Source: an uncultured Paracoccaceae bacterium
Lineage (GTDB): Bacteria > Pseudomonadota > Alphaproteobacteria > Rhodobacterales > Rhodobacteraceae
Length of the DNA stretch: 64,000 nt
NCBI GenBank assembly: GCA_947500135.1
Contig: CANMQX010000002.1
Span: forward strand, 496,001 to 560,000
Direction: 5' to 3'
A program made the translations under genes and the position numbers. Under the pieces are notes generated by a model that had not been told where the DNA came from, searched no databases, and saw nothing but the letters and a program-made list of their open reading frames with translations. Below are positions 1 to 64,000 of the stretch, piece after piece (the first letter of the stretch is position 1; each line of letters opens with the position of its first letter).

Positions 1-438
1 CCCGTGGGTCACAAGAACGGCGGGCGCGGTCAGATCAGCCAAAAACCCACGGCAACGCTGTTCAAGGCGCGCGAATCCTTCACCATTCGGGGCAATCTCG
101 TAATGGGCCATGAACGGGTCCTTGCCTTCGGGCATCGGCAGGGTGTCACGCAGCACGCCGGACCAATCGCCGACACCAATCTCGCGCAGACGATCATCGG
201 TGCGGACATGCATCGCGACGCGCGCCAATGCGATACCAGCGGTCTGGACGGCACGACCCTGCGGGCTGGTCAGAAACGAAAACCCGGCCAAATCGCGCGA
301 ACCCAAAATCTCGCCCTGCCGCGCGGCATCCATTTCACCTTTTGGGGTCAGGGGCGAGTTCAACTCACCCTGCATACGATTTTCGGCATTCCACTCAGTC
401 TCGCCGTGGCGCAGGATGTATAACTCTGGAACTGGCAT
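1..438 (-). CDS. histidine phosphatase family protein (phosphoglycerate mutase-like), 3' end outside the window
   Basis: Manual minus-strand translation from ATG at 438: MPVPELYILRHGETEWNAENRMQGELNSPLTPKG..., with the RHGETEWN motif; open to the window edge, so missing from the ORF track. Confidence 0.85.
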   Translation of the reverse strand, partial: MPVPELYILRHGETEWNAENRMQGELNSPLTPKGEMDAARQGEILGSRDLAGFSFLTSPQGRAVQTAGIALARVAMHVRTDDRLREIGVGDWSGVLRDTLPMPEGKDPFMAHYEIAPNGEGFARLEQRCRGFLADLTAPAVLVTHG

Positions 439-499
439 GGCGCGACCCCTTAGGTATTTTTGCCCGACCTACGTGAATTGATCGGTCGGGAAAAGGGCA

Positions 500-1114
500 C
501 TATTCGGCTTCACCCATAAAGCCACCAATCAGGAAACCGTCATTGACTGTCTCAGCAAAGGCACCGACGATACGGTCCTCTCCGACAACACCCTGCAAAT
601 CTGCACTGATCCCATCATATGTGACCGACCCGCCCAGTGTTTGACCGGTGAAAGTGCCATCAACGACAAAGCCATCATCGGCACCCACGATCCGACCGGT
701 CCCAAAACTGGCATCCAACTGAATTTCACCACCAACCCGTACTGGATTGTCACCTGTCGCGCGAACCAACTGATAATCCGCCATGTAGCTGACAGATCCG
801 GTGGTAATCGCATCGCCCGGGTCCGAACCGGGGACAATACCAACAACACCCAGAAATTCATCCGACTGCCGGAGATTACCGAAGGCATAACGAAAACCGC
901 TCTCGTTGCCGCTCAGGTCACTCCGCACAATGCTCCCTGATCCGCGCGCCCCGTCCATGATGAAATCCTGATCGGGCATGGTGCCGTCCATATTCAACGT
1001 AACGACCCGTGCAACCGGGGTTCGGTCCGGCTCATTTATGTTGACATCTACAGAGTCGCAGGCTGCCGCTAACATCATCAAACCAATTACAAAAACAAAA
1101 CGAATGTGCGCCAT
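500..1114 (-). CDS. putative lipoprotein (transferrin-binding-protein-like beta-barrel style)
   Basis: ORF with signal peptide and lipobox (MMLAAAC); start taken at MAHIRF. Confidence 0.6.
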   Translation of the reverse strand: MAHIRFVFVIGLMMLAAACDSVDVNINEPDRTPVARVVTLNMDGTMPDQDFIMDGARGSGSIVRSDLSGNESGFRYAFGNLRQSDEFLGVVGIVPGSDPGDAITTGSVSYMADYQLVRATGDNPVRVGGEIQLDASFGTGRIVGADDGFVVDGTFTGQTLGGSVTYDGISADLQGVVGEDRIVGAFAETVNDGFLIGGFMGEAE

Positions 1115-1267
1115 GTCACATCCTTTCCAGTGTTTGTTTATGATGGTTTGCACCTATGATTGCCCCTCACGGATTAAAAGAAGCAGTCAGGCCAAAATGT
1201 CAGAATATGCGTGGTGCCGAAGGGCTGGTCAGATCGAAAATCATACGACAGAAAATAGGGGCGATGG

Positions 1268-1339
1268 TGGGTGATAAGAGATTTGAACTCCTGACATCTT
1301 CGATGTGAACGAAGCGCTCTACCACTGAGCTAATCACCC
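1268..1339 (-). tRNA. tRNA-Val (CAC)
   Basis: Minus strand GGGTGATTAGCTCAGTGGTAGAGCGCTTCGTTCACATCGAAG...GTTCAAATC...ATCACCCA; acceptor stem GGGTGAT/ATCACCC; anticodon loop TTCACAT. Confidence 0.93.
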
Positions 1340-1381
1340 GTTTGCGCAGATTTAGTCACCATAACGGGGTGCCGCAAGCCC

Positions 1382-1687
1382 CTATTTGACGGCCTTTGTT
1401 GCGTTTTTAGGTGTCCGCAGCTTCAGGGTCATCACCTGCGCACCGCTTTCCAGATCTTTGCTGCGCACAACACGCAATTTACCCAGTGGTGGCAGGTTCA
1501 CATCCTCGCCATCGGCCAAGGCTTCGACCAGCACGGCAAAAGCCGTTTCAATCGCCGGTTTGGCATCCCGTTTTTTGACATCTGTACGTGCCATCACCCG
1601 TTCCAGGAATTCCGGCTTCTTGATCATTTCACCACTGTCTTCGGCAGGCGCGGACGTTTCTTTTGGTGTGGTCGGTTCGGTTGACAT
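1382..1687 (-). CDS. HU family DNA-binding protein
   Basis: 101 aa with an HU/IHF-like core (KKRDAKPAIETAFAVLVEALADGEDVNLPPLGKLRVV). Confidence 0.75.
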   Translation of the reverse strand: MSTEPTTPKETSAPAEDSGEMIKKPEFLERVMARTDVKKRDAKPAIETAFAVLVEALADGEDVNLPPLGKLRVVRSKDLESGAQVMTLKLRTPKNATKAVK

Positions 1688-1799
1688 GGGAGTCTCCTGT
1701 TTGCCAGCAACCTAACTGCTCCCGCACCCCCTGCCCACCGCTAATGCAGGGCAGCACAGCCGATACGCAGGCATAAAGACAATTCGCTGACACAAACGG

Positions 1800-2972
1800 C
1801 TACGCTGCCACAGACTGCGCGCCTCGCTTTTTAGCCGGGTCAAGCACCGCGATAGCATCCTCACATAACGCCATGTTGCGCGCCGATCCGTCGACGGCCG
1901 CTTCCGTATTCTGTTTGATCTGGCGCACACCATCGATCAACGCCAGAAGCTGCGGCAATTGCGATGCGATGTCGGCATGAAAACCGCGCATCTGACCACT
2001 CAACTGGCCCAGATGCTCCCCTGCCCGATCAGACAAGGCGGCGCAATCACCCGCCCGGCTGCGATTTTCCGCGATACAGTGTTCGACATTACTCATCTGA
2101 TCGGAAACCTGTTTTTGGACGGCCTCCAGCGCTGCCAAAACACCGTTGATGCGCTCCACATCCTGACCTGCCCTGACAGCCAGTTCACGCACTTCCATCG
2201 CGATGACACCAAAACCTTTGCCAGCATCGCCTGCATTTGCGGCCTCCACCGATGCGTTCAACGCCAAAAGCCGGATTTGCAAGGCCAGATCTGACACAGC
2301 GCTCGTGGCCTGATGCACGGCATCGAAATTCGTGTCGAAATCACCCCGTAAGGCGGCCAGGTGAACAACCGCTTGGGACAATTGGTCAGAGCCACCAATC
2401 ATATCCGATATGCCGTTGGAGATATCAGCGGATCCGCCATCCACAACATCCAATGCGCTGCCGGTCTTTTCCGCATCCGCCTGCAACTTTGCCACGCTTT
2501 CGCGGATGGTTTCGAACCGGGCAATTAGGCCCGCGATGAACTGCACCCGTTCGACAGAGCTTTCATTCACACAGCGCGCATTCACGTAAATCTGCTGCAC
2601 AGTCTTGATCGCAACCTGCCTGCAATCATCACTTTGCTGGTTAAGGGCCAGCGTGGCGGCCCGTTCGCGTTCGATCACAACCGCCCGAGACATATCATCA
2701 AGCTGGCCTGAAACCTCTGCCAGTTCCGTCGCATGATCATACCGAACCGCCGACAACGCCGCCTGTTCAGATCGTCGCGCCAAAAGCGCCGATATCACAG
2801 CGGTCAGAAACAGCGCACATACCGTCGAACCAAAACCAGCCCAGCGAAACATGCCATCACCAAAGACAGCGTCAAACTGATTAATAATCGTCAGAACCGG
2901 GCCGATAACAACCGCAACTGCCAAGGCCAGCGCGCATGCGTGCCAAACAGTCCTGTTCGCAAATGCTTCCAT
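1800..2972 (-). CDS. methyl-accepting chemotaxis protein-like (two TM segments plus MCP signalling domain)
   Basis: Signalling hairpin region: ALQIRLLALNASVEAANAGDAGKGFGVIAMEVRELAVRAGQDVERI. Confidence 0.85.
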   Translation of the reverse strand: MEAFANRTVWHACALALAVAVVIGPVLTIINQFDAVFGDGMFRWAGFGSTVCALFLTAVISALLARRSEQAALSAVRYDHATELAEVSGQLDDMSRAVVIERERAATLALNQQSDDCRQVAIKTVQQIYVNARCVNESSVERVQFIAGLIARFETIRESVAKLQADAEKTGSALDVVDGGSADISNGISDMIGGSDQLSQAVVHLAALRGDFDTNFDAVHQATSAVSDLALQIRLLALNASVEAANAGDAGKGFGVIAMEVRELAVRAGQDVERINGVLAALEAVQKQVSDQMSNVEHCIAENRSRAGDCAALSDRAGEHLGQLSGQMRGFHADIASQLPQLLALIDGVRQIKQNTEAAVDGSARNMALCEDAIAVLDPAKKRGAQSVAA

Positions 2973-3045
2973 GCGGCCATACCCCAGTTATCAACGGGTT
3001 CTAGCGCAAAAGGTACAAAGGTTGTCTTAACAGCAGTATCCCATC

Positions 3046-3077
3046 AAAAAAAGGCGCGCCGATTACGGCACGCCTTT
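3046..3077 (-). terminator. rho-independent terminator downstream of lon
   Basis: Minus strand AAAGGCGTGCC-GTAATC-GGCGCGCCTTTTTTT. Confidence 0.75.
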
Positions 3078-3099
3078 CTGATCTTTTCTGTATCGCCGG

Positions 3100-5505
3100 T
3101 CAGTGTGCGCGCGCCCCCTCGCCTTCCGATCCGGCCTTCAACGCGGCTGCGGCCGCTTCTTCTGCCGCCTCATCCCACTCAATGGATTCGGGCTTGCGGA
3201 CCAACGCATGTTCCAACACCTCAGACACGTGTTTGACGGGAATAATCGTCAGCCCCTCTTTCACGTTATCGGGGATTTCCGGCAGGTCCTTGGCGTTGTC
3301 CTGCGGGATCAGCACGGTGGTGATACCGCCGCGCAAAGCCGCCAGCAGCTTTTCCTTCAAACCACCGATGGGCATCGCATTACCGCGCAACGACACCTCG
3401 CCCGTCATGGCAATATCCTTACGCACGGGAATTCCCGTCAGCACCGATACAATCGATGTGACCATTGCCAAACCGGCAGACGGTCCATCCTTCGGTGTCG
3501 CCCCGTCAGGCACATGAACGTGGATATCGATCACATCAAACTTCGGCGGTTTCACCCCAATCTCAGGCGCGATGGAACGGACATAAGAAGAGGCCGCATC
3601 AATGGACTCTTTCATCACATCACCCAGCTTACCGGTGGTCTTCATCCGGCCCTTGCCCGGCAGGCGCAGCGCCTCGATGTTCAGAAGCTCCCCACCAACA
3701 GATGTCCAGGCCAGCCCGGTGACAACACCAACCTGATCCGCCTCTTCAGCCAGACCAAAGCGGTGCTTTTCCACACCCAAGAAGTCGGACAGGTTTTCCG
3801 CATTCACTTCAATGCTTTCCGCCTCTTTCTTCACAAGCTTGGTCACCGCCTTGCGGGCCACCTTGGCCAGCTCGCGCTCCATGTTCCGGACGCCAGCCTC
3901 ACGGGTATAAACCTGCACAATCGCCGTCAGCGCATCATCGGCAACGCTGAACTCCTTGTCGCGAAGGCCGTGGTTTTTCATGACCTTGGGCAGCAGATGC
4001 TGCTTGGCGATCTCGACCTTTTCATCCTCAGTGTAGCCTGACAGCGAAATGATCTCCATCCGGTCCAGCAACGGACCCGGCATGTTATAGGAGTTCGCCG
4101 TGGTCAGGAACATCACATTAGACAGGTCATATTCGACCTCCAGATAGTGATCGACAAAGGTCGAGTTCTGTTCCGGGTCCAGCACTTCCAACATAGCCGA
4201 TGCCGGATCGCCCCGGAAATCCTGACCCATCTTGTCAATCTCATCAAGGAGGATCAGCGGGTTCGTCGTCTTGGCCTTTTTCAGCGCCTGAATGATCTTG
4301 CCGGGCATCGATCCGATATAGGTCCGGCGGTGACCGCGAATTTCGCTTTCATCACGCACACCACCTAGCGAGATGCGGATAAATTCGCGCCCCGTGGCCT
4401 TGGCCACCGATTTGCCCAGGCTAGTCTTACCCACACCTGGAGGGCCGACCAGACACATGATCGGGCCTTTCAGCTTGGCCGAACGCTGCTGCACGGCCAG
4501 ATATTCAACAATCCGTTCCTTGACCTTCTCAAGGCCATAATGGTCGTTATCCAACACATCTTGCGCATTATTCAGGTTCTTCTTGGTGCGTGACTTCACG
4601 CCCCACGGCACCGCCAGAATCCAATCGAGATAGTTGCGCACGACAGTGGCTTCAGCAGACATCGGCGACATGTTCTTGAGCTTCTTCAGCTCTGCATCGA
4701 CCTTTTCGCGGGCTTCCTTGGATAGCTTGGTCTCGGCGATCTTCGCTTCAAGCTCAGCTACCTCGTTCTGGCCTTCCTCGCCATCACCCAACTCCTTCTG
4801 AATGGCCTTCATCTGCTCATTCAGATAATACTCACGCTGGGTGCGCTCCATCTGGGTTTTGACGCGGGTTTTGATCTTTTTCTCGACCTGCAGGACAGAC
4901 ATCTCGCCCTGCATCATGCCAAACACCTTCTCAAGGCGTTCCGACACGGACAGTGTTTCAAGCAAACCCTGCTTCTGGTCCACCTCAATACCCAGATGCC
5001 CGGCGACCAGATCGGCCAGTTTCGCAGGCTCGGTTGCCTCACCGACAGCGGCCATGGCCTCTTCGGGGATGTTTTTCTTGATCTTGGCATAACGCTCAAA
5101 CTCAGCCGAAACATTGCGCACCAGCGCCTCAACCTCGGCTTCATCACCGGGGATTTCGGTCAGATACTCAGCAGAAGCTTCAAAGAAGTTCTCGTTTTCG
5201 ATGAAGTTCGTAATGCGCACACGACCACGGCCTTCGACCAGCACTTTTACGGTGCCATCGGGCAGTTTTAGGAGTTGCAGCACATTGGCCAGAACGCCGG
5301 CCTTATAGATGCCATCCTGATCGGGGTCGTCCTGACCGGGATCAATCTGGCTGGACAGCAGAATCTGCTTGTCGTCCTGCATCACCTCTTCCAATGCACG
5401 GACGGATTTTTCCCGGCCGACAAATAACGGCACAATCATATGGGGGAAGACCACAATATCGCGCAGCGGCAGGACAGGATAGGATGAACTCAACGGTTCT
5501 TGCAT
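3100..5505 (-). CDS. lon: endopeptidase La (ATP-dependent Lon protease)
   Basis: 801 aa; Walker A GPPGVGKTSLGKS; catalytic region PKDGPSAGLAMVTS. Confidence 0.97.
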   Translation of the reverse strand: MQEPLSSSYPVLPLRDIVVFPHMIVPLFVGREKSVRALEEVMQDDKQILLSSQIDPGQDDPDQDGIYKAGVLANVLQLLKLPDGTVKVLVEGRGRVRITNFIENENFFEASAEYLTEIPGDEAEVEALVRNVSAEFERYAKIKKNIPEEAMAAVGEATEPAKLADLVAGHLGIEVDQKQGLLETLSVSERLEKVFGMMQGEMSVLQVEKKIKTRVKTQMERTQREYYLNEQMKAIQKELGDGEEGQNEVAELEAKIAETKLSKEAREKVDAELKKLKNMSPMSAEATVVRNYLDWILAVPWGVKSRTKKNLNNAQDVLDNDHYGLEKVKERIVEYLAVQQRSAKLKGPIMCLVGPPGVGKTSLGKSVAKATGREFIRISLGGVRDESEIRGHRRTYIGSMPGKIIQALKKAKTTNPLILLDEIDKMGQDFRGDPASAMLEVLDPEQNSTFVDHYLEVEYDLSNVMFLTTANSYNMPGPLLDRMEIISLSGYTEDEKVEIAKQHLLPKVMKNHGLRDKEFSVADDALTAIVQVYTREAGVRNMERELAKVARKAVTKLVKKEAESIEVNAENLSDFLGVEKHRFGLAEEADQVGVVTGLAWTSVGGELLNIEALRLPGKGRMKTTGKLGDVMKESIDAASSYVRSIAPEIGVKPPKFDVIDIHVHVPDGATPKDGPSAGLAMVTSIVSVLTGIPVRKDIAMTGEVSLRGNAMPIGGLKEKLLAALRGGITTVLIPQDNAKDLPEIPDNVKEGLTIIPVKHVSEVLEHALVRKPESIEWDEAAEEAAAAALKAGSEGEGARAH

Positions 5506-5581
5506 GCTCTTTTCCTTTTTTGGGCAAGACGCTCCGGCCCCGCTTTAGCGGCAACATGGGGCGTCTCCTCTCGGCATCAAC

Positions 5582-5610
5582 ATGTGGGGTTGATGAAGAG
5601 GCGATTCAAC
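5582..5610 (-). promoter_or_regulatory. candidate heat-shock (sigma-32-like) promoter for lon
   Basis: Minus strand GTTGAA-N15-CCCCACAT, close to the sigma-32 consensus CTTGAA-N13-15-CCCCATNT, about 75 nt upstream of the lon ATG. Confidence 0.5.
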
Positions 5611-5867
5611 CAGACATGTGTGTTTTGCGGCAAACTGCCTGTCGGCGACGCCTGCCGCAAGCATACAAACGCGAAAAGTGAATCTTTGGCTGAAATCGGA
5701 CATTTTATGCGTCCGTCTTAGCAGATTTCGGCAGATCAAGCCAGCGATGGGGCGGCCAACACCATACTGGCCGCCACCATCACAATAAAAATGAGATACT
5801 TAAAAGACACCGTAGAACTCGTTCACTCTCAATGATGTGACGTTACGTAAAACCGGTGTTTATGGAC

Positions 5868-5887
5868 AGGTCAGGAAATCCTGACCT
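5868..5887. terminator. perfect 20-bp palindrome at the 3' end of tgt
   Basis: AGGTCAGGAAATCCTGACCT, touching the tgt stop codon; no clear U tract. Confidence 0.4.
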
Positions 5888-7023
5888 TAGATCGGTGCGA
5901 TATCGCCAAGCGCCCTTTGCGCGTGAAAGTCGGCCTCCCAGGACGCAAAGCCGCCTGCCGCAATCGCGTCGCGCATACCCTGCATGATCTCTTGGAAATA
6001 ATGCAGGTTATGCCACGTCAGCAGCATGCCTGAAATCATCTCTTGGGCGCGGAACACATGATGCAGGTAAGCACGGGAATAGTTGGTGCAGGCAGGGCAA
6101 GTACAAGCCTCATCCAAAGGGCGCGGATCGTCGGCATGACGGGCATTCTTGATGTTGACCACACCGCGCCGGGTAAACACCTGCCCCGTACGGCCCGACC
6201 GGCTGGGTAGCACACAATCCATCATATCGATGCCACGTTTCACAGCGCCGACAATATCATCGGGCTTGCCCACACCCATCAGGTAACGGGGCTTGTCCAC
6301 GGGCAATTGATCCGGCGCGAAATCAAGGACCGAAAACATCGCCTCCTGCCCCTCGCCCACGGCCAGACCACCGACCGCATAGCCATCAAATTCAATGGCG
6401 CGCAGAGCCTCAGCACTCTGCCCGCGCAAATCCTCGTCCAACCCGCCCTGTTGAATACCAAACAGCGCATGACCGGGACGATCCCCGAACGCGTCGCGCG
6501 ACCGCTGCGCCCAGCGCATCGAAAGCGCCATACTCTCGGTGATGCGGGCACGATCTGCCGGCAAGGCCGGGCATTCGTCAAAACACATGACAATGTCAGA
6601 CCCCAGCAGCTTCTGGATTTCCATCGACCGTTCCGGGGTCAGATGATGCTTGGAGCCATCAATATGGGACTTAAACGTCACCCCTTCGTCGGTCAGCTTG
6701 CGCAGATCGGACAGGGACATGACCTGAAAACCGCCGCTATCGGTCAGGATCGGCTTATCCCAATTCATGAACTTATGCAGACCACCCAAGCGATCAATCC
6801 GTTCTGCGGTAGGACGCAGCATCAGGTGATAGGTATTGCCCAGCAGAATATCGGCACCCGTGGCCGCCACACTTTCCGGCATCATCGCCTTGACCGTGGC
6901 GGCAGTGCCGACAGGCATAAAGGCTGGGGTACGAATGTCACCGCGCGGGGTGTGGATCACACCGGTGCGGGCTTTGCCGTCGGTGGCGTTCAGAGCGAAT
7001 GAGAATGTCATGGGCTGCGTCAT
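5887..7023 (-). CDS. tgt: tRNA guanosine(34) transglycosylase
   Basis: Tgt motifs: [32 protein letters not shown]. Confidence 0.95.
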
Positions 7024-7142
7024 GGTACAAAACGTGCAGCTTGCCAAGACATGGCCGTACGGCGCCGGACGATCCACCCGCCGGGGTCGGACGGGACAAA
7101 CCAACAGGTTCATCATCTGTTAACCCGACAGCGCGCAGGGGT

Positions 7143-7185
7143 CCGACGCTTTGCCGACGTTTGGCCGACGCTTTGCCGACAGCGT
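7143..7185. repeat. four 11-bp-phased direct repeats (CCGACGCTTTG-type iterons)
   Basis: CCGACGCTTTG/CCGACGTTTGG/CCGACGCTTTG/CCGACAGCG starting at 7143, 7154, 7165 and 7176. Confidence 0.85.
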
Positions 7186-7253
7186 TTTTCGGCCCCTTTA
7201 CGCCCCTCATCCTGAACCCTATATATTCACTCAGGAATAACCGGAGCGGACAG

Positions 7254-7616
7254 ATGACCGACACCAACAGCCAGCTTGAAGGCGCGCCAATGATAGCGCC
7301 ATCAACCACCGAACATCCGCTTTACGAGGATATCGTGGGTGCCTGCCGGTCCGTCTATGACCCAGAGATTCCGGTGAATATCTATGATCTTGGCCTGATC
7401 TACACCATTGATATCAAAGAAGATAACGCCGTTAACGTGATCATGACGTTGACGGCACCGGGCTGCCCGGTCGCGGGCGAAATGCCGGGCTGGGTCGCCG
7501 ACGCCATCGAACCACTGCCCGGCGTCAAACAGGTCGATGTGGAAATGACGTTTGAACCGCAATGGGGCATGGATATGATGTCTGATGAGGCGCGGCTTGA
7601 ACTCGGATTCATGTAA
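7254..7616 (+). CDS. SUF system Fe-S cluster assembly protein (DUF59 / SufT-like)
   Basis: DUF59 signature: YDPEIPVNIYDLGLIYTIDI...TLTAPGCPVAGEMP. Confidence 0.85.
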   Translation: MTDTNSQLEGAPMIAPSTTEHPLYEDIVGACRSVYDPEIPVNIYDLGLIYTIDIKEDNAVNVIMTLTAPGCPVAGEMPGWVADAIEPLPGVKQVDVEMTFEPQWGMDMMSDEARLELGFM

Positions 7617-7778
7617 GCACCTGAAAACACGCGGTATTTCCGGGCAACGCGGACGCACAGTGCCTTAACAGCTTATCAATCACAGCACTGCAAAATCAGC
7701 TATGCGCGCTGTACCGGCATTCCAGCTTGCACTCCCCCCCTGCCCGCGCCAGCATGGCGGCAAAAGATCGAGGGGCCG

Positions 7779-8384
7779 ATGACCAATTTTGCCGTTCTGA
7801 CAGGCGATATCGTCAAATCATCGCAATTGCCGCAAGGCGGGCTGGACCGGATTTTTGCCAATCTGGCTGATGCGGCAGATCGTATTGGCGGCTGGCAAGG
7901 CAGCAGTGTTCACTTGACGCGCAATCGCGGTGATGGCTGGCAAATGGCCGTGGCGCCCGGTTTTGCTTTGCGGGCAGTCTTTGCCACCCGCGCCGCAGTC
8001 CGCATGGCCGATAAACGGTTCGACACAAGGGTGGCACTGGCACTTGGTGAAGGCGTGATCCCCGGCGACACATTGGCCGATGCGTCCGGCCCGGTCTTTA
8101 CCGCCTCGGGGCAAGCCTTGGAACATATGCCGCGCAAACGTCACATGGTGGTCGCAGGCAATGACGGGGTGCATACTGTGGCCCTGCGATTGGCCGAAGA
8201 GGTGATCAAACGCTGGACCGAAGCGCAGGCGGAGGTGGCACTACACGCCCTTGCGCCAGACACCCCGACCCAGGCCGCATTGGCCGAAACGCTGGATGTG
8301 ACTAAGCAAACCATTCAGGGGCATATTGACGCGGCAGGCGTGGACGCGCTCATTGAAACATGCGAGATTCTCGATGGTATGTAA
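7779..8384 (+). CDS. SatD-like protein with a C-terminal HTH-like segment
   Basis: N-terminus TGDIVKSSQLP and internal RGDGWQ pattern typical of SatD-like proteins; C-term QAALAETLDVTKQTIQGHIDAAGVDALIE resembles a helix-turn-helix. Confidence 0.65.
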   Translation: MTNFAVLTGDIVKSSQLPQGGLDRIFANLADAADRIGGWQGSSVHLTRNRGDGWQMAVAPGFALRAVFATRAAVRMADKRFDTRVALALGEGVIPGDTLADASGPVFTASGQALEHMPRKRHMVVAGNDGVHTVALRLAEEVIKRWTEAQAEVALHALAPDTPTQAALAETLDVTKQTIQGHIDAAGVDALIETCEILDGM

Positions 8385-8387
8385 AAG

Positions 8388-8463
8388 ACAGCCATATTCG
8401 GCTGTTTTTGTAAATAACAGCCACATTAGACTGTCTTTACAAAAAACAGCCATATCAGGCTGT
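8388..8463. repeat. three 18-bp imperfect palindromes at 29-bp period
   Basis: ACAGCCATATTCGGCTGT (8388), ACAGCCACATTAGACTGT (8417), ACAGCCATATCAGGCTGT (8446). Confidence 0.9.
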
Positions 8464-8486
8464 CAAAAGCGGATGAAGGAGTAGCA

Positions 8487-9182
8487 ATGCTAACCACCGC
8501 ACTCGCCCTGATACTGGCCCATCTGCTTGCCGATTATCCGTTTCAAAACAAATGGATCATCGCCAACAAGAAACGGCCCGAGGCGATGGCAGCCCATATC
8601 GGTGTCGTCTTCCTGTTCACGCTCATCGCGCTACGCGGTGAATTGGTGCCAGCCCTGACAATCGCTGCGATCCACCTGATCATCGATCTGATCAAGACGC
8701 ATCTGGCCCCCGAACGGCTCTGGGCTTATCTGGCTGATCAACTGGCACATTTTCTTACAATTGCAGGGGTTTTGTGGTTCTGGCCAGAACTCTCCACGCT
8801 CTGGCCAGAGGCAACGATCTGGACGCAATATATGCTGACACTCAGCGCTGGGCTGATCCTTTGCGTCATGGCGGGCGGACCAGCGATCGGGCTTTTGATG
8901 GCCGATTTTGATGAAATCCAGCATGTTGGCCTGCCCGCCGCAGGGCGGATGATCGGGCTGCTGGAACGGGCGTTGATCTATCTGATGGTGCTGGCAGGTC
9001 AGCCTGCTGGGATCGGTTTTCTGATCGCCGCAAAATCCATCCTGCGGTTCGACACGGTGTCAAAGGACCAGCGGGCCAGCGAATACGTGATCATCGGGAC
9101 ACTGGCATCGTTCGGCTGGGCGCTGCTGGTCAGCTTTGCGACAGTTTCACTCATCACAATTGCCGGTATCGACCCCACCTAA
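8487..9182 (+). CDS. DUF3307 domain-containing membrane protein
   Basis: N-term LILAHLLADYPFQNKWIIANKK, typical of DUF3307; multiple TM helices. Confidence 0.75.
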   Translation: MLTTALALILAHLLADYPFQNKWIIANKKRPEAMAAHIGVVFLFTLIALRGELVPALTIAAIHLIIDLIKTHLAPERLWAYLADQLAHFLTIAGVLWFWPELSTLWPEATIWTQYMLTLSAGLILCVMAGGPAIGLLMADFDEIQHVGLPAAGRMIGLLERALIYLMVLAGQPAGIGFLIAAKSILRFDTVSKDQRASEYVIIGTLASFGWALLVSFATVSLITIAGIDPT

Positions 9183-9233
9183 CCTTGAGCGAAGGCGCGC
9201 GCTGCCTTACATAGCTTGTAAAGGAGCTAACCC

Positions 9234-9596
9234 ATGTTCGGCATTCCAGGCAAACAAGCGGTGACCATCACCGACAAGGCGGCGGCGCAAATCGCCAAAC
9301 TGATGGACAAAGATGGCCATCAAGGTCTGCGCATCGGCGTCAAAAAAGGCGGCTGTGCAGGCATGGAATACACCATGGATTACGTGACCGAAGTTGACCC
9401 CCATGACGAGGTGGTCGAACAGGACGGCGCGCGGGTGATGATCGCCCCCATGGCACAGATGTTCCTTTTCGGGACAGAGATTGATTACGAAATCTCACTG
9501 CTCGAATCCGGTTTCAAGTTCCGCAATCCCAATGTGGTGGATGCCTGCGGCTGCGGGGAATCGATCAAGTTTGATGAGACCTTGAAAGCAGGCTGA
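9234..9596 (+). CDS. HesB/IscA (SufA-like) iron-sulfur carrier
   Basis: Conserved cysteines: GGCAGMEY and ACGCGESI. Confidence 0.92.
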   Translation: MFGIPGKQAVTITDKAAAQIAKLMDKDGHQGLRIGVKKGGCAGMEYTMDYVTEVDPHDEVVEQDGARVMIAPMAQMFLFGTEIDYEISLLESGFKFRNPNVVDACGCGESIKFDETLKAG

Positions 9597-9892
9597 TGGC
9601 AGTCGCGGATGCCGATATCGCCTTCGCAACAGACCTGTTCTCTGACCTTGGCCAACTGACAACCCGCAAGATGTTTGGCGGCATGTGCCTATATCATCAG
9701 GGCATCGTGTTTGCCCTGCTCAGCAGCGACGGCCAGATCTACATCAAGGTCAAAGGTGAGTTGGCGCGCAAATTGCAAGCAGATGGCAGCACGCAGTTCC
9801 ACAACATGCCTTACTGGTCACTTCCCGACGGCGCATTGGAAGACGGGGAAGAGGCACTGTCGCTGGCCAAACAGGCCCTTGCCGTTTTATGA
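9596..9892 (+). CDS. TfoX/Sxy N-terminal domain protein
   Basis: TTRKMFGGMCLYHQGIVFALL... TfoX-N pattern. Confidence 0.8.
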   Translation: MAVADADIAFATDLFSDLGQLTTRKMFGGMCLYHQGIVFALLSSDGQIYIKVKGELARKLQADGSTQFHNMPYWSLPDGALEDGEEALSLAKQALAVL

Positions 9893-10834
9893 TCCGCTGC
9901 GGTTCTGCAGATGGACATAGGTTTCATTGAAACGCCGCTGCAAATGATCCACGGCCTTGATCGGCGGCGTCCCCGCCGGGGCGACATTCACATCATGGCC
10001 CGGGTTGAAGAACAACGGGACAGAGATGCGTTCAGCATCAGTACCAATCACCCGGTGCGGCGTTGCTTTGATCCGGCCAGAGGTCCACATTTCCAACATT
10101 TCACCGAAGTTGATGACGAACTCGCCAGGCGGTGCAGATAGCGGAATCCAACCACCGCCGCGCTTGCGCACCTCCAGCCCCGGCGATCCATCCGTGGCCA
10201 GCAATGTCAGGCAGCCATAATCAGTATGGGTGGCAATGCCAAAATCCTTCTCCGTCGCCCAGGCTGGTCGGGTCGGATAGAAATTGCCACGCAACAACGC
10301 CATAGGCCGTGCGAATTTGTCCCGAAAAAACGCGCCATCCTCCCCCGCAGCAGTGGCGATGGCGCATAACAGATCAAGGGCAAAAGCGGTGGCACGGGCA
10401 TAATAGTTCCGCAAGATCACGCCAAAATCCGGCGGCGTATCGGGCCAGATATTCGGGGCATAGCTGGGCAGGTTCAACGCAGCGACAGGATCATCAGGAT
10501 CAACCTCAAACCCGCAATCAAACACTTGTTTGTAGTCAGGATTGGCATTTGGATCGACCTGTTCAGACCCCGGCGCGCCCCACCCCCGGTTTGACCCGGT
10601 CGCGGCCATGTCAAACGCCTCCTTTTGACCAGAAGGCAGATGAAAGAACGTGCGATATGCAGCAATCACATCTTCCACCTCTGCGGCCGGGATTGGCGTG
10701 TTGTACACCGTTAGAAATCCGATATCGGCTGCGCCAATAACAACTTGCTCACAGGCGGCGGCATGGTTGGGGTGCTTGGGGTCAAGCAATGCAAAGGCAT
10801 CAATACGCGGTATCATTGGGGTCTCCGTCGTCAT
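9887..10834 (-). CDS. isopenicillin N synthase-like 2OG-Fe(II) oxygenase
   Basis: [11 protein letters not shown] (HxD) and ATPHRVIG...[11 protein letters not shown]. Confidence 0.88.
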
Positions 10835-10898
10835 TCACTTTGCTTCTGTGCCGCGACTTGCTACCACCGGGACAGATTTTTGCAAACAGGAGCGTCAC

Positions 10899-11630
10899 AT
10901 GCCCCGCAAACTTGCCGCTGGCAACTGGAAAATGAACGGGCTGCGCGCCAGCCTGGCAGAGTTGAAAACGCTGGAAGAACGGCATGATGACGCGTCAGTT
11001 GATATTCTGATCTGTCCGCCTGCGACGCTGATCAGCGCCTGCAAGGACATGTTGTTTGATATCGGTGGGCAGGATTGCCACAGCGCCACATCCGGCGCGC
11101 ATACCGGCGATCTCAGCGCGCAAATGCTGGCCGATGCGGGCGCCAGCCATGTGCTGACCGGGCATTCCGAACGGCGGACGGATCATGGCGAAGATAACGC
11201 CACAGTCGCTGCCAAGTCCCGCGCCGCCTATGCCGCCGATCTGATGGCGGTCATCTGTATCGGCGAAACGCTGGAAGAACGCGAAAGCGGCTCAACGCTG
11301 TCTGTGATCGATACACAATTGGCAGGCTCTGTCCCCGACGCAGCAACCGCTCAAAACACCGTCATCGCCTATGAACCCGTCTGGGCTATTGGTACGGGCA
11401 AGGTCCCGACACTGGACCAAATCGGCGAAGTCCACGCCCATATCCGCGCACGCCTGACAGACCGGTTCACCGACGGGGCCGAGATGCGTATCCTTTACGG
11501 CGGATCGGTCAAGGGCAGCAACGCTGCCGATATCTTTGGCGTTCCGCATGTGGATGGCGCGCTTGTCGGGGGGGCCAGTCTCAAGGCGGATGACTTCTCG
11601 CCTATCATTACGGCCTTGGAAAAGGCATAA
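10899..11630 (+). CDS. tpiA: triosephosphate isomerase
   Basis: [33 protein letters not shown]. Confidence 0.96.
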
Positions 11631-11635
11631 GCTAC

Positions 11636-11665
11636 GACCCCCGGGCGCGCATTGCGCCGGGGGTC
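11636..11665. terminator. GC-rich hairpin between convergent tpiA and dctM
   Basis: GACCCCC...GGGGGTC inverted repeat. Confidence 0.5.
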
Positions 11666-11670
11666 TGCAT

Positions 11671-13101
11671 CTATCGGATCACAATCTCTGGTCCCATCAG
11701 CGTCGTTGGCAGATAGGTCGATATCGCCGGGATATAGGTGACCATGATCAGGAACACGAAGAGTACGGCCAGGAATGGCAGTGCGGCGCGCACCACGGCC
11801 ATCATTGGCATGCCCGCCACACCAGAGGTGACAAACAGGTTCAACCCGACCGGTGGCGTGATCATCCCAATCTCCATATTCACCACCATGATGATGCCCA
11901 GATGAATGGGGTCGATCCCTAGCTCAATCGCGATGGGAAACACCAGCGGGGCAACAATCACGATCAGGCCTGATGGCTCCATGAACTGACCGCCGATCAG
12001 CAGGATCAGGTTCACGATGATCAGGAACATCCACCAATTCAGACCGGCATCCAGCATCGCCCCCGCAATATGCTGCGGAATCTGTTCGTCGGTCAGCACA
12101 TGTTTCAAGATCAGGGCGTTGGCGATGATGAACATCAGCGTGATCGTGAGTTTGCCTGCCTCAAACAGGGTATCGCGGGTGTCACGGTGGAACAGCGCAG
12201 TAACCAACACCCATGGTTTGCGCAGCACGGACGATTTTGCACCCTCACCCTTTCCGGCCAGCGGGCCCATATCGCGATAGATGAAACAGGCCACGATAAA
12301 GGCATAGACAGACGCGACAGCAGCGGCCTCGGTCGGGGTAAAGATGGCACCGGTCCAGATCAACCCAAACGATCCATCGGCGCGGTCCCCAACCCATGGC
12401 ACACCGTAGATGCCGAACATGATGATCGCGATCAGCATCAGCCCCCAGAACGCATCACGGAAGCTGGCCCAGATCTCGCCCCAGCCCTGCCATTCGCCCT
12501 TGGGCATGTCTTTGATCCGGGCGATGACATAGATCGTGATCATCAGCATCAGACCGGCCAGCAGCCCCGGAAACACGCCCGCCAGAAACATCCGCCCGAC
12601 GGATACATCCGTGGCAGAGGCGTAGACCACCATCACAATGCTGGGCGGGATCAGGATACCCAGCGTACCGGCGTTACATATGACACCAGCGGCAAATTCC
12701 TTGGTATAGCCCACCTGTTTCATGGCCGTGATCACGATTGTCCCGATAGCAACCACCGTCGCTGGCGACGACCCCGACAGCGCCGCAAAGATCATGCAGG
12801 CAAAGACACCCGCAATAGCCAACCCGCCACGGGCATGGCCGACACAGGCGATGGAAAAACGGATGATCCGTTTGGCCACACCACCCGTCGACATGAAGCT
12901 TGAAGCAAGAATGAAGAACGGGATCGCCAGCAGTGTGTAATGCGCCGCCATAGCATTATAGAAACTCTGCGCAATCGAGGCGAGCGAGGTATCAGAATAG
13001 ACCAGCAGAAAGAATGTCGATGACAGCCCAAGCGAAATGGCAATCGGCACACCGATCAACAACAGGCTGATCACCATCGTGAAAAGAACTGCGACTTCCA
13101 T
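11671..13101 (-). CDS. dctM: TRAP transporter large permease
   Basis: DctM-like membrane protein: GSSPATVVAIGTIVI..., GGQFMEPSGLI, ITPPVGLNLFV. Confidence 0.93.
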   Translation of the reverse strand: MEVAVLFTMVISLLLIGVPIAISLGLSSTFFLLVYSDTSLASIAQSFYNAMAAHYTLLAIPFFILASSFMSTGGVAKRIIRFSIACVGHARGGLAIAGVFACMIFAALSGSSPATVVAIGTIVITAMKQVGYTKEFAAGVICNAGTLGILIPPSIVMVVYASATDVSVGRMFLAGVFPGLLAGLMLMITIYVIARIKDMPKGEWQGWGEIWASFRDAFWGLMLIAIIMFGIYGVPWVGDRADGSFGLIWTGAIFTPTEAAAVASVYAFIVACFIYRDMGPLAGKGEGAKSSVLRKPWVLVTALFHRDTRDTLFEAGKLTITLMFIIANALILKHVLTDEQIPQHIAGAMLDAGLNWWMFLIIVNLILLIGGQFMEPSGLIVIVAPLVFPIAIELGIDPIHLGIIMVVNMEIGMITPPVGLNLFVTSGVAGMPMMAVVRAALPFLAVLFVFLIMVTYIPAISTYLPTTLMGPEIVIR

Positions 13102-13104
13102 GGC

Positions 13105-13800
13105 TTAACGCTCCCCCGCCTGAATTTCGGCAACAGCATCCTCGGCCTCGTGGCTGACAATCAGGCCGTCACGCTCACCGCGCAAAATGGCAATCGTAGC
13201 CTGCACAAAGCGAAACAGCAGCAGGGCGGCACCCAGCGGCACGATCAGATAGGGAATGGCACGAGGCAGCTTCTCAAACGGCTCATCGCCGTCGATTAGC
13301 AGCCAACCCTCTAACACGCCACGGCTCCATTCAGGGATCGGGACATAGACGGTTGGGGTATAGCCACGGAAATCCTGAATACGCATCTCTTGCAGGCCTG
13401 TCGGGATCACCCGACCGGTTGTCTGCGGCAGGTTGGCGAAATTGGCATAAAAATCCCACGCGCCTTTCAGCAGCAACGCAGCATAGGCGATGCAGCAGAA
13501 AGCGGCGATCAGCGCCACGATCCGGCGCACCGCAGGCGGCAGCAGATTGGTCACAGCATCGACACCTAGATGGGCGGTAACCTTCACGCCGTAACTGACA
13601 CCAAACATCACCAGCCAGGCAAACAGGATCAAAACGACCTCCTGCCCCCAGATCAGCCCGTCAGCAAAACCATAGCGGAGCACCACGTTCACAAAGGTGA
13701 CCCCCGCCATGAGGGCCAGGATCACGGCGATCGCTGTCTCCTCAAATTCATGCACGGCACGCCCGATAGGGCCCCGTGGCTGCCAGCCAGTTGCAGACAT
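13105..13800 (-). CDS. dctQ: TRAP transporter small permease
   Basis: Four-TM DctQ-like protein directly upstream of dctM. Confidence 0.85.
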   Translation of the reverse strand: MSATGWQPRGPIGRAVHEFEETAIAVILALMAGVTFVNVVLRYGFADGLIWGQEVVLILFAWLVMFGVSYGVKVTAHLGVDAVTNLLPPAVRRIVALIAAFCCIAYAALLLKGAWDFYANFANLPQTTGRVIPTGLQEMRIQDFRGYTPTVYVPIPEWSRGVLEGWLLIDGDEPFEKLPRAIPYLIVPLGAALLLFRFVQATIAILRGERDGLIVSHEAEDAVAEIQAGER

Positions 13801-13894
13801 GATATCTCACTCCCCTGAGATTGCCCCCGGTCCCGTCGGGGTGATTGGCAGGGCCACGCGCAGCGGCCCCGCCAGATGATCCACAAGGATCAAA

Positions 13895-14899
13895 TTACAT
13901 GGACTCGTTGATTTGCTGTGCGGCGTCGATGTTATCTTGACCCACATCCTCAACGAACTTGCCCCAAACCGGGCGCATGGTGTCAACCCAGGCCTGACGC
14001 TCTTCGGCATTCAACTCGCGGATTTCGCCACCAGCGTCGATGATCGCCTGCTTGGCCTCTTCGTTCACAGCAAAGGCTTCCGCGTTCCGGGTATCTGTCA
14101 CCTCACCCAGGATCGTCAGGAACTGGTCGCGGACCTCTGGCTCAAGGCTGTCGAGGAAGTCGGTCGACGTCACAACAAGGTAATCAATAATACCGTGGTT
14201 TGTCTCGGTGATCCCGTCCTGCACTTCAAAGAACTTCTGGCCGTAGATATTCGACCATGTGTTTTCCTGACCATCGACAACGCCTGTCTGCAGCGCGCCG
14301 TAAACTTCAGAGAATGCCATTGGCTGTGGTGATGCACCCATCGCTTCCATCTGGGCGACCAGTACGTCCGAATTTTGGACCCGGAACTTCAGGCCAGACG
14401 CATCGGTGGGTGACACCAGTGGCACATTGGCCGACATCTGCTTCATCCCGTTATGCCAGAACGCAAGGCCCTGCAGGCCGCGACGCTGCATGCTGTCTTT
14501 CATCGCCTGACCAGTGTCCGACGCTTGGAACGCATCAACAGCGGCGATGTTTTCAAACATGAAGGGCAGATCAAAGATGCGGAACTGCTTGGTGAAGGCT
14601 TCGAATTTTGACAGCGAAGGTGCCGCCAGTTGCACGTCGCCCTGCAACATCGCTTCCAGCACTTGGTCATCGTTGTAAAGCTGGCTGGAGGGGAAAACCT
14701 CCATGCACATGGTGCCGTTCATTTCCGCATTTACGCGGTCCGCCAGCAGACTTGCCGCGATCCCTTTCGGGTGACGGTCGGTGTTCGTCACATGGCTGAA
14801 TTTGACAACAATCTCGCCGTCGTCGCAGCCTTCGGCATAGGCCGATGTCGCCATCACAGAGATTGCAGCCATTGCGGCTGCGGCTTTCAAAAAGGTCAT
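13895..14899 (-). CDS. dctP: TRAP transporter substrate-binding protein, DctP family
   Basis: Signal peptide; FRVQNSDVLVAQMEAMGASPQPMAFSEVYGALQTGVVDGQENTW. Confidence 0.93.
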   Translation of the reverse strand: MTFLKAAAAMAAISVMATSAYAEGCDDGEIVVKFSHVTNTDRHPKGIAASLLADRVNAEMNGTMCMEVFPSSQLYNDDQVLEAMLQGDVQLAAPSLSKFEAFTKQFRIFDLPFMFENIAAVDAFQASDTGQAMKDSMQRRGLQGLAFWHNGMKQMSANVPLVSPTDASGLKFRVQNSDVLVAQMEAMGASPQPMAFSEVYGALQTGVVDGQENTWSNIYGQKFFEVQDGITETNHGIIDYLVVTSTDFLDSLEPEVRDQFLTILGEVTDTRNAEAFAVNEEAKQAIIDAGGEIRELNAEERQAWVDTMRPVWGKFVEDVGQDNIDAAQQINESM

Positions 14900-15118
14900 T
14901 ATATCTCCTCCCAAGAGAATCTTGCCGCCCCTTGATCAGGCGTGCATCGTGATCAGACAGATTGCGCAGCCGCCAGACAAGCGGCATTAATCAAAATTAG
15001 AAACGGGGCATAAATTATTGAAAATATTAAAAACTTTACGAAACGATATTATCGTACCGCAATGTTGCGCGGAAAATCGCACATCTGTTTGCGCCCAACG
15101 TGCGGAAATCCACACAGA

Positions 15119-15949
15119 TCAGGGGGTGTTCTCATCCAGCACAGCGCGCAGCGTTGCAGCTGCCGTTTCGATATCTTCCATGACAGCATCAGCCCCAACC
15201 AGATGAATGATATCCGGAAAATGGATCAGCACATTACCGGCTACGACTATATTCGACAGTGGCTGTGTGATGCGCAGCGCAAGGATCAGGCGGGCCAGCG
15301 GTTCGATCATTCGGTCGGAATGGGCCACTAAGACAACGGCGCGATAGTTGCGTTCTTCACTTTGATGCAACAACTGATCATGGGTGAGCCCCACCGACAT
15401 ATCAACATCCCACCCTTCCCGGCGGAAAAGGTCAGTTGCCATTTCAATACCCAATGTGTGGTCCTCGCCAGGTACCAAGGCAAACAAAGCCGGTCGTTCG
15501 TCGCGCCCGTCGGTCAATGAGGCCGCAACAATATGGCGCAGGCCCCGGATAATCCGATAAAGCCTGCCGGATGCCAATGTAACGTCGACAAATGAAATGC
15601 GGTCTTCGTCCCACATCGTCCCAAGACTACGCGCAGCACCCGCGACATAGCTCAGGTAAATTGCCTCGACATCCACCCCATCACGGCGGGCGGCCAGGAT
15701 GATACGGTCCGCGGCGTCATGGTCCGCAGACAAAAGTGCTGCGCAAAGCAGATCAATCTCTGATTGTGTTGGAAGGTCTTCTTTTCTGTCACCGTGCGGC
15801 ACACGAAACGCCAGTCGTTTCACAACCTCACGGGCAAGCGCCTCGACCGCTGGCCGGGGAAGCTTCTGTTCGGCCAACTTAAAATGCTGGTCAGCCCGGT
15901 CATATTCAGAACGGTCAAACGCATCCGCGTTCAGCGGCGCACGAGCCAT
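15119..15949 (-). CDS. B12-binding-domain-like regulator (AerR/PpaA-type architecture)
   Basis: Methionine-synthase-like cap region plus GEDHTLGIEMATDLFRREGWDVDMSVGLTHDQLLH; ExHxxG in place of DxHxxG. Confidence 0.6.
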   Translation of the reverse strand: MARAPLNADAFDRSEYDRADQHFKLAEQKLPRPAVEALAREVVKRLAFRVPHGDRKEDLPTQSEIDLLCAALLSADHDAADRIILAARRDGVDVEAIYLSYVAGAARSLGTMWDEDRISFVDVTLASGRLYRIIRGLRHIVAASLTDGRDERPALFALVPGEDHTLGIEMATDLFRREGWDVDMSVGLTHDQLLHQSEERNYRAVVLVAHSDRMIEPLARLILALRITQPLSNIVVAGNVLIHFPDIIHLVGADAVMEDIETAAATLRAVLDENTP

Positions 15950-16084
15950 GAACGTCCCTCCCTTGTGCCACGTCTAAAACCGCCCGGAACCCTTACTAGT
16001 CCGTTAGCGATATCAGTCACAAGAGAATCATATCACAAACCCGTGTGCGCCAAGGCGCGGCAGAAGGTCGCGCCTACGCACGCC

Positions 16085-17311
16085 TTAGTTGCGAAAATCC
16101 TCGGCACGCAAACCATGTTTGGTCAGCTTGTCATAGAAGGTCTTGCGCGGCAGCTGCAGCTCGCGGACGACATGTGTCGCGCGCCCATTATGACGGCGTA
16201 GGGCGGCAATCAGCAAAGATCGTTCGACCTGCGCCATCTGGGCCGCAAGACCGGCACCGACCTGCCCGTCGCTTTCATCCAGCCCCATTGCAAAGCGCAT
16301 CGCGACATTCATCAAGGCGCGCGCGTTGCCCGGCCAATCCTGCGCCATCAGGCGCGCAGTATGATCCGGCGTAATCTCGGGCATTGGCAAATTCGCCTGC
16401 TCGCAGGCCTGTGCCACGTAATGCTGGAACAGCACCGGTATGTCTTGGGGACGTTCACGCAGGGCTGGCACACGCACGCGCATCATATCCAACCGATAAA
16501 ACAGTTCTGCGCTAAAGCTGCCATGGCCCATCGCATCTTTGATATTACGTGTTGATCCGGCCAGAACACGACTTGGCTCGGTTGCTTCCAAACGATCCAG
16601 CAGGGCCAATTGCACGGCAGGGTCCAGCCCGGTTACTTCATCAATGTATAGCGTGCCGTCTTTGGCTTGTCCCAGCGCAGAGGCCAGACCCGCCTCATCC
16701 AATGACGCGGCTGCACGTTTCACAAATGGATGCGCGGCGTCAGGCGACAACAAGTGAATAACCTCTGCAATTTTGGAAGTTCCCGACCCCGGCTCGCCCA
16801 GGATCAGGGCTTCTGTCCCTGCGCGGGCGACAGCGCGGGCTTGACCCCGCAATTCCTCTGCCAGCGGCGAATGCCCAAACAACATACGCGCCGCCGCATC
16901 GCCCGCCTCCAACTCTGATTTCAGTCGCCGGTTTTCAAGAACCAGCGCGCGCGCCGCCAAGGCCCGTTCAATCACGGCGATGAAATCTCGCGGGGCGCAG
17001 GGTTTTTCCAGAAAATCATAAGCCCCGGCTGACATCGCGCGCACGGCCATCGGAATATCCGCTTCGCCCGTCAGCAGGATCACCGGCATCTCGGGATCCG
17101 TTTCGCGCACAAAATCCAGCAGATAGAACCCATCACGACCGGGCATGCGGATATCGGACACCACAACACCATCAAAACTGGGATCCAGGTGATCCTTGGC
17201 TTCGACAAATGACCCGGCAACCGTTGGGGCCAAATCGGCCAATTCCAGCGTTTGGCCCAGCGCCTCGCGAATATCGCGGTCATCATCAACAAGCAGAACA
17301 CGACGCGTCAT
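16085..17311 (-). CDS. DctD-like response regulator with degenerate AAA+ domain
   Basis: Receiver domain (VLLVDDDRDIREALGQ), AAA+ region (GTLYIDEV, FYRLDMMRVRVPALRERPQDIP), C-terminal Fis-like HTH; no GAFTGA. Confidence 0.85.
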   Translation of the reverse strand: MTRRVLLVDDDRDIREALGQTLELADLAPTVAGSFVEAKDHLDPSFDGVVVSDIRMPGRDGFYLLDFVRETDPEMPVILLTGEADIPMAVRAMSAGAYDFLEKPCAPRDFIAVIERALAARALVLENRRLKSELEAGDAAARMLFGHSPLAEELRGQARAVARAGTEALILGEPGSGTSKIAEVIHLLSPDAAHPFVKRAAASLDEAGLASALGQAKDGTLYIDEVTGLDPAVQLALLDRLEATEPSRVLAGSTRNIKDAMGHGSFSAELFYRLDMMRVRVPALRERPQDIPVLFQHYVAQACEQANLPMPEITPDHTARLMAQDWPGNARALMNVAMRFAMGLDESDGQVGAGLAAQMAQVERSLLIAALRRHNGRATHVVRELQLPRKTFYDKLTKHGLRAEDFRN

Positions 17312-19077
17312 GCCGCAACCTCTTGCAGGACAGTATCGAGCTCCACCGTGAAAATGGCCCCGCCATCGGGATGGTTACGGCCACGGATCGCACCACCAAA
17401 GCTTTGCACCAACCCATAAGAAATTGACAGGCCCAGCCCCATCCCCTCTGCCGCGCCAACGGCTTTGGTGGAATAGAACGGATCAAAAATCTTCTCTGGT
17501 TCAGCAATGCCCGGACCGGTGTCGCGCACCGACAGTGTCGTCCGGCCACCCGTCTGCGCAACGGAGATAAAGATATTTTTGGGCTCGCTGTCTTCCATCG
17601 CGTCCATACCATTGGACACAAGGTTCAACACGACCTGCTGCAAACGCACCTCCCCCCCCCGCACGATCACCGGGGTGTCAGGGCGGACCCAGTGTAGGGT
17701 CACACCAGTTTGGGCGGCACGCGGGCCAACCATCTCTAGCACCGCGTCGATCACCCCCGGCAAATCCACGTTTATGGGCGGCTCATCCTCTTGCCGGGCA
17801 AACGCACGCAGATTGCTGATGATGCGGCCCATGCGGCGCGCCAATTCCGAGATGCGGCCCAGATTATGAGCAGCGACCTGTGGCTTATCGCGATCCAGAA
17901 ACCCTTGCGCATTTTCGGCGAATGACCTGATCGCGGTTAGCGGCTGGTTCAGCTCATGACTAATACCAGCTGACATCTGGCCCAACGCCGACAGCTTACC
18001 GGCCTGCACCAGTTCATCCTGCGCTTTTTGCAACCGCTGTTCGGCGGCCTTGCGTTCGGCCACCTCCCGCCGCAGATCAGCGTTCAGCGCTTGGAGGTCG
18101 GCAGTACGGTCACGCACCCGACGCTCTAGTTTTGTATTCAACACAGCCAAGGTGCGTCGGCGTTGCGTCACCACCAGCAACAGCGTGCCAAATGCCAAAC
18201 AAACCGCAGCAGCAATGGCCGCCTGCAGGCTGGCCAACTGGCGCGCCGGGGCCACATCAACCAGCACTTCGCCCGTCATCCCGACAACCGGTAAATCGAG
18301 TGTCAGATGCAATGCGCGCGTTGGCAGATAACGGCCCCCATCCACATCCCAAACTTCATAGCCGCTGACCAGATCTTCGGAATAACGCACAAATGGGGTC
18401 ACGCTATCGGGCGGATATTCCAGCTTCTGCACTGGATCGCCAACACGGGACCGAAACACCAGTTCCGACCGGTTGGATAGAAAAATCACGCCACGCTGAT
18501 CGGTAAAAAACACCGTAGGGCGGGCACCGCGCCATGTCGCCTCGACTGGTTCAACATCGGCATAGACAACCAGCGCGCCTTCAACCGGTCCTTGTTTGGA
18601 AAAGACGGGGGCGGCAAAGACAAAGGCGCGACGCTGATAGGCCTCGCTGAACAAATGATAGAAACCCAGCGCGCCATCCAGCGCCCGTTCGAAGTAGGCG
18701 CGACCAGCATGATCAACATTTGGGGCCTCCTCGGTGGCGACCAACGCACTTCCGGACACATCCACCAGAATAATATCCAAGGCCCCGGTTTTATCGGCAA
18801 TCTCTTGCAGGACGGGGCGCAACGTCGCGGCGGGCGCGGCACCATCCATCACGGCGCGCAATTGCGGGTGATCGGCCGTAAGCACCGATAATTCGCGATA
18901 GCGCCGCAATTCGCCCGTCAAACTGTCCGAGGCAAGCGCCAGATCGGATCGGGCGCGCTGGTCAAGTTGCGCCAGCGCCGACACATACCCATACCACCAA
19001 ACTCCACCGGCAAAGGCCAGGACAGCCGCCAGAAATCCGGTAATGATCAGCAAGCGAAGGCGAAACAATTGGCGCAT
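17308..19077 (-). CDS. dctB: sensor histidine kinase, DctB-like
   Basis: GISHELNQPLTAIRSFAENA H-box, VLNLVSNGMDAM N-box, G boxes; N-terminal TM plus periplasmic sensor. Confidence 0.88.
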   Translation of the reverse strand: MRQLFRLRLLIITGFLAAVLAFAGGVWWYGYVSALAQLDQRARSDLALASDSLTGELRRYRELSVLTADHPQLRAVMDGAAPAATLRPVLQEIADKTGALDIILVDVSGSALVATEEAPNVDHAGRAYFERALDGALGFYHLFSEAYQRRAFVFAAPVFSKQGPVEGALVVYADVEPVEATWRGARPTVFFTDQRGVIFLSNRSELVFRSRVGDPVQKLEYPPDSVTPFVRYSEDLVSGYEVWDVDGGRYLPTRALHLTLDLPVVGMTGEVLVDVAPARQLASLQAAIAAAVCLAFGTLLLVVTQRRRTLAVLNTKLERRVRDRTADLQALNADLRREVAERKAAEQRLQKAQDELVQAGKLSALGQMSAGISHELNQPLTAIRSFAENAQGFLDRDKPQVAAHNLGRISELARRMGRIISNLRAFARQEDEPPINVDLPGVIDAVLEMVGPRAAQTGVTLHWVRPDTPVIVRGGEVRLQQVVLNLVSNGMDAMEDSEPKNIFISVAQTGGRTTLSVRDTGPGIAEPEKIFDPFYSTKAVGAAEGMGLGLSISYGLVQSFGGAIRGRNHPDGGAIFTVELDTVLQEVAA

Positions 19078-19138
19078 GCGCCGCAGCTTATCCAGCCCCC
19101 CTTGCAAAGACCAGACAGGTGGCCCAAAGCTACGCGTC

Positions 19139-20308
19139 ATGCACAGATTTGACCAATCCCCCACCGACCCGAATTTCGTCCAGAACCCCTACCCGTTTTA
19201 TGATCGCGCACGGGCGACAGGCGATTTTTTCTGGTGGCAGAATTATGACATGGCTTGTGCGGTCAGTCACAAGGCAGTTCATGCGGTCTTGCGCGACAAA
19301 CGCATGGGCCGGGAATGTCCCGCAGAATTGGCGCCGGACACGCCCGGCCACCTGCGCCCGTTCTACGCGATTGAGGCGCATTCAATGCTGGAACTGGAAC
19401 CGCCACGCCATACAAGACTGCGCGCACTTGTGCTGCGCGCCTTCACAAGTCGGACGATTGCGGCACTTGAACCGGGGATCCGGCAGCTTTGCCACCATCT
19501 GATCGATCAGTTCCCGGATCAGCCCTTTGATCTGCTCAAACATTATGCCCAACCTGTTCCGGTCATCGTCATTTGCCGCCTTCTGGGCGTGCCTGAAACA
19601 TACGCTGACGATCTACTGCGCTGGTCCAACGCGATGGTCGCGATGTATCAGGCAGGGCGAAGCCGAGCCATCGAAGATGCCGCCGCCCAGGCCAGCCATG
19701 AATTCAGCGCCTTCATGCGGGACTATATCAGCCAAAGGCGCAAGACCCCGGGCGATGATCTGATTTCGACATTGATCGCCGCAGAACAAGCCGGTGACAA
19801 ACTCAACGAGGATGAGCTGATCACCACCTGCATCCTTTTGCTGAACGCAGGGCATGAGGCCACGGTTCACACGCTTGGCAATGGTGTCAAAACGCTTCTT
19901 GAAAGGGACATCCGCACGATCTCACCTTCGACGGTCGAGGAAGTTATCCGTTTCGATCCGCCGCTGCATATGTTCACCCGCTGGGTTTATGAGGATGTCG
20001 AACTGCATGGCCAGCAATTCAAACGTGGTGACCAGATCGCCTGCTTGCTTGCTGCGGCGAACCGCGATCCAGATGCCTATGCTGCGCCTGACCGGTTTGA
20101 TCCCAACCGCAAGGGACCACAAAGCACAAGCTTTGGCGGCGGCATCCATTTTTGTGTCGGGGCACCGCTTGCGCGGCTGGAACTGCAAATTGCGCTCAGC
20201 GTTCTGTTCGAACGTTGTCCAAAACTGTCGATCACCGAAACCGCGCAATACGCCAACGTCTACCACTTTCACGGCCTCAAGGAATTGATCGTCTCCCCGA
20301 ACCGTTAA
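19139..20308 (+). CDS. cytochrome P450
   Basis: I-helix LLLNAGHEATVHTLGNG; heme loop FGGGIHFCVGAPLARLE. Confidence 0.95.
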   Translation: MHRFDQSPTDPNFVQNPYPFYDRARATGDFFWWQNYDMACAVSHKAVHAVLRDKRMGRECPAELAPDTPGHLRPFYAIEAHSMLELEPPRHTRLRALVLRAFTSRTIAALEPGIRQLCHHLIDQFPDQPFDLLKHYAQPVPVIVICRLLGVPETYADDLLRWSNAMVAMYQAGRSRAIEDAAAQASHEFSAFMRDYISQRRKTPGDDLISTLIAAEQAGDKLNEDELITTCILLLNAGHEATVHTLGNGVKTLLERDIRTISPSTVEEVIRFDPPLHMFTRWVYEDVELHGQQFKRGDQIACLLAAANRDPDAYAAPDRFDPNRKGPQSTSFGGGIHFCVGAPLARLELQIALSVLFERCPKLSITETAQYANVYHFHGLKELIVSPNR

Positions 20309-20410
20309 CGCTGCGTACGGTCGCCATATTGACGCAATCGGGTTCCAACGCTAAACACGCTTAGGTTGTTGTGATTTTCAGAATGTAGCTAAAGCGTGTG
20401 AGCCTGTAGA

Positions 20411-21802
20411 ATGCACTACCTCGAAAAAGAACTTGGTGCTTTCTTGGGGCAACCCGAAGCATTCGCGTTTCTGGACTCCAGCGCCTGCGACGGCTTTTGG
20501 TTCTGGGATCTTGAGAATCCCGAACATGAATACATGAGCGCTGGTTTCTGGCGCGCCTTGGGGTTTGATCCGGCAGAGCGAAAGCACCTCGCGTCCGAAT
20601 GGCAAAACCTGATTTTCCCCGAAGATGGCGAAACCGCCCTGCAGAATTTCAGGCAGCATTGCGAAGATACATCTTTTCCCTACGACCAATTGGTCCGGTA
20701 CAAGACATCTGATGGGGGCACGGTAACGGTGCGTTGCCGGGGTGTTGCCGTGCGCGAAGACGGGGTGCCAAAGCGCATGTTGGGGTCGCACACGATTATC
20801 CATGACACGCGGGCAACGGAAATCGACCGGGAACTCAGTCAGATGCTGGAACTGTCCAGCGACGCGATCCTCGCCTATTCAGAGGATAGCGGCGTGTTAC
20901 GCTGGAACCAGGGGGCCGAGGCAATGTATGGCATCCCTGAGGCCGAAGCGATCGGGCAAGACCCGAATACGCTGACACAGGCGGAATTCGGCGTTTCAAT
21001 GCATGAAATCCGGACCATCCTTGATGCTGGCAAAACCTGGACCGGCGATACCAAACGCAAGACCCGCAACGGCAAGGTTTTGATCACCTCAACCAACATC
21101 CAACGGGTCGAGGTATCGGGCGGGCGCACATTGTTGCTGCAGATCGACCGCGACATCACCGAACGGTTCGAAGCGCAGGAAAAAGAGCGCCACCTGACGC
21201 GCGAGCTGCATCACCGGGTCAAAAACCTGTTCTCGATCATCCAGGGGCTCGTCCGGCTCAGTTTTCGGCTGGCGCGCACCAATGTTGGGCTGGCTGACAA
21301 GATCTGTTCGCGGATCGACGCATTGGCCAAAGCATATGCCCTGTCGATGGAACCCGAACACGACAAGACGGTTGATCTTCACACGCTTGTCAGTCAGGCA
21401 CTTGTCCCCTTTGCAAAGGGCGAAAAGACGATCCAGATCGAGGGTGACATCCTTCCTATAGCGGTCAATGACATCAGTCCGCTGAGTTTGATCATTAACG
21501 AACTGGCGACCAACGCATCCAAATACGGGGCGTTGCGTACCCAAGACGGCCGCGTTTCCGTCAACTGGGGACAAGATACAGATGATAACGGACGCGCAGT
21601 AATCAGACTTATCTGGTCAGAACAGAACGCTGTGTCTGAGGATACGAAAACACCCGAAGTCACCGGTTTTGGCACCCGGTTGATGACGCTATCCGCGCAG
21701 CAATTGAACGCGACACTTAACCAAGAATGGACAAATGAGGGCCTGAACTGCACATTAGCGATACCTTTTGCGCAACAGCCCCAAGACCGAATTGAGGCTT
21801 GA
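20411..21802 (+). CDS. PAS-domain histidine kinase (HisKA_2/HWE family)
   Basis: PAS repeats; LTRELHHRVKNLFSIIQGLVRLS. Confidence 0.88.
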   Translation: MHYLEKELGAFLGQPEAFAFLDSSACDGFWFWDLENPEHEYMSAGFWRALGFDPAERKHLASEWQNLIFPEDGETALQNFRQHCEDTSFPYDQLVRYKTSDGGTVTVRCRGVAVREDGVPKRMLGSHTIIHDTRATEIDRELSQMLELSSDAILAYSEDSGVLRWNQGAEAMYGIPEAEAIGQDPNTLTQAEFGVSMHEIRTILDAGKTWTGDTKRKTRNGKVLITSTNIQRVEVSGGRTLLLQIDRDITERFEAQEKERHLTRELHHRVKNLFSIIQGLVRLSFRLARTNVGLADKICSRIDALAKAYALSMEPEHDKTVDLHTLVSQALVPFAKGEKTIQIEGDILPIAVNDISPLSLIINELATNASKYGALRTQDGRVSVNWGQDTDDNGRAVIRLIWSEQNAVSEDTKTPEVTGFGTRLMTLSAQQLNATLNQEWTNEGLNCTLAIPFAQQPQDRIEA

Positions 21803-21807
21803 TCAAC

Positions 21808-22224
21808 ATGTCCGACCCTGATGGAGCACCGCAAATGAGCGAACAAGATGAACAAAGGCCACTGATTGGCAAGAAGGTACTGATTGTCGAAGATGAGATG
21901 CTGATCGCCTTCGACCTGATGGACACTTTCGGTGATGCGGGTGCTGCAGCCATCGGGCCAGCGGGCACGTTGGAGCAAGCGTTTGAGACATTCGACAAGG
22001 ATGAAACTGACGTCGCCATCCTTGATATCGATCTGCGCGGGGTGTCGGTGTTCCCGTTTGCAGAAGCATTGGTCAAACGCAACATTCCCATCGTCTTCCA
22101 TTCGGGTCACGGCACATTGGAAAACCTCGAAACGCGTTTTCCGGGCGCTGCAATTTGCCCGAAACCCGCATCAAAAGAAGAACTTATCAACAAAGTGTCC
22201 AGTCTGCTCGCAACAGAAAGTTAG
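21808..22224 (+). CDS. single-domain response regulator
   Basis: VLIVEDEMLIAFDLMD...DVAILDIDLRG...IVFHSGH. Confidence 0.88.
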   Translation: MSDPDGAPQMSEQDEQRPLIGKKVLIVEDEMLIAFDLMDTFGDAGAAAIGPAGTLEQAFETFDKDETDVAILDIDLRGVSVFPFAEALVKRNIPIVFHSGHGTLENLETRFPGAAICPKPASKEELINKVSSLLATES

Positions 22225-22256
22225 GACCCCGCCAAATCCCGTCTTCAGCGGGGTCC
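22224..22256. terminator. hairpin between convergent response regulator and DUF2145 genes
   Basis: GGACCCCGC...GCGGGGTCC. Confidence 0.5.
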
Positions 22257-22260
22257 ATAT

Positions 22261-23061
22261 TCAAAACCGCAGCACCTTGTCCGGCGTCACCCGATAGACG
22301 CTATCGTCCAGATCATGGTTTTGCATAAACCGGGCAATCGCGCCGAAAGTCGCTGTACGGACAGCGCTGCCATGATCTGCTGTGGTCAAAGCCTGTGATG
22401 CGGCAGGCGCCAACAGCCGCTGCAATCCATTCAACCGAACCGGTTGACCCGCAAAATGGGCAGCAACATTCGCTTTGATCTGGGTCGGATCGGTTGTGTC
22501 GTATAGCGCCGCCATCACCACATCCAACGTATGCTCGGTGCAGTTCTGAAACTGATGGGTCGCTGGGTTGGCCAGCACCGAATAGGACGGGTTATGCAGC
22601 CGGGCATAGGTCGGGCTTGCAATCACATTTAGCAGTTTTTGCTGCAACCGTGGATCAGGAATAATGACACCCGCATCCAGCCGATGTGCCGCCGCAAAGA
22701 AATCTGCCGGGGTGTCCTGCACCAATTCGCTGCGGGTCAGGTCACCGGCGGTTTGGTACAGGTTATAAACGCGGTACCCCATGCCTGTGCTGCCATCGGC
22801 ACGCGTGATCCGGGAATACACCCAGAAAGCCACGTGGGTATATCTGATACCATCGGGCAATAACGACGGATCGCGGCCAACCCGGGCAACAATTGCGACA
22901 TTCGCCCCGCGTGATGCCAGATCACGCTGCACACGATTTGCAAAATTAACGACATCGGCAGTTGGCAAGACGGCGTCCGCAGCCGCGCTGCTACCCGCCA
23001 TGGCAGGCAATGGCAGCACGAGTGTCAGGGCAACAAAAATCAGTTTAATATAATGTCTCAT
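22261..23061 (-). CDS. DUF2145 domain-containing exported protein
   Basis: Signal peptide; DUF2145-like GANVAIVARVGRDPSLLPDGIRYTHVAFWVYS and NCTEHTLDVV. Confidence 0.75.
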   Translation of the reverse strand: MRHYIKLIFVALTLVLPLPAMAGSSAAADAVLPTADVVNFANRVQRDLASRGANVAIVARVGRDPSLLPDGIRYTHVAFWVYSRITRADGSTGMGYRVYNLYQTAGDLTRSELVQDTPADFFAAAHRLDAGVIIPDPRLQQKLLNVIASPTYARLHNPSYSVLANPATHQFQNCTEHTLDVVMAALYDTTDPTQIKANVAAHFAGQPVRLNGLQRLLAPAASQALTTADHGSAVRTATFGAIARFMQNHDLDDSVYRVTPDKVLRF

Positions 23062-23076
23062 TTCAATAGCCCCTGA

Positions 23077-23427
23077 TTACAAGCGCGGCGGGCCGTCAGG
23101 GACGACACAAGTATTGGTTGCAGCAGGCGCATGACATACCGTTGGCTTTGCAGGCGAAACGCCGGCCTCAAATACTTGCGACCCGGCGTCTGCCGAAGCT
23201 GTGCCCACCTGCTCTATCGCCGAACCCGTAACGGCCAGAACAGAACCCGCCGCCATGACCGGCACCGCAGCAACCGTTGCCGCAGAGCCTGCAACGGCGC
23301 TGACCCCGTGGCCAGTGGCTTGCGCACTGTGATCGGCAGATTGGGTGGCATGTTGGGCGCTTGGCGTGGCACAGGCTGCCAAGACGACCAGGCCAGTGAT
23401 CCCGGCTGTGAGTTTCAATATATGCAT
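23077..23427 (-). CDS. small Ala/Gly-rich lipoprotein
   Basis: Signal peptide with lipobox VVLAAC; 3-bp type spacing to the DUF2145 gene downstream. Confidence 0.6.
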   Translation of the reverse strand: MHILKLTAGITGLVVLAACATPSAQHATQSADHSAQATGHGVSAVAGSAATVAAVPVMAAGSVLAVTGSAIEQVGTASADAGSQVFEAGVSPAKPTVCHAPAATNTCVVPDGPPRL

Positions 23428-23531
23428 GACTTACCTCATTTATGAACAATGTTCACACTATTTAGGTAAGGCTGGTCTAGCTGTCAACAGATTTCTTGAA
23501 CAATGCTCACGAAATGCAGCAGAGATGCATC

Positions 23532-23993
23532 TTACAACGGGAGAGCCACGGTTGCCTTGATTTCTTCCATCGACAAAAGTGCCGTCACATTATGCACTTT
23601 CACCTCTGAAATCAGCGCCTGATAGAACGTGTCATAAGCCCGCGCATTCTGCACCCGGACCTTTAGGATGTAGTCGATATCGCCTGCCAGCCGGTGTGCC
23701 TCCTGCACTTCGGCACGTGATCGCAGGGCCGCCAGAAACCGGGCCTGCCAGTCCGCGTCATGTTCTGACGTGCGGATCAAAACAAAAAAACATGCCTCAA
23801 ACCCCAACGCCTCTGCATCCAGCAAAACCGTCTGCTGGCCGATGATACCGGCCTCGCGCATCTTCTTGATTCTGTTCCAAACCGGGGTCTTTGATGACCC
23901 GACCGTGCGCGCAATTTCGTCCAATGATTGCGCTGCATCCGCTTGCAATGCGGCAAGGATTTTCCGGTCTGTCGCATCAATCCGAACTGACAT
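23532..23993 (-). CDS. Lrp/AsnC family transcriptional regulator
   Basis: DATDRKILAALQADAAQSLDEIARTVGSSKTPVWNRIKKM plus RAM-like domain. Confidence 0.93.
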   Translation of the reverse strand: MSVRIDATDRKILAALQADAAQSLDEIARTVGSSKTPVWNRIKKMREAGIIGQQTVLLDAEALGFEACFFVLIRTSEHDADWQARFLAALRSRAEVQEAHRLAGDIDYILKVRVQNARAYDTFYQALISEVKVHNVTALLSMEEIKATVALPL

Positions 23994-24128
23994 TCTCTGA
24001 TCTCCGTATTTTCAGGACGGCTGGTCCAAAATACAGCCAACCCAGAACATATGTCCTTACTTAGCGCCAAGGGGGCGCAACAGGAAGAACATTATTCTAT
24101 ATTGAACGGAAGAAATCAGAGGTTCGTC

Positions 24129-25520
24129 ATGAAGCACTTCCCCATCTTCCTCGCCGTCGAAGGCCGCCGCATCGTTTTGTCCGGCGGTGGTGATGCAGCC
24201 ATGGCCAAGCTGCGGCTTTTGATGAAGACAGAGGCACATCTGACCGTCATCGCCGCGGATATCGCCGATGACATCCACAAATGGGCCAGCCAAGGCAAAC
24301 TGCGTATCATCGAACGGGCGATGGAGCCCGGCGACGCATTATGTGCCGCACTTTTCTATGCCGCCAACGAAGATGACGCCGAAGACGCCCGTGTATCGGC
24401 CATCGCCAATGCCGAAGGCGCGCTGTTCAATATCGTCGATAACCTTGCCGATAGCCAGTTCATCACCCCCGCAATCGTTGACCGTGATCCGGTCACGGTC
24501 GCCATCGGCACCGAAGGTGCCGCACCGGTGCTGGCCCGTGCTATCAAGGCTGATCTGGAAGAACGCCTGCCTACATCATTGGGTATCCTCGCCCGCATCG
24601 GCAAAAGCTTCCGCCACGCGGTTGAAGTGCTGCCCATGGGCCGCAAGCGGCGGGATTTCTGGTCTTCCTTCTACTTCAACGCTGGCCCCAAAGCGATTGC
24701 AGAGGCTGGTGAAACCGGTGTCATCCCAGCGCTCGAAATGCTGCTGGATAATCACATCATGGCAGACACCAAGGAAGGTCATGTTGACCTGGTCGGCGCT
24801 GGCCCCGGTGATCCGGAACTGCTGACGCTCAAGGCGCGCAACGCGCTCGACAAGGCGGATATCGTTATCCATGACCGGCTGGTCACTGGCGAAATCCTCG
24901 AACTCGCACGCCGCGAGGCAATCATCATTGACGCAGGCAAAACCGGCTTTGGCCCGTCGATGAAGCAGGAAGATATCGACGCGCTGATCGTCCAGCATGC
25001 ATTGGACGGACACCATGTGGTGCGCCTCAAAGCAGGTGATCCGACCGTCTTTGGGCGGCTTGACGAGGAAATCGAAGCACTCGAAGCCGCCGATGTCAGC
25101 TACCGGATCATCCCCGGCATCACCGCCGCCTCTGCCGCCGTGGCAAATATCGGTCAAAGCCTGACCAAACGCGGCAGAAACTCTGCCGTGCGGCTGATCA
25201 CCGGGCATGACACCAAAGGCTATGCCGATCACGATTGGGCCGCACTCGCCCAGCCCGGCGAGGTTGCGGCGATCTATATGGGCAAGAAATCCGCCCGGTT
25301 TATTCAGGGCCGCCTGTTGATGCATGGCGCCGATCCTGCAACGCCCGTAACCATCATCGAAAATGTCAGCCGCGCGGATCAGCAGATCATCGCGACAACG
25401 CTTGCCGAACTTGAACCGACCCTCACCCAGGCAGACCTGCAAGGGCCTGCCATCACTTTCTATGGCCTCGCCCCGCGCGATGCCGCGTCCCAAATAGAAA
25501 ACATCAGGGAGTTTGCATAA
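24129..25520 (+). CDS. cysG: siroheme synthase
   Basis: Bifunctional layout: NAD-binding N-term, then VDLVGAGPGDPELLTLKARNAL...VVRLKAGDPTVFGR. Confidence 0.95.
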   Translation: MKHFPIFLAVEGRRIVLSGGGDAAMAKLRLLMKTEAHLTVIAADIADDIHKWASQGKLRIIERAMEPGDALCAALFYAANEDDAEDARVSAIANAEGALFNIVDNLADSQFITPAIVDRDPVTVAIGTEGAAPVLARAIKADLEERLPTSLGILARIGKSFRHAVEVLPMGRKRRDFWSSFYFNAGPKAIAEAGETGVIPALEMLLDNHIMADTKEGHVDLVGAGPGDPELLTLKARNALDKADIVIHDRLVTGEILELARREAIIIDAGKTGFGPSMKQEDIDALIVQHALDGHHVVRLKAGDPTVFGRLDEEIEALEAADVSYRIIPGITAASAAVANIGQSLTKRGRNSAVRLITGHDTKGYADHDWAALAQPGEVAAIYMGKKSARFIQGRLLMHGADPATPVTIIENVSRADQQIIATTLAELEPTLTQADLQGPAITFYGLAPRDAASQIENIREFA

Positions 25521-25816
25521 TGGCCCGCAGTTTTACACCCAAAGTCGTCACCGCCAACGCATTGCTGGAAGGCGATGCGGTCTGGCTGACCGAAGACAAC
25601 ACGTGGACCCGCGATATCCGCGAAGCTGAATTGATCACGGACGAGGCGCATGGCGACCTGCGCCTGCTAGAGGCGCAGGCGCGTGCTGATGAAATTGCAG
25701 GTGCCTATTTGGCTGATGCCACGTCAGGCGAAGACGGCCCCGAACCCACCCATTTCCGCGAGGCGTTCCGCACGCGCGGCCCCTCAAACTACGATCACGG
25801 AAAACAGGCAGGGTAA
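25520..25816 (+). CDS. DUF2849 domain-containing protein
   Basis: Small protein between cysG and cysI, matching the family in this operon context. Confidence 0.75.
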   Translation: MARSFTPKVVTANALLEGDAVWLTEDNTWTRDIREAELITDEAHGDLRLLEAQARADEIAGAYLADATSGEDGPEPTHFREAFRTRGPSNYDHGKQAG

Positions 25817-25862
25817 CAAAGTTTCGCAGAAACTTTGCTTTCAAATTCTCTCAGAGAATTTG
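25817..25862. repeat. 46-bp double-hairpin element, copy 1
   Basis: CAAAGTTTC-GCA-GAAACTTTG-CTTT-CAAATTCTC-TCA-GAGAATTTG. Confidence 0.9.
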
Positions 25863-25881
25863 CCCGCCAGAAGGAAACGAT

Positions 25882-27552
25882 ATGTATAAATACAATGACT
25901 TCGATGAGGCTTTCGTGCGCTCCCGCGTGGCCCAGTTCCGCGGCCAGGTGGAACGCCGTATCGACGGCTCCTTGACCGAAGACGAATTCAAACCGCTCCG
26001 CCTGATGAACGGTCTATATGTGCAATTGCACGCCTATATGCTGCGCGTGGCGGTCCCTTACGGGACGCTGAATAGCGCGCAGATGCGCCAACTCGCCTAT
26101 ATTGCGGACAAGTGGGACAAGGGCTATGGCCATTTCACCACGCGCCAGAACATCCAATATAACTGGCCAAAACTGCAAGACGTGCCAGATATGTTGGAGG
26201 CGCTGGCAGATGTAGAAATGCACGCCATCCAGACGTCCGGCAACACGATCCGCAACGTGACGGCCGACCATTTCGCCGGGGCTGCCGCAGATGAAATCGA
26301 AGACCCGCGCGCCATCGCAGAACTGCTGCGCCAATGGTCTACAGACCACCCCGAATTCCAGTTCCTGCCGCGCAAGTTCAAAATCGCCGTAACCGGTGCA
26401 ACAGAAGATCGCGCCGTAACCAAAGCCCACGATATCGGGCTACGCATGGTCCGCAATGACGCAGGCGAACCGGGTTTCGAAGTGATCGTGGGCGGCGGCC
26501 TTGGCCGCACACCAATGGTCGGCAAGGTTCTGCGGGACTTCCTGCCCAAGGCCGACCTGCTGCCATATTGCGAGGCGATCGTCAGCGTCTACAATCTGCT
26601 GGGCCGCCGCGACAATAAGTATAAGGCACGGATCAAGATTACCGTACATGAAAACGGGCTGGAGAAGATACAGGAACTGGTCGAAGACCGGTTCACGGCG
26701 ATCCGCGCTGGTTTCTCTGGCCATGACCAAGAGCTGCTGAGTGAGATCGAAACAGCTTTCGCCCCGCCCGCTTTCGTCGCAAAATCCATCGATGGCTACG
26801 AGGCTGCGCGGCTTGCCAACCCCGCCTTCCGGTCATGGACAGACACCAACCTGTCGGAACACAAGGCCGACGGTTATGCCATTGTCTCGATCAGCATCAA
26901 AAAACACGGGGCCACCCCCGGCGATGCCACATCAGACCAGATGCGGGTCATGGCGGAACTCGCCGAAAAATATGGCCATAACGAATTGCGGATCAGCCAC
27001 GAACAGAACGTGATCCTGCCACATGTGCATAAATCCGACCTGGCAAAGGTCTATGCCGCCCTGCGCGAAGCTGATCTTGCGACGGCAAATATTGGGCTGG
27101 TCTCTGACATCATCGCCTGCCCCGGCATGGATTACTGCGCGCTGGCCACGGCCCGTTCGATCCCGATCGCACAGGAAATTGCCACCCGTTTTGATGAACT
27201 GAAGATCGAACATGATATTGGCCAGCTGAAAATCAAAATCTCAGGCTGCATCAATGCCTGCGGGCACCACCATGTCGGCCATATCGGGATCCTTGGGCTC
27301 GACCGGGCGGGCGTCGAAAACTACCAGATCACATTGGGCGGTGACGGCACCCAAACCACGTCCATCGGCGAACGGGCTGGCCCCGGTTTCAGCGCCGAAG
27401 AGATCGTGCCAGCCATCGAACGGCTGGTAACCGGTTACCTTGACCTGCGCGACAGCCCCGCTGAAACCTTCCTCCAAACTTACCGTCGTTTGGGCATGGA
27501 ACCTTTCAAAGCCATCCTTTATCCAGTTGAGGACAAAGCCAATGCCGCTTAA
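25882..27552 (+). CDS. cysI: nitrite/sulfite reductase (sulfite reductase hemoprotein)
   Basis: Siroheme/4Fe-4S motifs: ACPGMDYCALA...KISGCINACGHHHVGHIG. Confidence 0.93.
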   Translation: MYKYNDFDEAFVRSRVAQFRGQVERRIDGSLTEDEFKPLRLMNGLYVQLHAYMLRVAVPYGTLNSAQMRQLAYIADKWDKGYGHFTTRQNIQYNWPKLQDVPDMLEALADVEMHAIQTSGNTIRNVTADHFAGAAADEIEDPRAIAELLRQWSTDHPEFQFLPRKFKIAVTGATEDRAVTKAHDIGLRMVRNDAGEPGFEVIVGGGLGRTPMVGKVLRDFLPKADLLPYCEAIVSVYNLLGRRDNKYKARIKITVHENGLEKIQELVEDRFTAIRAGFSGHDQELLSEIETAFAPPAFVAKSIDGYEAARLANPAFRSWTDTNLSEHKADGYAIVSISIKKHGATPGDATSDQMRVMAELAEKYGHNELRISHEQNVILPHVHKSDLAKVYAALREADLATANIGLVSDIIACPGMDYCALATARSIPIAQEIATRFDELKIEHDIGQLKIKISGCINACGHHHVGHIGILGLDRAGVENYQITLGGDGTQTTSIGERAGPGFSAEEIVPAIERLVTGYLDLRDSPAETFLQTYRRLGMEPFKAILYPVEDKANAA

Positions 27553-28261
27553 GGAACTCGCCGAACGGCGCAACATCCTGCACCGCAAATCGGACGCACA
27601 GACCGTGTTGCGTCACGCGTTGGAAGACGTGCAGATCGGGCCAGTTGCGATGGTTTCGTCCTTTGGGGCGGAAAGCGTCGTGCTTTTGCACATGATCGCC
27701 CAGATCAACCCAGCCACGCCAATCATCTTTTTGGACACTGAAATGCTGTTCCCCGAAACGCTGACCTATCAGCGGGACGTGTCTGCGCAACTCGGGCTCG
27801 CAGATGTGCGTGTGATCGGGCCAGACCGGAATGAGGTGCTGGTTGAGGATGTCGACGGCATCCTGCATCAGGCAGACACCGACGCCTGCTGCGATCTGCG
27901 AAAGACCCGGCCTCTCAACCGCGCCTTGAAGGATTTCGGCGGCTGGATCACCGGGCGCAAACGGTTTCAAGGCGGGCAGCGCGCGCAGCTTCCGCTGTTC
28001 GAAAAGGAAGATCGGAAGATCAAGATCAATCCGCTGGCCAACTGGACCTCACAGGACCTGCAAGACTACATGAACCAGCACAATCTGCCCCGGCACCCGC
28101 TGGTGGCGCAAGGATATCCCTCTATTGGCTGCATGCCCTGCACCACGCGGGTTAGCGACCACGAGGATCCACGTGCAGGCCGCTGGCGCGACAGCGAAAA
28201 AACCGAATGCGGGATTCATTTTGAAAACGGCAAGCCCGTCAGAACAGGACAAGCAGCATGA
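27542..28261 (+). CDS. cysH: phosphoadenylyl-sulfate (or adenylyl-sulfate) reductase
   Basis: SSFGAESVVLLHM; CCDLRKTRPLNRAL; IGCMPCTTRV (CC...CxxC pattern suggests an APS-reductase-type Fe-S enzyme). Confidence 0.92.
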   Translation: MPLKELAERRNILHRKSDAQTVLRHALEDVQIGPVAMVSSFGAESVVLLHMIAQINPATPIIFLDTEMLFPETLTYQRDVSAQLGLADVRVIGPDRNEVLVEDVDGILHQADTDACCDLRKTRPLNRALKDFGGWITGRKRFQGGQRAQLPLFEKEDRKIKINPLANWTSQDLQDYMNQHNLPRHPLVAQGYPSIGCMPCTTRVSDHEDPRAGRWRDSEKTECGIHFENGKPVRTGQAA

Positions 28262-28668
28262 GCGTGATCGTCACCGACAATGGATTCAGCACCGATGACT
28301 GGTCCGGCAGCTTCATCGAACATAGCGATGCGGCCGCCAATGATTGCGATTACGGCATCGACCTGCCCTCCGACACTGCCCCAGAGGCGCTGGCGGGTCT
28401 GAACAACGCGCCAATGATCCGCATCGCCTTCCCGTCATCCGCTGACGGGCGCGGTTTTACGCTGGCTGCCATGTTGCGGCGCAGCGGTTACAAGGGACGG
28501 CTACGGGCCAAGGGGCAGGTATTGGCCGACCAATATGCCATGGCGCGCCGGTCCGGTTTTGATGAGGTTGAGATCGACGACGCCCTTGCCGCACGCCAGC
28601 CCGAGGACCAATGGCAATTCCGGGCCGATTGGCAAAACCACAACTATCAGGCCCGCCTGCGCGGCTAG
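28258..28668 (+). CDS. DUF934 domain-containing protein
   Basis: IRIAFPSSADGRGFTLAAMLRRSGYKGRLRAKGQVLADQYAMARRSGFDEVEI. Confidence 0.9.
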   Translation: MSVIVTDNGFSTDDWSGSFIEHSDAAANDCDYGIDLPSDTAPEALAGLNNAPMIRIAFPSSADGRGFTLAAMLRRSGYKGRLRAKGQVLADQYAMARRSGFDEVEIDDALAARQPEDQWQFRADWQNHNYQARLRG

Positions 28669-28734
28669 GACCAAAGCACCCTTTCCCTGATCCAGATCAA
28701 CGACTAAGACGGAGGGCGGCCCTATCAGGCTGCC

Positions 28735-29592
28735 ATGACACATATGACCGAGCAGACACCCGTGACCCTAGACACCGCCAAAGCCGTCCCTACCCTGCCT
28801 GATGCGCAGACGGTGACGGATGTGAAACACTATACCGACCGGTTGTTCAGCTTTCGCTGCACCCGTCCCGCCAGCTTGCGGTTCCGCTCCGGTGAGTTTG
28901 TCATGATCGGGCTGATGGGGGATCCACATCCCGAAACCGGCAAGCAAAAGCCACTGCTGCGGGCCTATTCCATCGCCTCGCCATCTTGGGACGAAGAGCT
29001 GGAGTTTTATTCCATCAAGGTCCCCGATGGGCCGCTGACATCAAAACTCCAGCACATTAAACCGGGGGATGAGATTATCCTGCGACCCAAACCGGTGGGC
29101 ACGCTGGTGCATGACGCGCTGATCCCCGGCAAGCGCCTCTGGTTCTTTGCCACCGGAACAGGCTTTGCGCCTTTTGCGTCGCTACTGCGTGAGCCGCAAA
29201 CCTATGAAGACTATGACGAAATCATCATCACCCACACCTGCCGCGAGGTGGGCGAGCTGACCTATGGACGCGACCTGATTGAGGCGCTCAAGGACGATGA
29301 GTTGCTCAATGAAGTGATCGGCGAAGGTTTCTGGAAGAAAATTAAGTACTACCCAACCACCACACGTGAAGAGAGCCCCAAGATGGGGCGGATCACCGAC
29401 CTGATGCGCTCGGGCGAGGCATTTACCGATCTTGCCGTGCCGCCACTCACCCCGGAAACAGACCGGGCGATGATCTGCGGGAACCTGGCATTCAACCTCG
29501 AACTCAAGGACATGCTGGAAGAATACGGGCTGGTCGAAGGGGCCAATTCTAACCCGCAGCACTACGTCGTCGAGAAGGCATTTCTGGACTGA
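28735..29592 (+). CDS. fpr: ferredoxin--NADP reductase
   Basis: RAYSIASPSWDEELEFYSIKVPDGPLTS and ATGTGFAPFASLLR. Confidence 0.93.
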   Translation: MTHMTEQTPVTLDTAKAVPTLPDAQTVTDVKHYTDRLFSFRCTRPASLRFRSGEFVMIGLMGDPHPETGKQKPLLRAYSIASPSWDEELEFYSIKVPDGPLTSKLQHIKPGDEIILRPKPVGTLVHDALIPGKRLWFFATGTGFAPFASLLREPQTYEDYDEIIITHTCREVGELTYGRDLIEALKDDELLNEVIGEGFWKKIKYYPTTTREESPKMGRITDLMRSGEAFTDLAVPPLTPETDRAMICGNLAFNLELKDMLEEYGLVEGANSNPQHYVVEKAFLD

Positions 29593-29610
29593 CAACAATA
29601 CCAGACCAAT

Positions 29611-29645
29611 AAAAAAGCCGCGCTGGCGACAGCGCGGCTTTTTCT
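29611..29645 (+). terminator. rho-independent terminator after fpr
   Basis: AAAAAAGCCGCGCT-GGCGAC-AGCGCGGCTTTTTC. Confidence 0.85.
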
Positions 29646-29659
29646 TTTATGGCAAATAC

Positions 29660-30409
29660 TTACTGCGGCAACAGGTTCTTGATTTGATCAAGGATGGGTT
29701 GCAGCAAGGCAGGGTTATCCTTGGCCAGACCCAATGCTGTTGTCAGCGAGCTCTGTTCGCCTTCCGGCAGCTCAAGCGTGTCGAGCAAGGCGGTAACCTT
29801 CTCCGCGTCAAAGCCGTCAACCGTTAACAACTCATCCGCCATTGACAACAGGTCTGTACCAGCCTCGGTCGCGGCTTCGGCGGTTTCTGTCGCGGCCTCC
29901 GTCGCGGCGGCAGCGGCTTCTTCGGCAGCAGCAGCAGCTTCCTCGGCGGCTGCGGCAGCAGCGGCTTCGGCCTCTTCAACGGCGGCTTGTGCAGCTTCTT
30001 CAGCAGCGGCAGCAGCTTCGGCAGCGGCGGCTTCAGCCTCTGCGGCTGCCTGCGCAGCAGCTTCCTCGGCGGCAGCGGCAGCGGCAGCTTCTGCCTCTTC
30101 CAACGCGGCTGCAGCGGCAGCTGCTTCTTCCGCGGCGGCGGCCTCTGCTTCAGCGGCAGCGGCTGCCTCTGCGGCGGCGGCTTCAGCGGCAGCTGCCTCG
30201 GCCTCTGCGGCTTCGGCAGCGGCAGCTTCTTCCGCGGCGGCAGCCTCGGCTTCCGCCGCTTCCAGTGCCGCTTGCGCTTCTGCTTCGGCACGCGCTGTTT
30301 CACCGGTCAGCACGCCTACAGCGGCGGCAGGACCACGGCCTTCAACGGCATATTGGTAGCCAAAAAATCCCAGAACAGCGATAACAACTAATATGGCGAT
30401 TGCTCTCAT
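29660..30409 (-). CDS. membrane-anchored Ala/Glu-rich low-complexity protein
   Basis: N-terminal TM (AIAILVVIAVLGFFGY), ~150-residue A/E-rich tract, globular C-term; minus frame has a coherent start and C-terminal domain. Confidence 0.75.
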   Translation of the reverse strand: MRAIAILVVIAVLGFFGYQYAVEGRGPAAAVGVLTGETARAEAEAQAALEAAEAEAAAAEEAAAAEAAEAEAAAAEAAAAEAAAAAEAEAAAAEEAAAAAAALEEAEAAAAAAAEEAAAQAAAEAEAAAAEAAAAAEEAAQAAVEEAEAAAAAAAEEAAAAAEEAAAAATEAATETAEAATEAGTDLLSMADELLTVDGFDAEKVTALLDTLELPEGEQSSLTTALGLAKDNPALLQPILDQIKNLLPQ

Positions 30410-30603
30410 TGGTCTTATCCTTCCAAATTGATCGCGTTTGGACCCCTACGGGCCTTGATGGCGATATGTCAGAACCGCTGCAAAAGGTGAAGGGAAACGA
30501 AGGGGGAAAATGCAGTCAAACTACCCCTTTTCCGGGTTGAAGCGCCCGGCCACCGGGTTTACTTTACCGGGCAGAACTCCGCAATGATTCAAGGATAAAG
30601 ACC

Positions 30604-31149
30604 ATAGGACGCAGACCCCACAACGCCCCACCACAGCGCGATACCGGCCCCCGCATCAACGAACGCATCCGCGAGGCAGAGATACGCCTGATCGGGGCAG
30701 ACGGAGAAAATGTCGGCGTTGTTACCCCGGAACGGGCAATGATGATGGCTGATGAGGCTGGATTGGATCTGGTAGAAATCTCTCCCAATGCCAAACCGCC
30801 GGTCTGCAAGATCATGGACTATGGCAAGTTCAAATACGAAACTCAGAAGAAAGAAGCTGAGGCGCGTAAGAAACAGAAAACCATCGAAATCAAAGAGGTA
30901 AAGTTCCGCCCCAATACGGACAACCACGATTACGATGTCAAAATGCGCAATGTTTTCAAATTCTTGGAGAACGGAGATAAAGTGAAAATCACGCTCCGCT
31001 TTCGTGGCCGGGAAATGGCGCACCAGCAGTTGGGCCGCGAATTGCTCGAACGGGTCGCAGAAGACACCAAAGAAGCAGGCCGGGTTGAAAACTTCCCCAA
31101 GATGGAAGGCCGTCAGATGGTCATGCTGATCGGACCGCTTCCCAAGTAA
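30604..31149 (+). CDS. infC: translation initiation factor IF-3, non-canonical (probably ATA) start
   Basis: [65 protein letters not shown]; the N-terminal domain is encoded upstream of the first ATG (30739). Confidence 0.93.
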
Positions 31150-31172
31150 GCCAATACAACAGCACCCGCTTT

Positions 31173-31203
31173 AAGGCCCCATCTGTTGGGGCCTTTTCTT
31201 TTT
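31173..31203 (+). terminator. rho-independent terminator after infC
   Basis: AAGGCCCC-ATCTGTT-GGGGCCTTTTCTTTTT. Confidence 0.8.
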
Positions 31204-31216
31204 ACCAAGACAAAAA

Positions 31217-32524
31217 CTACTGATCCGGCAGGATCATTGTGTTCAAAACAGCCGGTGCAACGATATCCGGCTCCATTGACCGGAACCGATCAAAGAACCG
31301 CAACGGTATGTTTTCGGTGACGTCATCGGCACGGTAGCGGACGCGATCAACCCGCTGCCCTTCCGCATTGAACAGTGACAGCGTGCCACCTTTATTGCCC
31401 AGTTGAAGCGGCGCGACAGGTTTGAACCTGCGGGAACTGCCCGCCTGCAAAACCCCGTCAAGCAGCATCGGGCGCCGCAACGTATCGCTGATGGTCCAGC
31501 CATCCAAATCGATATCCAAGCCTGAAAAGTTAAAGATCGACATCCACTCTTCATCCCTGTCCTTACCTGCGGGGTTAACCATGGCAGCCACAATCATGAT
31601 TGGCGGCGCGTCCAACATAACATTGTCGCGCACCTGATCCGGGGCAATCAGATGGGTCGGGTCATCAACCTCAATCCGCTCAGGAAATGACGTGATTTTC
31701 AACGCGACCGCCGCGTCATCATCAGGGTTAAAAAACAGCGGATTACGCGCCGGGATAACGGGTGGAAAGATAAGGCCTGTTTGCTCTTCGATTTCGGTCA
31801 CCGATACCTGAAAGCGTTGGTTATCAAAGAATTGCCGCCCCCCCTTATCACGCAAGGCCGCAGCATCTTGCGGCATGATGAACGCACGCACCTCTAGCTG
31901 ATCATCGCGGATGTAACTGACAACCTTGAAAAACGCAGAAGGGATCAAAGCCGTATCCCGACCCTGCGGCGTGATCGAGCGCGGATGCGCCCCAAAAATC
32001 GGCCCCGAAATTGATGAAATCCGATTGGTATCATCGGGCGTCTCCCGCAAGACCCAATCTTCTAGCGCCAACCATTCATCCTGATTGAAATTCGCATGTT
32101 GAAGCGCTGCATTGGCATAGAAAAACGTGTCATCTGATGCGTGCTTCGCCTCGCGATTTGTGTCTCCCCATGCAGCAGAGGCGCGGCGCGCCAAATGCCC
32201 CCGATCCCAAGGATTGCTGCGATAATAGTCGTTGTTCAACTGAAATTCGCGACCAATCCGGGTATCGATCCGCCAGTTATTGCTGCGGTTCACGCTTTTC
32301 AGCTTGGCCTGATCGATATTCATCGCAGAAAAGACCGGGGTGCGCAGTTCGGCATGGGTCGCGACGGTATAGTTGACGTAATCGGCAAAGACCCCGTCAC
32401 GCAATTGATCCCGCAACACGATGAAATCGATCAGTTCCGGTCCGAATTCCGGCAATGGCAGGCTGACGCCGAGAAACTCCGGATCATACCCTTTTTTCGA
32501 TGCGATAAAGAGCGGGTCTGGCAT
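31217..32524 (-). CDS. DNA/RNA non-specific endonuclease with C-terminal lamin-tail-like domain
   Basis: DRGHLARRASAAWG (DRGH motif) and downstream asparagine-rich region; C-term FNFSGLDIDLDGWTISDTLRRPMLLDG LTD-like beta pattern. Confidence 0.85.
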   Translation of the reverse strand: MPDPLFIASKKGYDPEFLGVSLPLPEFGPELIDFIVLRDQLRDGVFADYVNYTVATHAELRTPVFSAMNIDQAKLKSVNRSNNWRIDTRIGREFQLNNDYYRSNPWDRGHLARRASAAWGDTNREAKHASDDTFFYANAALQHANFNQDEWLALEDWVLRETPDDTNRISSISGPIFGAHPRSITPQGRDTALIPSAFFKVVSYIRDDQLEVRAFIMPQDAAALRDKGGRQFFDNQRFQVSVTEIEEQTGLIFPPVIPARNPLFFNPDDDAAVALKITSFPERIEVDDPTHLIAPDQVRDNVMLDAPPIMIVAAMVNPAGKDRDEEWMSIFNFSGLDIDLDGWTISDTLRRPMLLDGVLQAGSSRRFKPVAPLQLGNKGGTLSLFNAEGQRVDRVRYRADDVTENIPLRFFDRFRSMEPDIVAPAVLNTMILPDQ

Positions 32525-32655
32525 TGGTCATCCATCCAATCATTTCAAAGGCAGTTTAAAGAACAACCTATACCAGAAATATGACATTGCTGCTGGTGGT
32601 TTCAGCAGTTTCACAGCCATCATTCACCCCAATGGTTGACTGACATTAAGAATCA

Positions 32656-33018
32656 GTGTTATTCACCCATATGGTTGAACGAAGAAACCCTCCTCCTCTC
32701 GATGCGATCCTGAAGGCGGCGAGCGACCCCACAAGACGGGACATCCTGACGCTGCTCGCACAGGAAGGACCGCTGCGGGTCACCGATATTCATGCGCGTT
32801 TCGCGATGAGCCTGAACTCCGTCTCCAAGCATATCAAAGTGCTGGAAGCGGCAGGGTTGGTGAAACGCCGCACGGAATGGCGCGAGCATCTGATCGAAGT
32901 TCAGATGGCCCCGCTCAGCGAAATCGATGCCTGGTTCAAAGGTTTGCGTTCAATCTGGGCGATGCGTCTGGAAGCGCTCGACCACATCATCACCAAAGGA
33001 GCTGCCAAAAATGACTGA
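32656..33018 (+). CDS. ArsR family transcriptional regulator
   Basis: LDAILKAASDPTRRDILTLLAQEGPLRVTDIHARFAMSLNSVSKHIKVLEAAGLVKRR. Confidence 0.93.
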   Translation: MLFTHMVERRNPPPLDAILKAASDPTRRDILTLLAQEGPLRVTDIHARFAMSLNSVSKHIKVLEAAGLVKRRTEWREHLIEVQMAPLSEIDAWFKGLRSIWAMRLEALDHIITKGAAKND

Positions 33019-33454
33019 CCTGACAATGACAACCGAACGGACGATCAATGCGCCACAAAAGGCCGTCTTTGACGCCTGGCTCAACCCCGAAATGCTGGCG
33101 CGTTTCATGACGCCCGGCCCTGATATGACCGTGCCCGTCGCCAAGACCGACGCCAAAGTCGGTGGCGGTTTTGAGATTGTGATGCACGCCGGCGGAACCG
33201 ACATCCCGCATCACGGCACCTATAAGGAAATCAGCCCGCATGAGCGGCTGGTCTTCACATGGTTCGGCCCCTCACCCGCCGAAGACAGCACTGTGACCCT
33301 GACCTTCGACACAGTTGACGACGGCACCCATGTCACCCTGCGCCATGATCGGTTCATCGATGAACAGCGCCGTGATGACCATGAAAAAGGATGGACCAGC
33401 ATTCTGGCCGCTCTCGACACCGTTTTCGCGCAAGGGGTCACCCAAAATGCCTGA
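33011..33454 (+). CDS. SRPBCC/AHSA1 family protein
   Basis: RTINAPQKAVFDAWLNPEMLARFMTPGPDMT; overlaps the ArsR gene by 8 bp. Confidence 0.9.
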   Translation: MTDLTMTTERTINAPQKAVFDAWLNPEMLARFMTPGPDMTVPVAKTDAKVGGGFEIVMHAGGTDIPHHGTYKEISPHERLVFTWFGPSPAEDSTVTLTFDTVDDGTHVTLRHDRFIDEQRRDDHEKGWTSILAALDTVFAQGVTQNA

Positions 33455-33869
33455 CCTTTCGCTGACCTGCAAACGCACGATCAACGCCTCAGCAGAGGCG
33501 TTGTTCAACGCGTGGCTGAACCCCGAAATCATGGCACAGTTCATGTCGCCACGCCCCGACATGACCGTGAAAGAGGCGCGATCGGATGCGACGGTCGGTG
33601 GGTCCTTCTATGTGCTGATGATCGGTGACAAGGAGTTCCCGCATGAAGGCATCTACAAGGAAATCACGCCACACAGCCGGTTGGTCTTCACCTGGATGGC
33701 CCCATGGTCACATCCCGATTCCATGGTTGAGCTGGGTTTTGCCCCTGTCGGAGATGCGACAGAGGTCACCCTGACCCACACGCATTTCACTGACGAAGAT
33801 AGCCGGGACGGACATGCCCAAGGCTGGGCCGGTATCCTTGGCAAGCTCGACGCGGCCATCGCGGCCTGA
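33447..33869 (+). CDS. SRPBCC/AHSA1 family protein (second copy)
   Basis: RTINASAEALFNAWLNPEIMAQFMSPRPDMT; homologous to the preceding gene and overlapping it. Confidence 0.9.
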   Translation: MPDLSLTCKRTINASAEALFNAWLNPEIMAQFMSPRPDMTVKEARSDATVGGSFYVLMIGDKEFPHEGIYKEITPHSRLVFTWMAPWSHPDSMVELGFAPVGDATEVTLTHTHFTDEDSRDGHAQGWAGILGKLDAAIAA

Positions 33870-33880
33870 AGGGGGACGAT

Positions 33881-34252
33881 ATGGAAAATCTCAACTGGCT
33901 CGCCGTGGGTGCGGGCACGATTGGTGCCTTTGTGTTGGGCATGGTCTGGTTCAGTCCAGTGATGTTCGGCAAAGGCTGGTCTACGGGCAGCCACAACATC
34001 CAACCGCCGCAAAGCCCGCCCGTTGCTGCCATGATCATCCAGTTTCTGGGGACCTTCGCCCTTGCATTGGTGGTCGGGTTGACCGAAACCACCGGCGCGT
34101 TGCTGACCGCGATTGTCGCGATCCTCGCCACGGCGTTTTTTGTCGCTGGCATGGACCTTTTCAGTCAGAAAACCGGCAAAGCTACGCTGATTGACGCAGG
34201 CTACATCATCGCCGCCGGGGTGATCATGATTGGCGCGCAAGGCCTACTCTAA
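33881..34252 (+). CDS. DUF1761 domain-containing membrane protein
   Basis: WLAVGAGTIGAFVLGMVWFSPVMFGKGW. Confidence 0.8.
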   Translation: MENLNWLAVGAGTIGAFVLGMVWFSPVMFGKGWSTGSHNIQPPQSPPVAAMIIQFLGTFALALVVGLTETTGALLTAIVAILATAFFVAGMDLFSQKTGKATLIDAGYIIAAGVIMIGAQGLL

Positions 34253-35235
34253 CCCTCGATATCCCCGCGCGGCTTTGGTCGCGTGGGGATTTCCTTCAGC
34301 AACCCGCCCACCCCCATCGCCGCAAAATCGGCAGGCGTCAGATCGACGCCGCAAATCACCCGTTCCATCACCCAATCCGCCCCGTTCAGCGCAGGCGACC
34401 GGGCGCAGCCCGGAAGGCCAATCACCGGCCTGCCCTCCAAGTGCCCCAGAAACAGCAGATTGCCCGGATCAACCGGCATCCCAAACTGGGTCACCGTGCC
34501 CCCGGCCTGCCGCACCGCCTCTGGCCCGACATCTGCCGGGTCCGACGTCGCCGAAGCCGTCAGGATGAACAGCATATCGCCCCGCGCCGCCGCGAGCGCG
34601 CGGGCAAGATCAGACACATCATGGCCAACAACCACACGGTCATCCAAATGCAAACCCAGCCGGTCCAACCGTCCACGCATCGCCGCGCGCCCCTTGGGCG
34701 ATGGCACGTCAGCGGTCCGGGTTTCGATCAACGTGGCGGTACGATAAACCGGTGGCAGCACAATCAACGCAGACCGCCCGATGACTGCCGCCTCGTCCAC
34801 ATCAGCCCCCGGCACGCCATATGAAATGATCTTGATCGTCGCGACCATGGTCCCACGATCCACCCGGTGATACTGCGGAACGGTCGCGACTGTGATCATC
34901 GGATTGATGGCATTAAATGCAGCAACGGCATCAACATCAATCCCAGCCACGCCCGGCCCTTGCGCAAAGATATTCACCCGGCCCGTCGCCGCCTTGCTCA
35001 GCCGTAATCCATCTGGGGCAAGCGCCGTGCCCAACCGGGCGGCGGCGGTATCCTCATCCAGATCACCCTTTTCCATCAGGGCAACCGTGATGGTCTCATA
35101 TCCGCTCGCCCGCAACTGACGCAGATCTTCTTTGGTTAGCAAACGGCCCTTGCGCAGCCGTCCTTCTTGCAAAGCCAGAGAATGGGCCAGAACCGCGCCT
35201 TCGGCCTCTGCAACGGGCACCGCGCCAAATTTCAT
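34249..35235 (-). CDS. molybdopterin-binding protein (MoeA/MogA-like domain)
   Basis: AEGAVLAHSLAL...DVSDLARALAAARGDMLFILTASATSDPADVGPEAVRQAGGTVTQFGMPVDPGNLLFLG. Confidence 0.8.
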   Translation of the reverse strand: MKFGAVPVAEAEGAVLAHSLALQEGRLRKGRLLTKEDLRQLRASGYETITVALMEKGDLDEDTAAARLGTALAPDGLRLSKAATGRVNIFAQGPGVAGIDVDAVAAFNAINPMITVATVPQYHRVDRGTMVATIKIISYGVPGADVDEAAVIGRSALIVLPPVYRTATLIETRTADVPSPKGRAAMRGRLDRLGLHLDDRVVVGHDVSDLARALAAARGDMLFILTASATSDPADVGPEAVRQAGGTVTQFGMPVDPGNLLFLGHLEGRPVIGLPGCARSPALNGADWVMERVICGVDLTPADFAAMGVGGLLKEIPTRPKPRGDIEG

Positions 35236-36206
35236 GTGGCTTTCCGCAGGGCCTGGGTCACCTCGGCCATGATGCTCACCGCGATCTCTGCCGGTTGCCG
35301 CCCGCCCAGATCAAGACCCACCGGCGCATGAATGCGGGCGATCTGATCGGCTGAAAACCCGGCTTCCTCCAACCGTGCGACACGTTTGGCATGGGTGCGG
35401 GCTGAACCGAGGCAACCCAGATAAAACACATCTGTCGCCAGCGTGGCCATGATCGCCGGATCATCCAGCTTGGGATCATGGGTCAACGTGATCACCGCTG
35501 TCCGGGCATCTGGTTTCAAGGCCGCCATCGCTTCATCCGGCCAGTCATCAATGATCCGCTCACCCGGGAAACGGGCCGCCGATCCAAATGCGCCACGCGG
35601 GTCGATCAGCACCGGGGCATAGCCGCAAGCACGCGCCATCGCGACCAAAGGCTGGGCGATATGCACGGCACCGACAATGATCATCCGCAAGGGCGGGTTG
35701 TGGATGGCCACAAAACTGCGCCCATCGTCCGCGACCCCTGACCGATCCAGCCGGAAACGATCAGGGTAGTCCGCAGGGCTCGCCAAACGCGGGGCACCGG
35801 TTTCCAGATCGGTGACATAGGCGACAGGTTTCAGCGCGGCACGATGCGCCACCAGTTGTTCCAGAACATCCACCGGCAAGGCCATACCAACCGGTTCAAC
35901 CAGGACCTTTATCTCACCGCCGCAAGCCAGACCCACGGCAAAGGCTTCGTCGTCACTGACCCCGAATTCCAGCACGCGGGGCTTGCCATCCTCCAGCGCA
36001 TCAATCGCCTCGACAATGACCGCCCCTTCGACGCAACCGCCCGAGACCGACCCTTCCATGGCCCCTTCACCATCAATGACCAACTGACTGCCCACAGCGC
36101 GCGGGGCAGACCCCCAGGTCTGCACCACGGTCGCAATGGCAACGCACCGTCCGGCACGATGCCAATCCAGCGCAAGTGCGGGCAAATCAGTGATCACGTC
36201 AGGCAT
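35232..36206 (-). CDS. XdhC family protein
   Basis: CVAIATVVQTWGSAPRAVGSQLVID...GSVSGGCVEGAV...YLGCLGSARTHAKR. Confidence 0.92.
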   Translation of the reverse strand: MPDVITDLPALALDWHRAGRCVAIATVVQTWGSAPRAVGSQLVIDGEGAMEGSVSGGCVEGAVIVEAIDALEDGKPRVLEFGVSDDEAFAVGLACGGEIKVLVEPVGMALPVDVLEQLVAHRAALKPVAYVTDLETGAPRLASPADYPDRFRLDRSGVADDGRSFVAIHNPPLRMIIVGAVHIAQPLVAMARACGYAPVLIDPRGAFGSAARFPGERIIDDWPDEAMAALKPDARTAVITLTHDPKLDDPAIMATLATDVFYLGCLGSARTHAKRVARLEEAGFSADQIARIHAPVGLDLGGRQPAEIAVSIMAEVTQALRKAT

Positions 36207-36678
36207 CAGTTTGCACAATCCTTGTCAGAAAACAGTTGTTCCGGGCTGACCGAACATCAACATAAGCCACATCACCCCTGTCCAGCAGGGAGGCCGCATA
36301 ATCCGCGACCTGATCCTTCGGGGTGATCTGCCCCGTACCATACATGATCCGGTCGGTCTGGTCATAGGCCTTGACCAGATAATCGGGCGATTTCCGTAAA
36401 ACCGGCGGCAGCGCATGGCCGTGATGCGGCGTGCAGTCATCCGCGCAAAAGAACACAGGTCCCGTTTCGGCATAAGGCTGCAAGTGACCAAACGGACGCG
36501 CAGCGCAGATCAGCATCTGGGCACCAGCGGGCACATCGTTCAGGCATGATCGACAGGGTTTTCCGATACCGTCGGAAATCGCCCGCTCAGCAGGATTGCC
36601 ATAAGCATCCGGTCCGCCTGCACGCAGGCTGGCCACTTCTTCGGCATCGTAAGGCAAATAGGTTAAAGTCATTGTCAT
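36199..36678 (-). CDS. DUF1203 domain-containing protein
   Basis: CRSCLNDVPAGAQMLICAARPF...PVFFCADDC...YVDVRSARNNCFLTRI. Confidence 0.85.
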   Translation of the reverse strand: MTMTLTYLPYDAEEVASLRAGGPDAYGNPAERAISDGIGKPCRSCLNDVPAGAQMLICAARPFGHLQPYAETGPVFFCADDCTPHHGHALPPVLRKSPDYLVKAYDQTDRIMYGTGQITPKDQVADYAASLLDRGDVAYVDVRSARNNCFLTRIVQTDA

Positions 36679-36746
36679 CTCCTTGATTGATGATCCGGAC
36701 CTAAACCGATGCCACGCTGGCAAACGACCCGAAACCTGCGCATCCA

Positions 36747-36772
36747 GTAAGATGGGTTTAAACCTATCCTAC
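36747..36772. repeat. 26-bp near-palindrome, copy 1
   Basis: GTAAGATGGGTTTAAACCTATCCTAC. Confidence 0.85.
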
Positions 36773-38019
36773 GCCATCATCGCCATCAGGCGCGCCTTCT
36801 GACCACTGTCATCAGGGCGCGACAGCGCTGCCGCCAACCCTTCCAGCGATGCAATATTATGGCCCGCCCGAAAGCTGGAACAGTGGGGCAGCATCTGCAT
36901 GATCCCCCGGGCCTTCGGCGCAAACCCTTCCCAGCGCAACAGCGGATTGAGCCAGATCAGTTGCCGGGCGGTCAGTCCCAACCGCTCCATCTCGCGCCCC
37001 AGATCGGCATCCTTGTCACGGTCCAAGCCGTCTGTGATCAGCAGCACCACGGCACCCTGCCCCATGACCCTGCGCGACCAGTCGCGGTTAAAGTCATGCA
37101 GGCAGGCCGCAATCCGCGTGCCCCCTTCCCAATCCTGCGCCTCTGCCCCGGCCGCTGCCAGTGCCGCATCGACATCGCGGGTACGCAGATGGCGGGTGAT
37201 ATTGGTCAGCCGGGTGCCAAAGGTAAAGGCATGCACCTGCGCCCACCCCTGCCCTTCGCGGTTCGCCACGGAATGCAGAAAATGCAAAACAGCACGTGAA
37301 TACTGCGACATTGATCCCGAAATATCACAAAGCACCACAAGATTAGGGTAACGTAGACGGCGTCGTTTGGTCGCAAAATCCGTGACCTCGCCACCCCGGC
37401 GCATCGCGGCGCGCATCGTGCCGCGCCAGTCCGGCAGATGACCGGGCAGGCCTTGCGTCCGGCGGCTCTGGATCGGCGGAACAGGCAAGCACAACTGCGC
37501 CAGCATACGTTTCGCGGCGGCCATTTCCGCATTGTTCATCTGTTCGAAATCAAGGCTGCGCAGCCGTTCCTCGGTCGAGATTGTGCGTGAGGCATCAATC
37601 GAAATCTCAACCTCCTCACCCGCATCTTCCGGCGCTGGCAAATCGCGGTCATGGCCATCAAGCAAGGCCTCTGCCGCTCGCTTTTCCGCCGCCTGCGCAC
37701 GCCGCTCATCCTGCACCCCACGCACCATCGGGGTCATGAATGCCATCATTTTTTCCAAATACCGAGGGTCACGCCAATAAAGGCGGAAAAGCTGGGCAAA
37801 GACCTGCCGCTCCTCCGGCTTCGACACAAAACAGGCATGCAAGGTCCAGTAGAAATCCAGCTTCTCGGTAAACCCGGCCGCCTGCACGGCGCGGATCGCA
37901 TCAATCACCCGCCCCGGTCCCACCGCCAGCCCAGCCTTGCGCAAGGCCCGCGCAAAATGGGTGATGTTCTGGGCCAGTTTCGGGTCGTCCGGCAATTCCA
38001 GATCGGCCAGTTCAACCAT
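36769..38019 (-). CDS. VWA domain-containing protein, CoxE-like
   Basis: VVLCDISGSMSQYSRAVLHFLH (MIDAS DxSxS) and CoxE-like C-term. Confidence 0.88.
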   Translation of the reverse strand: MVELADLELPDDPKLAQNITHFARALRKAGLAVGPGRVIDAIRAVQAAGFTEKLDFYWTLHACFVSKPEERQVFAQLFRLYWRDPRYLEKMMAFMTPMVRGVQDERRAQAAEKRAAEALLDGHDRDLPAPEDAGEEVEISIDASRTISTEERLRSLDFEQMNNAEMAAAKRMLAQLCLPVPPIQSRRTQGLPGHLPDWRGTMRAAMRRGGEVTDFATKRRRLRYPNLVVLCDISGSMSQYSRAVLHFLHSVANREGQGWAQVHAFTFGTRLTNITRHLRTRDVDAALAAAGAEAQDWEGGTRIAACLHDFNRDWSRRVMGQGAVVLLITDGLDRDKDADLGREMERLGLTARQLIWLNPLLRWEGFAPKARGIMQMLPHCSSFRAGHNIASLEGLAAALSRPDDSGQKARLMAMMA

Positions 38020-38554
38020 CGCCCAGCTCAAACTTCTCGGCAATACGCAAAGCTGCTGCTTCTGCCGTCAAAGAGGATACATCAAGCCGCCATGCATCCT
38101 TGGGTTCCAGAAGCACCAGGCGCTGCCTCAGGTCATTCAGAACATCCGGGTCGGTCAACTTGAAGGCACCGCGATCTGGATGTGTCAGACGCTTCAAGTT
38201 CTCCGCTTCATCAATCTCCAGCACAACCGCGCGCAGCATTGCGCCCCGGTCACGCGCGAAATCAAGGGTCGGCTTGAACAGCGCGAAATCCTCCTCCGTA
38301 TCAGAAAGCGCGTCAGTCAGGATCACGGGAACATGCGACGGCAGTCTAGAGGCAGCCTTCAAAACGACCGCCCGCACCTCCTCGCGCAGCCGCGCACAAT
38401 CATCGGTGCTACGATCAAACACAGCGCGTGCCGCATCAAGGAAGATATGATTGTCGAGCAGCCTGCCCCCACACAAATCCGCCAGCGCCCGTCCAATCGT
38501 GCGCTTACCCGATCCCGGCCAGCCACCGATATGGATGACAGGTGCCGCGCTCAA
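38012..38554 (-). CDS. P-loop kinase-like AAA family protein
   Basis: IHIGGWPGSGKRTIGRALADLCGGRLLDNH Walker A; overlaps both neighbours. Confidence 0.75.
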   Translation of the reverse strand: MSAAPVIHIGGWPGSGKRTIGRALADLCGGRLLDNHIFLDAARAVFDRSTDDCARLREEVRAVVLKAASRLPSHVPVILTDALSDTEEDFALFKPTLDFARDRGAMLRAVVLEIDEAENLKRLTHPDRGAFKLTDPDVLNDLRQRLVLLEPKDAWRLDVSSLTAEAAALRIAEKFELGDG

Positions 38555-39456
38555 ACCGCCACCAATTCCGCCTTCGCCTCGTCCAGAATGCGCTTCGCCT
38601 CGGACCCTTCCAGTTTCTGGATGTCATCCTGATACTTCAGGATCGCGCCCAGCGTATCGGCGATAACCTCGGGCGACAGGTTGATTACGTCGAGCGCTAA
38701 CAGGCATTTCGCCCAGTCAATGGTTTCGGCCACACCGGGACGTTTGAACAAATCCTCCGTGCGCAGCTTTTGCACAAAAGCCACAACCTCACGCGACAGC
38801 GCGGTCGACGCCTCTGGCGCGCGGGCTTGTAAAATCTCGATCTCGCGGGCGAAATCCGGATAATCCACCCAATGATACAAACACCGGCGTTTCAGCGCAT
38901 CATGCACCTCGCGGGTTCGGTTTGAGGTCAGGATCACAATCGGCGGCTCTGGCGCTTTTACTGTACCCAATTCCGGAATGGTCACCTGAAAATCAGACAA
39001 GGCTTCCAGCAAAAACGCCTCAAATGGCGCATCGGTCCGGTCCAGCTCATCAATCAGCAACACCGGCGCACCACCGGGCTGCGGGCGCATGGCCTGCAAC
39101 AGAGGACGCTCGATCAGGTAATCCTCCGTAAACAACTCAGTCTTCAATGCATCCCGATCTGCCCCGCCGGATGCCTCCGCCGCGCGAATGGCAATCATCT
39201 GCTCGGCAAAGTTCCATTCATAAACGGCAGAGGCCGCATCCAACCCCTCATAGCATTGCAACCGAATCAACCGACGGCCCAGACCGGCTGCAATCGCCTT
39301 GGCAATCTCGGTTTTCCCGGTGCCTGCCTCACCTTCCAGAAACAAGGGGCGGCCCAGCTTCAGGCTCAGAAACACCACCGTCGCCAACGCCCGACCACAA
39401 ACATAGTCCTGCCCGGCCAGCCCGACCTGGACCTCGTCAATACTGCCAAATGCCAT
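38551..39456 (-). CDS. MoxR-family AAA ATPase, CoxD-like
   Basis: LFLEGEAGTGKTEIAKAIA, VLLIDELDRTDAPFEAFLLEALSDFQ. Confidence 0.92.
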   Translation of the reverse strand: MAFGSIDEVQVGLAGQDYVCGRALATVVFLSLKLGRPLFLEGEAGTGKTEIAKAIAAGLGRRLIRLQCYEGLDAASAVYEWNFAEQMIAIRAAEASGGADRDALKTELFTEDYLIERPLLQAMRPQPGGAPVLLIDELDRTDAPFEAFLLEALSDFQVTIPELGTVKAPEPPIVILTSNRTREVHDALKRRCLYHWVDYPDFAREIEILQARAPEASTALSREVVAFVQKLRTEDLFKRPGVAETIDWAKCLLALDVINLSPEVIADTLGAILKYQDDIQKLEGSEAKRILDEAKAELVAV

Positions 39457-39569
39457 GTGCTTCCTCCTGCCCACGCATAGCTGCATCCCCGCCCCCCCGC
39501 GTCAACCCATCCATTGCGCCTCTGCGACCAAAGGCATAGCGTTGCGCCAAGCAATGAAAGGATCCGGCC

Positions 39570-40793
39570 ATGAACGATTCCACCCCCATCAAAACATCAG
39601 GTTTCGGCCCCGATCTGGGACCATTCGACTGGGCCGATCCCCTGCGACTAGAGGATCAACTGACCGAGGATGAACGGATGCTGCGGGATGCCGCGCAGAC
39701 CTTTGCACAATCGACACTGCAACCCAAAGTGACCGAGGCTTATCGCGAGGCGACAGTCGATCCGGGCATCTTCAAGGAAATGGGCGATGCTGGCCTGCTC
39801 GGTATCACGATCCCCGAAGAATATGGCGGGCTTGGCGCGGGCTATGTCACCTATGGGCTTGTGGCCCGCGAGATTGAGCGTGTCGATAGCGGCTATCGCT
39901 CCATGATGTCGGTGCAATCCAGCCTCGTGATGTATCCAATCCACGCTTACGGCTCTGACGCCCAGCGCCAGAAATACCTGCCCGGTCTTGCCGCTGGCAC
40001 GCTGATCGGCTGTTTCGGACTGACCGAACCCGACGCGGGCAGCGATCCGGCGGGCATGAAAACCACAGCCAAAAAGACGGCAAATGGCTACGTCCTGAAC
40101 GGTTCCAAAATGTGGATCAGCAACGCGCCCATCGCCGATGTTTTCGTCGTCTGGGCGAAATCGGAAGAACATGGCGGCAAGATCCGGGGCTTCGTCCTCG
40201 AAAAAGGCACGAAGGGGCTGTCCGCGCCCAAGGTCGGCGGCAAACTCTCCCTGCGCGCGTCTGTCACCGGCGAAATCGTCATGGACAATGTAGAGGTGGG
40301 CGACGACGCGCTGCTGCCGGGCGTTCACGGACTAAAGGGGCCATTTGGCTGCCTCAACCGTGCGCGTTACGGCATCGCTTGGGGGGTGATGGGCGCGGCA
40401 GAGGCGTGCTGGCACGCCGCCCGGCAATACGGATTGGACCGCAAGCAATTCAACAAACCACTGGCCCAAACCCAGCTATTCCAGAAAAAACTGGCTGATA
40501 TGCAGACCGAAATCGCCCTCGGGACGCAATCGGCCCTGCAACTGGGCCGGTTGATGGACAGTGGCACCGCTGCGCCTGAAATGATCAGCCTGATGAAGCG
40601 GAACAATTGCGGCAAGGCGCTTGATATCGCGCGCGCGTCACGCGACATGCATGGCGGTAATGGAATCAGTGAAGATTTCCAGATCATGCGCCATATGGTC
40701 AATCTGGAGACAGTGAATACCTACGAAGGAACCCATGACGTTCACGCACTTATTCTGGGGCGTGCACAAACCGGGCTACAGGCATTTTTTTAG
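39570..40793 (+). CDS. gcdH: acyl-CoA dehydrogenase (glutaryl-CoA dehydrogenase-like)
   Basis: [63 protein letters not shown]. Confidence 0.88.
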
Positions 40794-40865
40794 GCTTGCA
40801 TCCTTAACAATCGAACACGCCAGCCACTAAATTTTGCCTCAAATCAAGGATAGCTGATGCGCAAG

Positions 40866-40890
40866 GCGCGCGGGAATGGCTCCCGCGCGC
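40866..40890. promoter_or_regulatory. perfect 10-bp-stem hairpin abutting the SD of the next gene
   Basis: GCGCGCGGGA-ATGGC-TCCCGCGCGC then GGAG and ATG at 40901. Confidence 0.6.
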
Positions 40891-40900
40891 GGAGCGGACC

Positions 40901-41824
40901 ATGCAAGACCCACAACTCACCATCCAGACAAACCTGACCGACCTGACGCCAAACGCCTGGCTTGGGCAGATCGATGATATCTGCGAAGACCTTGGCTTTT
41001 TTGAACAGCTGGGCACGCAACACTTTGCAGCGTTTCTTGAAGCGGGGAACAAACTGCTTGTGACGTTCGAGGACGCGCAGGATATCCGCGCCCACAGCCC
41101 CGATGCCGAACCGCGCGGCTTTGCCTATGCGCGACATGACGGCTGGTCACATCTGGCGCTGCTGTCCGAGGGCGAAAGCTGGTTTCGCGACCCGGCAATT
41201 TTCGCGTTCTTCGACCGGCTGACGGATGAAGGGTTCTTCGACGATTTCGAAAGCATCATCTTTCATGGTGCCGGCAGCGGTGGTTATGCAGCGGCGGCCT
41301 ATTCCGTCGCGGCGCCGGGCGCCACAGTCGTCATATTGCGGCCGCAGGCAACATTGGATGCGCGCATCACCGGATGGGACAAACGGTATAGGTCACAACG
41401 ACGGGTGAATTTCCAAGGGCGCTATGGCTATGCGCCCGACATGACCGAAGCAGCCGAAAAGGTCTTTGTGGCCTATGATCCGACGCAGCATCTGGATGCG
41501 ATCCACGCCATGCTGTTCCTGAACCCCAATGTAACCTTGTTGCCTTGTACTCTTTTGGGGACAGCACTTGATCAGGCCTTTGATCGGCTGGGCATTCACG
41601 ATGTGCTGCTGAAACTGGCCATGGATGGATCACTTGACCGCAAACGGTTCATCCAACTGCTGCGGGCACGGCGCTATGATCCGGTCTATGCGCAGGCCTT
41701 GGTGACCCAACTTCTGAGGTCAGATCATGACGTACTGGCGCGGATCATCTGCGATTACATGCTGCGGCGCGGCCACAGCACATTCTTTGAGGCAACACGC
41801 GCCGAGCTAAGAAATCCCGCTTAA
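40901..41824 (+). CDS. uncharacterised alpha/beta-hydrolase-like protein
   Basis: IIFHGAGSGGYAAAAYSVAAPGATVVILRPQATLD resembles a nucleophile-elbow region. Confidence 0.55.
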   Translation: MQDPQLTIQTNLTDLTPNAWLGQIDDICEDLGFFEQLGTQHFAAFLEAGNKLLVTFEDAQDIRAHSPDAEPRGFAYARHDGWSHLALLSEGESWFRDPAIFAFFDRLTDEGFFDDFESIIFHGAGSGGYAAAAYSVAAPGATVVILRPQATLDARITGWDKRYRSQRRVNFQGRYGYAPDMTEAAEKVFVAYDPTQHLDAIHAMLFLNPNVTLLPCTLLGTALDQAFDRLGIHDVLLKLAMDGSLDRKRFIQLLRARRYDPVYAQALVTQLLRSDHDVLARIICDYMLRRGHSTFFEATRAELRNPA

Positions 41825-42105
41825 CCGCCTTTACGTGCGTCCGCCGCCTTCTTGCCCGCATCAACGATGCGCGTGCCGAAATAGCCCAAAACACCGCCAA
41901 GCATGATCCAAAACGGGGTGCCTGTGTTCAGCAGTGCCGCAGTAATCCCGGCACAAAGCATGGCGAGCATAAAGGCAATCAGACGCTTTTCGCCCGGCTC
42001 AACCGGGATATGACCTTCCATGGCCTTGATGACAGGGCCGCCCAAAGGACCCTCCAATTGCGGCGTCAGAAAGCCCGCGGCGGCTGCGATGATAAAACCA
42101 AGCAT
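41821..42105 (-). CDS. small membrane protein of unknown function
   Basis: 94 aa with hydrophobic segments; convergent 4-bp overlap with the upstream gene. Confidence 0.55.
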   Translation of the reverse strand: MLGFIIAAAAGFLTPQLEGPLGGPVIKAMEGHIPVEPGEKRLIAFMLAMLCAGITAALLNTGTPFWIMLGGVLGYFGTRIVDAGKKAADARKGG

Positions 42106-42219
42106 TGGTTTCTCCGATAAAATGTTCCGTTCATGGTAATATCGGGATGCCACGCGGCATGTGCAAGGGCTATGCAGGGACTATGGCCACCAGCCCCGCA
42201 AAGGTGTAATCGAAGCAGC

Positions 42220-43275
42220 ATGACCGATAAGACCATCACAAGCCTGACGATCAAACGCCCCGATGACTGGCATCTGCACCTGCGCGACGGGGCCATGCTC
42301 AAGGCAGTTCTGCCCGAAACGGCCCGGCATTTCGGGCGGGCGATCATCATGCCAAACCTTGTGCCACCGGTTGTGACGGCACAGCAGGCCAGCGCCTATC
42401 GCGACCGGATCATGGCCGCCCTGCCCGGCGACATGGATTTCACGCCACTGATGACGCTTTATCTGACCGAAGACACCGATCCGCTGGACGTGGCCAACGC
42501 CCATGCCAATGGGATTGCGACGGCGGTCAAACTCTATCCGGCTGGGGCCACGACAAACTCCGCCTCAGGTGTCGCCAATTTCGACAAGGTCCGACCCGTT
42601 TTGGAAACCATGGCCGATATCGGCATGCCGCTTTGTGTTCATGGGGAAGTGACCGATCCCGATATCGACATCTTTGATCGTGAAGCGGTGTTCATCGACA
42701 AAGTCCTGAAACCACTACGCAAAAAGGTCTCTGACCTGAAAGTGGTGATGGAACATGTGACCACGCAGCATGCGGTCGATTACGTGCGCGACCACCGCAA
42801 AAACCTTGCTGCCACGATCACAACTCACCATCTGATCATCAACCGAAACCATATTCTGGCGGGTGGGATCAAACCGCATTACTACTGCCTGCCCGTGGCC
42901 AAACGCGAGGCGCACAGGGTCGCACTGGTGCAGGCCGCAATTTCTGGCGACAAACGGTTCTTTCTTGGCACCGACAGCGCGCCACATACGGACCCATCAA
43001 AGCTGCAACCCTGCGGCTGCGCGGGCATCTTTACAGCGTCCAACACCCTGTCTTGCCTCGCCGAAGTGTTCGAGGCGGCAGACAAACTGAAGAAACTCGA
43101 AGCATTCACATCGCTGAACGGTCCGGCCTTTTACGGACTGCCCGCAAACACCGAAACACTCACCCTTCAAAAAGGTGACCCCGTGACCTACCCCACTCAT
43201 ATCAACACCGATGACGGCCCTGTCACCGTGTTTGACCCCGGCTTTGACCTGCATTGGCGGGTCCTCGACGCATAA
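42220..43275 (+). CDS. pyrC: dihydroorotase
   Basis: [43 protein letters not shown]. Confidence 0.96.
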
Positions 43276-43286
43276 AGAGATACCAG

Positions 43287-43958
43287 ATGATCCCAACCTC
43301 CTTTCCGACCAAAGAAGAAATGGCGCGCCTAACCGCAGGCATGTTGATCGAAATCGGCGCGATTGATTTTAACGCACGCGAACCGTTCACCCATGCCTCC
43401 GGCAAGCAGGCACCGACATATGTGGATTGCCGCAAGCTGATCAGCTTTCCACGCATCCGGGCGACCCTGATGGATTTCATGGCGGTGACCATCATGCGCG
43501 AAGCCGGGTTCGAGGCGTTTGATAATATCGCCGGCGGCGAAACCGCTGGTATCCCGTTTTCGGCCATGGTCGCCGAACGGCTGGCGCTGCCCATGACATA
43601 TGTGCGCAAGAAACCAAAGGGTTACGGGCGCAACGCACGGATCGAAGGGGTGATGACCGAAGGTCAGCGGGTGCTGCTGGTCGAGGATTTGACAACAGAT
43701 GGTGGATCGAAACTCAGCTTTGTGGATGCGATCCGCGATACCGGGGCCACCTGCAACGCGACCGCAGTCATCTTTTACTATGGCATCTTTGAAGGGGTCG
43801 AAAAAACGCTGTCAGATCACGGGGTGCAACTCATCCATCTTTGCACATGGTGGGATGTTCTGGCTGAGGCGAAGGCGCGCAGCGCCTATGACGCGGAAAC
43901 ACTAGCTGCGGTTGAAAGCTATCTCAAAGCGCCGGATAGCTGGTCACCGGCGGCTTAG
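43287..43958 (+). CDS. pyrE: orotate phosphoribosyltransferase
   Basis: [37 protein letters not shown] motif. Confidence 0.95.
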
Positions 43959-44988
43959 GGTCCCGACCCATTGGGAAACGGATTTCAAATCTGATCCCTT
44001 CGGGGCGCTGATCAAATGTCGCCTCGCCAAGTAGCTCGGCAGGCATGATCTGGCGTAACAACAAACTGCCAAAACCGGCTGACAAGGATGCGGGGCTCTC
44101 GATTGGGCGCGGCAATGTCTCTTCCCAGATCAGGTGCGCAGTGCCATCGCGGACCTGGCTGCGCACCGACACCTGCCCGCCGCCGGGACCAAGCGCACCA
44201 TATTTGACCGCATTGGTCAAAAGCTCATGCACTGCCATGGTGACAATCAGAACACTATCGGCATCAACGGTGGCGGGATCGCCGGACAGGTGTAGCCTGT
44301 CATTGGACCCATCCAGAAAACCAGTGGCCTCCTGTCGGATGATCTGATGCAGGTCGACCGTGCTCCAGTCATTGCTGCGCAGCAATTCATGCGAATTGGC
44401 CAGCGAACGTAGCCGGTCTTCGATGGTACGGACATAACTGGCAATATCCGTCGCCGTGCGGCCCGACATTTTTACAACAGCGATGATTGTGGTCAGCGTG
44501 TTTTTGACCCGATGCTCTAACTCGCGCATCAATAGCTTGGTGCGCTCTTCTGACGACCTTCGGTCAGTCACGTCCTGAACAGTACCCACCAGACGCACCG
44601 CCCGACCATCAACAAAATGGCAGTCCGCTATGGCATGAATCCAGCGCATGGGTTTGCCATCACGGGGCAACAGCCTGTATTCCATATCCATATGGCCGTC
44701 ACCATCAGGGTTGATGGCCCTTGCGGTCTGGTCGTCATGCAATGCGCGATCATCAGGATGCACTTGCGCAATCACGGTCTCATATGTGATCTCTTCGCCG
44801 GCTGGCACACCCCATAATTCGCGGATGCGTTCATCCCAAAAGGCGCGGCCGGTTTGTGGTTCAAATTCGAAAACGCCGATCTGTGCAGCCTCAAGCGCCA
44901 CGGCAATCCGGCGTTCTTCGGCATTTGGCATCCTCAGGATATGCTGCCGACGAGGGCTTATTTGCCCGGCTTGTTCTATACGTCCCAC
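43924..44988 (-). CDS. PAS-domain histidine kinase (HisKA_2/HWE family)
   Basis: [30 protein letters not shown] region; start may be 44931. Confidence 0.88.
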
Positions 44989-45364
44989 GCGTCATTCCTT
45001 GGTTTCACGCGATAAAATGACCACAACCACAGTTTGAAATTAGCTTAATCTATTCGCCGCAGGTTAAGACGCGGCCACCCGCCCGGTCAACCGGTTTGCA
45101 GTGTTTGATCAATCAAAGAAACAGCATTCACACGGCGCCACGGCAAAAAAACTTCCCCACAGGGCTGTGCAAAACCCGGGTTACGAATCAATGACGGCCC
45201 ACCGATGTTGCGGTTTTACGGCCACCGACCACAATTTGTTGTAGGCGAGACTGGCCTCAGGATGTATCAACAGGGTTATCCCGCCAACGCTCCACAGGCA
45301 TATCCAGATGGCCGGGCGCGGGCAAAACCTGTTAGGACGCAGGCCAACACGGGGTGAGCAGAAC

Positions 45365-46852
45365 ATGAACGAAATAGCAGCTTTCAATGCAACCGGGGTC
45401 GAAACGACCTCTGCCGATACCATGCCGCATTCGATCGAGGCCGAGCAGCAATTGCTTGGTGCGATCCTGACCAATAACGACGTCTTTGACAGGGTTGCCG
45501 CGATCATCGGGCCAAAACATTTCTATGATCCCGTCCATGCGCGCATTTTTGAAACCGCTTCAACCCGGATCAGCCGCAACATGCTGGCCAGCCCGGTGAC
45601 GCTCAAGTCATTCATGGAGGATGATGAAGGGCTCAAGGAATTGGGCGGCCCACCCTATCTGGCCCGGCTCGCCGGTGCCGCGATCTCGGCCTTTGCGGCA
45701 CGCGACTATGCGCAAATGATCTATGATCTGGCGACACGGCGCGAACTGATCCAGCTGGGCAAGGATATTGCCGACAAAGCAGGCAAAGTTGACGTCGAAA
45801 GCGAACCCAAGGAACAGATTGTCGAGGCCGAACAGGCGCTTTATGCCCTGGCCGAACAAGGCAGCACCGAACAGGGTTTCCAATCCTTCCTTGCCGCCGT
45901 GACCGAGGCGGTGAATGTCGCCAACAGCGCCTATCAACGCGAGGGTGGGCTTGCGGGGCTGTCCACCGGCCTGACTGATCTGGATGGCAAACTGGGCGGG
46001 CTGCACAAATCCGACTTGCTGATCCTCGCCGGGCGCCCTTCCATGGGGAAAACATCGCTGGCCACCAACGTGGCCTTCAACATCGCCAAGGCCTATCGCA
46101 AGGGCCAGCTTTCGGATGGATCAACCGGGGCCGTTGACGGTGGGGTCGTTGGGTTCTTTTCGTTGGAGATGAGCGCCGAACAGCTGGCCGCGCGTATCCT
46201 CGCCGAAGCCTCGGAAATTTCATCACATAAAATCCGACAAGGCGACATGACCGAAGGTGAATTCCGTCGTTTCGTCGAAGCCGCCAAGGAGCTGGAGGCC
46301 TGCCCGCTTTACATCGATGACACTGCCGCCATCCCGATTGCGCAATTGGCGGCACGGGCACGGCGGCTGAAACGAACCCACGGACTGGACGTGCTGATCG
46401 TGGACTACCTGCAGCTTGTGCGCGGCACCTCCGACAACCGGGTGCAGGAAATCGGCGAAATCTCAATGGGGCTCAAGGCCATCGCCAAAGAACTCAACAT
46501 CCCCGTCATCGCCCTGTCACAGCTATCGCGTCAGGTCGAAAACCGCGACGATAAACGCCCGCAACTATCTGACCTGCGCGAATCCGGGTCAATCGAACAA
46601 GATGCCGATGTGGTAATGTTCGTCTATCGGGGTGAATATTACGTGGAACGCGAAAAGCCCGATGATGACAACATGGAAGGCATCGCCGCCTGGCAGGAAA
46701 AAATGTCGAAGCTACACGGCAAGGCCGAGGTGATTGTTGGCAAACAACGGCACGGCCCCATCGGCACAATCGAACTGGCGTTTACCGCTGAATTCACCCG
46801 GTTCGGCGATCTGGTGAAACCATGGCAACAGGGTGCCGATCAAGAATTTTGA
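45365..46852 (+). CDS. dnaB: replicative DNA helicase
   Basis: PHSIEAEQQLLGAIL; AGRPSMGKTSLATNVA; DVLIVDYLQLVRG. Confidence 0.97.
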   Translation: MNEIAAFNATGVETTSADTMPHSIEAEQQLLGAILTNNDVFDRVAAIIGPKHFYDPVHARIFETASTRISRNMLASPVTLKSFMEDDEGLKELGGPPYLARLAGAAISAFAARDYAQMIYDLATRRELIQLGKDIADKAGKVDVESEPKEQIVEAEQALYALAEQGSTEQGFQSFLAAVTEAVNVANSAYQREGGLAGLSTGLTDLDGKLGGLHKSDLLILAGRPSMGKTSLATNVAFNIAKAYRKGQLSDGSTGAVDGGVVGFFSLEMSAEQLAARILAEASEISSHKIRQGDMTEGEFRRFVEAAKELEACPLYIDDTAAIPIAQLAARARRLKRTHGLDVLIVDYLQLVRGTSDNRVQEIGEISMGLKAIAKELNIPVIALSQLSRQVENRDDKRPQLSDLRESGSIEQDADVVMFVYRGEYYVEREKPDDDNMEGIAAWQEKMSKLHGKAEVIVGKQRHGPIGTIELAFTAEFTRFGDLVKPWQQGADQEF

Positions 46853-47901
46853 TGCAGCGTCGCCATTTTCTCGGCGCGCTGGGAGCAAGCACCGCCATGC
46901 CCGTTCGCGCCCTGCCAACCGGTTACAGCGTCCCGCCCGAAGAAAACCGCCACCAGCGAACCTTCATGCAATGGCCGGTCAGTCGGGTGGTCCACCCTGA
47001 TCCGGTGTTTCTGGACATGACGCAGGACACGATCGCCGACATTGCCAACAGTATCGTTGATTTTGAACCGGCAACGATGCTGGCGCACCCCGGTGACCAT
47101 GCGCGCGCCAGACGCAAACTGTCAGAAGCGGTTGAGCTTTGGGATATCCCGACCGAGGATCTGTGGTGCCGCGACGCCGGACCGATCTTTGTTAAAGGTC
47201 CCAACGGATTGGCAATCAGCCATATCCAGTTCAACGGCTGGGGCGAAAAACAGGTCAACACCCGCGACAGCCAGATCGCAGCTCGGGTCGCCGAACGGCT
47301 TGGCCTGCCGCTGATCCCCACCGGGCTGAAAGGTGAGGCAGGCGGCGTCGAACAGGACGGGCACGGGCTGCTGATGGCACATGAAAGCTCCTGGGTGAAC
47401 GACAACCGCAACCCCGGCCTCAGCCGGGCCGCGATCGAAACCCGGCTTCTAGATGCCTATGGGGCCAAACGGATGATCTGGGCACCGGGGGTCTGGGGTG
47501 AAGACATTACCGATTACCACATCGACAGCCTGGCGCGGTTCACCGGACCAGGGCGAGTCTTGATCAACCTGCCCGACAATCCCGACATGGATGACCCTTT
47601 CCACCGGGCCGCTTTTGAAACGTATGATATCCTCGTGGATGCAGGTCTCGATCTCGACGTCATCGCTGAACCCAGTCAGCGGCGGGTGAAATCCTTCGAT
47701 TTCGTTGCAAGCTACGCCAATTACTACGTCTGCAACGGGGCCGTCATCGCGGCACAGTTTGGTGACCGGGCAACCGATGCCGCCGCAAAGACCGCACTCG
47801 CCCGCCATTATCCCGATCGCGAAATTATCACGCTCAACATGGACCCTTTGGGCGAACTTGGCGGCGGCATTCATTGCGCGACCCAGCAAATGCCCGCCTG
47901 A
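46852..47901 (+). CDS. aguA: agmatine deiminase family protein with Tat-like N-terminus
   Basis: EDLWCRDAGPIF, NDNRNPGLSR, LGELGGGIHCATQQMP; N-term MQRRHFLGALGASTAMPVRA. Confidence 0.85.
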   Translation: MQRRHFLGALGASTAMPVRALPTGYSVPPEENRHQRTFMQWPVSRVVHPDPVFLDMTQDTIADIANSIVDFEPATMLAHPGDHARARRKLSEAVELWDIPTEDLWCRDAGPIFVKGPNGLAISHIQFNGWGEKQVNTRDSQIAARVAERLGLPLIPTGLKGEAGGVEQDGHGLLMAHESSWVNDNRNPGLSRAAIETRLLDAYGAKRMIWAPGVWGEDITDYHIDSLARFTGPGRVLINLPDNPDMDDPFHRAAFETYDILVDAGLDLDVIAEPSQRRVKSFDFVASYANYYVCNGAVIAAQFGDRATDAAAKTALARHYPDREIITLNMDPLGELGGGIHCATQQMPA

Positions 47902-47918
47902 CAAAAACACAAAACTGC

Positions 47919-47949
47919 TTGACCTAGAGTCACTCCAATAGGCTAACTC
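47919..47949 (+). promoter_or_regulatory. MerR-type promoter with 19-bp spacer
   Basis: TTGACC-N19-TAACTC with CCTA...TAGG dyad (47923..47942) in the spacer. Confidence 0.65.
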
Positions 47950-47971
47950 AATCGCCATCGGAGGAACTCAC

Positions 47972-48349
47972 ATGCGAATCAACGAAGCCGCAAGCCATTC
48001 CGGACTAAGCCATGACACGATCCGGTTTTACGAAAAATCGGGGATGCTGCCATCGATCCGGCGCGATGCGCGGGGTTGGCGGATTTTCAGCACCGATGAC
48101 GTCAATTGGCTGACCACGCTCGAACGGCTGCGGGTGACGGGCATGCCGCTTGACGATGTCAAACGCTTCGCCAAATCCGCCCATGCAGCCGACAGCGACA
48201 GCCCCGGCCAACAGGCGGTCCGGCTGGCGCTGCTCGAAGCACATGCGCAAACACTGGCAGAGCGGCGTGCAGAGCTTGACGCATGCGAGGCCTACCTCCG
48301 GCATAAAATCCAGATCTATCGTAAAAGAAAGGATGCCTCAGATGGCTGA
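47972..48349 (+). CDS. MerR family transcriptional regulator
   Basis: MRINEAASHSGLSHDTIRFYEKSGMLPSIRRDARGWRIFS. Confidence 0.93.
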   Translation: MRINEAASHSGLSHDTIRFYEKSGMLPSIRRDARGWRIFSTDDVNWLTTLERLRVTGMPLDDVKRFAKSAHAADSDSPGQQAVRLALLEAHAQTLAERRAELDACEAYLRHKIQIYRKRKDASDG

Positions 48350-49316
48350 TTTCAATACCACTTTTCAAAAACCCACGCTCGGCCTTGGTTGCTGGGCCAT
48401 TAGCGGACCATTTTTCATGGACGGACGCGCTGTCGGCTGGGGTGAGATTGATGATACCGTCTCGCGCGCGGCCATCGCCAGCGCACTCGACCACGGCATC
48501 ATGCATTTCGACACCGCCCAGGCCTATGGCTGCGGGCATTCCGAAACCGTGTTGGGCGACGCGCTTAAACACCATCCCGACGTCGCCATCACCACCAAGA
48601 TCGGCCTCGAAATCAATACCGAAACCAAACAACTGGTCGGGCCGATCACCGACCCGGAGGTCATACGCCAAAGCATCGATGCCTCGCGCAAACGGCTGGG
48701 GCGCGACCGGATCGAACTAGTGCTTCATCACAACAATGAACTGCCCATCGCCGAGGCGAGACCAACGTTCGACATGCTTGCCAAGCTGTATGATCAGGGG
48801 GTCATCGGGGCCTATGGATGGTCAACAGACATCCCCGAAAGCGCCCGCGCCTTTGCCGATCATCCAGGTTTCACGACCATCGAACACGCGATGAACGTTC
48901 TGAAACCCGCAGAGCAAATTGTGCCCGTCATCGAAGACGCAAACCTGCTATCGCTGATCCGCTCCCCTCTCGCAATGGGGGTCCTTGGTGGCAAATACGA
49001 TGCAAACACGCAGTTCAGCAAGGATGAGATACGCGGCAATAACCCCGGATGGCAGGATTACTTCAAAGACGGGAAAATCACTGATGCCTATCTCAGCCAA
49101 CTTGATGCTGTGCGCGAAACGTTACAGTCAGGTGGGCGGACGCTGGCGCAAGGCGCGCTCGCTTGGCTTTGGGCGCGCACGCCCAATGCGATGCCGATCC
49201 CCGGTTTCCGAACGCCTGAACAGGTCACAGATCTTTGTGGCGCGCTGAACCATAGGCCGCTGACACAGGCGCAAATGGACGAGATCGAAACCATCCTCGA
49301 CAGGCCCAATGTCTGA
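48342..49316 (+). CDS. aldo/keto reductase
   Basis: FDTAQAYGCGHSETVLGDAL; IGAYGWSTD; overlaps the merR-type gene by 8 bp. Confidence 0.92.
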   Translation: MADFNTTFQKPTLGLGCWAISGPFFMDGRAVGWGEIDDTVSRAAIASALDHGIMHFDTAQAYGCGHSETVLGDALKHHPDVAITTKIGLEINTETKQLVGPITDPEVIRQSIDASRKRLGRDRIELVLHHNNELPIAEARPTFDMLAKLYDQGVIGAYGWSTDIPESARAFADHPGFTTIEHAMNVLKPAEQIVPVIEDANLLSLIRSPLAMGVLGGKYDANTQFSKDEIRGNNPGWQDYFKDGKITDAYLSQLDAVRETLQSGGRTLAQGALAWLWARTPNAMPIPGFRTPEQVTDLCGALNHRPLTQAQMDEIETILDRPNV

Positions 49317-49331
49317 CACAGACATTGGCGT

Positions 49332-49377
49332 CAAATCCTCGATGAGGATTTGCAGGCAGACTTTCGGTGAAAGTCTG
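49332..49377. repeat. 46-bp double-hairpin element, copy 2
   Basis: CAAATCCTC-GAT-GAGGATTTG-CAGG-CAGACTTTC-GGT-GAAAGTCTG. Confidence 0.9.
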
Positions 49378-49379
49378 CC

Positions 49380-50531
49380 CTACTCCGCCGGTTCGTTCTT
49401 CTTGGGCTTCAGGAACGGATACACAAACTGCCGCCAATAGCCGCGCGGCACAGTATCGCCCACGACGCCGTAATCCTCCGGCCATTTATCTTCGGGCAGA
49501 TGATGGGTGCCGAACAACCAGTCATAGATCGGAAAATGCGAGGCATAGTTGATGTCAATCGCCTCGCGGTCCGACCCGTGATGCCAGTGATGAAACCGGG
49601 GTGTCACCAGAAACCGTTCAACAAAGCCCAGCTTCCAGCCGATATTGGCATGGATAAAACTGGAATAGAAATAGACGATCAGCAGATAGCCCTGAATGGC
49701 CGCCGGGTCGAACCCCAAGGTAAACATCGGCACGGCGGTCAGGCTGCGCAACACGGCGATCTCCATGAAATGCATCCGGGCGCCCGCCAACCAATCCATC
49801 TTTTTGGTGGAATGATGGATTGCATGAAACCGCCACAGCACCGGAAATGTATGAAATGCCCGATGCACCCAATATTGCACAAAATCCGTGGCCATCATGA
49901 TAATCACGACCTGCAACCAGAATGGCAGATTGACGATGTAGATGCGCACATCATCCAATGGAACCTGCGCATTCACGTAGTTCGACGGGGCTAGCGTGAT
50001 AAAGCCAAGGATTTGCACCAGCATGGAACTGACAAGGTAATAAAACATATCCTCCTGCCATTCCTCGCGGAACACAGTCTGTTCGCCCCGGGCCGGAAAG
50101 AACCGTTCCAGCGGAACAAACAGAAAACCGACAATCAGCACGTTAATGATGAAATAGTCGAGACCAAAGTAGAAGGCTTGCGGGGCATCACCGGCGATCT
50201 GCGGCTGGGTCGTGGCCATCAGGGATGCGACCACAGAAATCGCCAGCGCCGTCCAACCCAGCGATTTGCGCGCACTCAGGATCAGGCTGAGAAGCGACAG
50301 CGCATAACCGGCTAACAGAGTGAACCGCAAAAACGCAGTTACAACGCCGCTATCCTGAATAAACGCAATCTCGGGGTAAGAAAGGGTCTCGGGAAACCAG
50401 CGCAACAGGACGATCAGCAACCCCGCAATCGACGCCAACAGCGCCAAGGCACCCGACAGCCAACCACTGCCAAGGGGGCGTTCGCCACGGGGGGTTTCCA
50501 GCTGTGTGATAACTTTTTTCAGAATACGCAA
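49380..50531 (-). CDS. sterol desaturase / fatty acid hydroxylase superfamily protein
   Basis: His motifs: HRAFHTFPVLWRFHAIHHS, PRFHHWHHG. Confidence 0.92.
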   Translation of the reverse strand: MRILKKVITQLETPRGERPLGSGWLSGALALLASIAGLLIVLLRWFPETLSYPEIAFIQDSGVVTAFLRFTLLAGYALSLLSLILSARKSLGWTALAISVVASLMATTQPQIAGDAPQAFYFGLDYFIINVLIVGFLFVPLERFFPARGEQTVFREEWQEDMFYYLVSSMLVQILGFITLAPSNYVNAQVPLDDVRIYIVNLPFWLQVVIIMMATDFVQYWVHRAFHTFPVLWRFHAIHHSTKKMDWLAGARMHFMEIAVLRSLTAVPMFTLGFDPAAIQGYLLIVYFYSSFIHANIGWKLGFVERFLVTPRFHHWHHGSDREAIDINYASHFPIYDWLFGTHHLPEDKWPEDYGVVGDTVPRGYWRQFVYPFLKPKKNEPAE

Positions 50532-50647
50532 AGCGACCTCCGGACTGTTTAGCGTTGTCTAACAGCACAATGCGGGCGACAAAATGGCATAAGTTAACCC
50601 TATAGCACCGCGCGCTGTGTTTATCGGGGGATTCGCGCAATCGGTGC

Positions 50648-50688
50648 CATACGCTTTGCCGACGTGTCGCCGACGCTTTGCAGACCGA
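50648..50688. repeat. 11-bp-phased iteron block, second locus
   Basis: CATACGCTTTG/CCGACGTGTCG/CCGACGCTTTG/CAGACCGAA starting at 50648, 50659, 50670 and 50681. Confidence 0.8.
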
Positions 50689-50812
50689 ACAAAAACCAGC
50701 AAAACAAAGAAATTAACCTCGTGCGGGTATCGAACCCCATGCGGCATGCTTCAAACAGCGCGCGTGCCGTTAACCTCTTGCCGCCCGCCACGCCCCCTGC
50801 CAAAAGGACGGC

Positions 50813-51850
50813 ATGGGAACCGGACGCCTGACAATCGATCTTGACGCCGTCGTCGCCAACTGGCGCGCGCTTGACGGCATGACAGCTTGCAAAACCGCCG
50901 CTGTGGTCAAGGCAGACGGCTATGGTCTGGGGGCCGCGAATGTGGCCAAGGCCCTGTTCAAGGCAGGGGTCCGTCAGTTCTTTGTCGCCGTCGCCGAAGA
51001 GGCCGTGCCAATCCGTGCAGAACTAGGTGAAAAGCCAGATATTTCAGTGTTTTCCGGGCATATGAAAGGCGATACTGACCTGATCCGGGAACTCAATCTA
51101 ACCCCGATGCTAAACTCGGTCGATCAACTGACCCACCATTTCGAAGTGCTGCCCGGCCATCGGTTCGGGGTGCAACTGGACACCGGCATGAACCGGCTGG
51201 GGATGGAATTGCAGGAATGGGCGGCGGTCGCCGAACTGGCCCTTGCCCAACATCCGACATTGGTAATGTCGCATCTGGCTTGCGCCGATGAACCTGACCA
51301 CCCAATGAACCCTTATCAACTTGATAACTTTAAGAAAATGACAGACGGGATCAGTGCGCCCAGATCGCTGGCGGCTACGGGTGGCATCCTACTTGGCCCC
51401 GATTATCACTTCGATCTGACCCGTCCTGGTATCGGGCTTTACGGGGGGATGCCGTTTGAACAAGCGGTCGCCACCATCGAACTGGATCTGCCTGTGATCC
51501 AGGTGCGCGATGTCGCGGCGGGCGAGGTTGTGGGCTACGCCAATTCCTGGCAGGCTGACCGACCCTCAAAAGTGGCCACAGTTTCAGGCGGTTACGCCGA
51601 TGGGATCTTTCGCACCCTGTCAGACAAGGCGACGCTTTATCATGGTCAACAGCCTTGCCCGGTGATCGGACGGGTGTCCATGGACCTGCTGACGGTTGAT
51701 GTCACGGACCTTGGCGACATACCGTCAAAGCTGACCCTGATCGGCCCGCAACAAACCGTGGACGATCTGGCACGTGCCGCAAAAACAATCGGTTACGAGG
51801 TACTGACCCAGCTTGGCGGGCGCTACAATCGCAAAACCTTTGGCAAGTGA
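50813..51850 (+). CDS. alr: alanine racemase
   Basis: [16 protein letters not shown]-lysine motif; [20 protein letters not shown]. Confidence 0.95.
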
Positions 51851-51910
51851 TACCCTTGTAATCGCGAAACAGGGTTGCCACGTAACGCTCAGACTTCTTT
51901 AAGGTTTTCC

Positions 51911-52351
51911 ATGTTAAATGTTCTGCGCATCGCCAATCTGTCACTTTTGATCCTGTTTCCAATTGCATGGTTCGCCCCATTGATGCGTGCGGGTCTTCTG
52001 CCGCTTTTCGGGCTCAGCGAAATCAGCGTCATTTCAGGCATGCAAAGCCTTTGGAAAAGTGATGTGGCCTTGGCGCTTTTGGTCACCGCTTTTGCACTTT
52101 TCGCACCCTATCTGAAAACCATCGGCCTCGCACTTGTTCACTTTAACCTGTTGAAAGAAAAAACACTACCTGCGCTGTCTTGGATCGGAAAACTGGCAAT
52201 GGCCGATGTGTTTCTGATCGCACTTTATATCGTCGTGTTCAAAGGCGTGGGCGTGGGCAAAGTCGAAACCGGTTGGGGGCTTTATATGTTCACCGCCTGC
52301 ATTCTCACATCAATCGTGATCTCGGCGCTGACGCCAAGGGCCCAGGCGTAA
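51911..52351 (+). CDS. paraquat-inducible protein A (PqiA-like) membrane protein
   Basis: WIGKLAMADVFLIALYIVVFKG, PqiA-type pattern. Confidence 0.75.
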   Translation: MLNVLRIANLSLLILFPIAWFAPLMRAGLLPLFGLSEISVISGMQSLWKSDVALALLVTAFALFAPYLKTIGLALVHFNLLKEKTLPALSWIGKLAMADVFLIALYIVVFKGVGVGKVETGWGLYMFTACILTSIVISALTPRAQA

Positions 52352-52433
52352 TCCTGATGCGTTAACCAGATTTTTCCCCTTTTTTGGCGGACGGTCTTAC
52401 GGCCCTATCCCGCAAGAAAGTTGGAGAAAAATC

Positions 52434-53123
52434 ATGAAAAAACAAGTTGCTGAGTTCATCGGCACCTTCACCCTTGTCCTGTTTGGCTGCGGTTCAGCGG
52501 TTATCGCGGGGGCGGATATCGGGCTGACAGGGATCAGCTTTGCATTTGGTCTGGCATTAATCGGCATGGCCTACGCAATTGGACCAGTTTCGGGCTGTCA
52601 TATCAATCCTGCGGTATCGCTTGGGGCGGTTGCCGCCGGGCGCATGCAGATGAACGAAGCCATCAAATACATCATCGCACAGATGGCCGGCGCCATCGCG
52701 GCGGCTGCCATCCTGCTGATGATTGCAACCGGCAAGGCGGATTACGCCGTTTCCGTAAATGGTTTGGGTCAGAATGGCTGGGGTGCCGGGTATCTTGGTG
52801 AATACAACATGTTCGCCGCCTTTGTCTTTGAAGTTGTTGCAACTTTCCTGTTCATGGTTGTGATACTTGGCGCCACAGGGGCAAACGCACCAGCGCAATT
52901 TGCGGGTCTGGCGATTGGTTTGGCGCTGGTGGTCATCCACCTTGTCGGGATCAACATCACCGGCGTTTCCGTAAACCCCGCCCGGTCATTCGGCCCGGCC
53001 TTGTTCGCAGGCGGCACCGCGATTGCCCAGCTGTGGCTGTTCATCGTCGCCCCCATCATCGGCGCCGTGGCCGCCGGTCTTCTTTTCAAATCGGGTATAT
53101 TGGATGCTGACGAGCAATCATAA
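52434..53123 (+). CDS. aquaporin (MIP family)
   Basis: Two NPA motifs: GCHINPAVSLG and GVSVNPARSFGPALF. Confidence 0.95.
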   Translation: MKKQVAEFIGTFTLVLFGCGSAVIAGADIGLTGISFAFGLALIGMAYAIGPVSGCHINPAVSLGAVAAGRMQMNEAIKYIIAQMAGAIAAAAILLMIATGKADYAVSVNGLGQNGWGAGYLGEYNMFAAFVFEVVATFLFMVVILGATGANAPAQFAGLAIGLALVVIHLVGINITGVSVNPARSFGPALFAGGTAIAQLWLFIVAPIIGAVAAGLLFKSGILDADEQS

Positions 53124-53211
53124 TACCTGAGAAGCATGGTCGCGCATTCCCCTGTGCGGCCATGCAATTCTGACCATTGCCGTTTGGGCCGAATTGGGCC
53201 AAAAGGTGAAC

Positions 53212-54576
53212 ATGGCCAAAGATCCCTCCTACGTCTGTTCCGAATGTGGTGCGTCCTTTCAAAAATGGTCGGGGCAGTGCGATGCCTGTCAGGCATGGAA
53301 CACGATCACTGAAAGCAAAGCCCTTTCCAGCGGGCCCAAGGGCAAGTCGCTGGGTGCGCTACGTGGCAAGCCAATCCCTCTGACCGATCTGGAAACCCAA
53401 GAAAAGGAACCGCCACGGACAACCGCCGGCGTTGGGGAGTTGGATCGCGTGTTGGGTGGTGGATTGGTCAAGGCATCCGCCCTTCTGGTTGGTGGTGATC
53501 CGGGTATCGGCAAGTCCACACTCTTGTTACAGGCTGCTGCAAGATTTGCCCGTAATGGACTGAAAGTTATTTATATTTCTGGTGAAGAGTCGAACGCACA
53601 GGTGCAAATGCGCGCCCGCAGATTGGGGTTGGAACAAAGCCCGGTTCAACTGGCCTCTGAAACAAACCTGCGCGATATCCTGACAACGCTAGAGGCCGAA
53701 AAACCGGATCTTGCTATCATCGATTCAATCCAAACCATGTGGGCCGACAATGTGGACAGCGCGCCGGGCAGCGTATCGCAGGTCCGCTCCTCCGCGCATG
53801 AGCTAACAACCTTTGCTAAACGCAACGGGATGGCCGTGGTCATGGTGGGCCACGTGACCAAGGAAGGGGCCATTGCGGGGCCCCGCGTCGTCGAACATAT
53901 GGTCGACACGGTGCTTTATTTCGAAGGTGAACGCGGCCACCAATTCCGCATTTTGCGGTCGGTCAAGAACCGGTTTGGCCCGGCAGATGAAATCGGTGTT
54001 TTTGAAATGACAGGCAAAGGGCTGGCAGAGGTCAAGAATCCCTCTGCCTTGTTCCTATCCGAACGGGGCACCCCTGCCCCTGGGTCAGTTGTCTTTGCAG
54101 GCATCGAAGGATCGCGCCCGATGCTGTGCGAGATACAGGCACTTGTGGCACCTTCGCCACACAGCCAACCGCGCCGGTCCGTCGTCGGATGGGATGGCGG
54201 CAGGCTCGCGATGATCCTTGCCGTACTTGAATCCCGCTGCGGCGTGCCCTTCACCGGATTGGACGTATATCTCAATGTAGCAGGGGGTTTGCGCATTTCT
54301 GAACCGGGTGCAGACTTGGCCGTTGCCGCAGCTCTCGTATCAGCCAGAGAGGATGCCGCATTGCCAAATGATGCCGTCGTTTTCGGGGAAATCAGCCTAT
54401 CGGGCGCGTTGCGTCCGGTGGTTCAGGCGGAAAATAGATTGAAAGAAGCCCAGAAACTTGGTTTTACCACGGCGATCATACCGCAACAGGCCAAACAGCC
54501 TGCGGTAACCGGATTGGGCCTGCGCAGCGCGACAGACCTTGCCGGATTTGTTGAAGAGGTATTTGGCGCAGGTTAG
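53212..54576 (+). CDS. radA: DNA repair protein RadA
   Basis: YVCSECGASFQKWSGQCDAC zinc finger; GGDPGIGKSTLLLQ; KNRFGPADEIGVFEM. Confidence 0.97.
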   Translation: MAKDPSYVCSECGASFQKWSGQCDACQAWNTITESKALSSGPKGKSLGALRGKPIPLTDLETQEKEPPRTTAGVGELDRVLGGGLVKASALLVGGDPGIGKSTLLLQAAARFARNGLKVIYISGEESNAQVQMRARRLGLEQSPVQLASETNLRDILTTLEAEKPDLAIIDSIQTMWADNVDSAPGSVSQVRSSAHELTTFAKRNGMAVVMVGHVTKEGAIAGPRVVEHMVDTVLYFEGERGHQFRILRSVKNRFGPADEIGVFEMTGKGLAEVKNPSALFLSERGTPAPGSVVFAGIEGSRPMLCEIQALVAPSPHSQPRRSVVGWDGGRLAMILAVLESRCGVPFTGLDVYLNVAGGLRISEPGADLAVAAALVSAREDAALPNDAVVFGEISLSGALRPVVQAENRLKEAQKLGFTTAIIPQQAKQPAVTGLGLRSATDLAGFVEEVFGAG

Positions 54577-54598
54577 CGTCGAAGGCAGGAGACGGACC

Positions 54599-55162
54599 AT
54601 GGAAGGTTTCACACTGGTCGACGCAGGCGTCGCGATCATCGTTGTTTTGTCAGGGGTGCTGGCCTATAGCCGCGGCTTTGTCCGCGAGGCGATGGCAATC
54701 GTTGGCTGGATCGGTGCAACAATCATTGCATTTATTTTTGCCGATCAGGTCGAACCGCTGGTCCGGCAAGTACCCGTTGTCGGCGATTTCATCGGCGATA
54801 GCTGCGAATTGGCGATCATCGCCGCCTTTGCCGCCGTTTTTGCGGTGGCACTGGTGGTCGTGTCGATCTTCACCCCGCTCTTTTCAAGCGTCGTGCAGCG
54901 ATCGGCGCTTGGCGGGGTTGATCAAGGGCTTGGGTTCCTCTTCGGCGTCTTCCGGGGCATCCTGCTGATCGCCGTTGCATTCTTTGTCTACGACACGATC
55001 TTTGCCAGCCAGCAGGTGGCGATGATTGACGATAGCCGCTCTGCCAGGGTCTTTGCCCAACTGACTGGCCAGATCGAGGATCAGAACCCCGAACAAGCGC
55101 TCGGCTGGATCACAGAGCAGTATCAGCAGCTTGTTGGGACTTGCGGCGCACCAACCGAATAA
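54599..55162 (+). CDS. cvpA: CvpA family protein
   Basis: DAGVAIIVVLSGVLAYSRGFVREAMAIVGWIGA; upstream of purF. Confidence 0.9.
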   Translation: MEGFTLVDAGVAIIVVLSGVLAYSRGFVREAMAIVGWIGATIIAFIFADQVEPLVRQVPVVGDFIGDSCELAIIAAFAAVFAVALVVVSIFTPLFSSVVQRSALGGVDQGLGFLFGVFRGILLIAVAFFVYDTIFASQQVAMIDDSRSARVFAQLTGQIEDQNPEQALGWITEQYQQLVGTCGAPTE

Positions 55163-55182
55163 TCAGAACTACAGAACGTAGG

Positions 55183-55217
55183 ATGGCCACCGTGACCCCG
55201 CGGTGGCCATTTTTTAT
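55183..55217 (+). terminator. rho-independent terminator after cvpA
   Basis: ATGGCCACCG-TGACCCCG-CGGTGGCCATTTTTTATT. Confidence 0.85.
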
Positions 55218-55261
55218 TGACCACAACTGATGTATCCTTTTCCCTAAAGGAAGGGACGATC

Positions 55262-55624
55262 ATGTATATCGTGGGCTTTGTCATTCCTGTGCCGGTCGCC
55301 AAACGCGATGCCTTTGAAAACTGGTCGCAACAGGCAGCACAGCTATTGCTGGAACATGGCTGCCTTGAGGTCGTCGACGCCTGGGAAGATAATGTGCCTA
55401 CCGGTCAACACACCGATTTTCGGCGCGCCGTTGATGCCGGACCTGACGACAAAATCGTCTTTTCTTGGCAAAAATGGCCCGACAAGGCACATGTCGACGC
55501 GGTTGAAAAAGCCATGACAACAGACCCGCGCTTTGACCCGCCGCAGGGTATTCCCTTTGATCAAAAACGCCTGATCATGGGATGTTTCGTACCCGTCACT
55601 GTCGCTTCTGCCGATGGCAAATAA
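55262..55624 (+). CDS. DUF1428 domain-containing protein
   Basis: MYIVGFVIPVPVAKRDAFENWSQQAAQLLLEHGCLEVVDAWEDNVP...FSWQKWPDKA. Confidence 0.9.
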   Translation: MYIVGFVIPVPVAKRDAFENWSQQAAQLLLEHGCLEVVDAWEDNVPTGQHTDFRRAVDAGPDDKIVFSWQKWPDKAHVDAVEKAMTTDPRFDPPQGIPFDQKRLIMGCFVPVTVASADGK

Positions 55625-55764
55625 CGCTACCGACATACCCAGCGCGCCCTTCCCGGCACACACATCGCTTTTCACCCCAAAGAAACATGATCGTTTCGTG
55701 ACAGCGCGTCCCTGACCCGCTAAGACCGGGGCAGACCAGTGCCAACGGATTCGGAGCTGCCCTC

Positions 55765-57237
55765 TTGTCCACCCAGATGCCCCCCGCCCATCCATTTGAC
55801 GATGATAAACTGCGGGAGGAATGTGGCGTTTTTGGCGTTGTCGGTGTGACCGATGCATCGAATTTTGTAGCCCTCGGCCTGCACGCCCTACAGCATCGCG
55901 GACAAGAGGCGGGCGGCATCGTGACCCATGCCGAAGAAACCGGTTTTAATCAGGCGCGGCGCATGGGGCTGGTGCGCGATAACTTCACCAATCAAAGCGT
56001 GATGGAAACTCTGCCCGGCAGTATCGGGATCGGGCATGTCCGCTACTCCACCGCCGGATCAAAGGGCCAGACGGCCATGCGTGATGTACAGCCCTTCTTT
56101 GGCGAGTTTGCCATGGGCGGTGCCGCTATTGCGCATAACGGCAACATCACCAACGCGATGTCGCTGCGGCGTGAATTGATCGAACGCGGATCAATCTTTC
56201 AAAGCTCGTCTGACAGCGAATGCATCATCCACCTGATGGCCCGCTCCATGGGGCGCAACATCCCCGACCGGATGGAAGAGGCGCTGCGCAAGGTTGAAGG
56301 TGCGTTTTCCATCGTGGCGATGACCCGAACCAAGCTGCTGGGCTGCCGCGATCCCTTGGGCGTGCGTCCACTGGTGCTAGGTAAAGTCGGGGATGGCTGG
56401 GCGCTGGCCTCGGAAACCTGCGCTCTCGACATCATCGGAGCGGAGTTCGTGCGCGAAATCGAACCGGGCGAGATGGTGGTGATCACAGCTGAAAAAGGTG
56501 TCGAAAGCCATTTCCCCTTTCGTCCGAACCGTGCGCGGTTCTGCATCTTTGAGCATGTGTATTTCAGCCGCCCTGACTCGATCCTCGGTGGACGGTCCGT
56601 CTATGAGACCCGTGAAAATATCGGGCGCGAACTGGCCAAGGAAGCGCCGGTCGAGGCTGATCTGGTCTGCCCGGTCCCCGATAGCGGCACACCTGCGGCC
56701 ATCGGCTATGCGCTGGAATCCGGCATTCCCTACGCGATGGGGATCATCCGCAACCAGTATATGGGCCGCACCTTCATCGAACCGACCGAACAGATCCGCA
56801 ATATGGGCGTGCGTCTGAAACTGAACGTCAACCGCGCCCTGATCAAGGGGAAGCGGGTCATTCTGGTCGATGACAGCGTTGTGCGCGGCACAACCAGCCG
56901 CAAGATCAAGGAAATGATCCTTGATGCAGGCGCGGCAGAGGTGCATTTCCGCATCGCTTCCCCTCCGACAGCATGGCCGTGTTTTTACGGTGTCGACACC
57001 CCGCAAAGGGAAAAACTTTTGGCCGCCACCATGTCAGAAGACGAGATGCGAGAGCATCTGGGCGTCGATAGCCTAAAATTCATATCACTCGACGGGCTTT
57101 ACCGCGCCGTGGGCGAGGCAAAAGGACGCGACAACAAGGCCCCTGCCTATTGCGACGCTTGTTTCTCGGGCGAATATCCGGTAGCCCCATCCGACATGAT
57201 CGAACAAGGGTTCGAAGCGAAGACGGCGGCGGAATGA
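55765..57237 (+). CDS. purF: amidophosphoribosyltransferase
   Basis: EECGVFGVVG; VILVDDSVVRGTTSRKI PRPP motif; YCDACFSGEYP. Confidence 0.97.
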   Translation: MSTQMPPAHPFDDDKLREECGVFGVVGVTDASNFVALGLHALQHRGQEAGGIVTHAEETGFNQARRMGLVRDNFTNQSVMETLPGSIGIGHVRYSTAGSKGQTAMRDVQPFFGEFAMGGAAIAHNGNITNAMSLRRELIERGSIFQSSSDSECIIHLMARSMGRNIPDRMEEALRKVEGAFSIVAMTRTKLLGCRDPLGVRPLVLGKVGDGWALASETCALDIIGAEFVREIEPGEMVVITAEKGVESHFPFRPNRARFCIFEHVYFSRPDSILGGRSVYETRENIGRELAKEAPVEADLVCPVPDSGTPAAIGYALESGIPYAMGIIRNQYMGRTFIEPTEQIRNMGVRLKLNVNRALIKGKRVILVDDSVVRGTTSRKIKEMILDAGAAEVHFRIASPPTAWPCFYGVDTPQREKLLAATMSEDEMREHLGVDSLKFISLDGLYRAVGEAKGRDNKAPAYCDACFSGEYPVAPSDMIEQGFEAKTAAE

Positions 57238-57737
57238 TCGAAGCGCACTGGAACGATTCCATAACCCAGCGACAATATGCATATCTTTCAGCATCTGGCT
57301 TAGTTGACCCACAGTTGATTTCCGATGGCCTGGCCATTCAGCCTGATCGTGTTTTCAAACTTGGCGACCCGATTCCCAACAAACACTCATCGAAAACGGT
57401 TAGGCGACGGAAGTCGCATTGGAGACTTGATAGTCAATTGGCTGACACTGAACCGCTTGACGAACATGTGAATGCTTTGCTGCGTCGGGTTACACCTCAC
57501 AAAGACAGGCTTCTTGATCTTCAAGAACACTTCCAGTTCGAAATCGTATGCGTCTGCACGGGCGGCAATTTCAGTTTTTCGACGACGCTCGAAATGCAGC
57601 GTTTGGCAACTGCTTGTGGGATAACCTTTTGGTTTGACATCTACCCTGACACAGGACCACACGAAGAAATCATGGAGTTGCGGGACCAGTTGAACGCGGC
57701 GCTTTCCGCTCTCGAACGATCAACGTCAGACGTTTAG
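57234..57737 (+). CDS. DUF4279-like protein
   Basis: ATGA overlap with the purF stop; C-term FSFSTTLEMQRLATACGITFWFDIYPD, DUF4279-like; visibly lower GC than flanks. Confidence 0.55.
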   Translation: MIEAHWNDSITQRQYAYLSASGLVDPQLISDGLAIQPDRVFKLGDPIPNKHSSKTVRRRKSHWRLDSQLADTEPLDEHVNALLRRVTPHKDRLLDLQEHFQFEIVCVCTGGNFSFSTTLEMQRLATACGITFWFDIYPDTGPHEEIMELRDQLNAALSALERSTSDV

Positions 57738-57760
57738 AATTTTCTTTCTGAAGAGAGGCC

Positions 57761-58165
57761 ATGACCACCGTCATCCACCACAACCCCGACTGCGGCACCT
57801 CGCGCAATGTGCTTGCCGTGATCCGTGCCTCAGGCACCGAACCCATAGTCATCGCATATTTGCAAACCGGCTGGACCCGTCCGCAGTTGCAGGCGTTATT
57901 CGCTGCCGCCGATCTGACGCCGCGCGCAGCCCTTCGGACGTCGAAATCACCGGCGGAAGAGTTGGGGCTGCTTGATCCATCGGTGAATGACGATGCATTG
58001 CTGGATGCAATGATCGCCCATCCGATCCTTGTGAACCGGCCCATTGTCTGCACGCCAAAAGGCGTGGCCCTATGCCGCCCGTCCGACGCGGTCCTGCCAA
58101 TTTTGGAAAACCCGCTGACGCAACCGGTATACAAGGAAGACGGCGAGTTGATCTGCGCGCCCTGA
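57761..58165 (+). CDS. arsC: arsenate reductase (glutaredoxin-type)
   Basis: IHHNPDCGTSRNVLAVIRASG; HPILVNRPIVCTPKGVALCRPSDAVLPIL. Confidence 0.93.
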   Translation: MTTVIHHNPDCGTSRNVLAVIRASGTEPIVIAYLQTGWTRPQLQALFAAADLTPRAALRTSKSPAEELGLLDPSVNDDALLDAMIAHPILVNRPIVCTPKGVALCRPSDAVLPILENPLTQPVYKEDGELICAP

Positions 58166-58293
58166 TCACGGGGATTTGAGCCACTCATCGCAGTTTTTAC
58201 GCCTGAAACCCTGCGTCACAAGGACGCCGGGGCCTGTTGCGAAACATCGCATTCTGGCAAGAGACCGCTTCACTCACAAACGAAGCAGTACCC

Positions 58294-58554
58294 ATGTCAG
58301 AACAAACACCGGTCCTCGCGGCCGCAAAAGCAACACGGCCAGACGCGCTGGCCCTCAACGACCTCACCGTCATCGGATTGATGCAGGCGCATGATGGGCC
58401 AGCGGCGCTACTACGGTCGCCCCGCGGCCGGATCGCGCGGGTGCAAGTTGGTGCGCAGGCCTTTGGCGTGACCATCACAGGCATCGGCGACGATCAGGTG
58501 ATCCTGACCACAAGAGGTGGCGACACAAGAGCGATGCGCATCGCAGGCAGCTAA
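58294..58554 (+). CDS. small PilP-like protein
   Basis: NDLTVIGLMQAHDGPAALLRSPRGRIARVQVGAQAFGVTITGIGDDQVILTTRGGDTRAMRI. Confidence 0.5.
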   Translation: MSEQTPVLAAAKATRPDALALNDLTVIGLMQAHDGPAALLRSPRGRIARVQVGAQAFGVTITGIGDDQVILTTRGGDTRAMRIAGS

Positions 58555-58593
58555 GGCTTGACGCCGCGCCCGGTTCGGCACATGACGCGCCTC

Positions 58594-59235
58594 ATGACAC
58601 AGACTGCATTGATCACCGGCGCATCGCGCGGCCTTGGTGCGGCATTGGCCAAGGCTCTTGCCCCCACACATCACATCATCGCCGTTGGGCGCACCGTGGG
58701 TGCGCTGGAAGAGCTGGATGATGCCATTCAGGCTGCTGACGGGCAGGCCACGCTTGCGCCAATGGACATCACCGTGGACGAGGCGATGCAGCAGCTTTGC
58801 CGAGGGATCTATGACCGTTGGGGCAAGCTGGACCTTTGGTTGCACCCGGCGATCCATGCCGCCCCGTTGTCACCCGCTGGCCATATCGGCCCCAAGGACC
58901 TGACCAAATCGATCAGTGTCAATATCGAGGCCACATCACGCCTGATCCGCTATGTCACGCCCTTGTTGCAGGAGACCGGACACGCCGTCTTCTTTGACGA
59001 TCCGCGCGGCGGGTCCCCGTTCTTTGGCGCTTATGGGGCGACCAAAGCGGCTCAGACCGCGCTGGCGCGCAGTTGGCAGGCCGAAACCGTCAAAACAGGG
59101 CCACATGTCCATATTCTGGAACCCGCGCCAATGCCCACAGCCACCCGCGCCCGATTTCACCCGGGCGAAGACCGCGACGCGCTGACAGCGCCAGATGTCG
59201 AAGCCGCCCGCCTACTGCCTGCCATCCTTGGATAA
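58594..59235 (+). CDS. SDR family NAD(P)-dependent oxidoreductase
   Basis: ALITGASRGLGAALAKAL; YGATKAAQTALARSW. Confidence 0.92.
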   Translation: MTQTALITGASRGLGAALAKALAPTHHIIAVGRTVGALEELDDAIQAADGQATLAPMDITVDEAMQQLCRGIYDRWGKLDLWLHPAIHAAPLSPAGHIGPKDLTKSISVNIEATSRLIRYVTPLLQETGHAVFFDDPRGGSPFFGAYGATKAAQTALARSWQAETVKTGPHVHILEPAPMPTATRARFHPGEDRDALTAPDVEAARLLPAILG

Positions 59236-59292
59236 GCACCGGACGCGGGTCAAAGAAATTTGTTAACTGTTGAAGGCTAGGTTTTGTCGGGC

Positions 59293-59850
59293 TCAGTTGA
59301 TGGTCTGCTTCACCATCTCAACCAAACGGGTCAGAATTTGCACCGGTGCGATATCGGTATTGATCGATAATTGCTCTAGCCCCAGATGGGCGGCATAGAA
59401 CAGGGCAGGCAATTCCGGCGCATCAACGCCAATATCTGCCATGCACTCTTTCAGAAAGGTGAGGCGCGCTGTGTCAACACGGCCCACCGCATCGCCTGCC
59501 GGGGCAAAGCTGTTACCCCAGGCCCGAATGGCAGCTTCGGCACCAGCACCACCTTGCGCCTCATGCGGCATATTGACGGCATGGACCAGCGCCTCTAACC
59601 GCGGCAGCCCGCGCGGCAGTTTCTCCAACTCGGCGATGATACGATGCGTTGCCGCATCTTCCCAATAGGAAAGCATGGCGTTCTGTAGGGCAGATAAATC
59701 CCTGAAATGCCAATAAAATGAACCCTTTGTGGACTTAAGTTCACGCGCAACAGGTTCCACGCGCAACCCTTCCGGTCCCTTGCGTGTCAGCGCCCGAAAC
59801 CCCGCATTAATCCAATCCTGTTGCCCAAGGCGCTGTTTCTTATCTACCAT
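59293..59850 (-). CDS. TetR/AcrR family transcriptional regulator
   Basis: QDWINAGFRALTRKGPEGLRVEPVARELKSTKGSFYWHFRDLSAL. Confidence 0.92.
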   Translation of the reverse strand: MVDKKQRLGQQDWINAGFRALTRKGPEGLRVEPVARELKSTKGSFYWHFRDLSALQNAMLSYWEDAATHRIIAELEKLPRGLPRLEALVHAVNMPHEAQGGAGAEAAIRAWGNSFAPAGDAVGRVDTARLTFLKECMADIGVDAPELPALFYAAHLGLEQLSINTDIAPVQILTRLVEMVKQTIN

Positions 59851-59858
59851 GACAAACC

Positions 59859-59911
59859 ATACGGCAGCGTATTGACTCTCGCAAGGCCATGCGCACCATA
59901 CGGATACGTAT
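59859..59911. promoter_or_regulatory. pair of ATACG-N4-CGTAT operators in a divergent promoter
   Basis: ATACG-GCAG-CGTAT (59859..59872) and ATACG-GATA-CGTAT (59898..59911). Confidence 0.75.
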
Positions 59912-59927
59912 AGTAAAGGAGTCGCAG

Positions 59928-60314
59928 ATGAACATACCTCTGACCTTGGCCGGGACCATCATGGTCCTGACAACCGGTATTCACGTCTTTGCAGGCGGGC
60001 CGGAATATCACTATGTCTACCAAGACGTCCTGCCGACCGCGCATCTGGCCGCGATGTCTGCCGTGCTGTGGCACGCGATCACGGTGAACCTGATCGTCTT
60101 TTCGGGTGCCTATTTCTGGCTGGCCCGTCACCCTTCACGCCCGCTTCTTGTCACACTTGCAGCCATGCAGATCGGTTGGACGGCACTGTTTCTTCTTTAC
60201 GGAACAACCATGCTCGGCTCGCTCTGGCCGATGCCGCAATGGGTCATCTTTTCAGCGACAGTGTTGCTTACGATCTATGGTACCCGGCAACGTGACGTTG
60301 CACACGCAACCTGA
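59928..60314 (+). CDS. small four-TM membrane protein of unknown function
   Basis: 128 aa hydrophobic ORF divergent from the TetR gene. Confidence 0.7.
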   Translation: MNIPLTLAGTIMVLTTGIHVFAGGPEYHYVYQDVLPTAHLAAMSAVLWHAITVNLIVFSGAYFWLARHPSRPLLVTLAAMQIGWTALFLLYGTTMLGSLWPMPQWVIFSATVLLTIYGTRQRDVAHAT

Positions 60315-60368
60315 CTTGCCGCGCCCCGCCCCCTCGCTTAGGAACAAAATAACAGCGAAGGGGCGGAT

Positions 60369-61154
60369 ATGCGCATTCTCATCACCAATGACGACGGTAT
60401 CAACGCCCCCGGGCTGAGGGTTCTGACCGATATCGCGACAGAGGTCGCCGGACCGGATGGTGAGGTCTGGACGGTCGCTCCCGCCTTTGAACAATCCGGT
60501 GTCGGGCATTGCATCAGCTACACGCACCCGACCATGATCGCGCAGCTTGAAGAACGCCGTTTCGCAGCGGAAGGTTCCCCCGCTGATTGTGTGATCGCCG
60601 GGCTTTACGATGTGCTGCAGGACACACCACCCGACCTGATCCTGTCGGGCGTGAATCGGGGCAATAACGCCGCCGAGAATACGCTTTATTCCGGTACCAT
60701 CGGCGCATGCATCGAAGGCGCATTACAAGGTGTGCGGTCCATCGCATTGTCGCAATTCTACGGACCCGACAATGCCAATCTGGACAACCCATTTGAGGCG
60801 GCGGCAGATCATGGCGCCGCCACGGTAAAGGCTTTGCTGGATGACACGCTGTGGGATAACGCGGATTACAAGCTGTTTTATAACGTAAATTTCCCTCCGG
60901 TTCCGGGCAAGGACGTCAAAGGTATGGCCGCGACGTCTCAAGGGTTTCGGCTCAATACGCGCTTTAGGGCAGAGGCGCAGACATCACCCACGGGCCGCAA
61001 ATTCCTTTGGGTCAAGGGCGGCCCACAACATGAACCAACAGCACCCGGCACGGATGCGGCGGCCAATCTGGACGGCTATATCTCGATCACGCCGATGCGG
61101 GCTGATCTGACCGATTACGATATGGTCGCGACACTTGAGGATGCCCTGACGTGA
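60369..61154 (+). CDS. surE: 5'/3'-nucleotidase SurE
   Basis: [41 protein letters not shown]. Confidence 0.97.
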
Positions 61155-61792
61155 CATTCGACGCGGCCACAAAGATGCAATTTCTTTACGCGCTCCGCAG
61201 CAAGGGTGTGACGGACGCCGCCGTGTTGACCGCAATGGAAAAGGTCGACCGTGCCGACTATGTCAAAGGTACATTCGCAGATCGGGCTTATGAGGATATG
61301 CCGCTGCCGATCGCTTGTGGTCAGACGATCAGCCAGCCTTCCGTTGTTGGGCTGATGACCCAGGCCTTGCAAGTATCACCGCGTGACAAAGTGCTCGAAA
61401 TTGGCACCGGCTCCGGCTACCAGGCGGCAATCCTCAGCAAGCTTGCCCGCCGCGTTTACACCGTCGACCGGTATCGCCGATTGGTCCACGCCGCCCGCGC
61501 GGTGTTTGAGGCGCATGACATCACCAATATCACCACTTTCACCGCTGACGGCAGCCACGGCTTTGCCGAACAGGCCCCGTTTGATCGCATCTTGTTGACC
61601 GCTGCGGCAGAGGATCCGCCCGGCCCCCTGCTAGCCCAATTGCGGGTTGGGGGCATCATGGTATTGCCGGTTGGCCAATCTGATGCGGTCCAAAGCCTGA
61701 TCCGCGTGACACGGTCAGAAACCGGCTATGACTACGATGAATTGCGTGCTGTGCGCTTTGTCCCCTTGCTAGAAGGGCTAGGACAAGAGTAA
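61151..61792 (+). CDS. pcm: protein-L-isoaspartate O-methyltransferase
   Basis: [35 protein letters not shown]. Confidence 0.95.
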
Positions 61793-61854
61793 ACTACCAC
61801 AAAATATGGTACGACCCCGCATATAAGGGGCGACTTGGCAAGAGGAGCGGTAGG

Positions 61855-63045
61855 ATGTCCCAAGAGTGGACCACAGCACGACGTGCGATGATGACAGGTG
61901 TTGCCTTTGCGGCGCTAAGCGCCTGCAACGAACCTTTCGATTTAGATTTGCGCGACAACGTCAATGGCTTTGACACCAGCCGCGCTGTGCAGGAATTGCC
62001 CGGACGGCCGCGACCCGATGATCGGGGCGTAATTTCCTATCCAAACTATCAGGTCGTCGTTGCGCAGCGGGATGACACAATCCGGGGCATTGCGATCCGC
62101 CTTGGTTTAGATGCTGATGAGCTTGCTGAGTATAACGGGATTGAACCCGACGTGATCCTGCGCCGTGACGAGATCATCGCCCTGCCCGGCCGCGTCCCGG
62201 AGCCTTCTACGGGAACCGGTCAGCCTTTGGATGTGGCCGCCGTGGCCACAACCGCGCTTGACCGTGCCGATGCGAATGGGGGTGTCACAACCACCCCGCT
62301 TGATCCTGTCACGCCAGCTGCAGCCCCAGCCGCCGCCCCACAACCGGCCCAAGGCGGGGCGGAGCCGATACGACATCAAGTTGCACGCGGCGAAACTGTC
62401 TTTGCACTCTCGCGGCTTTACAAGGTGCCTGTACGCAGCATTGCGGAGTGGAACGGACTTGATTCAGAATTCACCGTGCGTGAAGGACAGTATCTGCTGA
62501 TCCCGCAAGCCGGGGCAACCCCAGTTGCGGCCGCACCACAACAAGTAACGGCGCCGGGTGCGGGAACCCAAACACCTGTTCCCCCCAGTGCAACAACACC
62601 GCTGCCAGACGAGACACCTTCAGCGCCACTTCCAGTGACCGCGATCCCAGACGCGCCAGACATTGGCACAACAGCGCCAACACCGGCATCGTCCGGCGCG
62701 CGTTTCAGCCGTCCGGTCGAAGGCAGCATCATTCGCGCATATGCACCCGGACGTAATGAGGGCATCGATATTGGTGCGGCGGCTGGCACACCGGTCAAGG
62801 CGGCGGATGCGGGCAGTGTTGCCGCAGTCACAAACAACACCAGTGGCGTCGCGATTGTTGTGGTCAAGCATAATGATGGGTTGCTGACAGTTTATACAAA
62901 TATCGACGATTTGGCTGTCTCAAAGGGTGACAATGTCACGCGCGGACAGACAATCGGGAAAGTACGGGCTGGCGATCCTGCCTTCCTGCATTTTGAAGTG
63001 CGGCAAGGGCTGAAAAGCGTTGACCCGACCAATTATCTGCCCTGA
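61855..63045 (+). CDS. LysM plus M23 peptidoglycan DD-metallopeptidase family lipoprotein (NlpD-like)
   Basis: Lipobox ALSAC; two LysM-like repeats; M23 C-term with GIDIGAAAGTPVKAADAGSVAAV. Confidence 0.9.
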   Translation: MSQEWTTARRAMMTGVAFAALSACNEPFDLDLRDNVNGFDTSRAVQELPGRPRPDDRGVISYPNYQVVVAQRDDTIRGIAIRLGLDADELAEYNGIEPDVILRRDEIIALPGRVPEPSTGTGQPLDVAAVATTALDRADANGGVTTTPLDPVTPAAAPAAAPQPAQGGAEPIRHQVARGETVFALSRLYKVPVRSIAEWNGLDSEFTVREGQYLLIPQAGATPVAAAPQQVTAPGAGTQTPVPPSATTPLPDETPSAPLPVTAIPDAPDIGTTAPTPASSGARFSRPVEGSIIRAYAPGRNEGIDIGAAAGTPVKAADAGSVAAVTNNTSGVAIVVVKHNDGLLTVYTNIDDLAVSKGDNVTRGQTIGKVRAGDPAFLHFEVRQGLKSVDPTNYLP

Positions 63046-63058
63046 CAGACGCCACAAC

Positions 63059-63084
63059 GTAAGATGGGTTTAAACCCATCTTAC
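63059..63084. repeat. 26-bp perfect palindrome, copy 2
   Basis: GTAAGATGGGTTTAAACCCATCTTAC. Confidence 0.9.
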
Positions 63085-63923
63085 GACAAGGCAACGCCGT
63101 GCCTGCCAGCCAGGTCAGTGAAATACTGCCAGGCCACACGGCCAGAACGACTGCCGCGTGTCGCCTGCCATTCTATCGCTTCTGCGCGCAGATTCTGATC
63201 AGATATATCGACACCATAAGCATCGCAATAGCCGCGGATCATCATCAGGTATTCCTCCTGATCACAAGGATGAAACCCAAGCCACAGCCCAAAACGGTCA
63301 GACAGTGAAACCTTTTCTTCGACCGCTTCTGACGGGGAAATCGCCGATGAGCGTTCGTTTTCGATCATATCACGGGGCATAAGGTGGCGCCGGTTCGATG
63401 TCGCATATAGCACGACATTCTCGGGCCGCCCCTCAATCCCGCCATCCAACACGGCCTTGAGCGACTTGTAATGCGCGTCATCATGGCCAAATGACAGATC
63501 GTCACAAAACAGGATGAACCGTTCCTGCACCCCGCGCAGCAGGTTCAGGCAGCGCCCGATGCTGGGCAGATCCTCGCGCTGGACCTCAACGATCTTGAGC
63601 TGGGGGTGATGAGGCGCCAGTGCCCCATGTACTGCCTTGACCAAGCTGGATTTCCCCATACCGCGCGCGCCCCAAAGCAGCGCATTATTGGCCGGTAACC
63701 CTTTGGCAAATTGGGTGGAATTCGCAAGCAGTGTATCTCGTGCTCGGTCAACCCCCACCAACAGATCGACGCTTACGCGGTTTACTGCGTTGACGGCGAC
63801 AAGCCGGTCAGGGTCAGGATGCCAGACAAAGGCTGTCGCACTGCCGAAATCTGGTTTAGGCGCGGAGGCCGGGCTCATCCTGTCCAACGCATCTGCGATA
63901 CGGCGCAAGGTCTTCTTGCTCAC
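63081..63923 (-). CDS. DUF815 family ATP-binding protein
   Basis: NALLWGARGMGKSSLVKAVH Walker A; RFILFCDDLSF; GTG start overlapping the upstream stop. Confidence 0.88.
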   Translation of the reverse strand: MSKKTLRRIADALDRMSPASAPKPDFGSATAFVWHPDPDRLVAVNAVNRVSVDLLVGVDRARDTLLANSTQFAKGLPANNALLWGARGMGKSSLVKAVHGALAPHHPQLKIVEVQREDLPSIGRCLNLLRGVQERFILFCDDLSFGHDDAHYKSLKAVLDGGIEGRPENVVLYATSNRRHLMPRDMIENERSSAISPSEAVEEKVSLSDRFGLWLGFHPCDQEEYLMMIRGYCDAYGVDISDQNLRAEAIEWQATRGSRSGRVAWQYFTDLAGRHGVALS

Positions 63924-64000
63924 GTTGTCTTGTCCTGTTCGCCTGTGACATCGTCATCGAGGTCACCTTGGATATCAAACAGGCTTTCATTTTCACCAAT
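63920..64000 (-). CDS. unidentified CDS, only the C-terminus in window
   Basis: Minus-strand frame ...IGENESLFDIQGDLDDDVTGEQDKTT* ending in a TGA that overlaps the DUF815 GTG. Confidence 0.45.
   Translation of the reverse strand: MGENESLFDIQGDLDDDVTGEQDKTT

Follow-up and report, generated by a model that had tools for sequence, protein, structure and literature searches.

The SatD-Like and DUF3307 Genes Enclose Three Phased Palindromes

In the window, by which we mean the whole stretch of 64,000 nucleotides analyzed, two small genes are separated by a gap filled with repeated palindromes, which raises the question of whether these form an operator and, if so, for which protein and which gene. 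The genome belongs to the Rhodobacteraceae, near Yoonia/Loktanella. The first gene (7779..8384, + strand) is an open reading frame for a SatD-like putative regulator of 201 aa with a cyclase-fold N-terminal domain and a C-terminal HTH; the annotation of SatD refers to "secretion and acid tolerance" but offers no mechanism. The second (8487..9182, + strand), preceded by an AAGGAG ribosome site that was recognized by sequence reading (8476-8481, + strand), encodes a multi-helix, membrane-type DUF3307 protein of 231 aa (PF11750, Pfam E 2.2e-14; 54 bits against a cut-off of 23), the putative target of regulation.

The gap contains three 18-bp palindromes at 8388, 8417, and 8446, 29 and 29 bp apart from start to start. 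The earlier note had reported these positions and the exact phasing, and sequence reading together with a repeat finder bore both out. Putative operator unit 1 (ACAGCCATATTCGGCTGT, 8388..8405) reads ACAGCC-ATATTC-GGCTGT, unit 2 (ACAGCCACATTAGACTGT, 8417..8434, 29 bp after unit 1) ACAGCC-ACATTA-GACTGT, and unit 3 (ACAGCCATATCAGGCTGT, 8446..8463, 29 bp after unit 2) ACAGCC-ATATCA-GGCTGT; none of them is assigned to a strand. The spacers between the units, TTTTGTAAATA and CTTTACAAAAA, have the sequences claimed before, but their proposed near-complementarity is not kept in relatives and is therefore incidental. The features that relatives conserve are the half-sites, the N6 center, and the period. 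With at most one mismatch allowed, the tandem pattern occurs only once in the 4.57-Mb genome, namely as the window array; a dispersed repeat was rejected on account of this uniqueness.

The Gene Pair and Phased Arrays Are Conserved in Rhodobacteraceae

Searching 61, 397, and 57 genomes yielded 108 SatD-like loci in Rhodobacteraceae, one per genome. Computed in this way, genetic linkage was nearly complete: DUF3307 adjoined the SatD-like gene in 107 of the 108 loci, and in 55 the two genes overlapped or abutted. Tandem palindromes were looked for in the gap and in the 260 bp that precede the SatD-like gene. Palindrome pairs scoring at least 20/24 were spaced by 29 bp in 60 loci, by 28 bp in 12, and by 30 bp in 14; within the range of 21 to 41 bp, any other spacing was seen in 0-1 of the 108 loci, and 20 shuffles gave no such pair. 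At a threshold of 18, arrays were present upstream in 81 loci, in the gap in 32, and in both places in 14, so that 99/108 loci carried an array, always with a period of 28-30 bp (shuffles, 0-1).

Among the 108 loci, arrays upstream of the SatD-like gene were commoner than gap arrays. In class A, defined by a SatD-like protein at least 71% identical to that of the window, arrays of 3-4 units were found in the gap only. Genomes with both an upstream and a gap array all shared GCAAG-type sites. Half-sites varied among species and included ACAGCC, ACAACC, GCAAGC, GCAAGT, TCAAGC, GCACCC, GCAAAT, GAAAGC, ACAGGT, and others. The earlier note had named homologous pairs lacking ACAGCC-N6-GGCTGT as a refutation of its proposal. 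Read literally, such pairs do exist; yet these homologues have arrays of other half-sites (GCAAGC, TCAAGC, GCACCC, and more) that match their own helix.

Recognition Helix Residues Covary With Half-Site Bases

An HTH-like segment had been proposed at the end of the SatD-like protein. In an AlphaFold2 model built from 11 sequences (pLDDT 92.1, pTM 0.90) two C-terminal helices, 165-172 and 176-186, are present, and by this model the HTH is real. The recognition helix (residues 176-186, KQTIQGHIDAA) is encoded at 8304..8336 on the + strand.

We calculated the mutual information of every protein column with each half-site base in 98 loci, without any prior choice of residues; three loci had been excluded for a wrong register, a frameshifted HTH, and overlapping hits. 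Over the whole protein, base 1 shared most information with residue 176 (z 29), base 2 with 177 (z 12), base 4 with 178 (z 15), and base 5 with 181 (z 15), 182 coming close; all four residues belong to the predicted recognition helix. R176 paired with G1 in 68/69 loci, Q or K176 with A1 in 17/18, and P, A, or T176 with T1 in 10/10. Q177 was combined with C2 in 92/94 loci; where P, E, or A occupied this position, base 2 was another base and never C. T or S178 mostly went with G4 (14/18 loci) and A178 with A4 (65/71), and K181 paired with C5 in all 22 loci in which it occurred.

As a phylogenetic null we simulated base evolution 2000 times on a tree made from residues 1-150 only, thus excluding the HTH. 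The observed mutual information was exceeded in 0, 0, 0, and 1 of the 2000 simulations for the pairs of bases 1, 2, 4, and 5, respectively. Independent contrasts on well-supported branches showed almost no discordant pair, the pairs being too few for significance. Half-site extraction was mildly biased toward A as the third base and a pyrimidine as the sixth, and we therefore make no claim for either base. The covariation supports, in the absence of binding data, a four-position amino acid-base code by which the recognition helix of the SatD-like protein would read the half-site. A place among HTH regulators, for which the recognition helix must read an operator of its own, is thus supported by covariation beyond the phylogenetic null and not by direct binding. 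At one locus (L116) the SatD-like gene has a frameshift in its HTH region, and DUF3307 and the operators look intact; this is either a sequence error or a real mutation.

Similar Arrays Occur in Other Classes and in Haloarchaea

A SatD-like gene was located upstream of all seven full-length DUF3307 loci from other classes (L141-L147, taken as gammaproteobacterial), six of which had arrays at 28-29 bp. L146, with Q176, P177, S178, and K181, has the half-site ATAGCC, and ACAACC-type half-sites go with Q, Q, A, K in L166 and L167 and with K, Q, A, K in L164. Outside the family the code was mostly obeyed (L141-L144, L146, L147, L164, L166, L167, L170, L207, L209). The base-1 rule failed in Sphingomonas (L202, R176 but T) and in the haloarchaea (K176 but T), and no convincing array was found in L145 or in the Fusobacterium locus L205. 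The haloarchaeal satD genes have two TTCGCC units 29 bp apart upstream. Judged from sequence alone, the putative regulatory system is conserved far beyond the window genome, with similar arrays beside SatD-DUF3307 in Gammaproteobacteria, Sphingomonas, and haloarchaea.

Plasmid records containing SatD-DUF3307 came from Sphingomonas, Segatella, Haloplanus, Halorientalis, Fusobacterium, Vibrio, Salinivibrio, and Pseudoalteromonas. On the Sphingomonas insulae plasmid (NZ_CP048421.1, 69626-75342; L202) the pair directly adjoins a Pycsar-type locus made up of a cyclase, an E2-associated cysteine-rich protein, and a Pycsar effector. A phage origin was considered and rejected, as no SatD-like relative was confirmed in viral contigs and neither DUF3307 nor the archaeal SatD had a match in phages.

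The SatD-Like Protein Has a Cyclase Fold With a Degenerate Motif

The sensor-like N-terminal domain comprises about residues 1-125 (7779..8153, + strand). In a Foldseek search with the model, the Ma1120 adenylyl cyclase was matched with E 2.3e-5 (prob. 1.00), and the 36 PDB matches at E<=0.001 were class III cyclases nearly throughout, which assigns the modeled domain to the cyclase fold. An independent profile search aligned D10 and D52 with the metal-binding motif of Ma1120 (E 0.008). Both metal-binding Asp residues of a cyclase are present, each being kept in 107/108 homologues, and R48 is kept in 104 of 108. The transition-state Asn/Arg pair is not: position 108 is T, V, I, E, or F among the homologues (T108 in the window protein), and at position 112 half of them (54/108) have R, the window protein having Q there, although these two positions were assigned by motif and are approximate. 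The domain is, by inference, more likely to be a nucleotide-binding sensor than a working cyclase.

The name "SatD-like" used in the earlier note proved right as a statement of homology. An hhalign comparison (A1 against A7) with archaeal and gammaproteobacterial SatD homologues gave prob. 100 and E 7.5e-39 over the full length, HTH included, and the target alignment contains the haloarchaeal proteins L204 and L206, both bona fide members of PF16264 (E 8.5e-32 and 2.7e-32). Kinship with PF16264 rests on this full-length homology. The window protein itself had no PF16264 match at E<=1 and so does not reach the Pfam cut-off of 29 bits; matches at E<=0.1 were obtained for 4/15 of its relatives (best, 5.8e-7). 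A PF16264 search across the class gave no match, but its controls were equally silent, so that this negative carries no weight.

Upstream Arrays Cover Promoter-Like Elements

In upstream arrays the proximal unit begins a median of 27 bp before the ATG, its center comes closer to TATAAT than the centers of distal units do (p 4.6e-5), and the TTGC of the preceding half-site sits at the -35 position. In many of these loci the transcript is likely, by inference, to be leaderless, with its start near the ATG. Protein bound to the array would mask the -10-like and the -35-like element alike, and repression is therefore the preferred sign of control. As upstream arrays outnumber gap arrays, the SatD-like protein would usually be an autoregulator, an inference from covariation for which binding data are lacking.

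The proximal unit of gap arrays showed no -10 enrichment, and repression at the window array is thus less direct than at upstream arrays. In the window an operator-free, promoter-like block lies upstream of the SatD-like gene (7726..7755, + strand; CTTGCAC ... CAGCAT, that is TTGCAC-N17-CAGCAT). It is conserved in 9 aligned class A sequences, and its role as a promoter is inferred. Since the class A SatD-like gene has this separate block and its array is confined to the gap, the array would serve DUF3307 in the window genome.

The Pair Occupies an Exchangeable Site in the suf Operon

The cassette has fixed borders, a sufT-like FeS_assembly_P gene on the left (PF01883; 7254..7616, + strand) and an A-type Fe-S carrier gene on the right (PF01521; 9234..9596, + strand), and 92/108 cassettes sit between these two. 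Among 14 cassette-free genomes of the same genus, nine had an empty site of 75-145 bp and five had another gene. As far as sequence comparison can tell, the junction is an exchangeable site inside the suf operon and the SatD-DUF3307 pair an exchangeable cassette. Within one genus, DUF3307 of class A and class B is 78-87% identical, the SatD-like proteins are only 36-41% identical, and the operators differ; regulator and operator therefore change together.

At five loci in other species of the genus (L180, L183, L184, L185, and L187) the junction is occupied by a glycerophosphodiester phosphodiesterase-like gene, so named by reading. In genome G724 (L186) the junction is empty, 145 bp long, and lacks both SatD-like and DUF3307 genes, but contains two 29-bp-spaced units, GCAAAG-gatttc-CTTTGC and GCAAGT-aaattt-GATCGC. 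This operator pair is a probable relic of a lost cassette.

Separated DUF3307 and SatD-Like Genes Show Altered Motifs

The AlphaFold2 model of DUF3307 was poor (pLDDT 51) and was left unused. The window protein (8487-9182) has three conserved His/Asp motifs, H12xxxD16, H63xxxD67, and D84QxxH88, and the pattern HxxxD, HxxxD, DQxxH suggests, by inference, a metal site in the membrane. Three loci at the sufT / Fe-S carrier junction (L150, L151, L153) have DUF3307 without a SatD-like gene and without an array, and in these the C-terminal motif KSxLRF...EYxIIGTLxSF is degraded. The sole SatD-like locus without DUF3307 (L113, minus strand, 1485-2106 of the reverse complement) carries D10T and D52Q, and its SatD-like gene is probably decaying. 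The loss of these Asp residues and the degraded DUF3307 proteins therefore tie both proteins to one function.

A Probable Local Regulator and Its Operator

We consider it very likely that the SatD-like protein has its operator in the array and controls transcription locally, within its own cassette, binding being inferred without binding or expression data. The earlier note had proposed the SatD-like protein as a possible regulator of DUF3307 that acts on the array with its C-terminal HTH, and this proposal gains support from the adjacency of the genes (107/108), the arrays (99/108), and a covariation beyond phylogenetic simulation. In the mechanism that we propose, the cyclase-fold domain, probably dimeric, would set two C-terminal HTHs on each palindrome, with residue 176 reading base 1, 177 base 2, 178 base 4, and 181 base 5 of the half-site; this dimer geometry is inferred. 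Two to four dimers would lie side by side at the fixed period of 28-30 bp. In most relatives the array would cover the SatD-like promoter, with the -10-like element in the center of the proximal unit and the TTGC -35-like element in the preceding half-site, and binding should block RNA polymerase. In the window lineage, where the array stands only before DUF3307 and the SatD-like gene has a separate promoter-like block, DUF3307 would be the regulated gene. A nucleotide or metal-nucleotide in the degenerate cyclase pocket (D10, D52, R48) would most likely release or trigger the regulator; the ligand is likewise inferred.

The same palindromes might act as RNA, forming tandem hairpins that serve as terminators, attenuators, or mRNA stabilizers and so set the level of DUF3307. 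A unit can fold into a 6-bp stem with a U-rich stretch behind it, shuffled sequences fold less well than the region (z -3.9 on the + strand, -8.1 on the - strand), and the array holds two predicted terminator-like sites, each on the minus strand. These z-scores do not discriminate, however, as any palindrome folds well, and a terminator or RNA leader should preserve its stems, whereas 233/312 units have stem-breaking mismatches in the arms. Moreover, most homologous arrays overlie a promoter-like element in front of the SatD-like gene and are probably untranscribed, no Rfam family came near its gathering score, and the half-site sequence tracks the HTH residues. A terminator or attenuator as the main function was rejected, and we regard an RNA role as very improbable. 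Even less credible is that another host transcription factor binds the array and the SatD-like protein is a mere neighbor. Binding by the SatD-like protein is indeed unmeasured, but its helix residues covary with the operator at four positions, the array, at up to one mismatch, is confined to one locus in its own genome, and in class B of the same genus both the SatD-like protein and the operator are different.

An operator of the SatD-like protein need not be a site of repression. The protein could be an activator, or a cooperative switch without promoter occlusion, and the array before DUF3307 might recruit polymerase; class A fits this insofar as the proximal unit of its array, upstream of DUF3307, lacks a clear -10, which would be in keeping with an activator site. 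The -10-like element inside the proximal unit of upstream arrays is, however, typical of repression. In Streptococcus pyogenes, satD is reported to be accessory (178/249 genomes) yet essential in every strain tested (PMC11323703), which fits a repressor better than an activator. Such a gene would be expected of a repressor of a harmful neighbor, although DUF3307 has not been shown to be that neighbor in streptococci. We hold activation to be possible but unlikely, and repression, itself inferred, is preferred over it with some, not overwhelming, confidence.

Implications and Comparison With Known Systems

With the SatD-like protein as local regulator, SatD-family proteins gain a concrete, if inferred, activity, sequence-specific DNA binding, and a cognate operator of unusual fixed architecture. 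The four-position code is testable by single substitutions. A class III cyclase fold without the catalytic Asn would be a new type of sensor domain for prokaryotic transcription factors, and a simple reading is offered for the published puzzle of an accessory gene that is essential where present. The predominance of upstream arrays, the cyclase-fold N-terminus, the exchangeable suf-operon cassette, and the archaeal occurrence go beyond the earlier note.

A more speculative idea, which we rate as rather doubtful, is that SatD-DUF3307 is a mobile, cross-domain nucleotide-sensing module, in which a pseudo-cyclase repressor senses a change in nucleotides, whether cellular or brought about by phage, and then releases DUF3307 from repression as a membrane effector that is harmful when unregulated. 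Both this harm and the function of DUF3307 are inferred. If the idea were true, satD would be accessory but indispensable to any genome that carries the effector, and the fast turnover of regulator and operator would reflect selection against cross-talk between cassettes. Our literature search found no paper on the function of DUF3307 and none that gives SatD a fold, an operator, or a role as DNA-binding regulator; SatD appeared only in annotation or screening contexts, and SatD with DUF3307 as a regulatory pair was not found.

Among known families, the window protein resembles SatD (PF16264) in its full-length profile match including the HTH, in its operon with DUF3307, and in the 29-bp arrays upstream of the archaeal genes, but unlike that family it falls below the Pfam model. 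With class III cyclases (Ma1120, Rv1900c, and, lower in the list, the Pycsar cyclase 7r65) it has in common the fold and both metal Asp positions; it differs in that the Asn equivalent is variable, the Arg is kept in only half of the homologues, and an HTH is fused, so that it is probably a nucleotide sensor and not an ordinary cyclase. Pycsar and Panoptes defense pairs likewise place a cyclase- or palm-fold protein beside a membrane protein, and the Sphingomonas plasmid cassette adjoins a Pycsar locus. SatD-DUF3307 differs from them by its degenerate cyclase motif, its HTH and operator array, and the absence of a PADLOC match, no family of the PADLOC defense models being hit at E<=0.1.

Autoregulating antitoxin and phage-type repressors with operator arrays differ from SatD-DUF3307, which has a cyclase-fold sensor, arrays of two to four palindromes at 28-30 bp, and as partner a 230-aa membrane-type protein that is not known to be toxic. 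That the first gene is a DNA-binding autoregulator, as in toxin-antitoxin systems, is supported by inference from covariation, with upstream arrays in 81/108 loci; in the window lineage the array lies in the gap alone. For a toxic second product held in check by the first there are only indirect hints, namely the essential but accessory satD of S. pyogenes and the degraded C-terminal motif of DUF3307 proteins that lack a SatD-like partner. The two are alike in a small, operon-leading protein that binds DNA (inferred here), in an operator over its own promoter and a downstream partner, and also in a patchily distributed cassette whose specificity changes fast.
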